Of a stretch of 57,952 bases of DNA, positions 1-57,952 are shown one piece after another. Source of the stretch: Alphaproteobacteria bacterium. GTDB taxonomy: Bacteria; Pseudomonadota; Alphaproteobacteria; Puniceispirillales; Puniceispirillaceae. Below the pieces are notes generated by a model, which worked only from the letters and a program-made list of their open reading frames with translations, was not told where the DNA came from and did not search any database. Position numbers and translations under genes: made by a program. The DNA is taken from positions 1 to 57,952 of the forward strand of contig JABJAN010000008.1 in assembly GCA_018666135.1 (NCBI GenBank), in the 5' to 3' direction. Position 1 is the stretch's first letter. Each line of letters begins with the position of its first letter.

Positions 1-2841
1 GCCATCTTCAGCTATGGTAACAATAAGGTCATTTATATCATACCCAGGCATTCTAAAGTCAGTGATATTGGCTTTGGTAACAGTTGAATTCTCATCAAGA
101 TAGACAATTCCAGTTGCCTGCAATGTGCCTATCTCTGCCTGCTGGATTTTAATGCTTCTTACAAAATCATCCCTAATATCAACAAGCAGCTCTATATCTC
201 CTACCTCACCTGGGAGCTTAGTCCAGTTCAATAGGGGCAAATTTAACGACGAGTCTTTAAGATCGCCTGTTATATTAACTCTTCCTGTGCGCATTTCAGT
301 ATTATAATTGAGTAACCATCGCATCTGCGAGCTTCCAGATATATCAATTTTTGTCACTTCTTTTACACGTTCTGATAAATAGTCAGATGGCTGTGTTTTA
401 GCTACTATCTGTAGTGTTTTATCCGCCTTTTGATGACCCTTAAAAGAGGAATCCACACCCGAAATATTCCCAGTTCCATCTAATAAAATTTCACCATTTT
501 CCTTAAGTGTGAGCTCTATTTTGCCGTTGCTAAGGGTTTCTCCTAGAGGCAAATTGCCAAATGAAACATCTGCAAGGCTTGCGATTGATGCAATCGAATC
601 CAATTTTAGTTTAGCATTTTGAAAAACAGACTTTGTAGAAATTTTCGTGACAATAGAGCCATTTGGATTTGACAGCTTCTTTAATGGTTGTGGCAGTTTG
701 TTTACAGTTGGATGCTCCAAAAGCTTTTTCAACGCAGGGATGCTGCCATCAATCGTTGCTTCTATTTCCAGTTTTCGGGCTAAATTAATATCTCCATAAG
801 CCAAAATCGGAGAAAATTCTAAACTTCCATTTTCAAGTAATAATTCAGGCATCTTGCCGTTTAAGATTTCTATCGAAAGTAGATTGTCAAAAACTCTAGC
901 CTTTAGATCAACAGACTGAACAACTGGGCTATTATCTGCCCAAGTAAATTCCATATTCTGCCAATCCCAACCACCAGCTATAGCGATTAGCTGAGTATTT
1001 ATAGCCTGAGACCATAGCAGATCACGGTGATATTGAATAGGTAATGCCATAAATGCTTTTACCTTTGTATCACTAAAGATTCCCCCTTTGCCTCTTTTTA
1101 GCAACCATTGCCTGGTTTTATAAGCAATGTTCTCTGGCCATATTTCCAATAATAAATCTGCATCAAATTTCTCTGTTTCAAATGTGAGTGCTGATATAAC
1201 TGATGGTCCGACATTCGCGTTTTTTTTCTGATAATTCTGCATCGCCTTTTCACCAAATTGTTCTATCGCTTTTTCAAGCTCAACAAATTCAGCTTTAAAC
1301 AGCACTTCCCCTTTTTCTGGCTGAGCAAATCTAGCGGATGCCTTTTGAATTATTTTGTCATTTAGAACAAAGTCTACGTTTCCAGAAATATTTTCAACTA
1401 ATCTATCTGATGCTGCGAGTCTGATTTTTGCATCTATAATTGCCGTATTTAAAATCAGTTTTTCAACCTGACCTTGTTGATCAAGACTAGCTGAGATTTG
1501 ATTCACCGTCTTTGCTTGTAGAAGCGAATATTGAGGGGTAGTTGTCTTTAAGGTTAGATCAGATATTTGCCCATCAAACTGAAACTTTTGCCATTCTATT
1601 TTGTTATTTTGGCTATCTTGCTTAGCTGAAAATGACACAGAGGCAAAATCAATTACGCCAGTTTCACTATAGTTTGAAACCAATTTGTTTATTGGTTCGA
1701 ATAGCGTGCCGTTAAAATAAGAAAATAAACTTGGAACTAACGTATCATGCGTTTCAACCGTTCCGCTAACAACCGTATCGGACACTTCAAAAGCTTTGAT
1801 ATCAAGCGAAGCCTTTAATTTCAATTCAGGGCTGAAATCTATTACAAGATTATCAAGGTCTATATTTTGATCATTTGCATCATATGAAAACCATCCAGAG
1901 AACATATTAATATCTACATTCTCCTGAAACAAACTTTGTTGCGAGAAATATTTTTGCGGCGTGTCTTTTATATTGAGCTGTTGTAGTTCAAAATGCCCAT
2001 CCGCATTTTTTAATTCAACTTGTTCAAATTCGGCATTTATTTTTCCTGAAAAAAACCCATCTATGATGTTGTCACCTAGGTTGTTTGGCAAATATTCTAA
2101 AAACGGCGCAATATCTATTGATTGTGTATTGAGTGTTGTCTGCCAAAGACCTGTGGTAAGATCAAAATCAAAATTACCCTCAAATTCCCCAGATTGATTT
2201 ATTTTAACAGATAATAATGCTTGAATATCATCTATAGATGATAAAGATGCCTCTAGGCGTGACTCTGTTATTAAAACTTCCTTATTATTTGAATCTTCTA
2301 TCCCTTTTAAGTGCATCTCATCCAATGAGACAACTATCTGTTTTGGAATAATTTTTTTCAGATTTGCATTCTCTATTTGTGTTAAAAAATTTCCATGATA
2401 ATCAGAGGCTCGTTCTGTTTTAAATGCTGTATTTTCTATCCAAGAGCTTTTGCCCTCTGAGATGATTTTTACATCATCTAGTGTCATTTTTTGGATCAAT
2501 CTTCCAGTGAACACACCATCCATTCCCAACACCAACGTAGCTTTTGGCAAAATAATTTGTTGATCCTGACGCGTGATTTTTGCGTTTTCAAAGGTTATCT
2601 GGATAGGCGTGAGTGAGAAAGAAGAAGTAACCTCAATCTGCTCTATTGCAACATCATACTCTGGCAAAAAATTAGAAATCTGTTGCTCGATCTGGGTTTC
2701 AATTGCCCCTTCTTGAAACAAAAGGGACGGTGTGTTCGCTATGGTTGCAAGCGGTCCGAAAAGCATAATGGACATTAAGATACTGCCAAAATCAAATAAA
2801 ACATTTTTACTTGCAGTTTTAACGTTCTTTTTAAACAGCAT
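1..2841 (-). CDS. AsmA/YhdP-like (DUF3971) envelope protein, C-terminus cut by window edge
   Basis: The frame is open from an ATG at 2841 to base 1, giving 947 codons without a stop, so the gene runs off the left edge. A hydrophobic stretch at about residues 14-31 looks like a signal anchor. The rest is long, beta-rich sequence with many repeated 'KAxL' and 'DI' strands, as in AsmA/YhdP/TamB-like proteins that bridge inner and outer membranes and are linked to phospholipid transport. The last visible residues read DFRMPGYDINDLIVTIAEDG, which resembles the conserved C-terminal part of alphaproteobacterial DUF3971/YhdP proteins. The family assignment rests on architecture and remembered motifs, not on catalytic residues. 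It is divergent from bcp. Confidence 0.7.
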   Translation of the reverse strand, partial: MLFKKNVKTASKNVLFDFGSILMSIMLFGPLATIANTPSLLFQEGAIETQIEQQISNFLPEYDVAIEQIEVTSSFSLTPIQITFENAKITRQDQQIILPKATLVLGMDGVFTGRLIQKMTLDDVKIISEGKSSWIENTAFKTERASDYHGNFLTQIENANLKKIIPKQIVVSLDEMHLKGIEDSNNKEVLITESRLEASLSSIDDIQALLSVKINQSGEFEGNFDFDLTTGLWQTTLNTQSIDIAPFLEYLPNNLGDNIIDGFFSGKINAEFEQVELKNADGHFELQQLNIKDTPQKYFSQQSLFQENVDINMFSGWFSYDANDQNIDLDNLVIDFSPELKLKASLDIKAFEVSDTVVSGTVETHDTLVPSLFSYFNGTLFEPINKLVSNYSETGVIDFASVSFSAKQDSQNNKIEWQKFQFDGQISDLTLKTTTPQYSLLQAKTVNQISASLDQQGQVEKLILNTAIIDAKIRLAASDRLVENISGNVDFVLNDKIIQKASARFAQPEKGEVLFKAEFVELEKAIEQFGEKAMQNYQKKNANVGPSVISALTFETEKFDADLLLEIWPENIAYKTRQWLLKRGKGGIFSDTKVKAFMALPIQYHRDLLWSQAINTQLIAIAGGWDWQNMEFTWADNSPVVQSVDLKARVFDNLLSIEILNGKMPELLLENGSLEFSPILAYGDINLARKLEIEATIDGSIPALKKLLEHPTVNKLPQPLKKLSNPNGSIVTKISTKSVFQNAKLKLDSIASIASLADVSFGNLPLGETLSNGKIELTLKENGEILLDGTGNISGVDSSFKGHQKADKTLQIVAKTQPSDYLSERVKEVTKIDISGSSQMRWLLNYNTEMRTGRVNITGDLKDSSLNLPLLNWTKLPGEVGDIELLVDIRDDFVRSIKIQQAEIGTLQATGIVYLDENSTVTKANITDFRMPGYDINDLIVTIAEDG

Positions 2842-2941
2842 TTTTTGCCTGTATTCTGACCATTAAATTATTGTCTATTATCTTTGTTATCATACACCAT
2901 GTTAGTGTTTCTGCCATAGCATGAATTAAACTGCTAGACCT

Positions 2942-2970
2942 TTGATAAAGACTGCGATAGTCAATATAAT
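2942..2970 (+). promoter_or_regulatory. Sigma-70 type promoter of bcp
   Basis: TTGATA (2942-2947) and a perfect TATAAT (2965-2970) are separated by exactly 17 bp. They lie about 35 bp upstream of the bcp start, with AAAGGT as ribosome binding site just before the ATG. This is one of the cleanest housekeeping promoters in the window. Confidence 0.6.
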
Positions 2971-3005
2971 GTCTTAATAATAGTTATGTCACGGAGCAAA
3001 GGTCA

Positions 3006-3467
3006 ATGCTAGAAACCGGAACAAAAATCGAAGATTTCAATATACCAACTGATCGTGGGCATTTTACCTTATCTGATTATAGGGGAAAAAATGTTGTCAT
3101 GTTCTTTTTCCCAAGAGCAGATACATCTGGATGCACTAAAGAAGCGATTGCATTCACCTCTCTGCTAGCTGAATTTGATGCTGCTAACACTGTGGTGATT
3201 GGCATCTCTAAAGATACCCCAGAAAAACAAGCCAAATTTCGCTCTAAACATGATCTAGAGTGCATATTAGGCGCAGATCATGTAACCGATATTTGTGAGA
3301 GATTTGGTGTTTGGGTTGAAAAATCCATGTATGGAAAATCCTATATGGGCATTGAGCGTTCAACTTTTTTAATAGACCCAGATGGTAAAATAACAAAGAT
3401 TTGGCGCAAAGTAAAAGTACCTGGTCATGCTGAAGATGTGCTAGCACAGGTGCAAGCAGGCGGCTAA
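3006..3467 (+). CDS. bcp: Peroxiredoxin of the BCP/PrxQ family
   Basis: This is a 153-residue thiol peroxidase that reduces hydrogen peroxide and organic hydroperoxides. The active-site stretch PRADTSGCTKEAIAF puts the peroxidatic cysteine at C43, with the usual T and nearby P. Five residues later, where E. coli BCP has its resolving cysteine, there is I48, so this is a 1-Cys or atypical form. Other cysteines (about C82 and C92) could act instead. The length is normal for the family. The stop codon overlaps the ATG of the DUF455 gene by one base (TAATG), so the two are probably translationally coupled. A good promoter lies just upstream. Confidence 0.92.
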   Translation: MLETGTKIEDFNIPTDRGHFTLSDYRGKNVVMFFFPRADTSGCTKEAIAFTSLLAEFDAANTVVIGISKDTPEKQAKFRSKHDLECILGADHVTDICERFGVWVEKSMYGKSYMGIERSTFLIDPDGKITKIWRKVKVPGHAEDVLAQVQAGG

Positions 3468-4267
3468 TGCATGTACGGGATATTTGCCCACATCTTTTGT
3501 GTGCATTTACAAAATCAGATGCAACAGAAAAAGCCCTTCTAACACGGCAAATAGCACATTCTTTTAGTGCAGAAGAATTTTATGTTGCTAATCCATGCCC
3601 AGTTCCAATGCGGCCAGGCAGACCAAAACAGCCTGAATTAAAACCTCCGAAAGATATGCCCAGAAGACGTATTAATTCTGCGCCTGCAGGCAGAATTGCG
3701 CTAATTCATGCGATTGCTCACATTGAATTAAACGCCGTTGACCTTGCGCTTGACATGATAATGCGCTTCTGTGACCACCAATTACCTCTTGATTATGTGA
3801 AAGATTGGATGCGTGTTGCAGATGATGAAGCACGCCATTTCTTAATGTTGAATGATAGGTTGGGTGAGCTTAATAGCTATAATGGGGCACTCCCTGCACA
3901 TGATGGGTTATGGTAAGCAGCAGAGGAAACGGCACATGATTTGCTCGCAAGACTAACCATCACGCCGTTGGTGTTTGAAGCTCGTGGTCTTGATATTAGG
4001 CCTCAGTTAATTGCTAAGATGCATAAAATAGGAGATAACAAAACCGCAGATTGTTTTAAGATTATAATGGAAGATGAAATTGGTCATGTGCGAACTGGCA
4101 AGAACTGGTTTGACTATGAATGTGGCAGACTTCGTGAAGACCCTATAAGCACGTGGCAAAAAGCTGTTACCACCTACTTTCATGGCACACTTAAACCACC
4201 TTTTAATATTGAAGCACGTGATGCAGCACGGTTTTCTGCTGCTTTTTATAAGCCAATCTCTGGGTAA
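3467..4267 (+). pseudogene. DUF455 ferritin-like protein, interrupted by one in-frame TAA
   Basis: The reading frame starts at the ATG overlapping the bcp stop and would give 266 residues, the normal DUF455 size, except that codon 150 (3914-3916) is TAA. The flanking residues HDGLW-stop-AAEETAH match the family's usual W-E-A-A pattern, so a GAA-to-TAA change explains it. Downstream, the frame stays open to 4267. Ferritin-like metal ligands are seen in both halves: E87 and E121xxH124 before the stop, E171 and E204xxH207 after it. No ATG or ribosome binding site lies near the second half; its first alternative start is a TTG at 3941. It is a fresh pseudogene, a sequencing error, or a split or readthrough gene. 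The function of DUF455 is poorly known. Confidence 0.85.
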
Positions 4268-4276
4268 AATTATATT

Positions 4277-4312
4277 CTGGCTGGCTGGCTTGACTGACTG
4301 GCTGGCTGGCTA
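4277..4312. repeat. Tetranucleotide repeat (CTGG/ACTG/GCTG, 9 units)
   Basis: Nine 4-bp units in register (CTGG x3, CTTG, ACTG x2, GCTG x2, GCTA) fill the space between the DUF455 pseudogene and prfB. The last unit contains the prfB stop codon (TAG on the minus strand at 4310-4312). Slippage would not change the RF2 protein because the repeat lies after its stop. Confidence 0.85.
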
Positions 4313-5416
4313 TCTAGTCATGCCTACTCTTGCTGCTAGACCTGCTTCAATGAAATCATCTATATCTCCATCCAAAACAGCTTGTGTATTCCCAGTTTCG
4401 ACTTGGGTTCTAAGATCTTTTACCATCTGATAAGGGTGCAAAACATAAGAACGTATTTGGCTACCCCAGCCATTTTCAGCTTTGCTGGCATTACCTTCAA
4501 TCGCTGCATTTTCCCGTTTCTGAAGCTCCAACTCATATAATCGTGCCCGCAGCATTTTCATAGCTGTTGCTCTGTTCCGATGCTGAGATCTATCCGACTG
4601 ACACTGCACAATAATATTTGTTGGAATATGGGTTATTCTGATCGCAGAATCTGTGGTGTTAACATGTTGTCCGCCAGCACCAGATGCTCTGAAAGTATCT
4701 ACACGCAAGTCTTTCTCTTCTACTTCAATATCAATATTATCGTCTATCTCTGGATAAACCCAAACACTTGAAAAACTTGTATGGCGCCTAGCAGAACTAT
4801 CAAAAGGAGAAATTCTGACCAGCCTATGAACTCCTGATTCTGTTTTCATCCAACCGTAACTGCTGTCACCAGCGATTCGAATTGTAGTAGATTTTATGCC
4901 AGCCTCCTCACCGTCAGCTTGGTCAATTACTTCAACCTTAAAGCCTCGATGCTCTGCCCATCTTATATACATTCGAAGCAACATAGATGCCCAGTCTTGC
5001 GCTTCTGTACCACCCGCACCTGAATGAATTTCAACAAAACAGTTATTTTTATCTGCTTCTCCTGATAACAGGCTGGCAATCTGTTTCTTGCCTGCAATCA
5101 AAGAGAGCTGTTTTATGGAGTTTTCAGTCTCATGAATCAATTCTTCATCTTGTTCATCATTCGCAAGTTCAAGCATTTCCAACTGCTCAGTCAATCCATC
5201 TTGCAATTCTCTAATATTTTGGATTTGTGTTTCCAGCGTTGTTTTTTCTCGCATTAAATCTTGCGCTGTTTGCTGATCGTTCCAAAAATCTGGCTCTGAA
5301 CTCTTCGCTTCGATCTCAGATATTCTGTTTAGTGCCTGCTGCCAGTCGACATGCTGTTTTAATAAATCAATTGCTTGCTTTATAGCGTCTAAAGAGTGCT
5401 GGGTTTCTGCTTGCAT
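4310..5416 (-). CDS. prfB: Peptide chain release factor 2
   Basis: This 368-residue class I release factor ends translation at UGA and UAA. The catalytic GGQ is in RASGAGGQHVNTTDSA in the central domain, and the stop-recognition tripeptide region SPFDSSARRHTSF lies just before it. The N-terminal coiled region is complete. The frame is continuous from the ATG at 5416, so the programmed +1 frameshift of E. coli prfB is absent, which is common in alphaproteobacteria. It follows mrcA and amiC on the same strand, but a hairpin with a T-run between mrcA and prfB suggests its own transcript. Confidence 0.97.
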   Translation of the reverse strand: MQAETQHSLDAIKQAIDLLKQHVDWQQALNRISEIEAKSSEPDFWNDQQTAQDLMREKTTLETQIQNIRELQDGLTEQLEMLELANDEQDEELIHETENSIKQLSLIAGKKQIASLLSGEADKNNCFVEIHSGAGGTEAQDWASMLLRMYIRWAEHRGFKVEVIDQADGEEAGIKSTTIRIAGDSSYGWMKTESGVHRLVRISPFDSSARRHTSFSSVWVYPEIDDNIDIEVEEKDLRVDTFRASGAGGQHVNTTDSAIRITHIPTNIIVQCQSDRSQHRNRATAMKMLRARLYELELQKRENAAIEGNASKAENGWGSQIRSYVLHPYQMVKDLRTQVETGNTQAVLDGDIDDFIEAGLAARVGMTR

Positions 5417-5438
5417 TATAATTTCTTATAGAATTGTT

Positions 5439-5487
5439 AAAAAATGTCTTATGACTATCGATACGGAGTAACTCATATCATAGTCAT
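5439..5487 (-). terminator. Rho-independent terminator after mrcA
   Basis: On the minus strand an 8-bp perfect stem ATGACTAT/ATAGTCAT (5480-5487 and 5451-5458) can be extended inward by ATC/GAT past a bulge. A run of six T follows (5439-5444). It lies right after the mrcA stop and before the prfB start. Confidence 0.6.
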
Positions 5488-5500
5488 CAGCTCACAGGTA

Positions 5501-7951
5501 TCAATATAAATCAGGTGTCTTAATGGTTTGATCTGAAATTTTATCTTGCGGAAGGTCAATAAAATCAGAATTTGCCGAATTAAATTGTGTTAGGGTAGCA
5601 CTCAACGGTGACTGTCCAGGCTTAAATACCTCCATAACCACATTTGGGTCAGATAATTTTACTTGATATCCTTTCTCAGCATGAACAGGGTATAAATTTA
5701 CGCCATCAGGGCGCCTAAATGGTATTTGCGGCGCGTCTGCCAATGCCTTGGTCATGAAGGATTGAAAAATTGGGACAGCCGCACTTGAACCTGTCTCACT
5801 TTTGCCAAGCGGTCTTGGATTATCATATCCAACAAATACACCAGCCACTAAGTCTGGTGAGAAGCCAATAAACCAAGCATTAGTATTATCATTAGTTGTT
5901 CCTGTTTTACCTGCCAAAACAAGACCTGTCTGCTGCAATCTTCGCCCTGTGCCGCGCTTTATTACACCTTCAAGCATGGTAATAATTTGATAAGCAGATG
6001 CAGGATCTGTAAGCTGTTCCCTTTCTTCTGGCAGGATTGGTACAGCCTGATTAAGCCATTCTGAATTTACAAAACATCGTTCACATTTTCTATTATCATG
6101 ACGCATAATAGTCTTACCATATCTGTCTTGCACCCTATCAATTAAAGTTGGGGTAACTTTAAGACCGCCATTCACCAATTGCCCATAGGCTGCGGTAATT
6201 CTAAGAAGCGTTGTCTCCCCTGCCCCAAGTGCCATTGATAAATAGGCTGGCAAATCCGAATTAATATTAAATCTCTTAGCATAATCCTGAACCGTTGGCA
6301 TACCGATAGCCATTGCCAATCTGGCAGTCATTAGGTTACGTGATTTTTCAATACCAACCCTCATAATAGATGGTCCATAGAATTGTTTTGTATAATTGGA
6401 CGGCTTCCATTTTGGTAGACCAGGGCCTTGATCAATTGCTAGCGGAGCATCAAGAATTTGGGTTGTTGGACTATATCCTTTATCTAATGCTGCTAAATAA
6501 ATAAATGGCTTAAATGCTGAGCCTGGTTGGCGATTTGCTTGGGTAGCTCTGTTAAATTCTGAATCACTAAAATTATAGCCACCAGACATTGCTAATAATC
6601 TTCCGGTATGGGGGTCCATTACAACAATTGCCCCTTCAACCAGTGGGCGTTGACCCAAAGCCCAGTCCAACGGTCCAGCTTGATAATCCTCAGATACTAA
6701 ATCTTGTGCGTTTTCTGGTTTTTGAACAATAATAATATCGCCAATTGTAAGCGCCTGCTTCAGAGATTTTATGGGCGCGGGTCTGATGCCTAAATCATCT
6801 CGGGGGGGATAAGCCCAGCTGGCAAGTGTAAATGGAATAATCCCCTTAGTTCCATTTACATAAATAACGGCTTCTTTTGGTTTAACTTGCAATATTAGAG
6901 CGGCAAACCTGCCAGCTGGCAAAGATTTTGTTATTTTAGATAATTGCTCATTAATATTAGCTTCACGATCAATCTGAGCAACCGGACCTCTCCAGCCCTG
7001 TCGTCTATCTAATGCTTCAAGACCAGAAATAAGGGCTTCTCTTGCCATTACCTGTAATTTAGGGACAAGGGTTGTTCGCACCGACAAACCGCCCCCATAT
7101 AATGTATCAGAACCGTATAAAGAGACAAGTTCGCGCCTTACTTCCTCTGTAAAATAAGGAGCATCCGCAAGGTCAGAGCCTGTTTGTGTTCTAACCCCTA
7201 AATCAAATGACTGTGCAAATACTTTCTCATCTTCAGTGATATAGCCATTTAAAAACATTTGCTGCAATACCCAGTTGCGCCTGGCAATAGCAGCAGCTGT
7301 CCTTCTGACAGGGTGATAGTTATTGGGTGCTTTTGGTAAGGCTGCAAGATACGCAATTTCATGCAGCTCTAATTGATCCAATGGCTTATCAAAATAATTT
7401 AAGGCTGCAGCTGCTACCCCATAACTCGATAATCCCAAATATATATCATTAAGATAAAGAGCTAATATGTCTTCTTTATCTAGGGCATGTTCTATTCTTA
7501 TTGCCAATATCGCTTCTTTGATTTTTCGTTCAATGGATACTTCATTAGTAAGCAAAAAGTTTTTTGCAACTTGTTGGGTAATGGTAGATGCACCAATTGG
7601 CCGCCTGCCAGATCCGATATTTGCGATATTAGTAATAACAGCGCGACTTAAGGCTTTTAAATCAACCCCAAAATGCTGATAATAGGATTTATCCTCTGCT
7701 GATAAGAAAGCAGCAATCAACTTTGGCGGCATTGCTTTTGTAGGCATAAACAGCCGCTTTTCAGTAGCATATTCTGCCAATAAAGCACCATCACCTGCAT
7801 GAATACGTGTGACCACCGGTGGTTCATAATTAGCCAGCTTTGCATAATCAGGCAAATCCCGCCCAAAGGACCAAAAAACCCACAAAATGCCCCCTATGCC
7901 AGCTATCAGGCATAAGAGTAAAAACATGAATATTGCAAAAAACCATTTCAT
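5501..7951 (-). CDS. mrcA: Penicillin-binding protein 1A (transglycosylase/transpeptidase)
   Basis: This 816-residue bifunctional class A PBP builds periplasmic peptidoglycan. It has an N-terminal membrane anchor (about residues 3-28), then a GT51 glycosyltransferase domain with EDKSYYQHFGVD and the STITQQVAKN motif. An OB-like insert follows, then the transpeptidase with active-site SAFK (PGSAFKPF), SRN (EKSRNLMT) and KTGTTN. The length is typical for alphaproteobacterial PBP1A. It lies 68 bp downstream of amiC on the same strand, an arrangement widely kept in alphaproteobacteria, and the two likely share a transcript that ends at the hairpin at 5439-5487. Confidence 0.96.
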   Translation of the reverse strand: MKWFFAIFMFLLLCLIAGIGGILWVFWSFGRDLPDYAKLANYEPPVVTRIHAGDGALLAEYATEKRLFMPTKAMPPKLIAAFLSAEDKSYYQHFGVDLKALSRAVITNIANIGSGRRPIGASTITQQVAKNFLLTNEVSIERKIKEAILAIRIEHALDKEDILALYLNDIYLGLSSYGVAAAALNYFDKPLDQLELHEIAYLAALPKAPNNYHPVRRTAAAIARRNWVLQQMFLNGYITEDEKVFAQSFDLGVRTQTGSDLADAPYFTEEVRRELVSLYGSDTLYGGGLSVRTTLVPKLQVMAREALISGLEALDRRQGWRGPVAQIDREANINEQLSKITKSLPAGRFAALILQVKPKEAVIYVNGTKGIIPFTLASWAYPPRDDLGIRPAPIKSLKQALTIGDIIIVQKPENAQDLVSEDYQAGPLDWALGQRPLVEGAIVVMDPHTGRLLAMSGGYNFSDSEFNRATQANRQPGSAFKPFIYLAALDKGYSPTTQILDAPLAIDQGPGLPKWKPSNYTKQFYGPSIMRVGIEKSRNLMTARLAMAIGMPTVQDYAKRFNINSDLPAYLSMALGAGETTLLRITAAYGQLVNGGLKVTPTLIDRVQDRYGKTIMRHDNRKCERCFVNSEWLNQAVPILPEEREQLTDPASAYQIITMLEGVIKRGTGRRLQQTGLVLAGKTGTTNDNTNAWFIGFSPDLVAGVFVGYDNPRPLGKSETGSSAAVPIFQSFMTKALADAPQIPFRRPDGVNLYPVHAEKGYQVKLSDPNVVMEVFKPGQSPLSATLTQFNSANSDFIDLPQDKISDQTIKTPDLY

Positions 7952-8019
7952 AGCATTTATTTTCTAAGCACTCATTGGGGCATTTTTATGGCAAAATACC
8001 AATATATCATACCTTTATG

Positions 8020-9378
8020 CTAACGTAACGACGCATTTAAATAGGCTATTATTGCGTCTGCTATTTTTTTAGTTAAATCATCAATGTAGCTATCTTTTTT
8101 TAAGTTTGCTTCATCTTTCTTATTTGTTAAAAACCCCATTTCAACTAAAACAGAGGGAATATCTGGTGATTTTAACACCGCAAAACCAGCAAACCGATGA
8201 CCTCGCTTGTCGCCCCCAGGCAGTGAGCGCACCTGATTTAAAATTGATTTTGCAATATAAGTAGATTCGTTCATTGATTCTCGCTGAAACATACTTAACA
8301 ACGCATTTGCAGCCAGTGGATCTTCAATCGATAAATCTGGTCCGCCAAGAAGGTCTGCCTTATTTTCTCTTTCTGCAATTAGCGCCGCTTCTTTATCTGA
8401 GGCGGTATCTGATAAAGAAAACACAGAAATCCCATTTGCTTTTGCATTTGGAGCAGCATCTGCGTGTAAGGAGACGAATAAATCTGCTTGATGCTGGCGG
8501 GCGATTGCAATCCTATCTCTTAATTTAATAAAGCTATCATCTTCTCTGGTTAGTCTGGCAATCACACGCCCTGATTTATTTAAATGATAGGCAAGACGCT
8601 GCGATGCCTTAAATGTAATCTCTTTTTCCTTTGTGCCAGAAAATCCAATAGCGCCTGGGTCTTTGCCACCATGCCCTGCATCAATTGTTACAACCCAGCG
8701 TTTTGGACGCATTTCTGGAGATTTAAGCTCAACTACTTTGCCACCTGTTTGCAGATTATTATTCTGTTCAGGCTTTTTTTCCACCTTCAAAAAATTCGTA
8801 TTGTCAGCTTGCTCATTTAAGGCTGAATCTAATTTACTTGTTGCCAAGTAAGGGGTTTTTTTAAGTGCTGATCTTGCAAGTGCAAACGCTGTCTTACCTC
8901 TATTTGAAATATCGATAACGATCCTATAGCCTGGTTTTCTTGCACTATCTGATTGCTTTGGTGGCAGCATAAACGCGGCGACAGGCGCTGCTGGCTCAGA
9001 CAATTCAAAAACCAGCCTTCCTGTATTCGCAGTGGGATTTCCATATCGCCAGGAAGTTATTGGACCATAAGATAGCTTACCTGATTTTGGGAAATTAGGC
9101 ATATTCCAAGAACTATTCGTAGTATCAATCACAAGACGGTAGGGAGAATCTAATAAAGATAATCTTGCTTCTGGAATATGACTAGTTTCTACCACAATTC
9201 TGGTTGCCGAATTAGCAAAGTTATTTTGTGAATTTGACTCTGAAACCTGTCCAAATCTAAAATCAATATAACTATTTTGTGTTTCAGCCTGTACTTCTAT
9301 GCTCGAAATAAATAAGGCGATACATCCAAAAATCATGGCAGATATGGTGTGCAACACCCGATTTGTCCCTTTTTTCAT
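8020..9378 (-). CDS. amiC: N-acetylmuramoyl-L-alanine amidase with AMIN domain
   Basis: This 452-residue periplasmic amidase cleaves the amide between MurNAc and the stem peptide and helps daughter cells separate. A signal peptide is seen at residues 1-31 (ending near VQA). An AMIN targeting domain (about 40-165) follows, then an Amidase_3 domain from about 225. The zinc and catalytic residues are visible: H and E in TIDAGHGGKDPG...KEKEITF, H in SLHADAA and E in VLVEMGFLTN. It lies upstream of mrcA and is divergent from rne. Whether it should be called AmiC rather than AmiA or AmiB is by convention only. Confidence 0.94.
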   Translation of the reverse strand: MKKGTNRVLHTISAMIFGCIALFISSIEVQAETQNSYIDFRFGQVSESNSQNNFANSATRIVVETSHIPEARLSLLDSPYRLVIDTTNSSWNMPNFPKSGKLSYGPITSWRYGNPTANTGRLVFELSEPAAPVAAFMLPPKQSDSARKPGYRIVIDISNRGKTAFALARSALKKTPYLATSKLDSALNEQADNTNFLKVEKKPEQNNNLQTGGKVVELKSPEMRPKRWVVTIDAGHGGKDPGAIGFSGTKEKEITFKASQRLAYHLNKSGRVIARLTREDDSFIKLRDRIAIARQHQADLFVSLHADAAPNAKANGISVFSLSDTASDKEAALIAERENKADLLGGPDLSIEDPLAANALLSMFQRESMNESTYIAKSILNQVRSLPGGDKRGHRFAGFAVLKSPDIPSVLVEMGFLTNKKDEANLKKDSYIDDLTKKIADAIIAYLNASLR

Positions 9379-9928
9379 TTAAAATCCAAAATCGATGAAA
9401 AAGTTATCTAATGACATCTCTTGGCTACCAATTGTTAATCTTATTAAAAAATTACTGGCAAATAGTCAGGCAAACTATCCGATAAAACGTCACATAAACA
9501 TAATACATGCTTAAGTTCTAAAATAGTTACTTGAGGTTATCAACTAATTGCAGAGATAAAAATACATATCCCTATTTCTGTATAATTTTCTTTTCGTAAT
9601 TTTACGTTCATGTGATATGACCTTATTATTGCAAAGCAGACAATCAAAGCAAAAATTTTAAAAGAGATAATTTATTTCTCTAATTAAGCTTAAAATTAGT
9701 ACTTTGCAACCTGACTATTTTATACATTCAACAGAATGATGAACCTAAAAATGACTATGTTACATAACCCGCCCTTTTACTCTAAGCCAGAAACTCTTTG
9801 GCATCGCGGCTATTCAAACCATAGTAATATCTATTCCATTCTGAATATTCCTGGCGTTATGCCAGTCATTGAACATTCGCCTTGCAACCGCATTTATGAA
9901 GGAATGCAAGCGACAGAGAGACTTACAA
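9379..9928 (+). promoter_or_regulatory. Long leader region of rne, with hairpins near the start codon
   Basis: This 550-bp non-coding stretch separates divergent amiC and rne. Next to the rne start it holds two hairpins: CTGGC-GTTAT-GCCAG (9851-9865), a perfect 5-bp stem with a 5-base loop, and CTTGCA/TGCAAG (9881-9886 and 9905-9910). The ribosome binding site GAGAG (about 9916-9920) lies 8 bases before the ATG, right after the second stem. RNase E mRNAs in other bacteria have long structured leaders used for autoregulation, and this could be similar. No convincing -35/-10 pair was found, and the rest (9379-9840) is AT-rich with nothing else recognised. Confidence 0.4.
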
Positions 9929-12352
9929 ATGAGCAAAAAATTACTTATCGATGCCCACCAACCCGAAGAAACCCGAGTGGTCTTATTAAATGATCAAAAG
10001 ATAGAAGAATTTGATTATGAAAATACAGCCAGAAAACAATTAAAGGGAAATGTATATCTTGCGAGGGTAACCCGTGTAGAGCCTTCCTTACAAGCAGCTT
10101 TTGTTGAATATGGCGGAAATCGCCAGGGATTTCTTGCATTTAGTGAAATTCATCCTGATTATTATCGCATCCCTATTGAAGACCGCGAAGCACTAAAGGC
10201 TGAAGAAGAGCCCGCGGATGACGAGGAAGAAGAAACATCTCCACCTCAAAGCGATACGCTGGAGACGATTGATAGCGAAGAAGAAATAACCACCTCTTCT
10301 AAGAAGACTCTTCCTTCTACCTTGCATAAATATAAAATTCAGGAAGTTATCTCACGAAAGCAAATATTGCTCATACAAGTGGTTAAAGAAGAGCGCGGTA
10401 ATAAAGGCGCCGCCCTTACAACTTATTTATCTCTTGCAGGACGCTATTGTGTACTGATGCCAAATAGTAATAGAGGCGGCGGTGTTTCACGTAAAATTAA
10501 CAACCCTGCTGACCGGAAGAGACTGAAATCAGTTGTAAGCGAGCTTGATATCACCAAAGGGATGGCTGTGATTGTTAGAACAGCAGGCTCTAAACGAACC
10601 AAAACAGAAATAAAGCGCGATTATTCCTATCTTACAAAGCTATGGAATGACATTAGAACCAAAACAATGGAATCAGAGGCACCATGCCTTATTCATGAAG
10701 AAGGAAGTCTTGTTAAACGCGCAATCCGCGATATCTATACAAATGATATTGAGGAAGTTTATGTCGAGGGCGCAGACAGCTATAGAATAGCTAAAACGCA
10801 CATGAAAATGCTTATACCAAGCCATGCAAAGCGGGTTGTTGAATTTAAAGGAGACAGACGCCTTTTTCAACAATATCAGGTAGAAGACCAGCTTGCGCAA
10901 ATTCATCATAACGAAGTAACCTTAAAATCGGGGGGCTATCTGGTACTAAACCAAACAGAAGCGCTTGTCGCAATTGACGTAAACTCTGGCAAGGCTACTA
11001 AAGAACGTAATATTGAAGAAACCGCGGTTAAGACTAACCTTGAAGCAGCAGAAGAAATTGGCAGACAATTAAAATTAAGAGATTTATCTGGATTGGTTGT
11101 GATTGATTTCATTGATATGGAAGAACACAGAAACCAACATCTTGTTGAACGTAAGTTAAAAGAAGCACTGCGAAATGATAGAGCCCGCATTCAAGTAGGC
11201 GGCATAAGCCATTTTGGACTGCTTGAAATGTCCCGGCAACGGTTACGCCCATCACTTGTTGAATCGATTTCTCAAGTTTGTCCGCATTGTGAAGGAACCG
11301 GAAGGGTAAGATCTGTTAATTCATCCGCGCTTCATATATTGCGTATTTTAGAAGAAGAAATTGTGGGAATTTCTGCACGTGATCTTGCCATCGTGGTTCA
11401 AACAGATATTGCTTTATATATTTTGAACGAAAAACGAGCAACGCTAGCCGAAATAGAGACTAAAGCAAATTGTAAGATTTCTATTCAAGCAGATGCCTCT
11501 CTATTGGAAAATGATTATCGGCTTATTAAAGATAATGTAGCTATTGAATCAAAAGAGAAAACACCTGTTAAAGCTAAACAGGAACCAGCCAAAACTACTC
11601 AAAATACATCACATCTTTCTGATGATGAAGAAAATGAAGATGGCGAGCAGCCAAAACGCAAACGCCGCGGGAGACGCGGTGGGAGACGCAGGCGCAGACG
11701 TGACGGTGATGAAGCAGTTGTATCACCTTCGGCTACACAGTCATCTAATGGCACGAGCGAGCCACAAAATAGTGAGAAAGTAGATGGCACTTCAGAGCAG
11801 AATAATCAATCCTCAAATAGGCAGACTACAGATGGACAAGCCGTAACTGAGGAAAACTCTAATGCAGATGCAAATTCTGATAAAGCCAACATACAGCCAA
11901 AACCACGTAAGCGCCGTGGCGGCAAAACAAAGCAGAATAAAACAGCTTCTTCATCAACAGTAGATAGTGTTAATACAAGCAATACTGATGTTAAAGCAGC
12001 TACACCAAACGGTTCTGATTTGGCTTCACCAGATGCTCCAAAGCCTAAACAAGTTCGAGGTAAAACATCCAACAACTTGGGAGCTGCAGATGCAGAGCCA
12101 AATAATGATCTTGAAAAAACGGTAAGACCAAAGGCAAAAAAAGCAGCTGGGAAAAAAGCGGCCAATAAAACTGTAGCTAAAAAGAAAACAAAATCAGCAA
12201 AGCAACATAGTAGCACATCTGAAAACCAACCAGTGGTATCTGAACCTCAGAAAACCAGCAGAGAGCCTATTGCTTCTGTTGATCTTGGGGTTACAGATGT
12301 TGGCAATAATGCGCCGGCATCGAAAAAACGAGGATGGTGGTCAAAAGGTTAG
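9929..12352 (+). CDS. rne: Ribonuclease E
   Basis: This 807-residue endonuclease cleaves single-stranded AU-rich RNA and scaffolds the degradosome. The start chosen is MSKKLLIDAHQPEETRVV, the family's usual N-terminus, preceded by GAGAG; the frame extends 20 codons further upstream without good start signals. An S1 domain carries an acidic insertion at about residues 90-130. Catalytic aspartates are in AIDVNSGKAT (about 349) and VVIDFIDM (about 392). The Zn-link CPHCEGTGR is near 450. The C-terminal 300 residues are disordered with arginine-rich RNA-binding blocks (KRKRRGRRGGRRRRRR and KPRKRRGGK). The protein ends in KKRGWWSKG, matching the GWW motif that binds PNPase in Caulobacter RNase E. 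A strong terminator follows. Confidence 0.97.
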   Translation: MSKKLLIDAHQPEETRVVLLNDQKIEEFDYENTARKQLKGNVYLARVTRVEPSLQAAFVEYGGNRQGFLAFSEIHPDYYRIPIEDREALKAEEEPADDEEEETSPPQSDTLETIDSEEEITTSSKKTLPSTLHKYKIQEVISRKQILLIQVVKEERGNKGAALTTYLSLAGRYCVLMPNSNRGGGVSRKINNPADRKRLKSVVSELDITKGMAVIVRTAGSKRTKTEIKRDYSYLTKLWNDIRTKTMESEAPCLIHEEGSLVKRAIRDIYTNDIEEVYVEGADSYRIAKTHMKMLIPSHAKRVVEFKGDRRLFQQYQVEDQLAQIHHNEVTLKSGGYLVLNQTEALVAIDVNSGKATKERNIEETAVKTNLEAAEEIGRQLKLRDLSGLVVIDFIDMEEHRNQHLVERKLKEALRNDRARIQVGGISHFGLLEMSRQRLRPSLVESISQVCPHCEGTGRVRSVNSSALHILRILEEEIVGISARDLAIVVQTDIALYILNEKRATLAEIETKANCKISIQADASLLENDYRLIKDNVAIESKEKTPVKAKQEPAKTTQNTSHLSDDEENEDGEQPKRKRRGRRGGRRRRRRDGDEAVVSPSATQSSNGTSEPQNSEKVDGTSEQNNQSSNRQTTDGQAVTEENSNADANSDKANIQPKPRKRRGGKTKQNKTASSSTVDSVNTSNTDVKAATPNGSDLASPDAPKPKQVRGKTSNNLGAADAEPNNDLEKTVRPKAKKAAGKKAANKTVAKKKTKSAKQHSSTSENQPVVSEPQKTSREPIASVDLGVTDVGNNAPASKKRGWWSKG

Positions 12353-12397
12353 ATTAAATTCTTACGTTTTAAAGCAGCTAAAAATAGTTAAATAATT

Positions 12398-12435
12398 AAA
12401 AAAGAGCAGATTGAAATTTCTTTCTGCTCTTTTTT
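12398..12435 (+). terminator. Rho-independent terminator of rne
   Basis: The 7-bp stem GAGCAGA/TCTGCTC (12404-12410 and 12423-12429) is flanked by six A and six T, so it can extend to 13 bp with a 12-base loop. The T-run follows directly. Because both sides carry A/T runs it could also stop transcripts from the minus-strand aminotransferase. Confidence 0.85.
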
Positions 12436-12440
12436 GCTTT

Positions 12441-12500
12441 GATGCAAAAACTAATTAAGGGATGCAAAAACTAGGTAAGAGATGTAAAAACTAGGTAAGG
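12441..12500. repeat. Three tandem 20-bp repeats between rne and the aminotransferase
   Basis: Units 12441-12460, 12461-12480 and 12481-12500 read GATGCAAAAACTAATTAAGG, GATGCAAAAACTAGGTAAGA and GATGTAAAAACTAGGTAAGG. They sit between the rne terminator and the stop codon of the convergent aminotransferase (12508). No palindrome is seen inside a unit. Confidence 0.9.
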
Positions 12501-12507
12501 TGTTTTA

Positions 12508-13704
12508 TCAGGCTGCGTCTTTTTTATAATTTACAACAAATTGATTAATTCGTTTAACTGCTTCATGCATGGTCTTGGTTGATCCAGCAAATGATAATCG
12601 TAAATAGCGATGCCCATCCAAAGGATCAAAATCAACTCCTGGGGTAGAAGCAACGCCCGTTTGGTCCAATAATTCTTTCGCAAAACTGATTGAATCGTTA
12701 CTTAATTTAGAAATATCAGCATATATATAAAAAGCACCATCGCACGGCGCTGCCTGACCAAGTAATTCTGCTGGAAGCCCAGATAATAAAATCTGCCTAT
12801 TTTCCTTATAACGTTCAACATGAGCGTCAAGTTCATCACTACAATCAAATGCCTTTACTGCGGCAATTTGATTAGGCGTTGGCGCAGAAATATAAAGATT
12901 CTGAGCTAATTTTTCAGCTGGAGTAATAAGCTGTTCTGGCAGGATCATCCATCCAATACGCCATCCAGTCATAGAAAAATATTTAGAAAGGCTATTAATC
13001 ACAATCGCATTATCTGTATATTTTAATGCTGTTTCACATCTGCCTGTGTAAGACAAGCCATGATAAATCTCATCTGAGATTAATCGAACACCATGTTTAT
13101 CACACCAATTACAAATTTTCTTTAATTCATCATCAGGAATCACAACCCCTGTTGGATTATGAGGACTGGCAATCATAAGTCCATCTGGCAACCTGTCCCA
13201 TTCCTCCATTTGTTGTAATTGTGGTACCCATCCTTCATTTGGACCTGCTGGAAGTATCACTGGCTCAAGTCCCATACCAAGCATCAAGTTACGATAGGCA
13301 GGATAACCTGGGTTTGGAATTGCTATTCTATCGCCAACATCAAATGCGGACATAAAGGATATAGCAAAGCCAGTGGAAGACCCCACAGTTACGGCAACAC
13401 GTTCTGCATCAATATCAATCTGATACCATTGCTTATAATGCTCTGCTATTCGCTGCCGCAATTCTGGAATACCTAATGCGACTGCATAGCCATGTGATTT
13501 TTGCTGACCCATAGACTCAACAAGCGCATCCATAACAGGCTTAGGTGCAGATGATGATGGCTGCCCTACCTCCAAATGCACAATATCTTGCCCTTGTGCA
13601 TCTAATTCCGCGGCAAGACGCATTACATCCATAGCCATAAAAGGGGGCATCTCGCTGCGCTTTGCTATTTTTAGAGATGGTGGTGTTATTTTGTTATATG
13701 ACAT
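12508..13704 (-). CDS. PLP-dependent class I/II aminotransferase
   Basis: This fold-type I aminotransferase has 398 residues from the start chosen. HLEVGQPS near the N-terminus, SPHNPTGVVIPDDEL, SDEIYHGLSY and the PLP lysine in INSLSKYFSMTGWRIGW (SLSK) are all present, as in aspartate/alanine-like aminotransferases. The substrate cannot be told from sequence. ATG 13704 (MSYNKITPPS) is chosen because family members begin close to this point; an ATG at 13719 preceded by AAGAGAGA, or an earlier start at 13761, is possible. It is convergent with rne, separated by the terminator and a 3 x 20-bp repeat. Confidence 0.9.
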   Translation of the reverse strand: MSYNKITPPSLKIAKRSEMPPFMAMDVMRLAAELDAQGQDIVHLEVGQPSSSAPKPVMDALVESMGQQKSHGYAVALGIPELRQRIAEHYKQWYQIDIDAERVAVTVGSSTGFAISFMSAFDVGDRIAIPNPGYPAYRNLMLGMGLEPVILPAGPNEGWVPQLQQMEEWDRLPDGLMIASPHNPTGVVIPDDELKKICNWCDKHGVRLISDEIYHGLSYTGRCETALKYTDNAIVINSLSKYFSMTGWRIGWMILPEQLITPAEKLAQNLYISAPTPNQIAAVKAFDCSDELDAHVERYKENRQILLSGLPAELLGQAAPCDGAFYIYADISKLSNDSISFAKELLDQTGVASTPGVDFDPLDGHRYLRLSFAGSTKTMHEAVKRINQFVVNYKKDAA

Positions 13705-13934
13705 TAGATTGCACTTCATTCTCTCTTGGGATGGTAAAAAATAAATTGAGACAGAAAACACTGATTAATGAGGTCAAATATGTTATTCTATATTAAAATA
13801 TATCTTCACTTATATAATGAGCGCACAACATCATATCTTTTAACTACTGTCAAATGGCAATTTTAGAATTTTGTGTCGTTTTTTTAATAAATTAGATATT
13901 TTATTTCATTTTATTGCTGGAATTCACAAGACAA

Positions 13935-15278
13935 ATGCCAAATATTAAAAACTTTCATTCAATTATGTTTTTTTTCTTATTTTTTCTTGTTTGGACAACA
14001 AGTTGCTATGCAAACTTAATTAGAGATACCGAATTAGAGACGAAACTTGAAGCATTAATTGCGCCAATGCTTGAAGAGGCCGAAATCACACCTAAAGTAA
14101 AAGTACGGGTAGCCTTAAATTCTTCTTTTAATGCCTTTGTTACTGGGGATAACACTATTTATGTGCATTCTGGTCTCTTGCTAGATGCAGAAACTTTGGA
14201 GGAAGTAGTTGGCGTTCTTGCACATGAGTTAGGTCATATTGCATCTGGCCATGTAGCAAGAAAAGCTGAATCAATCAACAAAGCCAGCAATATAACAATG
14301 TTAAGCACGATTTTAGCTACTGCTGCTGCGATAGGAGGTTCTGGCGATATTGCTGCCAGCGTATTAGTTGGCGGCAGCGACAGGGCAGCAAGGCAATTTT
14401 ACTACAGCTCTCGTACCAATGAAGCAGTTGCCGATGAATGGGCGCTTAAAATACTTGATAAATTAGAAATAAGCACCAATGGAATGGCGCGTATGATGCA
14501 ACGTCTTTCGCAAGAAAATGCATTGCCTGAAAGTCATCAATCAGAATATTACCTAACCCATCCAGGGACAAAACAGCGCCTAGCTGTGTATGAGGATCAT
14601 CTGCAACATTCAGGGCTTAAGAATGCCCAGATGAGTGATGCAGATTATGCAGGTTTCAGACGAATAGTTGCAAAATTATCTGCCTATCAGGCACGCCCTC
14701 AACTTACAATTCAAGCATTAACAGGAGAGGCACTCACAATCGATGAGCGCTATAAACGCGCAATCGCTTTTTTCAGATATGGCGATTTAACATCAGCAAT
14801 GCAGGATATACAAATATTACTATCCGAAGAACCTGAAAATCCGTATTTTTATGAACTTGCTGGTGAAACCGCTTTTGCAGACAGAAACCTGACATCAGCT
14901 ATTATATATTTTGATGCCGCATTTGAGAAAAGCAACCAGGCACCCTTAATTGGCTTGCGTTTAGGTCGTATTTTACTCGCAACTGGAACAGCAGAAAATT
15001 ATAAAAGGGCAGCTAAAATTCTACGAATTGCAGTTATTGGCGAACCTGAATGGTCGTTTGTACGGCGCGAATATGCTATCGCACTTGGCAAGACAGGTGA
15101 TATTGCAAGAGCAAGTTGGCAACTAGCAGAAGCAGCTTTTCTATCTGGGGACCTTCAACAAGCAAGCAGCCAGCTATCTCGCGCTCTGGCACAAAAAGAT
15201 TTAACAGCTGAGTTAAAAAAACAACTATTAGACCTCAAATTTTTAATTGAAACAAAAAAGAGTAGAGAAAAAAAATAG
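13935..15278 (+). CDS. M48 family metalloprotease with TPR repeats (BepA-like)
   Basis: This 447-residue periplasmic zinc protease is of the type that degrades or assists misassembled outer-membrane proteins. A signal peptide is seen at about residues 1-27 (hydrophobic FFFLFFLVW, likely cut after CYA). The zinc motif is H97-E-L-G-H101 in LAHELGHIASGH, with the third ligand E in SRTNEAVADEWA. TPR-like repeats fill residues about 250-430. The start is set at ATG 13935, which gives a compact signal peptide; a TTG at 13914 extends the frame. It is upstream of the DsbA-like gene, an order common in alphaproteobacteria, with a 137-bp gap. Confidence 0.93.
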   Translation: MPNIKNFHSIMFFFLFFLVWTTSCYANLIRDTELETKLEALIAPMLEEAEITPKVKVRVALNSSFNAFVTGDNTIYVHSGLLLDAETLEEVVGVLAHELGHIASGHVARKAESINKASNITMLSTILATAAAIGGSGDIAASVLVGGSDRAARQFYYSSRTNEAVADEWALKILDKLEISTNGMARMMQRLSQENALPESHQSEYYLTHPGTKQRLAVYEDHLQHSGLKNAQMSDADYAGFRRIVAKLSAYQARPQLTIQALTGEALTIDERYKRAIAFFRYGDLTSAMQDIQILLSEEPENPYFYELAGETAFADRNLTSAIIYFDAAFEKSNQAPLIGLRLGRILLATGTAENYKRAAKILRIAVIGEPEWSFVRREYAIALGKTGDIARASWQLAEAAFLSGDLQQASSQLSRALAQKDLTAELKKQLLDLKFLIETKKSREKK

Positions 15279-15415
15279 AATAATATAAGGACATATTGGC
15301 GCTCTACATCCGATTATCCCCTATTATTGAAAGTTTAACCCACACATGTTATTAGCAGTGTGTGAACTTCATTTCAAAGCAATATGACTTAACAGAATGA
15401 CCTAGTAGGATAACC

Positions 15416-16126
15416 ATGAAACATATTTTTTATTATTTTATCCTATGCATGATAGTATTATCACATCCTGTTAGAGCTGAATTTTCTTCCTCTGAAGAAC
15501 AGAAAATTCAAAATATCGTCCAAAAATATCTAAGTGAAAACCCTGATTTTTTGTATGAATTAATCGTAGATTATTCAAATAAAAAGGCAAATGAGGAAAA
15601 ACTGGATGCAATGTCATTAACCTATGATAGCAAAGGTGATGGCAAAATGGGCAATCCTGATGCCTCTGTTATCATCTATGAATATTCAGATTATAATTGT
15701 GGATATTGCAAACGACTTTTCACAACCATCAAGACAATACTTAACGAAGATGACGATGTTTTAATCATCGTAAAGGAATTTCCAATATTGGCAAAAAGTT
15801 CTGTATTGGCAGCTAAAGCAGCTCTTGCCGCAGAACAACAAAATAAATTTGTAGAATATCATGACGCTTTGATGACCTCTGTTGGCAGCATTACTGAGGA
15901 GTCCCTACAATCGATAGCAACAATGGTTGGACTTGATTTAGACAAATTTAATAACGCAATTGCAAGTAGCCGTTTTGACCAGATTTTACAAAGAAATATG
16001 GAAGCTGGACGGGCTCTTGGTGTAGAAGGTACCCCTGCATTATTAATCGGAGAACAGCTTATACCAGGCGCAGTCAGTTTAGAAGAATTAAAAAAATTGA
16101 TTAGTTTAGAACGCCAGAATAACTAA
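15416..16126 (+). CDS. DsbA-family periplasmic thiol-disulfide protein (Com1-like)
   Basis: This 236-residue exported thioredoxin-fold protein has a signal peptide at residues 1-21 (ending VRA). A helical N-terminal extension with 'YLSENPDFLYELI' is typical of the Com1/ScsC-like subgroup. The redox motif is C95-G-Y-C98 in YNCGYCKRL and the cis-proline lies in GVEGTPALLIG. It should form or isomerise disulfides in periplasmic proteins. It follows the M48 protease and precedes aroQ. The coding end overlaps the first unit of a 16-bp tandem repeat, and a strong terminator follows. Confidence 0.93.
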   Translation: MKHIFYYFILCMIVLSHPVRAEFSSSEEQKIQNIVQKYLSENPDFLYELIVDYSNKKANEEKLDAMSLTYDSKGDGKMGNPDASVIIYEYSDYNCGYCKRLFTTIKTILNEDDDVLIIVKEFPILAKSSVLAAKAALAAEQQNKFVEYHDALMTSVGSITEESLQSIATMVGLDLDKFNNAIASSRFDQILQRNMEAGRALGVEGTPALLIGEQLIPGAVSLEELKKLISLERQNN

Positions 16127-16161
16127 AACCCAGAATAACTAAAATCCAGAATAATAAAGTA
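16114..16161. repeat. Three tandem 16-bp repeats at the end of the DsbA-like gene
   Basis: Units start at 16114, 16130 and 16146: CCAGAATAACTAAAAC, CCAGAATAACTAAAAT, then a degenerate CCAGAATAATAAAGT. The first unit encodes the last residues and the stop codon (CAG AAT AAC TAA), so the array seems to have grown from the gene's 3' end. Confidence 0.88.
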
Positions 16162-16175
16162 GTGTCTCATATTAT

Positions 16176-16214
16176 TAACAGGCATTTGCGTATTTCTAAT
16201 AAATGCCTGTTATT
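16176..16214 (+). terminator. Rho-independent terminator after the DsbA-like gene
   Basis: A perfect 12-bp stem TAACAGGCATTT/AAATGCCTGTTA (16176-16187 and 16201-16212) has a 13-base loop and is followed by TTT. It is the longest perfect stem noticed in the window. Confidence 0.75.
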
Positions 16215-16305
16215 TACAAAGTAAGTGATTATTCGTATTCTTAAAATAGCTACGTTATATATTACATAAATTACTTTTTAACATTTGTTAGATAGGCTGT
16301 GCGTT

Positions 16306-16749
16306 ATGGCAAAAATTCTTATTATAAATGGACCAAATTTAAATATGCTTGGAACCAGGCAACCCGAGATTTATGGTCATAGAACATTATCTGATATTGA
16401 GACTAGCTGTGTTGAAATCGCAACTCAGAATGCCGTTACAGTTGAATGTGTGCAATCTAATCATGAAGGTGAAATTGTTAGCCACATTCAGCAAGCAGCA
16501 GGTACCTATGATGGCATTATAATTAATGCAGGTGGCTACAGCCATACTTCAGTTGCAATTAGAGATGCCCTTGCCCTTTATTCAGGGATAATTATTGAAG
16601 TGCATATTTCCAATATTTATAAACGTGAATTATTTCGTCACACATCTATGCTTTCGGCTGTATCAGATGGCATTATTGTTGGCCTTGGCGAGAATTCTTA
16701 TTATCTTGCTCTTCGCGCGATAGCAGACAAACTCTCCTCAGCAAATTAA
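16306..16749 (+). CDS. aroQ: Type II 3-dehydroquinate dehydratase
   Basis: This 147-residue enzyme catalyses the third shikimate-pathway step, 3-dehydroquinate to 3-dehydroshikimate. Family motifs are ILIINGPNLNMLGTRQPEIYG (catalytic Tyr), QSNHEGEIVSHIQQ, INAGGYSHTSVAIRDAL and the catalytic His in EVHISNIYKRE. ATG 16306 fits the family start; a TTG at 16285 is upstream. In many alphaproteobacteria aroQ is followed by accB and accC (acetyl-CoA carboxylase) before aat; here only 121 bp separate it from aat, so those two genes are missing from this place. Confidence 0.96.
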   Translation: MAKILIINGPNLNMLGTRQPEIYGHRTLSDIETSCVEIATQNAVTVECVQSNHEGEIVSHIQQAAGTYDGIIINAGGYSHTSVAIRDALALYSGIIIEVHISNIYKRELFRHTSMLSAVSDGIIVGLGENSYYLALRAIADKLSSAN

Positions 16750-16870
16750 TTATTACGTTTGATACTCACTAAACAACATTACACAATACCTGATGATGCC
16801 TGTTTTTTTGCCATCCTAATTAATTATAAACATGTCTAAGAAAATGGCGGCTGTGATAAGGATAAACTGA

Positions 16871-17533
16871 TTGTCAAACCAGATTGTGATTGCACCAGAA
16901 ACAATTATTCAAGCATATACCCTTGGCGTGTTCCCAATGGCACAGAGCAAAGATGCAGAAGAAATTCATTTTTTTCAGCCTGAAATTAGGGGTGTTTTGC
17001 CAATCAGCCCGCCGCATATACCAAAACGGCTTCAACGATTATTAAAAAAACAACCCTTTGACATTTACTGGAACCGAAATTTTGCTGCTATCATTGATGG
17101 ATGTACTGCCCCTCGCGCTCATTCTGATGATACGTGGATAAATCCTGAAATTAGACGTTTATATATTTGTCTACATAAATTGGGATTCGCCCATTCTGTT
17201 GAGGCTTACCATCAAGGAGCGTTAGTCGGTGGCTTATATGGTGTTGCAATTGGTGGTGCTTTTTTTGGTGAATCTATGTTCAGCCTAGTGTCAAACGCAT
17301 CAAAGATTGCGCTCTGTCATTTAATGGCAAGATTACGTTATGGTAATTTCAGGTTGCTAGACGCACAATTTGTAAATGACCATCTCATTCAATTCGGCAT
17401 TGAGGCAATTACCAAAGACATTTTTCAAAATCAGTTAGAAGAAGCTATTAATTGCAAAGCTAGTCTTTGCTTGGATATTCCAGAATCTGTTATTCTTCAG
17501 TCTTTTTGGCAGGATAACAAAATGACATCATAA
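16871..17533 (+). CDS. aat: Leucyl/phenylalanyl-tRNA-protein transferase
   Basis: This 220-residue enzyme adds Leu or Phe to proteins with N-terminal Arg or Lys, marking them for the ClpS/ClpA pathway encoded at 24.7-27.3 kb. Family motifs include LGVFPMAQSKDAEEIHFFQPEIRGVLP, HSVEAYHQGALVGGLYGVAIGGAFFGESMFS and LLDAQFVNDHLIQFG. The start is a TTG (16871) with AAGGAT about 8 bases before it; no ATG fits. Its 3' end overlaps the end of the convergent DUF2155 gene by 37 bp. Confidence 0.95.
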   Translation: MSNQIVIAPETIIQAYTLGVFPMAQSKDAEEIHFFQPEIRGVLPISPPHIPKRLQRLLKKQPFDIYWNRNFAAIIDGCTAPRAHSDDTWINPEIRRLYICLHKLGFAHSVEAYHQGALVGGLYGVAIGGAFFGESMFSLVSNASKIALCHLMARLRYGNFRLLDAQFVNDHLIQFGIEAITKDIFQNQLEEAINCKASLCLDIPESVILQSFWQDNKMTS

Positions 17534-17955
17534 ACTGGGTGCTCCAAACCTGATATGGCAGGGCTAGAAGCAAACATCCAGCCTGAGAACAAAGCATCCT
17601 TTCCTTTCTTATCCCCGTACCCATTATCATAAATCATGATAAAAGCTACGTTTTCTGGCGGCTCTTCTGGCGGTCTATAAGCACAATAATTTACCTGTAG
17701 CTCTAGTGTTCCAAATTCTATTCCGCCGCCAACTGGTACTAATTTTGTAAAGATACGAGCAGTAATCTTATCAAGCAGCTGTAATTCTGCGGTTGAGGAT
17801 TCTATCCAACTCACCTCATTAGCCTGCGCATTACAGCTAAATACAATATTGGAAAATAAAAATATAGCTACCGAAAAACCACCCGAAAAAAAACGGGAAA
17901 AACCGCGGGACAAGCCAGATAAAATATTCGTTTTAGTGGATAGCTGTTTATTCAT
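17497..17955 (-). CDS. DUF2155 domain protein, exported
   Basis: This 152-residue protein of unknown function is found mostly in alphaproteobacteria. A long signal sequence (about residues 1-45, hydrophobic FSVAIFLFSNIVFSCNAQA) suggests export. The conserved core has VNYCAYRPPEEPPENVAFIMIYD, LFSGWMFASSPAISGLEHPVYDVILLSC. The start is ATG 17955, overlapping the mlaD stop; an in-frame GTG at 17961 is an alternative. It follows mlaD in an operon with the NDUFA12 gene upstream. Its 3' end, coding for the conserved HPVYDVILLSC, is antisense to the end of aat. Confidence 0.88.
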   Translation of the reverse strand: MNKQLSTKTNILSGLSRGFSRFFSGGFSVAIFLFSNIVFSCNAQANEVSWIESSTAELQLLDKITARIFTKLVPVGGGIEFGTLELQVNYCAYRPPEEPPENVAFIMIYDNGYGDKKGKDALFSGWMFASSPAISGLEHPVYDVILLSCQKD

Positions 17956-18394
17956 TTGCACTTTGGAAGATAAATTTTCCTAGCAAATCTGTAAGACTTG
18001 TTGCGTCAATCGTATCATAAATTATATCCCCTGCCTGCAACATCGATTCTTCCGCCCCAGGGGATAGTTCTAGGACATAACCACCCAATAGAGATTTTGC
18101 AACAATCCGAGCACCTGTATCAGATGGCAATTGAATATCAGGGGTAATCCGAAATGAAAGTCTTGCTACATAGGTTATTTTATCAATCTCATAGGATGTG
18201 ACCTGACCAATTTTGATGCCTGCTAAGAAAACATCGTCGCCAACAGAAAGTCCAGATACATCACCAAATTCTGCTTTTAATTCCATTCCATCTGATGGCG
18301 TTAAATTAGCAGAATCATAAACAGTGAATGCGAAAATAATAGCGCCAATAATTATCACTGCTCCAAGCAAAGTTTCTAATGTGTTCTGACGCAT
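17948..18394 (-). CDS. mlaD: Outer-membrane lipid asymmetry protein MlaD (MCE domain)
   Basis: This 148-residue substrate-binding subunit of the MlaFEDB phospholipid transporter is anchored to the inner membrane by one helix (about residues 7-27). The MCE domain follows with ELKAEFGDVSGLSVGDDVFLAGIKIGQVTSYEID and GGYVLELSPGAEESMLQAGDII. The length matches MlaD. The genes for the ATPase and permease are not in the window, which is normal for alphaproteobacteria where this mlaD-type gene stands beside NDUFA12 and DUF2155. Confidence 0.93.
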   Translation of the reverse strand: MRQNTLETLLGAVIIIGAIIFAFTVYDSANLTPSDGMELKAEFGDVSGLSVGDDVFLAGIKIGQVTSYEIDKITYVARLSFRITPDIQLPSDTGARIVAKSLLGGYVLELSPGAEESMLQAGDIIYDTIDATSLTDLLGKFIFQSANE

Positions 18395-18465
18395 TTATCT
18401 ACCAGCCTTTAAAACAAATAGTGGAATATTGCACTTATTAACACCATCCAGCCATATTATAGCTT

Positions 18466-18825
18466 TTAAGAAATGGGGGTCCAAGGCTCATAGTCACCAG
18501 ATGCCTTTGCACGCTGGCCTCCTTTTAATATATGTCCTTTCGGACGATAGGCATGTTTAGTACCTGTTAAATTTGGCAAATGAGCTTCTTGCCATTCATG
18601 TTTCTCATACCCCCCTTTAGGCGGCGTGTCTTGTTGTGTATGATGCAGCCATCCATGCCAGTCTGCTGGCACCTTAGAAGCTTCAACAGTGCCTTTAAAT
18701 AACACAAATCTTTTCGGACGAAGCTGATGTTTTGCCTTAGCTTTTTCATAATATCTATTGCCGAACTCGTCCTCCCCGATGAATTTCGAGGTGCAGGAGA
18801 TAATCAATCTTGAAATAAAATGCAT
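18466..18825 (-). CDS. NDUFA12-type subunit of NADH:ubiquinone oxidoreductase
   Basis: This 119-residue protein is homologous to the accessory subunit NDUFA12 (B17.2) of mitochondrial complex I, which alphaproteobacteria also have. Diagnostic stretches are FIGEDEFGNRYYE, KRFVLFKGTVEASKVPADWHGWLHHT and PNLTGTKHAYRPKGH. It supports an alphaproteobacterial origin. It is the first gene of a minus-strand group with mlaD and DUF2155, 71 bp upstream of mlaD. Confidence 0.95.
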   Translation of the reverse strand: MHFISRLIISCTSKFIGEDEFGNRYYEKAKAKHQLRPKRFVLFKGTVEASKVPADWHGWLHHTQQDTPPKGGYEKHEWQEAHLPNLTGTKHAYRPKGHILKGGQRAKASGDYEPWTPIS

Positions 18826-19223
18826 CTGTTATTTTCCAATCAATAGCAGTATCAAACGCTAAGCACTATTCTAGCAAAAAAAATTGGTTATTAAAATATT
18901 TTGTTTCAAATAGTGGTTATTAGATTAAATAAATTTAGATTAAATTAATAAATAAAAAATATAATTAGCTGATTATACGCAAATATTGTTATGGGAACAA
19001 ATCGTATCAATTGAATAAATACAATGCATTAGAAAAAACAAATAAAAAAAATTAGATATTCACAAAAAAAGTTAAATATCAAACTTGATCTAAACCACAA
19101 CATCTGGTAATTTTGGAAACCATCAATACTATATGTGGTAAAACACCTCCATTTTACAAATAAAGAACACATTTGATTCACCAAATTGTACCAATATGAA
19201 TCACAAAAAAAGGAATGACTATC
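18826..19223. promoter_or_regulatory. Divergent intergenic region before nrdJ
   Basis: This very AT-rich region of about 400 bp separates the NDUFA12 gene and nrdJ. The nrdJ-proximal part holds a promoter-like pair and two NrdR-like boxes (listed separately). Poly-A and AT stretches fill 18880-19080 with no coding potential recognised. No cobalamin riboswitch B12-box was seen. Confidence 0.5.
19085..19141 (+). promoter_or_regulatory. Candidate nrdJ promoter with two NrdR-like boxes
   Basis: TTGATC (19085-19090) and TAATTT (19108-19113) are 17 bp apart. Two partial matches to the NrdR box ACACWATATATWGTGT have cores CAACATCTGG (19098-19107) and CTATATGTGG (19129-19138). They start exactly 31 bp apart, the spacing (three DNA turns) of true NrdR box pairs. 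The first box lies inside the promoter spacer, where the repressor would block polymerase. The matches are about 10 and 11 of 16 positions, so the spacing is the stronger argument. Confidence 0.5.
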
Positions 19224-22200
19224 ATGCGTTTTGAACGGCTGTTGACTAAGGCAAATGAAGATATTTATGCAAACATACCATTTCGGACAGCAACCAGTGA
19301 AATACGCAACCCAGATGGCACTGTGGTTTTTTTCGCAGCCGACATAGAAGTGCCAGAACAATATAGTCAAGTAGCAACAGACATCATTGCCCAGAAATAT
19401 TTTCGTAAAGCAGGTGTTCCAGCGCGGCTAAAAACAATTGAAGAAAATAATGTGCCTTCTTGGTTGTGGCGGTCGCAACCAGACACACAAGCATTAAATT
19501 TACTTCCAGAGGATGAAAGATATACAGGAGAGACGTCTGCAAAGCAGGTTTTTAATCGTCTTGCCGGCACTTGGACTTATTGGGGTTGGAAAGGTGGCTA
19601 TTTCAGTAGTGAGGCAGATGCTGAAATTTATTACCAAGAAATGACTGTAATGCTAGCGCGCCAGATGGCAGCGCCAAATTCGCCTCAATGGTTTAATACT
19701 GGTCTGCATTGGGCTTATGGCATTGATGGTCCAAGCCAAGGACATTTCTATGTAGATTTTGAAACAGGTAAAATGGTGCGCTCTAAATCATCTTATGAGC
19801 ACCCACAACCACATGCGTGTTTTATTCAGTCGGTTAATGACGACTTAGTAAATGAAGGTGGTATTATGGATTTGTGGGTGCGCGAAGCGCGTCTATTCAA
19901 ATATGGTTCTGGTACAGGCTCTAACTTCTCGAAATTGCGCGGCATAGGCGAAAACCTTTCTGGAGGCGGCAGATCATCAGGCTTAATGAGTTTTCTCAAA
20001 ATTGGTGACCGTGCTGCTGGCGCCATTAAGTCAGGAGGAACAACCAGAAGAGCTGCCAAGATGGTTACTGTTGATATCGACCATCCAGATATTGAAGAAT
20101 ATATCGACTGGAAGGTGGTTGAAGAACAAAAAGTTGCTGCACTTGTGACAGGATCAAAAATAGCGAGCAAGCATATGAGCGCAGTTATGAAGGCTTGCGT
20201 TGAAGCAACTGACTTGGATGATACACAACGCTATGATCCAAAACAAAATCTACCCCTTAAGAAAGCAATCATAGAAGCACGCAAAGTCATGCTTCCCGAA
20301 AATTATGTACAGCGAGTGATACAATTTGCCCAGCAAGGTTTTACAGAAATTGAATTTAAGACATATGATACAGATTGGGATAGCGAGGCTTATCTTACAG
20401 TTGCTGGACAAAATTCAAATAACTCTGTTCGGGTATCAAATGATTTTTTAAAGGCAGTGGAAGAAAAAGGGCAATGGTCTCTTATTGGACGTACAAATGG
20501 CAAGGTAATTAAGCAAGTAAATGCAGCAGAGTTATGGGATAAAATAGCCTATGCAGCATGGGCTTGTGCCGACCCTGGTCTTCAGTATGACACCACAATT
20601 AATGAATGGCATACCTGCCCACAAGGAGGCAGAATCAACGCTTCTAACCCATGCTCAGAATATATGTTCATAGATGACACAGCCTGTAACCTTGCATCTC
20701 TAAACCTGATGCAATTCAGACATGAAGATGGCAGTTTTGATATTGAAACCTTCGAGCATGCAACTAGAATTTGGACACTGACATTAGAAATATCAGTTAC
20801 AATGGCGCAATTCCCATCTAAGGAAATTGCCCAGGGGTCTTATGATTACAGAACACTTGGTCTTGGTTTTGCAAATATTGGCGGTATGTTGATGGCTGCT
20901 GGTTTTTCCTATGATAGTGACGAGGCCCGCGCCTTATGTGGCGCAATCTCCGCTGTAATGACTGGCAGGTCTTATGCAACCTCTGCAGAAATTGCAAGCG
21001 AGTTAGGCACATTCCCGAAATATAAAGCCAACGCAAAATCTATGATTCAGGTAATGGAAAATCATAAGAATGCAGCTCTTGGCAAATCAGATGGATATAG
21101 CGGGTTGAGTGTACTTCCTGTACCTCTTGCTATCAAAGATTGCCCAGATCAGAAATTAATAACAGCAGCCGCAACCGCGTGGCAAGATGCGGTGCGACTT
21201 GGCAAACAACATGGCTATCGTAATGCACAAGCAACAGTTATTGCGCCAACAGGTACCATAGGTCTAGTTATGGATTGTGATACAACAGGTATCGAGCCAG
21301 ATTTTGCTATTGTTAAATTTAAAAAACTTGCTGGAGGCGGATATTTTAAGATTATCAATCGGGTTGTGCCAGAAGCACTATCACGCCTTGGATATAGTCA
21401 AAAGCAAATACAAGATGTTATCCAATATGCTGTTGGGCATGGGAGTCTAAAAGAGTGTCAGGCAATCTCCATATCTGCTCTTAAAGATAAAGGATTTACA
21501 GATGCCATTTTAGAGAAATTAGAAGCAAGCCTTGAAAATGCATTCGATATTAAATTTGCCTTTAATCATTATGCACTTGGTCTTGAATTCTGCAAAAACA
21601 CCCTTGGCTTCACAGACGCACAATTAAATGATTTTTCATTCAATATGCTTGATGCGCTTGGGTTTAGCAAAGAAGAGATAGATGCAGCAAATATCCATAT
21701 TTGTGGTGCAATGACGGTTGAAGGAGCGCCGCATTTGAAAAAGCAACATCTCCCAATTTTTGACTGTGCAAATGTCTGTGGTAGAATTGGTGAGAGATAT
21801 CTGTCTGTAGAAAGCCATATTACAATGATGGCAGCTGCACAGCCCTTTATATCTGGTGCTATTTCAAAAACTATTAATATGCCAAATAATGCATCTGTAG
21901 AAGAATGTGGAAAAGCCTATATGCAGTCTTGGCGTCTAGGTCTAAAAGCAAATGCGCTATATCGTGACGGCTCAAAACTTAGCCAGCCTCTATCATCCTC
22001 TCTGATTGATGAAGATGATTTAGAAGAAGAATATGCAGCTCCAGCTCCGCAAATTGTAGAAAAAATTGTTGAGCGTGTAATGCATATGCAAGAACGCGAA
22101 AAATTACCTCAAAGACGTAAAGGATATACCCAAAAAGCGTCTGTTGGTGGTCACAAAGTTTATCTGCGCACTGGTGAGTATCAAGATGGCAGGCTTGGAG

Positions 22201-22835
22201 AGATTTTTATTGATATGCACAAAGAAGGCGCTGCCTTCCGCTCATTAATGAATAATTTTGCTATCGCAGTATCTATTGGTCTTCAATATGGCGTTCCACT
22301 CGAAGAATTTGTTGAGGCATTTACCTTCACAAGATTTGAGCCACAAGGCATTGTTACTGGAAATGACGCTATAAAAATGTCAACTTCCATTCTTGACTAT
22401 ACTTTCAGAGAGCTTGCCATTTCCTATTTGGACAGACATGATCTTGGCCATGTAAGCAAGGATGATTTGGATGTGGATACAATGGGCGGCGGTGAAGCAC
22501 AATCCGAGCTTGTAGATAGAATTACCAGCCGTGGTTTCATCCGAAAACAGGGGCTAACTGTATACTCAAATAAAAATCAAGCAGCAACAGCATTAGCACA
22601 AGAACCTGTCACAACAACAAGCTATCTTGCTCCTGCTCCAGAGGCAAATTCTGTAATCGAAACGCAAACTGCTAGGGTGACTAAAATGACTCCTAGCAAT
22701 ACCGAAATGGTTAAGCAGGCAAAAATGCAAGGTTATGAAGGTGAATCGTGCCCAGAATGTCAGAATTTTACACTCGTGCGCAATGGCACCTGCCTTAAAT
22801 GTAATACTTGTGGTTCTACAACTGGCTGTAGCTAA
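19224..22835 (+). CDS. nrdJ: Class II (adenosylcobalamin-dependent) ribonucleotide reductase
   Basis: This 1203-residue enzyme reduces ribonucleotides to deoxyribonucleotides using adenosylcobalamin. ATG 19224 ([15 protein letters not shown]) is chosen because AAAGGA sits 9 bases upstream; the ATG at 19215 touches that site. Family motifs include [49 protein letters not shown], the [25 protein letters not shown] loop and a C-terminal zinc ribbon (CPECQNF...[14 protein letters not shown]). No nrdA/nrdB is seen in the window. The cell would need vitamin B12, as would the MttB-type methyltransferase at 41 kb. Confidence 0.97.
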
Positions 22836-22837
22836 TA

Positions 22838-22886
22838 TACTACGTAGTAATATCGAACATTATACCTAAATTGGGTGTAATGTTCG
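22838..22886 (+). terminator. Palindrome and strong hairpin after nrdJ
   Basis: Right after the stop there is a perfect 12-bp palindrome TACTACGTAGTA (22838-22849). Then comes a hairpin with a 13-bp stem, CGAACATTATACC/GGTGTAATGTTCG (22854-22866 and 22874-22886), with one T-G wobble and a 7-base loop. No clear T-run follows, so it may stabilise the mRNA end rather than act as a classical terminator. Confidence 0.45.
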
Positions 22887-23009
22887 TTAGCAAAAATACG
22901 TGTGATAATATAAAAGACAAACTGCTCCATAGATTTTAACTCTTTCTTCGGATAGCTGTTATATGATATCGCAATTCGTATTTTATATCAGTATCAAAGG
23001 AGCTTAAAG

Positions 23010-23480
23010 ATGAATTCAGATATCCAATCCAAGCTAGACCAACTTGGGATCACTCTCGATAGTCCAGCAGCAGCTGCAGCTGGTAATTATGTTCCAGTGC
23101 TTGTTGTTGGCGATATGGTATATGTCTCAGGACAATTACCAATGTCAAATGGCGCTATAGAGCTAACTGGCCGTGTTGGTGATACGGTGAGCATTGAAGA
23201 TGCCGCCAAACAAGCAGAGCTATGCGCTATAGCTATCTTACGACAAGTAGCCACCGTTAGTGACAATTTGAAAAACGTGGCACAAGTTATAAAATTGGGT
23301 GGGTTTGTAACATCAACGCCAGATTTTACAGCACAACCAAAAGTTATTGATGGCGCATCAAAAGTAATGTTAGCGTTATTTGGGGATGAAGGTAAACATA
23401 CAAGATTTGCAGTTGGGGTTAGTGCCTTACCGCTTGGTGCTGTTGTAGAAATAGATGCAATTTTTCAGCTTAAATCATAA
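23010..23480 (+). CDS. RidA family protein (enamine/imine deaminase)
   Basis: This 156-residue protein of the YjgF/RidA superfamily hydrolyses reactive enamine/imine intermediates made by PLP enzymes. Seen in sequence: VVGDMVYVSGQLPM, the Arg in GKHTRFAVGVSALPLGAVVEIDAIF that binds the substrate carboxylate, and the following Glu. It is a longer subgroup of about 150 residues, common in alphaproteobacteria. AAGGAG lies before the ATG. The FemAB/GNAT-like gene follows after 57 bp and is probably cotranscribed. Confidence 0.92.
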   Translation: MNSDIQSKLDQLGITLDSPAAAAAGNYVPVLVVGDMVYVSGQLPMSNGAIELTGRVGDTVSIEDAAKQAELCAIAILRQVATVSDNLKNVAQVIKLGGFVTSTPDFTAQPKVIDGASKVMLALFGDEGKHTRFAVGVSALPLGAVVEIDAIFQLKS

Positions 23481-23537
23481 TTAATTTGCGCACATTCAAA
23501 TAGCAAGAATATCTGAGCCTTACCTAAGATAGTTTTT

Positions 23538-24689
23538 ATGGATAATAAATCACAAGATTCAGTTTTCACGCTACATACGCTGGCATCTATTAACGATATT
23601 TCTGCTGCTGAATGGGATAAACTAAACCCTAGTAATCATCCATTTGTTTTGCATGGCTTTCTTGCCTCGCTTGAAAATAGCGGCTGTGTTGGTCATGAGA
23701 CTGGCTGGGATATCCTACATCTTTGTGTATATGATGAGAGCGGTGCGTTACGCGCTGCTATGCCACATTATCTAAAATATCATTCTTACGGGGAGTATAT
23801 TTTTGATCATAGCTGGGCCAACGCTTATGAGCGTTCTGGACAAACATATTACCCAAAATCACTTGCAGCAGTGCCTTTCACTCCTGTGCCTGGTCCACGC
23901 CTATTAGCTAAACAAGATGATATATCGGCAAAACGCGCATTACTGGCTGGCATGCAAGCAATTATAGAAAATAATCAGCTATCATCTGCCCATGTTAATT
24001 TCATCGATTTATCTGATTTATCTATTGCCCAAGAAGATGGCTGGCTTATTCGTGAAGGGCTTCAATTCCACTGGCATAATCAAGATTATGATGATTTTGA
24101 CGGATTTTTAGAAAACTTAACCTCTCGAAAACGTAAAAATATTCGAAAAGAACGTGCCAGCATAAAAAATTCGGGCATTCGTTTTGAACATATAACAGCA
24201 GACCTTATCAATCCTCACCATTGGGACATATTCTATCAATGCTATCTGAAAACAATTGAGAAAAAATGGGGTGGTGCATATTTAACACGAGCCTTTTTTG
24301 ATTCACTATCAGAAACATTAGCAGATAAAATACTTCTGATATTTGCCTATCAAGAGGACACCCCTATCGCAGGCGCCTTAAATTTTATAGGGTCGGATTC
24401 TTTGTTTGGCAGAAACTGGGGCGGCTTATATGATGTACCTTTCCTGCATTTTGAAACTTGCTATTATCAAGCAATCGAATTTGCGATTAGACATAAACTA
24501 AAACGGGTAGAAGCTGGGGCGCAAGGCGTGCATAAAGTTCCACGCGGCTATTTACCTGTAAAAACCTATTCAGCTCATAAAATTCTTAATCCACAATTTG
24601 AAGAAGCTATTTTGCAGTTTCTTAAACAGGAAGTCATACAAAATGAAAAAGAGGCCCAATATATTAATCAGACCTCTCCTTATAAATAG
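23538..24689 (+). CDS. GNAT/FemAB-like acyltransferase (DUF482, 'peptidogalycan biosynthesis')
   Basis: This 383-residue protein is of the DUF482 group with a FemAB/GNAT fold. Recognisable stretches are HPFVLHGFLASLENSGCVGHETGWDILHL, DHSWANAYERSG, LTSRKRKNIRKERASIKNSGIRFEHI, FYQCYLKTIEKKWGGAYLTRAFF and EAGAQGVHKVPRGYLP. The substrate is not known; the FemAB relation suggests transfer of an amino-acyl or acyl group. It is downstream of ridA. A glycerophosphodiester phosphodiesterase is often found between these two in relatives and is absent here. It is convergent with clpA, only 17 bp apart. Confidence 0.88.
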   Translation: MDNKSQDSVFTLHTLASINDISAAEWDKLNPSNHPFVLHGFLASLENSGCVGHETGWDILHLCVYDESGALRAAMPHYLKYHSYGEYIFDHSWANAYERSGQTYYPKSLAAVPFTPVPGPRLLAKQDDISAKRALLAGMQAIIENNQLSSAHVNFIDLSDLSIAQEDGWLIREGLQFHWHNQDYDDFDGFLENLTSRKRKNIRKERASIKNSGIRFEHITADLINPHHWDIFYQCYLKTIEKKWGGAYLTRAFFDSLSETLADKILLIFAYQEDTPIAGALNFIGSDSLFGRNWGGLYDVPFLHFETCYYQAIEFAIRHKLKRVEAGAQGVHKVPRGYLPVKTYSAHKILNPQFEEAILQFLKQEVIQNEKEAQYINQTSPYK

Positions 24690-24706
24690 ATATTTTTGAA
24701 AATAAA

Positions 24707-26989
24707 TTATACTTTTTCTGTCTTCTTTTTCTGTGTATTCGAAGTATCTGCTGGTGTTGTTTTAAGCTCAAGTTTGTTGTTTTTAACACTAACAAACACT
24801 TCACCACCAGATACCAAATCACCAAACAAAAGATGGTCTGCTAATGGTTTTTTGATATGTTCCTGGATTAATCTGCTAAGAGGCCTTGCCCCATAAGCAC
24901 TATCATATCCTCTCTGTGCTAGCCATTCGCGTGCCTGCTCATCAAGTTGAATTTCAACCTGTCTTTCTGCCAATTGAGCTTCTAATTGAAAAACAAATTT
25001 ATCTACAACAAGTCGGATTGTATCACTATCTAGCGCAGAAAACGCAACAACTGAATCCAACCGATTTCTAAATTCAGGTGAAAATGTCTTCTCTATTGCT
25101 TCTGAATCTGCATCTGTGCGATTGCCCCTTCCAAACCCAATGGCTTGTTTTGATAATTCAGATGCACCAGCATTAGTTGTCATTATTAAAATAACATTCC
25201 TGAAATCAACTTTTTTGCCGTTTGAATCTGTTAACGTGCCATGATCCATTACCTGCAACAACAGATTGAATAAATCTGGGTGGGCTTTTTCAATTTCATC
25301 AAGCAACAAAACTGCATGAGGTGTTTGATCAATAGCATCTGTTAATAATCCGCCTTGATCAAACCCTACATAGCCAGGAGGCGCACCAATCAGCCTTGAT
25401 ACAGTATGACGCTCCATATATTCTGACATATCAAATCGGATTAACTTAACCCCTAATGTTTCTGATAATTGTCTTGCTGCCTCTGTTTTTCCTACACCAG
25501 TAGGTCCTGAAAAAAGATAATTGCCAATTGGCTTACCAGCCTCACGTAGACCTGCACGTGAAAGTTTAATAGCTGATGCCAGCGCATTAATTGCTGTATC
25601 CTGACCATACACCATTCGCTTTAAATCTGTTTCCAGAGAAGCCAATACTGCCTTATCGTCTCTACTTACATGTTTAGAAGGAATGCGTGCCATTGACGCA
25701 ATCGTTGACTCTATTTCCTTCTGCCCAATTTGTTGACGTCTTCTTGATGGCGGCAGTAAATTTTGAGAAGCTGCTGCCTCATCAATCACGTCGATAGCCT
25801 TATCTGGTAGTTTACGGTCGTGAATATAGCGTGCAGATAAATCAACTGCTGTTTTAATAGCTGCTTGCGTAAATTTAACCCCATGATGAGCTTCATAACG
25901 AGATTTGAGCCCTGCCAATATCTTAATTGTATCAGGGATAGAAGGCTCATTAACATCGATTTTCTGGAACCTGCGAGCCAAAGCACGGTCTTTTTCAAAA
26001 TAGCTTCGATATTCTTTATAGGTAGTTGACCCTATGCAGCGTAAAACGCCTTTTTGCAAAGCTGGCTTTAACAGATTAGAGGCATCCATTGCCCCACCTG
26101 AAGTTGCCCCTGCGCCAATGATTGTATGAATTTCATCTATAAATAAAATTGCTTGCTCATCTTCTTCTATCTGCTTTATTACAGCTTTCAAACGCTCTTC
26201 AAAATCGCCCCTATATCTAGTTCCTGCCAATAACGAGCCCATATCAAGAGAATAAATCACCGCTGATTTTAAAACTTCAGGAACATTTCCATCTACAATA
26301 CGTTGTGCAAGACCTTCAGCAATTGCTGTCTTTCCAACACCAGGATCGCCAACATAAAGCGGGTTATTTTTTGTTCTTCTACATAAAATTTGAATTGTTC
26401 TATCTACTTCGGCACTTCTGCCAATAAGAGGATCTATCTTACCCTCAACAGCTTTAACAATTAAATCTACCGCATATTGAGACAACGCATCTTTGCCAGC
26501 CTTGCTTTCAGGACCATCCAACTCATCGTCATTTGTCTCACTGCCTTCCGCTGGTGTGCCACCATTACCATGGCTTATAAAACTAATCGCATCCAGACGT
26601 GACATTTCAAGCGAAGTTAAAAACCACACCGCATGTGATTCCCTTTCTGAATACATGGCAATTAAAACATTTGCACCTGTTGCAGAACCTCTGCCTGATG
26701 ATTGCGTGTGGATTATTGCACGCTGTATTACCCGGCTGAAAGAAGCCGTAGGCTGAACTTCAATTTCATCTGCCTGAGCAACTAGCTCGTCCATTTCATC
26801 ATCAATATAGGATTCCAGCATTTCTCTTAGTCTGGATATATCTAAATTGCACCCTTGCATGACATTTAAGGCATCTTTGTCTTCTAGCATGGCGAGCAGA
26901 AGATGTTCCAGAGTAGCAAATTCATGATGTCGCTCTCCTGCGATAGACAGCGAACGGCGTAAGGTTTCTTCTAGTTCTTGGGAAAGCAC
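24707..26989 (-). CDS. clpA: ATP-dependent Clp protease ATP-binding subunit ClpA
   Basis: This 760-residue AAA+ unfoldase feeds substrates to ClpP. An N-domain (residues 1-140) is followed by the first AAA module with Walker A GDPGVGKTAIAEGL and Walker B ILFIDEIHT. The second module has Walker A GPTGVGKTEAARQL and Walker B VLLLDEIEKAHPD, followed by a C-terminal D2-small domain. There is no ClpB-type middle coiled coil. It follows clpS by 6 bp, so they are one operon; with Aat (16.9 kb) this gives an N-degron pathway. clpP is elsewhere. Confidence 0.97.
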   Translation of the reverse strand: MLSQELEETLRRSLSIAGERHHEFATLEHLLLAMLEDKDALNVMQGCNLDISRLREMLESYIDDEMDELVAQADEIEVQPTASFSRVIQRAIIHTQSSGRGSATGANVLIAMYSERESHAVWFLTSLEMSRLDAISFISHGNGGTPAEGSETNDDELDGPESKAGKDALSQYAVDLIVKAVEGKIDPLIGRSAEVDRTIQILCRRTKNNPLYVGDPGVGKTAIAEGLAQRIVDGNVPEVLKSAVIYSLDMGSLLAGTRYRGDFEERLKAVIKQIEEDEQAILFIDEIHTIIGAGATSGGAMDASNLLKPALQKGVLRCIGSTTYKEYRSYFEKDRALARRFQKIDVNEPSIPDTIKILAGLKSRYEAHHGVKFTQAAIKTAVDLSARYIHDRKLPDKAIDVIDEAAASQNLLPPSRRRQQIGQKEIESTIASMARIPSKHVSRDDKAVLASLETDLKRMVYGQDTAINALASAIKLSRAGLREAGKPIGNYLFSGPTGVGKTEAARQLSETLGVKLIRFDMSEYMERHTVSRLIGAPPGYVGFDQGGLLTDAIDQTPHAVLLLDEIEKAHPDLFNLLLQVMDHGTLTDSNGKKVDFRNVILIMTTNAGASELSKQAIGFGRGNRTDADSEAIEKTFSPEFRNRLDSVVAFSALDSDTIRLVVDKFVFQLEAQLAERQVEIQLDEQAREWLAQRGYDSAYGARPLSRLIQEHIKKPLADHLLFGDLVSGGEVFVSVKNNKLELKTTPADTSNTQKKKTEKV

Positions 26990-26995
26990 TGTGTA

Positions 26996-27319
26996 TTACT
27001 CCTTTTCCATCTGCAATTGCAGTGGATGTTCATTTTGTCTTGCAAATGTCATTACCTGATTTATTTTTGCCTCAGCGACTTCGTAGGTATAAATACCACA
27101 CACACCAACGCCTTTTTGATGCACATGCAACATAATTTTCTGTGCAGATTGGGTATTATGACCAAAAAAGCGTTGTAAGATAAGAACTACAAATTCCATC
27201 GGAGTGTAATCATCATTTAACATAATAACGCGATATAAGGATGGTTTTTTTGTCTTTGTGCGCTTGTCCAGCGCCAAATCACCTTCACTATTATTTGGTT
27301 TATTGTTATCTGCACTCAT
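26996..27319 (-). CDS. clpS: ATP-dependent Clp protease adaptor ClpS
   Basis: This 107-residue adaptor hands N-degron substrates to ClpA. The core [28 protein letters not shown] holds the binding-pocket residues (N, D and M), followed by the [25 protein letters not shown] part. ATG 27319 (MSADNNK) is chosen with GGAGAT upstream; a TTG at 27346 would add nine residues. It is 6 bp from clpA and divergent from the D,D-carboxypeptidase gene. Confidence 0.95.
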
Positions 27320-27542
27320 CTGTTCAATATCTCCATCACCTATCAATAGATATTGGCATTTTTTTTGTTAAGAAAAGGGGGTGCCTTATATTTTTTATTA
27401 GCTCTTACCACTCAATGATATATCATAGAATTATTGATTTATAATCTTTATTGTGATTCATTGGTACCAAAAATGTAATTCTTCTCAACCTAAAGAGTCT
27501 ATTTATAGAAATGTATGATTGTCTGATGATAGGAAGGGGTTG

Positions 27543-28880
27543 ATGGCAGAAAATAAGATTCAGAACACATTTGTTGCTAATGCGAGTAATATAATTTTGT
27601 GTGTTGCTTTAAGAGCAGAAAAAAAAATATTGGAATTTATTATTACCCTTTGCTTATATGTTGGCATTTGTTCAACATTGATTTTAGGAAATGTATCTAG
27701 CGTACACGCAAATGCAAAATATGCCTCTTTCGTTATGGAAGAATTATCGGGACGTGTGTTATATGCAAGAAATGCGGACAAACTGCTCTACCCTGCTTCT
27801 TTAACCAAAGTAATGACTTTATATCTTCTCTTCGAAGAATTACAGAGTAAGAATTTAACCTTAACCTCAAAAATTTCTATTTCCTCTCTTGCTGCTAGCA
27901 GAAGCCCATCTAAGCTTTATCTAAAACCAGGCGAGCGTATTTCTGTTGAAGATGCAATCCTTGCATTAGTAACCAAATCTGCAAATGACGTTGCTACTGC
28001 TGTCTCAGAAAAACTATCTGGTTCAGAGCGTGAATTTGCCAAACGCATGACCCGAAAAGCAAAAGCTCTTGGAATGTCACGTACCACATTTAAAAATGCA
28101 TCTGGATTGCCAAATAGGGCGCAGAAAAGTACAGCTCGGGATATTGCAAAGCTTGGAATTGCCATTCGAAAAGACTTTCCTGAATATTATCACTATTTTA
28201 GCAACAAATCATTCAGATATAAAGGTCAGGCTTATAAAAACCATAATCGATTATTAAGTGCTTTTGACGGTACTGACGGCATTAAAACTGGTTATATAGG
28301 TGCCTCTGGCTTTAACTTATTAGCTTCAGCTGAACGTAATGGGGTGCGTCTTGTAGGCGTTGTCTTTGGCGGCAAAACAAGCAAAAGTCGTGATCTTCAT
28401 ATGATTAATTTATTAACCAACCAATTTAAAAGGGTAAAACCTATAAGAGTTGCTTCTATGCCAATTGCAACACCTCTGCCAAGACCAGATACCCCTCCTA
28501 TGCAAACTAATCTTGCTGCAGGTGACACTATAATTGCCAAACCAAAAATTATTATTCGCTCTCTACCATCCCTGCCAATAGAACGTCCAGCAGAACGTTA
28601 TATTTCTGCAAATGATAGCTGGTCTATCCAAGTAGGTAGTTTTTCAAGAAAAATAAGCGCTCATAAAGCTGCTATAAATGCGAGGCGTTCTGCTACTTCT
28701 ATTCTTGCCATGATTCCAGCAGAAGTAAGCTTAGTTATGCGTGGTGAGTTACCCTTATGGCGGGTAAGATTTGATGGGCTTGACGAGGTAAGTGCCCGTG
28801 CTGCTTGTCTTGAATTATATCAATCTGGTAATGCGTGCTTTGCTTTGCCAGAAACAATTGCCAGCGCCAATTCGTTATAA
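27543..28880 (+). CDS. D-alanyl-D-alanine carboxypeptidase (PBP5/6-like) with SPOR domain
   Basis: This 445-residue periplasmic enzyme trims the terminal D-Ala from peptidoglycan stem peptides. ATG 27543 has AGGAAGGGG just upstream, better than TTG 27519. After a charged N-terminus a hydrophobic segment (about residues 29-50) ends in VHA-NAKYAS, a likely signal peptidase site. Catalytic motifs are SLTK (PASLTKVM), SAN (KSANDVA) and KTG (IKTGYIG). After a proline-rich linker, a SPOR domain starts near SWSIQVGSFSRK and should target denuded septal glycan. It is convergent with dnaE2, 12 bp apart. Confidence 0.95.
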   Translation: MAENKIQNTFVANASNIILCVALRAEKKILEFIITLCLYVGICSTLILGNVSSVHANAKYASFVMEELSGRVLYARNADKLLYPASLTKVMTLYLLFEELQSKNLTLTSKISISSLAASRSPSKLYLKPGERISVEDAILALVTKSANDVATAVSEKLSGSEREFAKRMTRKAKALGMSRTTFKNASGLPNRAQKSTARDIAKLGIAIRKDFPEYYHYFSNKSFRYKGQAYKNHNRLLSAFDGTDGIKTGYIGASGFNLLASAERNGVRLVGVVFGGKTSKSRDLHMINLLTNQFKRVKPIRVASMPIATPLPRPDTPPMQTNLAAGDTIIAKPKIIIRSLPSLPIERPAERYISANDSWSIQVGSFSRKISAHKAAINARRSATSILAMIPAEVSLVMRGELPLWRVRFDGLDEVSARAACLELYQSGNACFALPETIASANSL

Positions 28881-28892
28881 AATACTCTCTTA

Positions 28893-31800
28893 TTAGTGAA
28901 AATCTCTGCTTTTTAATGATGGTGTTTTTAACTCTGATGTTTTTAAATAATGCAAATACGCATCACAATTAACAAGTTTATCTGCAATAAGATGAATAAT
29001 TTTGCCCTGCTTCTGAACTCTGCCAGAAACACCTAGCAAATGTGCTCCAAGCAAAGCCGCTCGATAGGTTTCAACAATATCTGGCCATATAATTACATTT
29101 AACGAATAATCTGCATCTTCCAATGTTATAAAAACGGTTCCCTTAGCAGTGCCTGGTCTTTGCCTACCTGTTACAAGACCAATTAGATGACGCTTTCTGC
29201 CATCTATACTATCTAACGCTACCGAGCAAGGCTGCCAACCATCTGATAAAAAATATGTCTCTAATAGGCTTACAGGATGCGCTTTAAGAGAGAGACCAGT
29301 TGCCAGGTAATCCTGTGCTACCAAGGCTCCTATAGTAGCTACTGGCAGAGGCGTTTCTGGCTCTTTTGGCATAATGGTTTTGTGACGTTGTTCTGCATAG
29401 GAAAATAAGGGCAGACCCGTGCTGTGCTGACGCGCTAGTTTTTTAATTTCCCATAATGCCTGGCGCGTTGTAAGACCCATCGAATTAAAGGCATCTGCTC
29501 TGGCAAGTGATTCTAATCCATATATGGAAATATCTGATTTGCGAATAAGATCAGTAACATTCTGATATCCTGTATGACGACTTGCTGCTAGTCGTTCCGC
29601 CTCATAACGTTTTAATCCTTTTACCTGCCGCATTCCAAGCCGCAAGGCATGACGTGCATGATCTGTTGCCTCCAAGCTACAATCCCATTGGGAATGATTT
29701 ACATCAATTGGTCTGACCTCAACCCCACTACGCTTAGCCTCTGCAACCAATTGAGCAGGACCATAAAAACCCATTGGCTGGGCATTTAATAACGCACAGA
29801 TAAAAACATCTGTATAATGACATTTTATCCAAGCAGAAGCATATACGAGCAAGGCAAAACTAGCTGCGTGAGATTCTGGAAATCCGTAAGTACCAAATCC
29901 CTCTATTTGACGAAAACATCTAATTGCAAACGCTTCATCATAACCACGTTCAACCATCCCCTTCACCATACGTTCTTGAAATTTGTGAATAAGGTCATTT
30001 TTACGAAAAGTTGCCATGGCGCGGCGCAATTGATCTGCTTCTGAGCCACTAAACCCTGCGGCAACAATTGCTATCTGCATTGCTTGTTCCTGAAACAAAG
30101 GCACGCCAAGTGTGCGTTGTAATACCTGTTTTAATTCATCTGATGGATAGATTATTTTTTCATGCCCTGCCCTGCGACGTAAATAAGGATGCACCATATC
30201 ACCTTGAATTGGTCCAGGGCGAACGATAGCCACCTGCACTACAAGGTCATGAAAGCATCTTGGCTGGAGGCGAGGTAGCATAGACATCTGAGCACGCGAT
30301 TCCACTTGAAAGACACCAACAGACTGCGCCTTACATAGCATATTATATGTATCCATATCTTCTGCTGGAATAGAAGATAAGGTGACCGCCAGATGATAAT
30401 GCTGCTTGAGTAAATCGAATGCACGCCTAAGGCAACTTAACATACCAAGAGCCAGGATATCTATTTTCAATAGACCAAGAGCTTCTAAATCATCTTTATC
30501 CCATTCAATGATAGTACGCCCATCCATACTTGCTGGTCTAATAGCACATAAAGAATCTAATCTATCTCTGGCAATAACAAAACCACCAACATGCTGTGAT
30601 AAATGTCTTGGAAAACCCTGTAATTGACGGACAAGCTTTAATATTAATTGTAGGTTTGCATCTTTTGGATCTAGTCCAGCTGCTATCAATAGATCTGAAT
30701 CAAGTGTATTTGACTTCACGCCCCATATTTGAGCTGATAAAGCCTGCTGGATATCCCGACTTAGACCAAATGCCTTGGCAATTTCAATTAAGGCGCTGCG
30801 CTTTCTATAGGTTACAATACTGGCTGCTAGCCCAGCTCTGTGCCGACCATATTTATGATAAATATACTGGATAATTTCTTCGCGTCTTTCATGCTCGAAA
30901 TCAACATCAATATCTGGTGGTTCTGCTCGTGCTTCACTAACAAAACGCTCAAATAAGGGGCTGGACCTAGCTGGATCAACAGCTGTAATATCAAGGCAAT
31001 AACAAACAGCCGAGTTAGCTGCAGACCCTCGTCCCTGACATAAAATATTACGGCTACGGGCGAACCTTACAATATCAAATACTGTTAGAAAATAAGGTGC
31101 ATAATTTAATTTAGCAATAAGTGCCAACTCTTTTTTCAAATAACCATCTACACTATCTGGTATGCCGTCTGGATAGCGTCTTTCTGCACCTTGCCAAGTC
31201 TGATATATCAGCTCATCCATTACAGTTCGTCCATTTAGCACAATTTCTTCTGGATACTCGTATGATAATTGCGATAGTGAAAAACTACATGCCTGTGCAA
31301 TCTGACTTGCTGTAGTAATTGCGTCAGGATATTGCGACCATAATCTTGCATATTCTGTGCATTTCATAAGATGCCGCTCTGCATTACGGGACAAGCCTTT
31401 ACCTGCGCTTGCCAGAGTCTTTTTGTTACGAATACAATATAAAACATCTGCTAAAGGGCGGCGCGAGGGATGATGATATAATGGGTTAGCTAAAGCCACA
31501 AAACTGATCCCTAGGCGAGCTGCTAGATTAGATACATAATATAATCGTTTTGTATCGTTACCATCACGATAAATAGCCGTGCCTAAAAATAAAGGAGCTG
31601 TGACAAATTTTTGAATCTGTTGACACTGCATCAACATATTATTTTCAATTAATTCAGGCATCTCAATAATAACAAAAACATCTGAACCAAGACGCGCTAG
31701 TTCACTTACATGAACATATGAATATGCTGCTCTTTTTATGGCTGGTATATGGGCTAACGACATATTCGCACGACTAAGAAGCTGACATAATGATTCATAA

Positions 31801-32117
31801 CCCACACGGTTCGCCGCATAAATTATAACCCCTATTCTATCTTTTTGTATGGTCTGTTCTGATGTTACCACCTGCTCAGAACAGTCAATAATAAGCCTTG
31901 TGCCACATAATAACTTAACAGAATGTTCTACTGCAGATTGGTGTGCACGAACCAATCCAGAAATTGTATGATAATCTGCAATGCCACAAGATGACCAACC
32001 TTCTGCTGCAGCTGTCTCAATCAGCTCATAGGGATGACTTGCACCACGTAGGAAACTAAAATTACTGATACATCCAAGGGCAGCATAGGCAGGCTGAGAC
32101 TTATCTTGCTGATACAT
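28893..32117 (-). CDS. dnaE2: Error-prone DNA polymerase DnaE2 (ImuC)
   Basis: This 1074-residue C-family polymerase does SOS-induced translesion synthesis with ImuA and ImuB. An N-terminal PHP domain (ISNFSFLRGASHPYELIETA) is followed by the polymerase palm with the acidic pair in PPDIDVDFEHERREE, then QGRGSAANSAVCY, KIDILALGMLS and FPESHAASFALLVYAS. A C-terminal OB domain is present. STGLPLFSYAEQ resembles a beta-clamp binding LPLF motif. ATG 32117 (MYQQ) is preferred because GAGAG precedes it; ATG 32135 or GTG 32138 are possible. It is the last gene of the imuA-imuB-dnaE2 operon, just after four 8-bp repeats. Confidence 0.96.
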   Translation of the reverse strand: MYQQDKSQPAYAALGCISNFSFLRGASHPYELIETAAAEGWSSCGIADYHTISGLVRAHQSAVEHSVKLLCGTRLIIDCSEQVVTSEQTIQKDRIGVIIYAANRVGYESLCQLLSRANMSLAHIPAIKRAAYSYVHVSELARLGSDVFVIIEMPELIENNMLMQCQQIQKFVTAPLFLGTAIYRDGNDTKRLYYVSNLAARLGISFVALANPLYHHPSRRPLADVLYCIRNKKTLASAGKGLSRNAERHLMKCTEYARLWSQYPDAITTASQIAQACSFSLSQLSYEYPEEIVLNGRTVMDELIYQTWQGAERRYPDGIPDSVDGYLKKELALIAKLNYAPYFLTVFDIVRFARSRNILCQGRGSAANSAVCYCLDITAVDPARSSPLFERFVSEARAEPPDIDVDFEHERREEIIQYIYHKYGRHRAGLAASIVTYRKRSALIEIAKAFGLSRDIQQALSAQIWGVKSNTLDSDLLIAAGLDPKDANLQLILKLVRQLQGFPRHLSQHVGGFVIARDRLDSLCAIRPASMDGRTIIEWDKDDLEALGLLKIDILALGMLSCLRRAFDLLKQHYHLAVTLSSIPAEDMDTYNMLCKAQSVGVFQVESRAQMSMLPRLQPRCFHDLVVQVAIVRPGPIQGDMVHPYLRRRAGHEKIIYPSDELKQVLQRTLGVPLFQEQAMQIAIVAAGFSGSEADQLRRAMATFRKNDLIHKFQERMVKGMVERGYDEAFAIRCFRQIEGFGTYGFPESHAASFALLVYASAWIKCHYTDVFICALLNAQPMGFYGPAQLVAEAKRSGVEVRPIDVNHSQWDCSLEATDHARHALRLGMRQVKGLKRYEAERLAASRHTGYQNVTDLIRKSDISIYGLESLARADAFNSMGLTTRQALWEIKKLARQHSTGLPLFSYAEQRHKTIMPKEPETPLPVATIGALVAQDYLATGLSLKAHPVSLLETYFLSDGWQPCSVALDSIDGRKRHLIGLVTGRQRPGTAKGTVFITLEDADYSLNVIIWPDIVETYRAALLGAHLLGVSGRVQKQGKIIHLIADKLVNCDAYLHYLKTSELKTPSLKSRDFH

Positions 32118-32143
32118 TTTACTCTCTATCTTCATCACACATA

Positions 32144-32175
32144 TGGTCTATTGGTCTATTGGCCTATTGGTCTAT
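32144..32175. repeat. Four tandem 8-bp repeats between imuB and dnaE2
   Basis: The units TGGTCTAT, TGGTCTAT, TGGCCTAT and TGGTCTAT run without a break. On the minus strand, the first unit read contains the imuB stop (TAG at 32172-32174), and the array fills most of the gap to dnaE2. A change of unit number would alter the distance between the imuB stop and the dnaE2 ribosome binding site, not a protein. Confidence 0.9.
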
Positions 32176-33836
32176 GCAAAAAATCCATGTAAAAACCATT
32201 CAACATTCTCCCCTCTTTCAGTAAGCCCCTCACGATAAACCCATAAGCGCTCTCCTGAACGTGTTTCTAGCCAGTAATAATCCCTCGTTTTATTCGAGTT
32301 TTTACGCTTATTTGAATAGGGGCTGGTCTGCGTGATATGCTGCCACCAAGATGGGCCAATACGTTCTGGTCCCGTTGCCTGATATATATGCCAATTCTGT
32401 TTGCGCCAGCGTATCATTGAGGGGGGATGATCTGGTAATAGGGCAATTACATGCAATGGTATAGCTGGTGTAAGCAAACTCAGCGGTCGTGCAGAAAAAG
32501 ATACCAAACTCGTGTTATATTCAGTATTATCTAATATATTTGCACCCTTCTGAAGCTGCCAATATGACTGATTATTTGATATAGATGAGCTTGCTGGTTG
32601 CATGGTTTGTTGTGCAGGTTGTAATTTTTGTGCAGATTCTGGCTGCCAGCTATCAGATGGACGTAATTGACACACCTTATTAGGGCCAAGACGTGCTGTT
32701 AGATAATCAATCAGTGTCTCTTTGCTATCATCCTTATATAAGTCAGAATCAAATGCCTGATTAACAGGTAATCCAGCACTTAATTTCTTAGCCTCAATCC
32801 AGCTATGTTCAATGCCAAATTCAGCATCTATATTTGCTGCTAGATGAGCTGTAAGACGATGCAATAATGATTCTGAACGACTAGGGCGAGATAATGAAAT
32901 AGTGCGCCTTATAATAGTTGAATCTGTTCGCTGTACCGCAATAACAAGATGACGCGTTAATAAATAGCGTTGAGCAAGCTGAATGCAAATAAGCCTAACT
33001 AAATCGGCTATCATTTGCTGGATAGCCTCAACCCCAAGTAACGGAGTTAGATAATTTTTACTTACAATCAAGGGCGTTGGTACAATAAGTGGATTTTGTA
33101 ATTCATTTACATCACCAATAATTTGCCCCAAACGTTGTACTAACTCAGAACCAAAACGTGTTGTTAGACTTATAGCCGAAATGGCCCATAGCTGATATAT
33201 CTGCTGCAAGCCTGCCTGTCTTAAACCTGCTTCAATATCTGTTGAAATACGCAATGCCGCAATTGGTAAAGGCTGTATCTTCTGACGTAAAACAGAGCGC
33301 TCGTCACAAGCAATAACTAGTCTATTTTGTTGTGAATTTGGCTGCTTTAAGAGTTCAGAGAAATGCGCAAAAGCCCAAGCTGCTCCATAAGTGGGTGCAG
33401 CTGCAATTTGAACAGATACCTTTATTTGATTAAATTCTGTGTGTAACCTATTACACACTGCTTTAATGCCGCCCCCTAAATGACTAGCCCCTGTTACATT
33501 CAGCCAAATACCAAGAGAGTCTGAATCAATCCCGACAATAGGGGTATAGCGCCAAGCCCATTCACCTACTCTGGATAACCAATTTTTTACAGCTATATCG
33601 TCATATTCACGGAAATGGCATATAGGCAAAATAGCTTGTGCATCTGCAACAGACATATGTATCATAATACCCGCTTTTTTTGCTGAGGCTGAAGCATGGC
33701 AAATTACTTGTCGGGTATTAATAATACGATAAATAGCGACAGCTATATCTGGCGCCCATCCTTGTTGCTGACATGCCAGCCAGGGTGGCAAATCATAAAA
33801 CCACATATAAATAAATTTGTTAGTAGAAGAGGACAT
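32172..33836 (-). CDS. imuB: ImuB, Y-family polymerase-like mutagenesis protein
   Basis: This 554-residue protein has a Y-family polymerase fold that lacks catalytic acids and acts as a clamp-binding hub for DnaE2. In the palm, where DinB has SLDEAFLDVTG, it reads DSLGIWLNVTGASHLGG (about residues 106-122), so the DE pair is absent and the following Asp is Asn113. The little-finger region and the C-terminal part (ATGPERIGPSWWQH, RDYYWLETRSGERLWVYRE, WFLHGFFA) match ImuB. It follows imuA by 34 bp and precedes dnaE2. Confidence 0.94.
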   Translation of the reverse strand: MSSSTNKFIYMWFYDLPPWLACQQQGWAPDIAVAIYRIINTRQVICHASASAKKAGIMIHMSVADAQAILPICHFREYDDIAVKNWLSRVGEWAWRYTPIVGIDSDSLGIWLNVTGASHLGGGIKAVCNRLHTEFNQIKVSVQIAAAPTYGAAWAFAHFSELLKQPNSQQNRLVIACDERSVLRQKIQPLPIAALRISTDIEAGLRQAGLQQIYQLWAISAISLTTRFGSELVQRLGQIIGDVNELQNPLIVPTPLIVSKNYLTPLLGVEAIQQMIADLVRLICIQLAQRYLLTRHLVIAVQRTDSTIIRRTISLSRPSRSESLLHRLTAHLAANIDAEFGIEHSWIEAKKLSAGLPVNQAFDSDLYKDDSKETLIDYLTARLGPNKVCQLRPSDSWQPESAQKLQPAQQTMQPASSSISNNQSYWQLQKGANILDNTEYNTSLVSFSARPLSLLTPAIPLHVIALLPDHPPSMIRWRKQNWHIYQATGPERIGPSWWQHITQTSPYSNKRKNSNKTRDYYWLETRSGERLWVYREGLTERGENVEWFLHGFFA

Positions 33837-33870
33837 AATATAACAGATACCGTTCTATAAATAACCAATA

Positions 33871-34689
33871 TCATGCAACATGTGATATAATTTGGCGGGC
33901 TGGTATTGCCGAATTAATCTGTGCTTCAGGTGCAGATCTCTTAGATAATCTGCCTGTTGAGAATTGCCAATTAAGGACGCCGCTCCAACGCCTACCAGAA
34001 CGTGTGCGGGATAAGTTCACATCCCATGATGCATTATTATAAAAATAAGTTGCTGACTGTGATGATACATGTGGTGATGATACATCTGTTACAGCGGTTG
34101 ATACTTGCCAGTAGCTCTCAAAACCAGCAGCTGGAATTATCCGTGCTGTTATACCGCTCATAAGCGTAAGAACATTGCCCTTCTCTGCTGCAAGTTGCAG
34201 ACGGCGAGCTGTTTTATGCCATAAATCAGGGCTGTTTGCTAGCTGGGCATAATCTCCTATTACAGCCGCTATTTGAATAGCTGACTCTCCAATTTGTCTA
34301 GCTGAATTTAAAGCCTCTTCCATCGCTGCAACACCGCGTAATGGATGTGATTCATCTACTAAAATAAGCCGTGCAGGATCAATGCCAATTGCCGCTAATC
34401 CAGCGCCATATAATATACCATCAGAACTATTCAAATTCGTACACCACACAACATAGCTAGATGGATTTTCTTGCATAATTTTTCTTAGAATTGCTAAAAT
34501 AAATCCACGAACAGCCCCTGAATAACCAGAACCTGTAATAAGATGAACCCTACCAATAGCAAGTCCACCATCTAGACAATCATCAATATCAGATACATCT
34601 AAACTAACTGTTTTATGCACTTTATTTGCAGAAAAATAATTCTGCCATATCTCATTTTTTAAGGTATCAAACCTGTGTTGTTTATTCAT
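33871..34689 (-). CDS. imuA: ImuA, RecA/SulA-like mutagenesis protein
   Basis: This 272-residue RecA-like protein is part of the ImuA-ImuB-DnaE2 mutasome and is thought to modulate RecA and recruit the polymerase. The Walker A-like region reads LITGSGYSGAVRGF, without the full GKT, as in ImuA proteins that do not need ATPase activity. SYVVWCTN and RLILVDESHP follow as the strand-B region. It is the first gene of the operon. A LexA box and a -35/-10 pair lie directly upstream. Confidence 0.9.
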   Translation of the reverse strand: MNKQHRFDTLKNEIWQNYFSANKVHKTVSLDVSDIDDCLDGGLAIGRVHLITGSGYSGAVRGFILAILRKIMQENPSSYVVWCTNLNSSDGILYGAGLAAIGIDPARLILVDESHPLRGVAAMEEALNSARQIGESAIQIAAVIGDYAQLANSPDLWHKTARRLQLAAEKGNVLTLMSGITARIIPAAGFESYWQVSTAVTDVSSPHVSSQSATYFYNNASWDVNLSRTRSGRRWSGVLNWQFSTGRLSKRSAPEAQINSAIPARQIISHVA

Positions 34690-34705
34690 TTAAAACTCTA
34701 TATTT

Positions 34706-34750
34706 GTTCTTGTTTTGTTCTTATTATAAAGTTTTGAATGATTCGGTAAA
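34706..34750 (-). promoter_or_regulatory. LexA-controlled promoter of imuA-imuB-dnaE2
   Basis: GTTC-N7-GTTC (34706-34709 and 34717-34720) is a perfect match to the alphaproteobacterial LexA box. On the minus strand, TTTACC (34745-34750) and a perfect TATAAT (34723-34728) are 16 bp apart. The box lies 2 bases downstream of the -10, at the likely transcription start, and ends 16 bp from the imuA ATG. LexA bound here would block initiation until DNA damage. Confidence 0.85.
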
Positions 34751-34786
34751 CTGAGTCAATCAGACAATCTGCTGATATCTATAAAA

Positions 34787-35032
34787 TTACTCTTTGGATT
34801 GAAATGGATCATAGTCAGCAACTTTAGCATCATGACCTGATCTTGAGGAATAAAAACTAAGCGCCATTAATCCGCCGCCAAGTACAAATGACCCAATTAT
34901 ACCCGCTATTATGGCAAGCCAACCATGGATGGATAAGCTAATAGGCCCAAGCATTTCCCAGATATAAAAACCAGTAAAGATAGTAACCATTCCAACTACA
35001 AAAAAACAAAATAATACTATAGCCTGTTTCAT
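34787..35032 (-). CDS. Small conserved inner-membrane protein, unknown function
   Basis: This 81-residue protein has two clear membrane helices (about residues 4-26 and 38-60) and a short polar C-terminus (SSRSGHDAKVADYDPF). Similar small proteins with the pattern 'FTGFYIW...GW...GLMALSFYSSR' occur in alphaproteobacteria. It has no known domain or function. It stands alone between the imu operon and soxBDAG, read in the same direction as imuA but 97 bp upstream of it. Confidence 0.75.
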   Translation of the reverse strand: MKQAIVLFCFFVVGMVTIFTGFYIWEMLGPISLSIHGWLAIIAGIIGSFVLGGGLMALSFYSSRSGHDAKVADYDPFQSKE

Positions 35033-35068
35033 ATTTTTTTCATCCCTAACTATATTTTTACATTTTAT

Positions 35069-35106
35069 TATGGCTAACGCTGGCTAGTATGGCTAACGCT
35101 GGCAAT
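35069..35106. repeat. Two tandem 19-bp repeats
   Basis: TATGGCTAACGCTGGCTAG (35069-35087) is followed directly by TATGGCTAACGCTGGCAAT (35088-35106), with 16 of 19 bases identical. It lies just upstream of the small membrane protein gene on its 5' side. Confidence 0.85.
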
Positions 35107-35159
35107 GATATGAAAACATAAAACTTCAACGCAATCATTTTAAAACATTCAATCATGCC

Positions 35160-35202
35160 ACTTGACCAAAATACTTGGAAGAAAAAGCCTTGAGGGTCAA
35201 GT
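35160..35202. repeat. Inverted repeat ACTTGACC/GGTCAAGT upstream of soxB
   Basis: Perfect 8-bp arms at 35160-35167 and 35195-35202 are separated by 27 bp. It could be a regulator operator for the sox operon or the stem of a leader RNA. The arms contain TTGAC, so promoter-like elements overlap it. Confidence 0.45.
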
Positions 35203-35420
35203 ATTGACGTTAAAAGAGCATGATTTTAGGGCTGTGTCGAAATAAGGTTATCTGAAGACGCTCTTAAGATATATTTTTTTTACCTGACGGCACACCAACT
35301 AAAGGTAATCAATGAATTTCTTGATAATCACTTTTAAACTTATAGTGTAGTAACAAAGTTTAATCGTAAATTATACTAGAATATAAATCAAAACGGCACT
35401 TAAAAAGGAGCGCCTATTAA

Positions 35421-36719
35421 ATGGCTAAAACGCACCTAGATAGAGGCACTGGTGGGCTTACCCAAAAATCAAAGCGCTACTCTATCTTTTCCCTTGCCCG
35501 AAATGCCGCCAGCTATCATCAGAACTGGCAGCAGGCATGGCGCCATGCAGAACCAAAACCTGCATATGATGCTGTGATAATTGGCGGTGGTGGTCATGGT
35601 CTTGCTACTGCCTATTATCTGGCAAGTGTGCATGGCATCACCAATATTGCTTTAATTGAAAAAGGGTGGTTAGGAGGCGGAAACACAGGCAGAAACACAA
35701 CCATCATTCGCTCTAACTATATGTGGGATGAGTCAGCTGGGATATATGAGCATGCGTTAAAATTATGGGAGGGTCTATCACAAGATTTGAATTTTAATGT
35801 GATGTTCAGCCAAAGAGGTGTTTTAACAATAATCCATTCAGAACATGAATTAAAAGAAATGTCACGCAGGGTGCATGCTATTCGCTTGAACGGAATTGAC
35901 TCTGAAATATTAAGCCCCACTGAAATCAAAAAAATGGTGCCAACTATAAATATTGACCCAAATATTCGTTACCCGGTGATGGGTGGTTTTATACAAAAGC
36001 GGGGAGGTACAGCCCGCCATGATGCTGTCGCATGGGGATATGCAAGAGCAGCAGATGACCTTGGCGTAGATATAATTCAAAATTGCGAAGTGACTGGTTT
36101 GCGCCGAACTGGAAAGCAAATAACAGGCATTGAAACAACAAAAGGATTCATAAAAACCCAAAAAGTTGGCTGTGTCGTTGCTGGACATTCAAGTGTTCTG
36201 GCAGATATGGCAAATATACGACTTCCTATTGCTAGTAGACCGCTACAGGCACTGGTATCAGAGCCAATAAAACCAATTCTGGATACAGTTATAATGTCTA
36301 ATGCTGTTCATATGTATTTAAGCCAATCTGACAAAGGTGAAATGGTGCTTGGTGCTGGGGTAGATAAATATAACTCATATGCACAGTCAGGGTCATGGCC
36401 GATTCCAGAACATATGATAGCTGCTGCTGTTGAGCTATTTCCATTTTTATCTCGCTTACGCATGCTTCGCCATTGGGGCGGCATTGTTGATACCTGCCCT
36501 GATGCATCACCAATTATATCAAAAACAGATATAAATGGGCTTTATTTTAACTGTGGATGGGGGACAGGTGGATTTAAATCCACACCTGGATCAGGTCATG
36601 TTTTTGCTGATTTAATTGCTAATGACAGACCAAATTCAATTGCGTTACCTTATAGTCTGAAAAGGTTTGAGACAGGGTATCTTATTGACGAGCATGGAGC
36701 TGCTGGTGTTGCTCATTAA
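35421..36719 (+). CDS. soxB: Sarcosine oxidase beta subunit
   Basis: This 432-residue flavoprotein subunit of heterotetrameric sarcosine oxidase oxidises sarcosine to glycine and passes the methyl carbon to tetrahydrofolate. The FAD-binding motif is [17 protein letters not shown]; the conserved [11 protein letters not shown] is typical of SoxB. His200 in [12 protein letters not shown] fits the position of the covalent FMN histidine. The active-site end reads [22 protein letters not shown] precedes the ATG. First gene of soxBDAG. Confidence 0.96.
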
Positions 36720-36774
36720 AAAACATCCCTCCTTTATTGTACCTATTTCATTTTTGCACAAAGGAAAACGCTAA

Positions 36775-37134
36775 ATGTTAAAAATTGAATGTCCGTTTTG
36801 TGGCAATAGAAATGAAACTGAATTTAGTTGCGGCGGGGAAGCACATATTGCGCGTCCACTCGCAGAAAACAAAATAACAGACCTTGCCTTCAGCGAATAT
36901 TTGTTTATGCGTGATAATCCAAAAGGCGTTTTTCTTGAGCGATGGTGCCATACAAGCGGCTGCCGTCGCTGGTTTAATATGGCAAGAGACACTGTTAGCC
37001 ATGAAATAATAGAAATATATGCAATGGGTCAGAAACCCAAAACAGCCATAGGGAAAAAAGCTTTTCTTTCTAATTGGCGCCGTAAAAGCAAAGCTGAAAC
37101 AGCTAGCACACCTATCAAAAGGACAGCTAAATGA
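36775..37134 (+). CDS. soxD: Sarcosine oxidase delta subunit
   Basis: This 119-residue zinc-binding subunit of sarcosine oxidase has Cys6, Cys9, His59 and Cys63 (ECPFCG and RWCHTSGC), matching the three-Cys-one-His zinc site of known SoxD. AAAGGA precedes the ATG. It starts 55 bp after soxB, and its TGA overlaps the soxA ATG (ATGA). Confidence 0.95.
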   Translation: MLKIECPFCGNRNETEFSCGGEAHIARPLAENKITDLAFSEYLFMRDNPKGVFLERWCHTSGCRRWFNMARDTVSHEIIEIYAMGQKPKTAIGKKAFLSNWRRKSKAETASTPIKRTAK

Positions 37135-40100
37135 AGCAGAAGCAACCACACAGATTGCCTGCAAACAGCCAGTGTATCACCAGAGAGAAAACCGTTCAAT
37201 TTACCTTTGATGGGAAAAAATATATCGGTTATGAGGGGGATAGCTTAGCCTCTGCCTTGCTTGCAAACGGCGTATCCCTAGTCGGCAGATCCTTCAAATA
37301 TCATCGTCCACGTGGCATTCTTAGCTGTGGCAGCGAAGAGCCCAATGCCCTAATTCGAGTGATACGCGCATCTTCTGCAGAGCCAAATTTAAGGGCAACA
37401 CAAATAGAAATATATGACGGTCTTATTGCTGAATCACAAAACCGATTTCCTAATCTTAAACTTGATTTTTTATCTATTAACAGTCTGTTTTCAAGTCTTT
37501 TTCCAGCTGGGTTTTATTATAAAACCTTTATGTGGCCTGCCTCTTTATGGATGTTTTATGAAAAAATCATACGGAGAGCTGCTGGACTTGGAAAAGTATC
37601 TACAACAGATAAAGACACTGACAGATATGAGCATAAATACGCCCATTGTGATGTGTTAGTAGTAGGCGCAGGTGTAGCTGGTCTGCAAGCTGCATATATT
37701 GCTGCAACTTCAGGAGCACGTGTTATCATTGCAGACGAAAACCGCCAATTTGGGGGCTGGTTGCTAACTGATAATGATTTCAATATTAATAATAAACCAG
37801 CTCTGATCTGGGCAAATAATATCATTAATAAGCTGCACTTAATGCCAAATGTAACCTGTCTTGTGCGGACCACTATATTTGCGAATATGGATGATAATTT
37901 TATCGTCATGGCTGAGAGAGTAACCGAACATCTAAGCCAGCCTGATGCGCATCTGCCAAAACAAAGATTATGGAAATTGCGCACAGCAAAAACTATTCTG
38001 GCGACTGGCGCCATTGAGCGCCCTTTAACATTCTCTGGAAATGACTTGCCAGGAATAATGCTTGCCGCAGCTATTAGAAGCTATATTCACAGATATGATG
38101 TACTGCCAGGAACGCGCGCTATTATTTTTACTAATAATGACGACGCCTATTATACAGCTCTAGCTATTCACCAGGCAGGTGGATTTATTAGATGCATTGT
38201 TGATTTAAGAGATAACCCAAAATCATTTATTATCACACAGATTCGAAATCTAGGTATTGATATTCGATTTGGGCATGCTGTTATTGCAGCTCATGGCGTG
38301 CGCCATATTGCTTCTGTTAATATCGCTAAATATGATAGTAAGGCAGCACAGCCAATATCAAATATAGATCATATAGATTGTAATCTTCTTGCCATGTCAG
38401 GCGGCCTTAACCCTGTGGTTCATCTGCATTCACAGCGAAAAGGAAACCTTATCTGGGATGAAAGGACTGCCTGCTATAGACCAGAAAACAAATCAGATGA
38501 CTGGGTGGCGATTGGCGCTGCAAATGGCACGTTTCAGCTTGCCAGAATATTATCTGAGGCAACCAAGATAGCAACATCTATAATTTCTAAACTTGCCAAA
38601 AACAACCAACGGCTAGAAATGCAACAAACACCTGAAATGCCCGTGTCAGATGAAGCAAAACAAAATTGGGCACCGCTGCCTGTCTGGTCAATAGAATCTG
38701 CGCAATCTTATATCTCTGACAAAACAGCTTTTGTTGATTTTCAAAATGACTCAACAGTGGCAGATATAAAATTAGCGGTAAGAGAAGGATATCATTCTGT
38801 TGAACATGTGAAACGCTATACCACGACTGGCATGGCGACCGACCAAGGAAAAACATCCAATATCAACGCTATTGGCATATTAGCAAATACGCTAAACAAA
38901 TCTATCACACAGACTGGCACTACTACTTTTCGTCTACCTTATACGCCGACCAGTCTTGGCGCAATTGCAGGGCGGGGTATTGGCTCATTATTCGATCCAA
39001 TTCGCACGACTAGAATGCATAGCTGGCACCACTCTAATGATGCCAAATTTGAACATGTAGGGCAATGGATGCGCGCTTGGTATTATCCTCGTGAAGGAGA
39101 AAGTTTTCAGCAGACAATTAATCGTGAAGTGCATGCTACTAGACATTATGCAGGTCTGTTGGATGCTTCTACACTTGGTAAAATAGATGTAAAAGGTCCA
39201 GACGCCGCTGAATTTCTAAACCGAGTCTATACCAATAATTTTGCAACATTACCTATTGGAAAATGCCGGTATGGACTAATGTTGAAAGAGGATGGCATGG
39301 TGTTTGATGATGGTGTTACAACCCGTCTTGCAGAAGACCATTTTTACATGACAACAACTAGCGGCGGCGCTGCTGGCGTGTTGGCGTGGCTAGAAGAACT
39401 ATTGCAAACCGAATGGTCAGATTTAAATGTCTACCTTACTTCGGTAACAGAACAATGGTCTGTTGCTTCTTTGTCTGGCCCAAATGCAAAGGCTATTCTC
39501 AAAGCCAGCATGAGTGAAGATACTGATATTACTGATGATTTTCCTTTTATGACGATGAAAGATAGCTTTATCGCTGGACTGCCTGTCCGTATTTTTAGAA
39601 TATCGTTTACAGGCGAGATGTCATTTGAACTTAACGTGCCTGCAAGATATGGGCTTGCGTTATGGTCCCACCTAATGCGAGTTGGCAAGTCGTTTAATCT
39701 AACAGCCTATGGAACTGAAGCGATGCATGTTCTTCGTGCGGAAAAAGGCTTTATTATTGTAGGTCAGGAAACAGATGGTACTGTAACGCCATATGATTTA
39801 GATATGAGTTGGATTGTCTCAAAAAAGAAAGCTGATTTTATTGGAAAACGTGCATTGGCGCGTGCTTCAATGAATGAACCTCACCGAAAACAACTAGTAG
39901 GATTAATTACAAAAGACCCAGATATGGTTATTCCTGAAGGCGCCCACGCAGTAATAGACCCAAATAAGGAATTACCTATGGCCATGCTTGGACATGTAAC
40001 ATCTTCCTATTATTCTCCAAATCTAAAGCATTCAATTGCAATGGGATTGCTAAAAGATGGTTTAAATCGCAAAGGACAAACAGTCTTTTTCCCAATGTTG

Positions 40101-40178
40101 GATGGGCAAGCGCCAATCGAAGCAAAGATTGTTGACCCCATCTTTTTTGACAAGCAAGGAGATAGGCTCCGTGGATAA
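37131..40178 (+). CDS. soxA: Sarcosine oxidase alpha subunit
   Basis: This 1015-residue subunit starts with a ferredoxin-like domain (residues about 15-85) containing VSLVGRSFKYHRPRGIL. An NAD(+)-binding Rossmann domain follows with CDVLVVGAGVAGLQAAYIAA (about 173-192). The C-terminal half is GcvT-like for tetrahydrofolate binding (HYAGLLDASTLGKIDVKGPDAAEFLNRVYTN, then RAEKGFIIVGQETDGTVTP). The length and domain order are standard. The stop overlaps the soxG start by 8 bp. Confidence 0.96.
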   Translation: MKQKQPHRLPANSQCITREKTVQFTFDGKKYIGYEGDSLASALLANGVSLVGRSFKYHRPRGILSCGSEEPNALIRVIRASSAEPNLRATQIEIYDGLIAESQNRFPNLKLDFLSINSLFSSLFPAGFYYKTFMWPASLWMFYEKIIRRAAGLGKVSTTDKDTDRYEHKYAHCDVLVVGAGVAGLQAAYIAATSGARVIIADENRQFGGWLLTDNDFNINNKPALIWANNIINKLHLMPNVTCLVRTTIFANMDDNFIVMAERVTEHLSQPDAHLPKQRLWKLRTAKTILATGAIERPLTFSGNDLPGIMLAAAIRSYIHRYDVLPGTRAIIFTNNDDAYYTALAIHQAGGFIRCIVDLRDNPKSFIITQIRNLGIDIRFGHAVIAAHGVRHIASVNIAKYDSKAAQPISNIDHIDCNLLAMSGGLNPVVHLHSQRKGNLIWDERTACYRPENKSDDWVAIGAANGTFQLARILSEATKIATSIISKLAKNNQRLEMQQTPEMPVSDEAKQNWAPLPVWSIESAQSYISDKTAFVDFQNDSTVADIKLAVREGYHSVEHVKRYTTTGMATDQGKTSNINAIGILANTLNKSITQTGTTTFRLPYTPTSLGAIAGRGIGSLFDPIRTTRMHSWHHSNDAKFEHVGQWMRAWYYPREGESFQQTINREVHATRHYAGLLDASTLGKIDVKGPDAAEFLNRVYTNNFATLPIGKCRYGLMLKEDGMVFDDGVTTRLAEDHFYMTTTSGGAAGVLAWLEELLQTEWSDLNVYLTSVTEQWSVASLSGPNAKAILKASMSEDTDITDDFPFMTMKDSFIAGLPVRIFRISFTGEMSFELNVPARYGLALWSHLMRVGKSFNLTAYGTEAMHVLRAEKGFIIVGQETDGTVTPYDLDMSWIVSKKKADFIGKRALARASMNEPHRKQLVGLITKDPDMVIPEGAHAVIDPNKELPMAMLGHVTSSYYSPNLKHSIAMGLLKDGLNRKGQTVFFPMLDGQAPIEAKIVDPIFFDKQGDRLRG

Positions 40179-40797
40179 TAAACCCTTACAAATGGGAGTT
40201 GGCAACTCTGCTTTTAGTAATAAAAAATTGCCTATAATTAAAAAACCTCAATCCTTAGATTCACCTCAGATTACATTATCTGAGATACCCCATCTAGGAA
40301 AACTCAATATTCGGTGTGCTGGGGATGACAGACAGCAAATTAGCAAGCTTACCGGGTATAATCTGGCATTACAGACAAATCAGTTAAGTAGTAAGGCAGG
40401 GCGCCATGCTATCTGTCTTGGACCAGATGAGTATCTTCTTCTTGCAGAGCAGGGAAGTGAAACTCGCCTAGAAAAAATGCTTAATTCTGACAAAATAATA
40501 AATAAAATTGCGGTTACTAATGTATCAGATGCGCTATGTGCACTCTCATTATCAGGTCTAAAAGTTCGTGAACTTCTATCAAAAGGGTGCGCAATCGACT
40601 TACACCCTGATAGCTTTGGGAGAAATAAATCTGTTCAATGTGACCTTGCCCTAGCAAATGTTATCATCGCCTGTATTGAAGCAAATGAAACAGATGAATT
40701 TTTATGCATCTGCAGAACCAGTTTTGCTGAATATGTTTTAGATTGGATGATCGATGCAGGCTATGAGTTCGGAATCATTGCACGCAGCTATGCTTAA
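40171..40797 (+). CDS. soxG: Sarcosine oxidase gamma subunit
   Basis: This 208-residue gamma subunit of sarcosine oxidase has a GcvT-related fold. The GTG start at 40171 is chosen because AAGGAG stands 9 bases before it and the overlap with soxA is only 8 bp; a longer frame from 40102 has no such signal. LGPDEYLLLAEQGSE, LSLSGLKVRELLSKGCAIDLHPDSFG and CRTSFAEYVLDWMIDAG are family stretches. It ends 41 bp before the convergent mttB-type gene. Confidence 0.93.
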   Translation: MDNKPLQMGVGNSAFSNKKLPIIKKPQSLDSPQITLSEIPHLGKLNIRCAGDDRQQISKLTGYNLALQTNQLSSKAGRHAICLGPDEYLLLAEQGSETRLEKMLNSDKIINKIAVTNVSDALCALSLSGLKVRELLSKGCAIDLHPDSFGRNKSVQCDLALANVIIACIEANETDEFLCICRTSFAEYVLDWMIDAGYEFGIIARSYA

Positions 40798-40838
40798 ATT
40801 AAATACGCGTTTGACACGGTGATTCTTAAGCTACTAAT

Positions 40839-42389
40839 TTAGTAATCAGAATCAGGCAAAACCTGTTTACGATGTTCAATAAACGCACGTAAGGCAGCAT
40901 CAATCGATGGGTCAATATCAGGTGCTTGATAGGCTTCTAACATTTGCTTTGCTTTGTTGCGTGCCCTTGCTTCTGCTTCTTGAGCACCTTCTGATGACCA
41001 TTGCTCATATGTGGTATAATCAGCCATTGAAGAGCGCCAAAACGCTGTTTCAAAATTTGCCTGTGTATGCTCAGACCCAAGAAAATGCTGTCCTGGTCCA
41101 ACTTGTCGCAATGCATCTAGCGCCATTCCATTTTCACTTACATCAATCCCAGCAACCAGACTATTCATCATGGTTAATTGATCTGCATCTAAAACAAGTT
41201 TGGCAAAATCAGATACAAGCCCACCTTCAAGCCATCCAGCTGAGTGAAGAGCAAAATTTACACCACCCATAACCGTAGGTAAAATGGTATGCGCTGATTC
41301 ATAAGCTGCCTGTGCGTCAACTGATTTTGCAGCTGTAAGTGAGCCACCTGATCTAAATGGAACACCTAGCCGTCGAGCAAGTTTTGCACAGCCATATAAT
41401 ACTTTAGCAGGCTCTGGTGTGCCAAAAGTAGGGGCACCTGTCTGCATTGAGATTGAACTGGCAAAACTACCAAAGATAACTGGAACACCTGGATTTAATA
41501 TTTGTGTTAACGCTATTCCTGACATTGCTTCTGCCAATATTTGGGTTAGCGAGCCAGCAACAGAAACAGGTGACATGGCACCAGCTAATATAAATGGAGA
41601 GATAATACATGCCTGCCCAGCACGAGCATATACCTTAAGCGCACCAAGCATGGTATCATCCCATGTCATTGGCGAATTTGCATTAATCAGCGATATTAAA
41701 ACACAATTTTGTTCAACAAATGCATCGCCAAATAAAATACGTGCCATGGCTACTGTATCTTCTGCTCTGGATGATGCTGTAACAGAACCCATAAACGGTT
41801 TATCTGAATAAACCATATGCGCATAAATCATTTCCAGATGACGCTTTGTTACAGGCAGGTCAACTGGCTCACATAAGGTTCCACCTGAATGATGCAACCC
41901 TGGCAGCATATAGACGAGTTTAACCATATCGGTGAAATCCTTGATTTCTGCATATCGTCTCTCGCCATCAAGACCTCGGACAAAAGGAGGCCCATATACA
42001 GGGGCAAAGACGGTATTATCTCCGCCTATTTCAACTGACCTTAATGGATTTCTTGCATGCTGTGTGAATTGACGCGGCGCGGTTGCAGCAAGCTGGCGTG
42101 CAAGACCCTTTGGAAATCTAACGCGAGAGCCATCCACATCACAACCAGCGCCCTGCAATAAGGTCAGAACTTCTTGGTCATCCCGAAATTCGATACCAAT
42201 CTCACTTAAGACGATATCTGCATTGGCTTCTATTAATTCTGCTGCTTCATCATGCAGAATATCTATTGGCGGAATATGACGGGTAATATAGGCCTGTAAT
42301 TCCTGTGTTGCTGACTCACGAGCCAAACGCCTTGCAGCTCTGCCGCCGCTGCTGCGCCTTGTACGCCTATCTGCCTCTTGCTGTGTCAT
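40839..42389 (-). CDS. MttB-family (non-pyrrolysine) methylamine/betaine methyltransferase
   Basis: This 516-residue TIM-barrel protein is of the trimethylamine methyltransferase family. The frame is open to the end without an internal TAG, so it lacks the pyrrolysine codon of archaeal MttB. Other non-pyrrolysine members act on glycine betaine, proline betaine or carnitine. Recognisable stretches are LSEIGIEFRDDQEVL, VYGPPFVRGLDGERRYAEIKDFTDMVKLV, LPGLHHSGGTLCEPVDLPVTKRHLEM and MNSLVAGIDVSENGMALDALRQVGPGQHFLGSEHTQANFE. Known members pass the methyl group to a corrinoid protein; none is in the window. It lies 17 bp downstream of the DMGDH-like gene in one operon, convergent with soxBDAG. Confidence 0.92.
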   Translation of the reverse strand: MTQQEADRRTRRSSGGRAARRLARESATQELQAYITRHIPPIDILHDEAAELIEANADIVLSEIGIEFRDDQEVLTLLQGAGCDVDGSRVRFPKGLARQLAATAPRQFTQHARNPLRSVEIGGDNTVFAPVYGPPFVRGLDGERRYAEIKDFTDMVKLVYMLPGLHHSGGTLCEPVDLPVTKRHLEMIYAHMVYSDKPFMGSVTASSRAEDTVAMARILFGDAFVEQNCVLISLINANSPMTWDDTMLGALKVYARAGQACIISPFILAGAMSPVSVAGSLTQILAEAMSGIALTQILNPGVPVIFGSFASSISMQTGAPTFGTPEPAKVLYGCAKLARRLGVPFRSGGSLTAAKSVDAQAAYESAHTILPTVMGGVNFALHSAGWLEGGLVSDFAKLVLDADQLTMMNSLVAGIDVSENGMALDALRQVGPGQHFLGSEHTQANFETAFWRSSMADYTTYEQWSSEGAQEAEARARNKAKQMLEAYQAPDIDPSIDAALRAFIEHRKQVLPDSDY

Positions 42390-42406
42390 AATAAATATTC
42401 CTGTAT

Positions 42407-44842
42407 TTATGCCCTTAATTTAGCATTTTCGGGATCAAATGGACTTTCTTCAATTACTTCTGCTGCGTAATTCGCACCTAAGATATCAATCTGTAGAGTT
42501 GTCCCTAGCGCTGAATATTCAGGCTCAACCATCGCCAACGCAATTGAAAAACCTACTCTAAATCCATAGCCTCCAGAAGTTGCTCTGCCAATCAGCCTTC
42601 CATCTTGATATATTGGATTCCCACCAATCGCATCTGCATCGGTTACACCGTCAACCCGAAGCGTAACAAAGCTATTATTAAACCCCTTCTGCTGCCAGGA
42701 TAATAAATTTTCTCTGCCGTGAAAATCTGGTTTCTGAAGATTAATAAACCTATCAAGTCCAGACTCAAATGCTGAATATTCAATACTCATTTCAGTGCCA
42801 ACCATTCGATATGATTTTTCAAGCCGCATCATATCCATGGCTCTAATTCCAAAGGGTTTAACTCCTAAATCCTTACCTGCAGAGAATAACGCATCAAAAA
42901 TATAATTTTGATATTCAATTGGGTGATGTAATTCCCAGCCTAACTCACCCACAAAATTCACTCGAGCAGCAATCAAGGGCGCATATCCTAGTTCTATTTT
43001 CTTTGATGTTAACCATTTAAAGGCGTCATTTGATAGGTCATTTTCTGTAAGCCGTTGCAACAACTCACGTGATTTTGGTCCAGCAACAACAAACACTCCC
43101 CTACTATTCGTAAGATCAGTAAATTGCACAGTCCCGTCGGACGGCATCTGTTTTTTTAACCAGTCATGGTCAAGCCGCTGCGCGGCACCTGCTGACACAA
43201 GATAAAAACTATCTTCTTTTTCTTTCATAATAGTGAATTCAGAATGCACGCCACCACCGATAGATAAAGAATGAGCTAATATTATTCTACCCTTATTTTT
43301 TGGAAGCTTATTAGCTATCATATGTTCCAAAAATGCTTCTGCTCCTGGTCCTGAAAGGCGGCATTTACCAAAAGCTGACATATCCAACACGCCGACATTT
43401 TCCGTCACATTTGCAACCTCATTACCAACATGATGAAACCAATCAGAGCGCCTAAATGACCAATGGTCTTCTTGTTTTATACCTTTAGGAGCAAACCAAT
43501 TAGCGCGCTCCCAGCCAAATTTTTGACCAAAAACAGCCCCCATTTCTTTTAATCTGTCATAACAAGGTGTAGTGCGCAGAGGTCTGCCAGCAGGGCGTTC
43601 CTCATCTGGAAAGTGTGTGGTGAATACATGCGCATAAGCTTCTTCATTTTTTACTTTCAAATAACTTTTTGTAGCAAAATTTCCAAACCTTCTTGGCTCA
43701 ACACCATTCATATCTATTGTTGGCTCACCTTCAACTATCCACTGCGCAAGTTCAAATCCAGCTCCTCCTGCAGCAGTGATACCAAAACTATGTCCCTCAC
43801 TTAGCCAAAAATTAGGTACATCCCATGCCGGACCAATAATAGGATTTCCATCTGGTGTATAAGCAATCGCGCCATTATATACTTTCTTCACCCCTACTTC
43901 ACCAAAGGCTGGAACTCTGTGAATAGCAGACTCAATATGCGGCATTAGCCTTTCTAGCTCTTCCTGGAATAGCTCATATTCACTATCATTATTCGGTCCG
44001 TCAGGATAGCATACTGGCGCGCCCACTTCATAGGGACCCAAAATAAAACCGCCATTTTCTTCTCTCATATACCATGCACCATCTGATTCTCTAAGCACGC
44101 CCATTTCTGGCAACCCTTGTGCTTGACGCTCTTGAATGGCTGGATGTGGCTCGGTCACAATATATTGATGCTCAACAGGGATAACAGGAATATCAAGCCC
44201 AACCATCTCCCCTGTTTTTCTAGCAAAATTACCTGTGGCAGACACAATATGTTCAGCTATTATATCCCCTTTATCTGTCTCTACTAGCCATTCTCCAGCA
44301 ATCGTTCTGGTAAGGGATAACACTGTGGTATTGCGATTTATTTCAGCACCTAAATCGCGAGCCCCCTTTGCCAATGCTTGCGTGAGGTCTGCTGGTTGAA
44401 TATAGCCATCACTTGGGTTTCGGATTGCACCAATTAGACCCTCTTTTACAGCCAATGGCCATAATTCAATTACTTGTTCTGGTGTTAATATTTCAACATC
44501 CACTCCAATGGTACGTGCAACACCGCAATATTGCATATATTCATCCATTCTGTCCTGATTAGTAGCAAGCCTTATGTTTGATACTTGTGACAAGCCTGGG
44601 TTTAAGCCAGTTTCAGCTTCTAAGTTACGATAAAGCTCAAGTGAGTTTTTATGAATTTGACCAACTGAATAGGACATATTGAAAAGTGGTAACAACCCTG
44701 CTGCATGCCATGTAGAACCTGAGGTAAGTTCCTTACGCTCAACTAACACACAATCCCCCCAGCCTTTTTTTGCCAAATGATATAACGTGCTGACTCCAAC
44801 TACACCGCCTCCAATTACCACAACACGTGCATGTGTTCTCAT
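42407..44842 (-). CDS. Dimethylglycine dehydrogenase-like FAD/folate enzyme
   Basis: This 811-residue protein has an N-terminal DAO-type FAD domain and a C-terminal GcvT-like folate domain, as in dimethylglycine and sarcosine dehydrogenases. The FAD motif is VVVIGGGVVGVSTLYHLA; SGSTWHAAGL gives His47, which aligns with the covalent FAD histidine. The folate part contains VLDMSAFGKCRLSGPGAEAFLE and LELGYAPL-type, GIRAMDMMRLEKSYRMVGTEM stretches. ATG 44842 has a strong AAGGAG; the frame continues upstream to 45043 without support. Likely substrate is dimethylglycine, inferred from the neighbouring MttB-type and sarcosine oxidase genes. Confidence 0.92.
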   Translation of the reverse strand: MRTHARVVVIGGGVVGVSTLYHLAKKGWGDCVLVERKELTSGSTWHAAGLLPLFNMSYSVGQIHKNSLELYRNLEAETGLNPGLSQVSNIRLATNQDRMDEYMQYCGVARTIGVDVEILTPEQVIELWPLAVKEGLIGAIRNPSDGYIQPADLTQALAKGARDLGAEINRNTTVLSLTRTIAGEWLVETDKGDIIAEHIVSATGNFARKTGEMVGLDIPVIPVEHQYIVTEPHPAIQERQAQGLPEMGVLRESDGAWYMREENGGFILGPYEVGAPVCYPDGPNNDSEYELFQEELERLMPHIESAIHRVPAFGEVGVKKVYNGAIAYTPDGNPIIGPAWDVPNFWLSEGHSFGITAAGGAGFELAQWIVEGEPTIDMNGVEPRRFGNFATKSYLKVKNEEAYAHVFTTHFPDEERPAGRPLRTTPCYDRLKEMGAVFGQKFGWERANWFAPKGIKQEDHWSFRRSDWFHHVGNEVANVTENVGVLDMSAFGKCRLSGPGAEAFLEHMIANKLPKNKGRIILAHSLSIGGGVHSEFTIMKEKEDSFYLVSAGAAQRLDHDWLKKQMPSDGTVQFTDLTNSRGVFVVAGPKSRELLQRLTENDLSNDAFKWLTSKKIELGYAPLIAARVNFVGELGWELHHPIEYQNYIFDALFSAGKDLGVKPFGIRAMDMMRLEKSYRMVGTEMSIEYSAFESGLDRFINLQKPDFHGRENLLSWQQKGFNNSFVTLRVDGVTDADAIGGNPIYQDGRLIGRATSGGYGFRVGFSIALAMVEPEYSALGTTLQIDILGANYAAEVIEESPFDPENAKLRA

Positions 44843-44855
44843 GTTCCGCTCCTTA

Positions 44856-44891
44856 TTATCAGCGTTATCAGCATTATCAGGCTTATTAGGG
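44856..44891. repeat. Four 9-bp repeats in the leader of the DMGDH-like gene
   Basis: The units TTATCAGCG, TTATCAGCA, TTATCAGGC and TTATTAGGG lie immediately upstream of the AAGGAG site of the minus-strand gene, so changes in unit number would alter the leader. The leader is about 160 bases if a TATAAT at 45012-45017 (minus strand) is the -10, but no good -35 accompanies it. Confidence 0.8.
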
Positions 44892-45082
44892 TGCCTACGC
44901 ATTTTAATAATGATAGAAAAACCCGGAGATATTCCTTGCCTTCTACACCTAACCAGCTTCAAGACACAGATAATCGCTTCAAAACGACCTTGAATACCAC
45001 AAATCGGGCACATTATAGGACAGACATCGCAATCCCATATCATTTAATGAAAGAAACAGAGTTATTTTGACATTAGGCTAAA

Positions 45083-45098
45083 AACCCTTTTAAGGGTT
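45083..45098 (-). terminator. Terminator overlapping the pdxH stop codon
   Basis: On the minus strand AACCCT-TAAA-AGGGTT forms a 6-bp stem with a 4-base loop, followed by TTT. The pdxH TAA (45090-45092) lies within the loop region, so the last codons are part of the terminator. Confidence 0.6.
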
Positions 45099-45737
45099 AA
45101 GGCGCGTTGCCTGCCAATGGTTGTTTTCATCTGGTTGTAATTTAAACCTGTCATGAAGTCTAAATGCACCGTCTGCCCAAAACTCGATTTCTACAGGTTT
45201 TATAATAAACCCACCCCAATGTGGTGGTCTTGGAACTGGCTTATCTGCAAATTTTTCTTCAAATTCGGCGACTTTCTTGCTCAATTCATCTCTTGTTTTG
45301 AGCGGTTGAGATTGCTCAGATGCCCAAGCGCCGATTTGACTTCCTCTTGCTCGGGTTGAGAAATATTCATCACTCTTAGATGCACTTATTTTTTCTACAT
45401 CTCCAACAATTCTTACCTGTCTGCGGAGAGTTTTCCAGTGGATACAGGCAGCTGCTTTTTTTGTTTCTAATAATTCATGTGCCTTTCTACCATTATAATT
45501 GGTAAAAAAAACAAATCCATCTGCTGACCACGCTTTCAGCAAAACAATGCGAACGGAGGGTATCCCATGAGCATTTACAGATGCGAGTGCCATGGCATCT
45601 GGATCATTGATTTCCGATGCCTGAGCATGGCTGTACCAGTCATCAAATAGCTCAAATGGGTTTTTTTCCAGCGTGTCATGATGCAAGACACCCTCTGTTA
45701 GGTCACCCTTATTTTCATTCCCATTCTTTTCGCTCAT
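45090..45737 (-). CDS. pdxH: Pyridoxamine/pyridoxine 5'-phosphate oxidase
   Basis: This 215-residue FMN enzyme makes pyridoxal 5'-phosphate, the cofactor of the aminotransferase at 12.5 kb among others. Motifs: VRIVLLKAWSADGFVFFTNYNGRKAHEL, CIHWKTLRRQVRIVGDVEK, GSQIGAWASEQSQPL, PRPPHWGGFIIKPVEIEFW and the C-terminal RLHDRF and ATRLNP. AAGGAA precedes the ATG. It is divergent from the glycine-zipper gene and upstream of the DMGDH-like gene, separated by a terminator. Confidence 0.96.
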   Translation of the reverse strand: MSEKNGNENKGDLTEGVLHHDTLEKNPFELFDDWYSHAQASEINDPDAMALASVNAHGIPSVRIVLLKAWSADGFVFFTNYNGRKAHELLETKKAAACIHWKTLRRQVRIVGDVEKISASKSDEYFSTRARGSQIGAWASEQSQPLKTRDELSKKVAEFEEKFADKPVPRPPHWGGFIIKPVEIEFWADGAFRLHDRFKLQPDENNHWQATRLNP

Positions 45738-45962
45738 GGATGAATTCCTTATTTTGGTCGATGTTGAAAATCACAAATGAATTTAGGCCTTCAACAGGAG
45801 TAAAATTTACCTAAATTTATAAAAATATTGGGCTTATCTATTTATAAAATAAATAAATAGTGTAATTTTTATTTGTTTCAATAACGCATCTCAGAATGCC
45901 TTAATATTGCCATAAAAAAATGTACTTTATAAAGATATAAAAATAAAAAAGGATAATTTCTT

Positions 45963-46514
45963 ATGCTTAATGTCAAAAATATAGGATTAGCAACTCTTAT
46001 TTTATTAGGTTCTATACCAGCCTATGCTACCTCCACAAGTGAAACCGTTTTTGGTGAAGTAATCAGCGTAATTGAGAGAACAAGAGAGATTATCAGAGAG
46101 ACTCCGGCGATTGAGCGTGTGTGTACCGACAAAGATGTGCCCGTATATAGCCGTAAAGGGCAGCCTAAAAGTGAGTTAGGATCTTTAATTATTGGCGGCA
46201 TTATTGGCTCAGCAATAGGCAACAAAATGTCTGATTCACAAGGTGCTGGCGCTGCTGGCAGTGTTGCAGGGGCCCTAATAGGCAGAGAAACAGCTAAAAA
46301 AGCAAATACAGAAAACCAAGAAATTATCGGATATAATAGAACCCAATCATGTGAAAATGTGAGAACAGTTTCACAACAAACCATTCAAGAAGTAATTGGC
46401 TATCGCATTAAGGTGAATGTTGAAGGCAAAAACATTGATATTGACTCACAAACCAAGTATCTTCCAGGGAGTATGATTACAGTTACTAAGACGGTCAATT
46501 ACGCACTTCAGTAA
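45963..46514 (+). CDS. Glycine-zipper 2TM-domain envelope protein
   Basis: This 183-residue exported protein has a signal peptide at residues 1-22 (ending AYA). The glycine-zipper segment LGSLIIGGIIGSAIGNKM...GAGAAGSVAGALIGRETAKKA (about 72-116) can insert in or span a membrane, as in SlyB/17-kDa surface antigen relatives. ERVCTDKDVPVYSRKG lies before it. Function unknown; likely outer-membrane or periplasmic structure. It stands 53 bp upstream of fabI but probably has its own promoter. Confidence 0.85.
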   Translation: MLNVKNIGLATLILLGSIPAYATSTSETVFGEVISVIERTREIIRETPAIERVCTDKDVPVYSRKGQPKSELGSLIIGGIIGSAIGNKMSDSQGAGAAGSVAGALIGRETAKKANTENQEIIGYNRTQSCENVRTVSQQTIQEVIGYRIKVNVEGKNIDIDSQTKYLPGSMITVTKTVNYALQ

Positions 46515-46567
46515 CACCGTATAAACTGTGATAAACGAGCATGAAATAAAAGGTTTGAGCATATATA

Positions 46568-47392
46568 ATGAATAGTTCAGAAGGAATATTGGCAGGCAAA
46601 AAAGGTCTTATAATGGGCGTTGCCAATAATAGGTCTATTGCATGGGGCATTGCCTCAGCAGTAGCCGCACAAGGAGCACAGCTAGCCTTTACCTATCAAG
46701 GAGATGCGCTTAAAAAGCGTGTTGAACCTCTTGCCGAATCTGTAGGGAGTGAACTTGCATTAGAATGCGACGTAACAAGCGAAGAATCGATGGATGCTGT
46801 TTTTGCGAGATTAAAATCAGAATGGGGTGAGCTAGATTTCTTCGTTCACGCAATTGCCTATTCAGATAAACAAGAATTAACTGGCTTATATGTTGATACA
46901 AGCCGAGATAATTTTAACAAAACAATGGACATATCTGTTTACTCATTTACAGCGCTTGCAAAACGGGCGGCTGCATTAATGAATGATGGGGGCGCCATGC
47001 TAACACTTACCTATTATGGTGCAGAACGGGTAATGCCACATTATAATGTGATGGGCGTAGCAAAAGCTGCATTGGAAGCATCTGTTCGGTATCTTGCTGT
47101 TGATCTTGGTGGGCGAAATATAAGAGTCAATGGATTATCAGCAGGTCCGATGAAAACATTGGCAGCTTCGGGCATTGGTGATTTTCGTTATATTTTAAAA
47201 TGGAATGAGTATAATTCTCCATTGAAACGAAATGTCACCTTGGATGACGTAGGAGGCGCTGGAATGTATTTATTATCTCCTCTTTCCTCTGGCGTGTCTG
47301 GAGAAACACACCATGTTGATTGTGGATATCATGTGGTGGGAATGAAGGCTGTGGATGCTCCTGATATCTCTGTTGTGAAATCTGATGACTGA
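46568..47392 (+). CDS. fabI: Enoyl-ACP reductase (NADH), FabI
   Basis: This 274-residue enzyme reduces the trans-2-enoyl-ACP in the last step of fatty-acid elongation. FabI features: [29 protein letters not shown] for NAD binding, [13 protein letters not shown], and the catalytic Tyr-x6-Lys in [28 protein letters not shown] is the substrate-loop region. Its end overlaps the aroC start by 8 bp, so the two are translationally coupled. Confidence 0.97.
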
Positions 47393-48488
47393 TAATACAT
47401 TTGGAAAATTATTTTCCTTTACTAGTTTTGGTGAGAGTCATGGTCTTGCCATTGGGTGCGTTGTGGATGGTGTCCCACCAAAAGTTAAGCTGCAAGAAGC
47501 AGATATTCAACCCTATCTTGACCGCAGAAAACCAGGACAAAACCGCTTCGTAACCCAGCGTAGTGAAGCAGACCAAGTTGAAATTTTATCTGGTGTTTTT
47601 GAGGGTATGACAACAGGAACGCCTATTTGTCTGCTGATTAAAAATACGGACCAACGCTCCAAAGATTATGGCGACATTGCAACACAGTTCAGACCAGGAC
47701 ACGCAGATTTTACCTATACAGAAAAATATGGGATAAGAGATTACCGTGGCGGCGGTAGATCATCTGCTCGTGAAACAGCTGTTAGAGTAGCCGCAGGCGC
47801 AATCGCAGATATTATTTTAACTCGAATTTTAGGAACTTCCTTCAAGATTCAGGCGAGTATTGTACAAATTGGTCCACACAAAATTAGTTCAGACAGGTTT
47901 GATGCATCTGAAATTAATAATAACCCCTTTTTCTGTGCTGATGCACAGACTGCCTTAATTTGGGCTGATTATCTTGATGATGTGCGCAAACAAGGCTCTT
48001 CTGCTGGCGCCATTATTGAAGTCGTTGCAACAGGCGTTCCATCTGGCATAGGACAGCCGCTTTACGCCAAACTAGATTCAGAGATTGCTTCTGCAATGAT
48101 GTCTATAAATGCTGTAAAAGCTGTTGAAATTGGTGCTGGTTTTTCTTTATCAGAAATAGCAGGTGAAATTGCAGGTGATGAAATGCAAATGGCAAATGGC
48201 AAACCAGAATTCTTATCTAATAATGCTGGTGGCATTCTAGGCGGAATTTCCTCTGGTGCGCCAATTACAGCTCGGATTGCAATTAAACCTACATCCTCTA
48301 TTCTAACCACACGCAAATCTATTGATACCAGCGGAAAAAACATCGAGCTTCGTACTAAGGGACGCCATGACCCGTGTGTTGGAATAAGAGGCGTGCCTGT
48401 TGTAGAAGCAATGATGGCGTGTGTGTTACTAGATTTGATGATGCGACATCATGCGCAAACCACCATTCTACCAGAAGCTAATAGTTAG
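47385..48488 (+). CDS. aroC: Chorismate synthase
   Basis: This 367-residue FMN-dependent enzyme converts EPSP to chorismate, the last shikimate step. Family signatures [39 protein letters not shown] and [18 protein letters not shown] are present. The fabI-aroC pairing is common in alphaproteobacteria. Its TAG ends at 48488 and the stop of the convergent tlyA begins at the next base. Confidence 0.97.
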
Positions 48489-49232
48489 TTATTTATATGC
48501 CGCAACAATCACTTCTTGATTGCCATCTGGTCCTTTTATTGGGGATGGACAGATTCCTCTAATATGCCACCCTTGTTCTGTTAGAAAACGACATATTTCA
48601 GTTTCTACCTGCTGCCTTGCATCCTCGCTGCGAACAATTCCACCTTTTCCAATAAATGCTTTTCCTACTTCAAATTGTGGCTTGATTAATGCCAATAAAT
48701 CAGCATTTTCTGATGCTAGTATAAGCGCAGGCGGCAATGCAATTTTCAACGATATAAAGGAAACATCACACACAATAACTGACGGTGGTTGGTCAATTAG
48801 GCTAGGGCTCAAATCTCTTGCATTTGTTTTCTCAAGATTTACAATTTTTGGGTTTTTTTTCATCTTATCTGCAAGCTGCCCATGCCCTACATCTACTGCG
48901 TAAATATAAGCTGCTCCTCGCTGCAATAAAACATCACTAAACCCACCTGTACTGGCACCAAGGTCAAGGCAAATTTTATTTTGAATATCAATCTGATCAA
49001 ACACATCCAGCGCTGTTGCTAGTTTAAGACCCCCTCGACTAACATAATCAAGTAATTTTGTATCAAGAGATATATCTGCATCTATATCAATAAGCTGACC
49101 TGCTTTAGTAACTAATATACCGTCAGCAAACAGCTTGGAATGTGCAATAATATCGCGCGCTTTTTGCCTACTAGGCACTAAATTGCGGGCAACCAACACT
49201 ATATCAGCGCGTTTTCTTTCACGAGTTTGCAC
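48489..49232 (-). CDS. tlyA: TlyA family rRNA 2'-O-methyltransferase
   Basis: This 247-residue protein has an S4 RNA-binding domain (residues about 7-65) and an FtsJ-type SAM methyltransferase ([33 protein letters not shown], then [16 protein letters not shown] and [11 protein letters not shown]). TlyA methylates 16S and/or 23S rRNA in other bacteria; older annotation calls it hemolysin. It overlaps the end of dxs by 14 bp in the xseB-ispA-dxs-tlyA operon. It abuts aroC with no gap. Confidence 0.93.
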
Positions 49233-51150
49233 TAGATGAAAAATCAGATTGAGCAGAAATAAGATTTTCTGCTTGTTGCATTATTCCAAAGACATCTAAT
49301 CCGACGCCCTTTAATTGGCTTTCACGTTCTGCGTGATCTATGATTTTGTCTGGTAATATAGCTGTACGTATTTTTAGATTAGAATCCAAATATCCTGCGT
49401 TAATGATATAGTGCGTTACCTGTGCTGCAAAACCACCAGCACTTCCTTCTTCAACAATAAGCAATGCTGCATGAGTTTTACACAGGCTATCCAACATATC
49501 GGTATCTATTGGTTTAGCAAATCTGGCATCAACAAGGGTGCAATACACCCCTTTGTGTGCCATCAATTCAGCTGCTTCCTTGCAGGTGCTGAGCATGGTT
49601 CCAATGCTCACAATTGCAAGCTCCTCGCCAGTTTGAACTATTTTTGCTTTTCCAATTGGTAAAATTTGCGGCGATTCTGGCATTACCACACCAGTTCCAG
49701 TTCCCCGAGGATATCTAAGGGCAATTGGACCATCATCAAACATAGCAGCAGTTGCCGTCATATGCACAAGTTCTGCTTCATCAGATGGACACATGATTGT
49801 CATATTTGGCAAACATGACAGATAAGCTAAATCATATATACCAGCGTGTGTTGCACCGTCTGCTCCTACTAAGCCTGCTCTATCAATAGCGAATCTCACT
49901 GGTAGATTCTGTAAACATACATCATGAATCAACTGGTCATAACCACGTTGCAGAAAGGTTGAATAAATCGCGCAAAAGGGTTTCATTCCCTCGGTTGCCA
50001 TTCCAGCTGCAAAGGTAACGGCATGTTGCTCTGCTATGCCGACATCAAATACCTGGTCAGGGCATGAATTGGCCATCTTATCTAACCCAGTTCCAGAAGG
50101 CATGGCTGCTGTAATAGCTGTAATCTTTTTATCTTTTAAGGCTAAATTAGTGAGTGTGTCTGCAAAAACAGAGGTATAGCTAGGCAAATTTCCTGTTGGT
50201 TTTTTCTGCTCTCCAGTGATTATATCAAATTTGGGAACAGCATGGTATTTTTCAATATTTGGCCCAGAAAATGGGTGTCCTTTGCCTTTTTCAGTAACAA
50301 CATGCACTAGCACTGGTCCCGTTATGTCCCTATCTCTTAAATTTTTTAATATAGGTAATAAATGGCCTAAATCATGCCCATCAATTGGTCCTATATGAAA
50401 AAAACCTAATTTTGAGAATAAGGATTGGTTACCAGTAATTTCACGTGCTAAATTTTTTGCCTTCTTGGCTGCTTCTCCAATCTCAGTTGGAAACCTGCTT
50501 GCCACCTCTTTAACAAGATCACGTATAGAATGATAAGGACGAGACGTTATAAGCTCTGATAAATAGGCAGATAAAGCACCTACTGGTTGCGCTATACTCA
50601 TATCATTATCATTTAATATTACGATCATATCTGTTTCTGATGCGCCTGCATTATTCAAAGCCTCATACGCCATTCCAGCAGACATCGCACCATCGCCTAT
50701 TACTGCAATAACATGGTTACGTAATTGTTTTAAGTCACGTGCTACAGCCATTCCAAAACCAGCCGAAATAGAGGTGGAGCTATGCCCTGCGCCAAAGGGA
50801 TCAAATTCTGACTCGCTTCTTTTGGTAAATCCTGACAAGCCACCTTGCTGACGCAAACTTGTAATTTTGTCACGTCTACCAGTTAAAATTTTATGAGGAT
50901 AAGCTTGATGCCCAACATCCCATAATAATCTGTCATCAGGCGTATTAAAAACATAATGAAGAGCAACTGTAAGCTCTACCACCCCTAAGCCAGCACCTAG
51001 GTGACCGCCTGTTTGTGATACAGCAGAAATAGTCTCATCTCTTAATTCATCTGCTAATTGGCGCAACATCGATTCAGGCAATTGCCGTAAATCTTCTACG
51101 CTTTTTATTTTATCCAACAAAGGGGTTTGCAAATCAGACAAAAACGACAC
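49219..51150 (-). CDS. dxs: 1-deoxy-D-xylulose-5-phosphate synthase
   Basis: This 643-residue thiamine-diphosphate enzyme starts the MEP isoprenoid pathway from pyruvate and glyceraldehyde 3-phosphate. Motifs: [39 protein letters not shown], the ThDP/Mg site [21 protein letters not shown]...NDNDMSI, and [17 protein letters not shown]. It lies 25 bp after ispA and overlaps tlyA by 14 bp. Confidence 0.97.
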
Positions 51151-51175
51151 TCTCCTGAATAAAATAATATCCCGT

Positions 51176-52087
51176 CTAATATGACCGGTTTATGGTAAAG
51201 TTTGCTATTGAGCGTAATTGAATAGCATGCTCTGCATAGTCATGCAAAGATTCACATGCTTTTTCTACAAACTCTTCTGCTTTCTTAGTTGCGCCGTCTA
51301 ATCCAAAATGTTCAACATAGCTGGCTTTGCCACGAATACTATCCTGTCCGACAGGTTTTCCAACTTGCATAGCACTTCCCCTATAATCCAGTAAATCATC
51401 TGCAATTTGAAACGCGATTCCTAGATTTTTCGAGTAGCGGGTTAATGCTGATAACATAGATGAATCTGCGCCACCAGTTATTCCACCCATCACCGCAGAT
51501 GCCGTTATCAAAGCACCTGTTTTGAGAAACTGCATTTCTGTTACCTGACTAATATCAAATAACTTATTTTCAGCTTCTAAATCAAGCATCTGACCTCCTG
51601 CCATTCCAGATACGCCAGCTGCCTGTGATAAAGACCCCACTAATTCCAACTTTTTCTCAAAAGATAATTCTAATTCAGGACCAGATAAAACCTCAAATGC
51701 AGCTGTTTGCAAAGCATCCCCTGCAAGAATTGCTGTTGCTTCATCAAATTTTTTATGAGTAGATGCAACCCCGCGCCGTAAATCTGCATCATCCATTGCT
51801 GGCAAATCATCATGAACCAGCGAGTAGGCATGCAGAAATTCAACTGCGGCTGCTACTATAATCGCTTGATTTTCAGGGTGCCTATCTGAGTATTTTGCGG
51901 CAAGTCTGGCAGATGCACATACAAGCCCGGCTCGCATTCTCTTGCCGCCATTAAGGCTAGCATATGCCATTGCTTCAATTAAGTTTGCTGCAATTATACG
52001 CTTTTCAGATTTAAGCTGAAACCACTTATCAATCCAGCCATCAACCGCTTTTGCATCAAATGCCAACCATTCTAGTTCATTTGCCAT
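51176..52087 (-). CDS. ispA: Farnesyl diphosphate synthase
   Basis: This 303-residue prenyltransferase condenses IPP with DMAPP and GPP. The first Asp-rich motif is in [19 protein letters not shown] and the second in [24 protein letters not shown] binds the IPP pyrophosphate. It starts 3 bp after the xseB stop, in the same operon. Confidence 0.96.
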
Positions 52088-52090
52088 TGC

Positions 52091-52330
52091 TTATTCAGAG
52101 TCAAATGGCTCTATGCTTGCATCAGAACCATCATCAGGGAATTGAATTTTCTCGACTTGCAACCGTGCTGACTCAAGACGTTTCTGACACTGATTTTTCA
52201 GCTCTATTCCTCTGCTATAGGCTGCAATCGCCTCATCTAAAGAGGCATCTCCTGTTTCTAATTTTTGCACAATTTGTTCCAATTCGGACAATGCTTGTTC
52301 AAATGAAAGTGAGGTTGCCTGTGAACTCAT
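52091..52330 (-). CDS. xseB: Exodeoxyribonuclease VII small subunit
   Basis: This 79-residue protein has the family core SFEQALSELEQIVQKLETGDASLDEAIAAYSRGIELKNQCQKRLESARLQVEKI. It binds XseA (not in the window) to form exonuclease VII. AAGGGCGGG lies before the ATG. Ahead of ispA and dxs, an order common in alphaproteobacteria and beyond. Confidence 0.96.
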   Translation of the reverse strand: MSSQATSLSFEQALSELEQIVQKLETGDASLDEAIAAYSRGIELKNQCQKRLESARLQVEKIQFPDDGSDASIEPFDSE

Positions 52331-52372
52331 AATCTGACCCGCCCTTTTTGGTCTAGAATTTTTATTTCTGAT

Positions 52373-52834
52373 TTAATCATATTCACCGTTAATCATGCCA
52401 GCAACTGATTTTATCATTTCAGACACACGTTTTCTAACTATAGGCTGTGTTATAGAATAATATGTTCGCACCAATTCAAGTGTTTCGCGCCTTGCCATAG
52501 GGTCTTTTCCAAAATCTTCTTCACTTAATAAATGGGCATCTTTACCTATTTTCCGCGGCGATGCTAATTTAGTTTGAGATGACATATCATCAAAAAAATA
52601 ACCGATAGAAACATCAAGAATTTGGGATATATCCCATAAACGTGATGCGCTAATGCGATTTGCCCCTCTTTCATATTTTTGCACTTGCTGAAAGGTTAAG
52701 TTAAGGGATACAGCTAATTGTTCCTGAGATAACCCAAGTAAAGTGCGTCTTAACCTTACCCGTTTTCCAACATGCATATCTATTGCGTTATTATTGGTTA
52801 CACGAAAATTTTTATCTTCATTTTTTTCGTCCAT
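52373..52834 (-). CDS. XRE-family transcriptional regulator
   Basis: This 153-residue DNA-binding protein has a Cro/cI helix-turn-helix at about residues 20-75: VGKRVRLRRTLLGLSQEQLAVSLNLTFQQVQKYERGANRISASRLWDISQILDVSIGYFFDD. It is followed by a C-terminal region 'TLELVRTYYSITQPIVRKRVSEMIKSVAG' shared by a group of alphaproteobacterial regulators. ATG 52834 (MDEKNEDK) is chosen; GAGAG precedes it. Targets unknown. It is 43 bp upstream of xseB, same strand. Confidence 0.9.
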   Translation of the reverse strand: MDEKNEDKNFRVTNNNAIDMHVGKRVRLRRTLLGLSQEQLAVSLNLTFQQVQKYERGANRISASRLWDISQILDVSIGYFFDDMSSQTKLASPRKIGKDAHLLSEEDFGKDPMARRETLELVRTYYSITQPIVRKRVSEMIKSVAGMINGEYD

Positions 52835-52968
52835 CACACTCTCACAATCTCTTTATTATTTGTAATCAAAAAAGACGATTCTTTGCAAGAAATTCAATTA
52901 ATTTTTTACTATAACCATTTCAGCATCTTACTAGTTGTAACTTATTAAGAATAATCTTATTTGCACAT

Positions 52969-53003
52969 AAAAAACTAAATATCTAGTCAGATTGTTTTCT
53001 AGA
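52969..53003 (-). terminator. Weak terminator candidate after pip
   Basis: On the minus strand TCTAG/CTAGA (52999-53003 and 52982-52986) form a 5-bp stem with a 12-base loop, followed at some distance by six T (52969-52974). The pip stop lies in the stem. The stem is short, so this is tentative. Confidence 0.3.
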
Positions 53004-53937
53004 GGGCTTGTAAAAACATCATTAGATTACGCAACGTACCATGCTCGAAAGCAGAATGACCTGCATCATCCACTAATGTTAGGCTAGATTTATGCCCCCA
53101 TTTTTTATGAAGATTATACGCACTTATCGGAGGACAAATTACATCATGACGCCCTTGCACGATGTAACAGGGCAGATGTTGAATAAATCGCACATTTTTG
53201 AGAATATAATCTGCTGGCAGAAAGCACTGATTCACAAAATAATGAGCCTCAAGAACTGCCATACTAATTGCGAATTGTCCTGCATCACGAGCTTCTGCGT
53301 GCAATGTAGCGCACGAATTTTCATAAGATGCAAAAAATTTGGCTGCTTCATTTCTTATCTGAATATTGTCCCCAGTTAATCTGTTATGATATGCAGATAA
53401 AATATCGTGCTGCTCGTCAATGGGGATATAGGAAATAAATTGTTCATAGGCTTCTGGAAAAAAACGTCCCATCTCGTGCAAATACCAATTAACTTCGGTG
53501 TCCGTTCCTAAAAATATACCTCTCAATATAAGCGCTGTTACATAAGCAGGATTAGCAATGGCGTAAGCAAGCGCTAATGTGCTCCCCCAAGAACCCCCAA
53601 ATAACGTCCATTTGTCAATTTTGAGTTTTACTCTCAGAAAATTAATATCGCTAATAAGATGTTGAGTCGTGTTATTAATAGTCGAACCATAGGGTGTAGA
53701 ACGACCTGAGCCACGCTGATCGATAAAAATCACCCTAAATTTAGCAGGGTCAAATAATCGCCTATGCGCTGGAGAGCACCCAGCCCCAGGACCACCATGC
53801 AGAAATAATAATGCATGCCCGTCTGGATTTCCTATTTGCTCATAATAAATCTGATGATTATCTTGCTCAAAATAACCGCTATCAAAAGGAAGTATTTCAG
53901 GAAAAAGATGAATAAATGAATCGTAATCCTGTCGCAT
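52999..53937 (-). CDS. pip: Proline iminopeptidase (alpha/beta hydrolase)
   Basis: This 312-residue cytoplasmic serine peptidase removes N-terminal proline. Oxyanion and nucleophile motifs: LHGGPGAGCSPAHRRLFDP, FIDQRGSGRSTPYG, the nucleophile Ser in LFGGSWGSTLALAYA, Asp in VQGRHDVICPP and His in VDDAGHSAFEHG. The family start near DSGYFEQDNHQIYYEQIGNPDG fits. It is on the same strand between rpoH and the XRE gene. Confidence 0.94.
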   Translation of the reverse strand: MRQDYDSFIHLFPEILPFDSGYFEQDNHQIYYEQIGNPDGHALLFLHGGPGAGCSPAHRRLFDPAKFRVIFIDQRGSGRSTPYGSTINNTTQHLISDINFLRVKLKIDKWTLFGGSWGSTLALAYAIANPAYVTALILRGIFLGTDTEVNWYLHEMGRFFPEAYEQFISYIPIDEQHDILSAYHNRLTGDNIQIRNEAAKFFASYENSCATLHAEARDAGQFAISMAVLEAHYFVNQCFLPADYILKNVRFIQHLPCYIVQGRHDVICPPISAYNLHKKWGHKSSLTLVDDAGHSAFEHGTLRNLMMFLQAL

Positions 53938-53967
53938 AAATCTGCCTTATCTATAAGTCGTTTGGGA

Positions 53968-54855
53968 TTACACTAGCGATGACTCTAACAGATCTGTATG
54001 ACATTCTGTACCAGATTGTAAAGATTGTTTTAATTTAATAAGAGCGCGATGTTCAATCTGTCTTACTCTCTCTTTACTTACTCCGAGCAAAACACCAAGC
54101 TCCTCGAGGGTCGTGCCTTCCTCTTTCAAACGTCTTTTTAAAATAATAAATCTCTCCCGAGTGGAAAGCTCATTAAGCGCCGAATTAAGCCATTCAGACA
54201 TAACTTTTTTATCATGTCCTGCCATTGTTACCTGTTCAGGCGTAGGACGCTGGTCAACAACAAAATCTATTGCTTCTGTTTCCGCATCCACTGCGAGTGG
54301 AGAATTTAATGACTGATCCCCTCCTGAAAGACGCTGCTCCATAACAATAACATCCTTAACAGTTACACCAATGGTATCTGCTATTTTCTGCCTGCCTTCA
54401 TCTGTAAGCGCACCCCCATCAGCCTCTCCAATCTGGGCACGCAATCTGCGAAGCTTAAAGAATAAGGATTTATGTGCTGCTGTTGTTCCTGTTCTAACAA
54501 TTGACCAATTGCGAAGAATGTGATCTTGGATAGACGCTCTTATCCACCAGGTCGCATAGGTTGAAAATCTAAAGCCTCTTTCTGGGTCAAACCGGCCTGC
54601 GGCTTGCATTAACCCAATATTGCCTTCTTGTATAAGGTCTGCATTAGAAAGCCCATAATGCTTATATTTCGAAGCAGCACTGACGACCAATCTAGCGTAA
54701 GCCATTACTAACTCATGCATTGCCTTATGATCATTATTGTTACGCCACTTTCGCGCCAAATCTGCTTCAACATCTCTGTCTAAAAGCGGTCGCTGCATGG
54801 CTTTTCTTATAAATCTATTTTCTGAACTTCTGACTGGGTCTGACGTATCTGACAT
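53968..54855 (-). CDS. rpoH: RNA polymerase heat-shock sigma factor RpoH (sigma-32)
   Basis: This 295-residue sigma factor has region 2 in LVMAYARLVVSAASKYKHYGLSNADLIQEGNIGLMQAAGRFDPERGFRFSTYATWWIRASIQDHILRNWSIV and region 4 in ERFIILKRRL...TLEELGVLLGVSKERVRQIEHRAL. KSLFFKLRRLRA is the RpoH box that tells it from RpoD. ATG 54855 (MSDTSDPVRSS) has GGAG seven bases upstream; ATG/GTG 54867 is unlikely. It controls chaperones and proteases such as clp genes in relatives. Confidence 0.96.
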   Translation of the reverse strand: MSDTSDPVRSSENRFIRKAMQRPLLDRDVEADLARKWRNNNDHKAMHELVMAYARLVVSAASKYKHYGLSNADLIQEGNIGLMQAAGRFDPERGFRFSTYATWWIRASIQDHILRNWSIVRTGTTAAHKSLFFKLRRLRAQIGEADGGALTDEGRQKIADTIGVTVKDVIVMEQRLSGGDQSLNSPLAVDAETEAIDFVVDQRPTPEQVTMAGHDKKVMSEWLNSALNELSTRERFIILKRRLKEEGTTLEELGVLLGVSKERVRQIEHRALIKLKQSLQSGTECHTDLLESSLV

Positions 54856-55016
54856 GAATAACTCCACTTTTATTATTAGTAGATACGCATCATAATCTTA
54901 TATAGATCATTCAAAAATATAAAAATAGTGACTAAAAATAAGCTAAGCATCAACAATTAGTTATTGAAAATTACTAAAGTGATTTAATGACATAGCTAAT
55001 TTATTACAGGATGCAA

Positions 55017-55520
55017 CTAAGCAGCATCCATTAGATCTTCTAATTTGGTTGCAGCAGATATTTGATCTATCTCTTCAATAGCAGCAAACTCCCGTGCCAA
55101 CCTGTCTAAGGCGGCTTGATACATTTGTCTTTCAGAGTAGGATTGCTCAATCTGTGGATCACGTTTACGCAAATCTCTTACTACTTCAGCAATCGACACA
55201 GGATCTCCTGATTTGATTTTTGCTTCATATTCCTGAGCGCGGCGAGACCACATTGTACGGCGAATTCTGGCTTTACTTTGAAGCGTTGTAATTGCGTCAT
55301 CCATGTGTTTTCTAGAGGATAAAGTACGCAATCCCAAGGTACGCGCTTTTTCTAGTGGTACGCGAAGTGTCATACGGTCCTGTTCAAATCTGATAACCAA
55401 AAGTTGAACATCCATCCCAGCGATAGAAGAAGTCTCAGTGCCGAGAATTTTTCCGACACCATGAGTAGGATAGACAACAAAATCTCCATCCTGGTAGCTA
55501 AATTCTTTATTTTTTGTCAT
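55017..55520 (-). CDS. carD: CarD family transcriptional regulator
   Basis: This 167-residue RNA polymerase-binding regulator has a Tudor-like N-terminal RID domain (YQDGDFVVYPTHGVGKILG, then QLLVIRFEQDRMTLRVPLEKA) that contacts the RNAP beta subunit. An all-helical DNA-binding C-terminal domain follows (RRTMWSRRAQEYEAKIKSGDPVSIAEVVRDLRKRD). In alphaproteobacteria such CarD/CdnL proteins stabilise open complexes, for example at rRNA promoters. It follows fdxA. Confidence 0.95.
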   Translation of the reverse strand: MTKNKEFSYQDGDFVVYPTHGVGKILGTETSSIAGMDVQLLVIRFEQDRMTLRVPLEKARTLGLRTLSSRKHMDDAITTLQSKARIRRTMWSRRAQEYEAKIKSGDPVSIAEVVRDLRKRDPQIEQSYSERQMYQAALDRLAREFAAIEEIDQISAATKLEDLMDAA

Positions 55521-55618
55521 TGTTCCAAATCAAATCAAACACGCTTATAAATAAGTGCTTATTTTTTCTTTTTTAAGGTTCGAAACCATTATTCTCTATC
55601 ATTAAAAAATAATATTTT

Positions 55619-55635
55619 CAGATAAATTATATCTG
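55619..55635. terminator. Small hairpin between fdxA and carD
   Basis: CAGATA-AATTA-TATCTG is a perfect 6-bp stem with a 5-base loop. On the minus strand a T-rich stretch follows some bases later, so it may end fdxA transcripts. The evidence is weak. Confidence 0.3.
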
Positions 55636-55694
55636 ATTATCCTACCATAAATTTCAAAAATTTACAACTCATTGTTTATTGAACGCTTTTTGCA

Positions 55695-56033
55695 TCAGTT
55701 TTGAGAAGCTGGTTTATCCACAAACTGAGTATTAAATTTATTGGTTTTATCTAAATTTTCATCTGCTTCAGGAAGTGGGTCACGACGTTCAGTGATGTTT
55801 GGCCAAACCAAACTTTTTTGCAAATTGAACTCAACCCATTCAGCCGCGCCAACTTCCGTATCGGGAAGAATTGCTTCTGGCGGGCATTCAGGCTCACAAA
55901 CGCCGCAATCAATGCATTCGTCAGGGTGAATAACAAGCATATTCTCACCCTCATAGAAACAATCCACAGGGCAAACTTCTACACAGTCTGTATATTTGCA
56001 AGAAATGCATTTATCATTCACAATATAAGTCAT
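55695..56033 (-). CDS. fdxA: Ferredoxin FdxA (7Fe/8Fe type)
   Basis: This 112-residue ferredoxin has cysteines C9, C12, C16, C20 and C24, then C39xxC42xxC45xxxC49, as in 3Fe-4S/4Fe-4S FdxA proteins. The C-terminal extension ([32 protein letters not shown]) is typical of the family. It carries electrons in the cytoplasm. Flanked by TerB and carD, a common alphaproteobacterial setting. Confidence 0.95.
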
Positions 56034-56108
56034 TTGTTTCTCATTATAATATATAATTATATTGGCTATGGAACTAGAGAGATCTTCTACTTAAAACAGT
56101 TCGCAAAT

Positions 56109-56561
56109 TTAGGCAAGACCAAGACGTTCTCTTGCTTTTTGCTTGGCTTTGCCTGAATCTACATCAGATACAAATAACAGACCCGCTAGTCTTCTCATCA
56201 AACTTGATTCCAACGAATCAATCTGATTATCTGCCATAACAATTTGCCATAAAAGAGATAAAATATATTCTCTTTCTTCATAGTCACACTTATCTCTTAT
56301 TTGTTTTGTTAGACTATGAAATTCTTGACTATCACCAGCGCTCTGTTTTACCTGACGTATCATTTGACTCGCTTGATCTTCAGAAACATCAAAAAAGCTG
56401 CAAATTGCATGTTTAGTTTGTTCAATTTCTTCATCATCAATCTGCCCATCTATCATCGCTGCTTCTAATAATAATGCACAAATTGCTTGCAGCAAGTTAT
56501 CATCACACTCACTGACATGTTCTTCATCTGTAGATATCCAATTTTTTAGAAATTCAATCAC
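56109..56561 (-). CDS. TerB family (tellurite-resistance-like) protein
   Basis: This 150-residue acidic helical protein of the TerB/DjlA-N fold contains LLQAICALLLEAAMIDGQIDDEEIEQTKHAICSFFDVSE and LLWQIVMADNQIDSLESSLMRRLAGLLFVSD, with repeated D-x-x-I/E-D acidic motifs that may bind metal. Function unknown; the tellurite name comes from distant relatives. It lies between the S4 protein and fdxA. Confidence 0.88.
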   Translation of the reverse strand: MIEFLKNWISTDEEHVSECDDNLLQAICALLLEAAMIDGQIDDEEIEQTKHAICSFFDVSEDQASQMIRQVKQSAGDSQEFHSLTKQIRDKCDYEEREYILSLLWQIVMADNQIDSLESSLMRRLAGLLFVSDVDSGKAKQKARERLGLA

Positions 56562-56598
56562 ATTTATCTCCTGACAATATAGGTAAGTCGGCTTAATA

Positions 56599-56991
56599 TT
56601 AGATAGTATCTTTTAGGCGTTCTGTTTCTCTTCTATGTTTTTTTGTTGGCCGACCAGCACCTGTCTGCCGCATTTCAAAACTCATTTTGGGTGTTCGGCT
56701 ATCTTTGTTTGACTGCGCAATTACAGGAGATAAGTCTTCATATAAAGTAGCAGCCTCTGTTGCTGGTCCTCTACCGCTCCCCATTGCAACTATCTTTATT
56801 ACTCTTATTCTATCTCCTTGCTGAAAGGTAAGGACCGTGCCTATTACAGCAGTTCTATGGGGCTTATTTGTAAGTTCACCATTTATTCTCAATTTGCTAG
56901 ATTGGATTATTTTGGTTGCCTGTGTTCTAGTTTTAAAAAATCGCGCATACCAAAGCCATTTATCTAATCTTAATACCGCATCTTGTGTCAT
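56599..56991 (-). CDS. S4 RNA-binding domain protein (Hsp15-like)
   Basis: This 130-residue protein has an S4 domain LRLDKWLWYARFFKTRTQATKIIQSSKLRINGEL...VIGTVLTFQQGDRIRVIKI (residues 7-67) and a basic tail ending GAGRPTKKHRRETERL. It is like Hsp15/HslR, which rescues stalled 50S subunits in E. coli; whether it does so here is inferred. The ATG directly follows the stop of the helicase (TAAATG), so translation is coupled. Confidence 0.92.
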   Translation of the reverse strand: MTQDAVLRLDKWLWYARFFKTRTQATKIIQSSKLRINGELTNKPHRTAVIGTVLTFQQGDRIRVIKIVAMGSGRGPATEAATLYEDLSPVIAQSNKDSRTPKMSFEMRQTGAGRPTKKHRRETERLKDTI

Positions 56992-57952
56992 TTATTTTTT
57001 TAAGCTGGCAAGAATTGCAAATGGGGAATGAGGGTTAATTGCCTCCGATTTTTTGGGGTTTCTACCTGCTTTATTGATATTTTTGTTGCGCGTATCTTTC
57101 CCAGCTTTTGCAGATTTTGCAGCTTTTGCAGCTTTTGCAGAGTGAAGATTGTGACCATCTTCATTTTTATTTTTAGTTTGTCTGGGGTTTAGATGTGTCC
57201 CTGAAGGAGTTGTTTTTTGCTGTCTATAATTTTTGACATTTTTGCGGGGTTTTTTGATAAAAATAAGCGTCGCTGGCTTTTCAGGATCTTCTGCTGGCTC
57301 TTCTCTTATTTTTTGAAAGCCAAGTTCTTCTATCATCAATCCCATGGTTTGCCTGCTTACCCCAGCCAGAGACAACATCTCATCACTAATTCTGAATTCA
57401 CCAGCCCTAGCTGCCGTTCTTACAAGCGCTGCCACCCGCTCAACCATATCAACGCGCATTACCTTGTCACCAATGCGCCTATATCCGGACGCAAGCCAAT
57501 AATTATCAGATACATCTGCTACTAAATCAATAGATACCCTGCCTTCTGCAGGAGGCCCAGATGGTGGAAATTCTGAATGATATAAGGAATATAATAAAAC
57601 ACGTAATTCTATTGCAGCCGGTTTCAACAATTCAGGCATAAAAATAGTTTCAGTACCAATGCGTATTCCAGCTCTAGCCAAAAACGGCTTATCACTATCT
57701 AACATCTCTCGCAACTGGTCTGCAATCAACGCTCTGCTCATTACGCCTAAATTCTCATATAACTGAAACATGATTCCGCGGGCAAGACCACTCATCACGC
57801 TTTCGGTTTGAGGCGTTGCTTCTTGTGATGTTGCCGTTGCGCTGGATTTATTATCACCAATATCTTGCGTTGATGATAATTGTTTTGCGCGTGTATCTTG
57901 CTGTTCTGTATCTTTCTGTTCTGTATCTTTCTGTTCTGTTTGATTTTCTGAC
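56992..57952 (-). CDS. C-terminal part of an alphaproteobacterial DEAD/DEAH helicase, cut by window edge
   Basis: The frame is open from the right edge (57951) to the stop at 56992, about 319 residues; the start is outside. The visible part holds a disordered linker with a TEQKD repeat. A domain then follows with MFQLYENLGVMSRALIADQLREM and SGYRRIGDKVMRVDMVERVAALVRTAARAGEFRISDEMLSLAGVSRQTMGLMIEELGFQ, as at the C-terminus of Mgp-type helicases. The tail is lysine/alanine-rich (AKAAKAAKSAKAGK). An internal ATG (57798) could look like a separate start but is inside the domain's linker. It couples to the S4 gene. Confidence 0.8.
   Translation of the reverse strand, partial: SENQTEQKDTEQKDTEQQDTRAKQLSSTQDIGDNKSSATATSQEATPQTESVMSGLARGIMFQLYENLGVMSRALIADQLREMLDSDKPFLARAGIRIGTETIFMPELLKPAAIELRVLLYSLYHSEFPPSGPPAEGRVSIDLVADVSDNYWLASGYRRIGDKVMRVDMVERVAALVRTAARAGEFRISDEMLSLAGVSRQTMGLMIEELGFQKIREEPAEDPEKPATLIFIKKPRKNVKNYRQQKTTPSGTHLNPRQTKNKNEDGHNLHSAKAAKAAKSAKAGKDTRNKNINKAGRNPKKSEAINPHSPFAILASLKK
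57105..57140. repeat. Four 9-bp repeats in the helicase tail
   Basis: The units CTTTTGCAG, ATTTTGCAG, CTTTTGCAG and CTTTTGCAG are in frame and encode an alanine/lysine-rich AKA/AKS tract at the helicase C-terminus. Expansion or contraction by whole units would keep the frame. Confidence 0.85.
57892..57936. repeat. Three 15-bp repeats in the helicase linker
   Basis: The units TGTATCTTGCTGTTC, TGTATCTTTCTGTTC and TGTATCTTTCTGTTC encode three copies of a TEQ-K/Q-D pentapeptide on the minus strand. The array lies in a disordered linker. Confidence 0.85.

Follow-up and report, generated by a model that had tools for sequence, protein, structure and literature searches.

We identify a DUF455 gene interrupted by a single in-frame stop codon in a 57,952-nucleotide stretch (the window) of an alphaproteobacterial genome of the Puniceispirillaceae (G000), and we consider it quite likely that the break marks a pseudogene created very recently by a nonsense change, or else an allele of this kind within its species. 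Within one genus and at one locus, the gene is found intact, with one stop, with many lesions, as fragments or without a clear trace, a series of stages indicating that the loss has been both recent and repeated. In the case described here, a once-functional gene for a ferritin-like, predicted di-metal protein, the next gene after bcp, would have lost its function very recently through one nonsense substitution, at codon 150. Two observations favour a pseudogene: the locus is decayed or fragmentary in most other members of the genus, and among the 44 conserved ORFs compared across the window an internal stop was found in DUF455 alone. Against it stand the presence of only a single lesion and the retention of the ligand-like residues, which leave some probability to a functional gene or to a sequence error.

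The DUF455 ORF runs from an ATG at 3467 to the TAA at 3914–3916 (149 codons), downstream of which the identical frame is open up to a stop at 4265–4267 (Table 1). The two parts match adjoining ranges of the PF04305 profile, positions 2–134 for the upstream part (E = 5.7e-43, 147.7 bits) and 136–247 of 247 for the downstream part (E = 9.4e-40, 137.2 bits), both above the curated cut-off of 34.3 bits; the NCBIfam search returned no family for either part. Over residues 3–265 the read-through frame is 77–78% identical to the intact orthologues of two congeners, G005 and G006, so the open frame beyond the stop is not due to chance, and it aligns with both without an internal indel, only the C-terminal tail being different. 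A hidden frameshift is ruled out, as the two parts follow each other in a single frame both on the PF04305 profile and in the alignment to G006. A preliminary description of this DNA had recognized one DUF455 gene with exactly one in-frame stop and neither a frameshift nor a deletion, which these comparisons bear out apart from the C-terminal tail. A second DUF455 copy was not found in G000, where a single match was obtained from a genome that is 92% complete.

On the upstream side, bcp and DUF455 overlap by a single base, shared by the end of the bcp stop codon and the start of the DUF455 ATG. The bcp product matches AhpC-TSA (PF00578, E = 7.1e-32), and its best NCBIfam model, the thiol peroxidase NF006960, scores 128 bits, under the cut-off of 140. 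The convergent gene on the other side is, by its sequence, probably prfB, encoding peptide chain release factor 2. Between the DUF455 and prfB stops lies a CTGG tandem repeat of 8.5 copies (4277–4311), which was not seen in G005 or G006. The GC content of the window is 39.8%.

Table 1 Features of the bcp–DUF455–prfB locus in the window
Feature	Coordinates	Strand	Basis
bcp/PrxQ-type peroxiredoxin gene	3006–3467	+	ORF; Pfam and NCBIfam matches
DUF455 upstream part (149 codons plus premature TAA; helices A and B)	3467–3916	+	ORF, PF04305, structure model
Premature in-frame TAA (codon 150), between predicted helix B (108–134) and helix C (159–176)	3914–3916	+	
DUF455 downstream part (116 codons plus original stop; helices C and D)	3917–4267	+	Frame, PF04305, structure model
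Restart candidate region (TTG 3941; AGAGGA 3922–3927)	3922–3943	+	
prfB (presumed), convergent downstream neighbour	4310–5416	−	ORF; position common to 10 of 10 genus genomes

All 25 intact copies read from the bacterial family encode an amino acid at the stop site (17 Gln, 7 Glu and 1 Arg). The Gln codon is CAG in G005 and G006, and CAA both in the outgroup G019 and in the pseudogene of another congener, G007. An origin of the stop by a change from GAA to TAA, as the preliminary description had it, is therefore unlikely given that the nearest relatives carry Gln; the intact relatives with a sense codon at this position, which it named as a sign of an error or a strain-specific mutation, do exist, with Gln rather than Glu in the closest of them. 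Its dismissal of codon reassignment stands, TAA being an ordinary stop here (among 40 ORFs counted in the window, 24 end in it), and reassignment is accordingly ruled out. The same counts bear on readthrough of the TAA to yield some full-length protein, to which we assign the lowest probability of all the explanations weighed. It draws on the constraint that still held for the entire gene on the G000 branch; it is opposed by the regular use of TAA for termination in the window and by the sense codon in every intact copy, which argues against conserved recoding.

The read-through protein was modelled with AlphaFold2 from an alignment of 29 rows that included 28 of 47 named relatives, with a mean pLDDT of 88.1 and a pTM of 0.89. 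The model contains four long helices, A to D (residues 73–101, 108–134, 159–176 and 191–222), and places the stop (residue 150) in the linker that separates helices B and C (135–158). The ligand-like residues E87, E121/H124, E171 and E204/H207 are kept in G000 and are invariant across the 29 rows; since these rows were retrieved with short peptide patterns that included AAEETAHD, invariance near residues 151–158 is partly built in. The position of the stop between the helix pairs of the model agrees with the original reading that it divides two halves, each with one Glu and one ExxH. The model resembles a ferritin-like four-helix bundle, and the titles of its listed structural matches name ferritins, bacterioferritins, Dps and further proteins of the ferritin-like type. 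Aldehyde-deformylating oxygenases rank first (4kvr: model residues 71–266, Z 14.8, rmsd 2.9 over 180 residues), with Dps-like proteins and bacterioferritins close behind (4cvs: residues 71–226, Z 14.1, rmsd 2.9 over 148 residues), although Z values of this size carry only moderate weight for helical bundles and, at an identity of just 14–17% to aldehyde-deformylating oxygenases and bacterioferritins, the common fold shows no function. The best Foldseek E-value for the model was 0.021, and a sequence search of the PDB gave no convincing match (best E 0.053, a nanobody). From the model, the DUF455 product is probably a ferritin-like, di-metal protein, as yet uncharacterised; we found no published function for DUF455/COG2833 in the literature consulted, including the available portions of PMC4520260 and PMC12090721. 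Translation of the interrupted gene would most likely halt after helix B. The resulting 149 residues would lack helices C and D together with half of the ligand-like residues, and hence would form no working bundle.

The bcp gene upstream and prfB downstream bound the locus in all ten genomes of the genus (G000–G009), and the space between them, stop codons included, varies from 848 bases in G000 and 833 in G005 and G006 to 636 in G007, 557 in G001, 401 in G002 and 294–295 in G003, G004, G008 and G009. DUF455 lies intact between these flanks in G005 and G006, the orthologues at the same locus as the frame that is disabled by one stop in G000, and in G007 it has accumulated several stops and six indels, namely a 1-base insertion and deletions of 1, 28, 1, 6 and 152 bases. 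With the G006 gene as reference, G002 retains an eroded 5′ part (z 19; score 140 against 54 for the best of 100 shuffles), and G003, G004, G008 and G009 retain an eroded 3′ part (z 7.0–8.6; 71–75 against best shuffles of 46–53). These 3′ remnants are weaker with G000 as reference (z 2.9–4.5; 58–67 against best shuffles of 53–70), those of G003 and G008 then scoring no higher than the best of 100 shuffles. No clear DUF455 trace was found in G001 (z 2.2 and 0.9; score 51 against a best shuffle of 53 with G006 as reference). The nine other genomes are 61–95% complete, and as the locus is present with both flanks in each of them, the missing DUF455 is not caused by incompleteness. In a tree of bcp and prfB, G000 branches as the sister lineage of its nine congeners (support 93), which fall into a clade of G005–G007 and a clade of G001–G004, G008 and G009; taken with the eroded loci, and if the gene was never regained, this topology implies that it was inactivated independently three times or more within the genus. 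The G000 lineage would thereby repeat a loss that has been carried further at the same site in other species of the genus.

Branch-specific codon models, run first with ten relatives and then with six, place the interrupted gene under constraint for most of its separate history. The dN/dS on the G000 branch was 0.105 with ten relatives and 0.097 with six (omega = 1 rejected in the latter, p 0.009), against a background of 0.08, and on the G007 branch it was 0.51 and 0.47 (omega = 1 not rejected, p 0.054). By part, the G000 ratio was 0.173 for the 5′ part and 0.051 for the 3′ part, neither of which alone rejects omega = 1 (p 0.09 and 0.20). Synonymous sites are near saturation (pS 0.72 from G000 to G006), so branch lengths are rough; the ratio of about 0.10 implies that constraint held until recently. 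In relative-rate comparisons, dN over the whole gene was higher in G000 than in G006 by 0.000 to 0.045, with the interval excluding zero for two of six outgroups, and for the 3′ part the difference (G000 minus G006) was −0.002 to 0.064, again excluding zero for two of six. At 3 of the 91 columns that are invariant in the 25 intact copies G000 departs from the consensus (A164T, L170F and T178R), in each case after the stop; when each intact copy was left out in turn, 23 of the 25 departed at 0 or 1 invariant columns and the other two at 5 and 10. The post-stop departures may be a weak sign of early relaxation. Constraint thus appears, from these substitution patterns, to have held along most of the G000 branch, with at most faint relaxation afterwards. 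The synonymous distance between G007 and G006 is only 0.52, yet G007 has six indels, and the one lesion in G000 by comparison points to a young stop.

A sequencing or consensus error, or a base from a minority strain in the consensus of a fragmented genome, with the real gene intact, is an alternative that we regard as unlikely, though it deserves more weight than the others. It is favoured by an assembly of 134 contigs at 92% completeness, by a DUF455 gene that is otherwise undamaged and keeps its ligand-like residues, and by the dN/dS of about 0.10 just described, whereas the 43 other conserved window ORFs compared, with 52,743 window bases covered in all, showed no internal stop, so such consensus errors are rare here. 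The sole break, moreover, falls in a gene that is decaying within this genus, and three changes after it lie at otherwise invariant sites. This comparison used 44 query ORFs of at least 90 codons taken from stretches of G004, G005, G006 and G009 and picked greedily for window coverage; the stops in five other ORF alignments sit upstream of the ORF starts, and the window ORF at 35421–36719 was covered solely by a 21% identical paralogue. A generally poor assembly is likewise not favoured as the cause, with one of 44 conserved ORFs, DUF455, containing an internal stop.

Across the bacterial family, a PF04305 match was obtained in 32 of 61 genomes, comprising the 25 copies without internal stops, the disrupted copies of G000, G007 and G061, and partial matches in G017, G021, G069 and G077, of which that in G069 ends at a contig end. 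G061, from another genus of the family, holds a decayed DUF455 in which W214 and L242 are each replaced by an in-frame stop and which differs at 13 of the columns that do not vary among the 25 intact copies. Ligand-like residues are changed in G061 (L162/L178; E87V and E204K). Among 387 genomes of the class with a completeness of 90% or more, 149 gave a PF04305 match, 140 of them above the cut-off, and among the class matches listed, weak ones left out, an internal stop occurs only in G000 and G172, one in each. The copy in G172 (L174, C5:222770-223507, minus strand), from another family of the class, is an otherwise full DUF455 with an independent single in-frame TAA.

The location of these breaks is relevant to a further explanation, which we hold to be very unlikely, namely that the A–B and C–D halves are produced separately, through termination and re-initiation, and come together as a working bundle. 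The stop does lie in the B–C linker of the model, but this linker takes up 24 of 266 residues (9%), which makes such a position only mildly unlikely by chance. Similarly, the 3′ part is the more conserved (dN to G006 0.092 against 0.194 for the 5′ part), but a lower 3′ dN is also seen between the unbroken genes of G006 and G019 (0.223 against 0.298). An in-frame TTG at 3941 starts 24 bases past the stop and is the nearest in-frame start; the AGAGGA at 3922–3927 is 13 bases from it and 8 bases from an out-of-frame ATG at 3936 that opens a six-residue peptide. The preliminary description had raised a ribosome binding site before 3941, and the spacing of AGAGGA lends little support to a restart there. 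The other breaks examined lie elsewhere: after helix C in G172 (at ...GLDISP*IIN), as a frameshift in helix C in G111 (L175), as the absence of an internal part in G314 (L176) and at W214 and L242 in G061. Among the interrupted copies examined from the 61 family genomes and the listed matches of the 387 class genomes, a recurrent split at one place is ruled out, the breaks of G007, G061, G111, G172 and G314 being elsewhere or multiple. Slightly less credible again is the fuller claim that the stop is tolerated in G000, both helix-pair halves (one Glu and one ExxH each) being translated and reassembling into a di-metal bundle; if true, a four-helix enzyme would have been caught in the act of splitting into two subunits. 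From the list initially drawn up of fresh pseudogene, error, readthrough and assembling halves, the fresh pseudogene emerges as the best supported, and the half-proteins find no support in recurrence.

Pseudogenes that are recent and carry a single nonsense change are a known bacterial class. The window gene is like them in that a single change disables a frame that is intact elsewhere, and in having orthologues that are intact, decayed or fragmentary at the same locus; it is distinct only by the neat position of its stop between helix pairs. With respect to the DUF455/PF04305 family, it shares the match of both parts to adjoining profile ranges, the predicted ferritin-like bundle and the bcp neighbour, and differs by one in-frame stop. 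We infer that the stop is real in cells, that the product does not function and that G000 can dispense with the gene; its loss is ordinary gene loss. The series of stages across the genus suggests that these bacteria can do without this uncharacterised ferritin-like protein encoded next to a peroxiredoxin, and may be useful in the search for the function of DUF455.

The pairing with bcp extends well outside the genus. A bcp match was located no more than 250 bases upstream of DUF455 on the same strand in 43 of 47 named loci (L085–L131; the four without such a match are L088, L094, L095 and L097), which range, by record title, from Sphingomonas and Sphingobium to Kiloniellaceae, and 27 loci of the bacterial family (L136–L162, the window's included) sit between bcp and prfB. 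The pair is therefore old and the losses came later, and the adjacency suggests a role shared between bcp and DUF455 in peroxide or iron handling. The window probably belongs to the SAR116 clade, of which PMC8547437 describes one subclade as streamlined. In seven further genomes (G010, G013, G020, G023, G026, G031 and G036) the bcp and prfB matches lie only 27–53 bases apart without a DUF455 match, and G080 and G081, which belong to genus g2, have retained DUF455, a contrast that indicates a patchy presence within genus g2.
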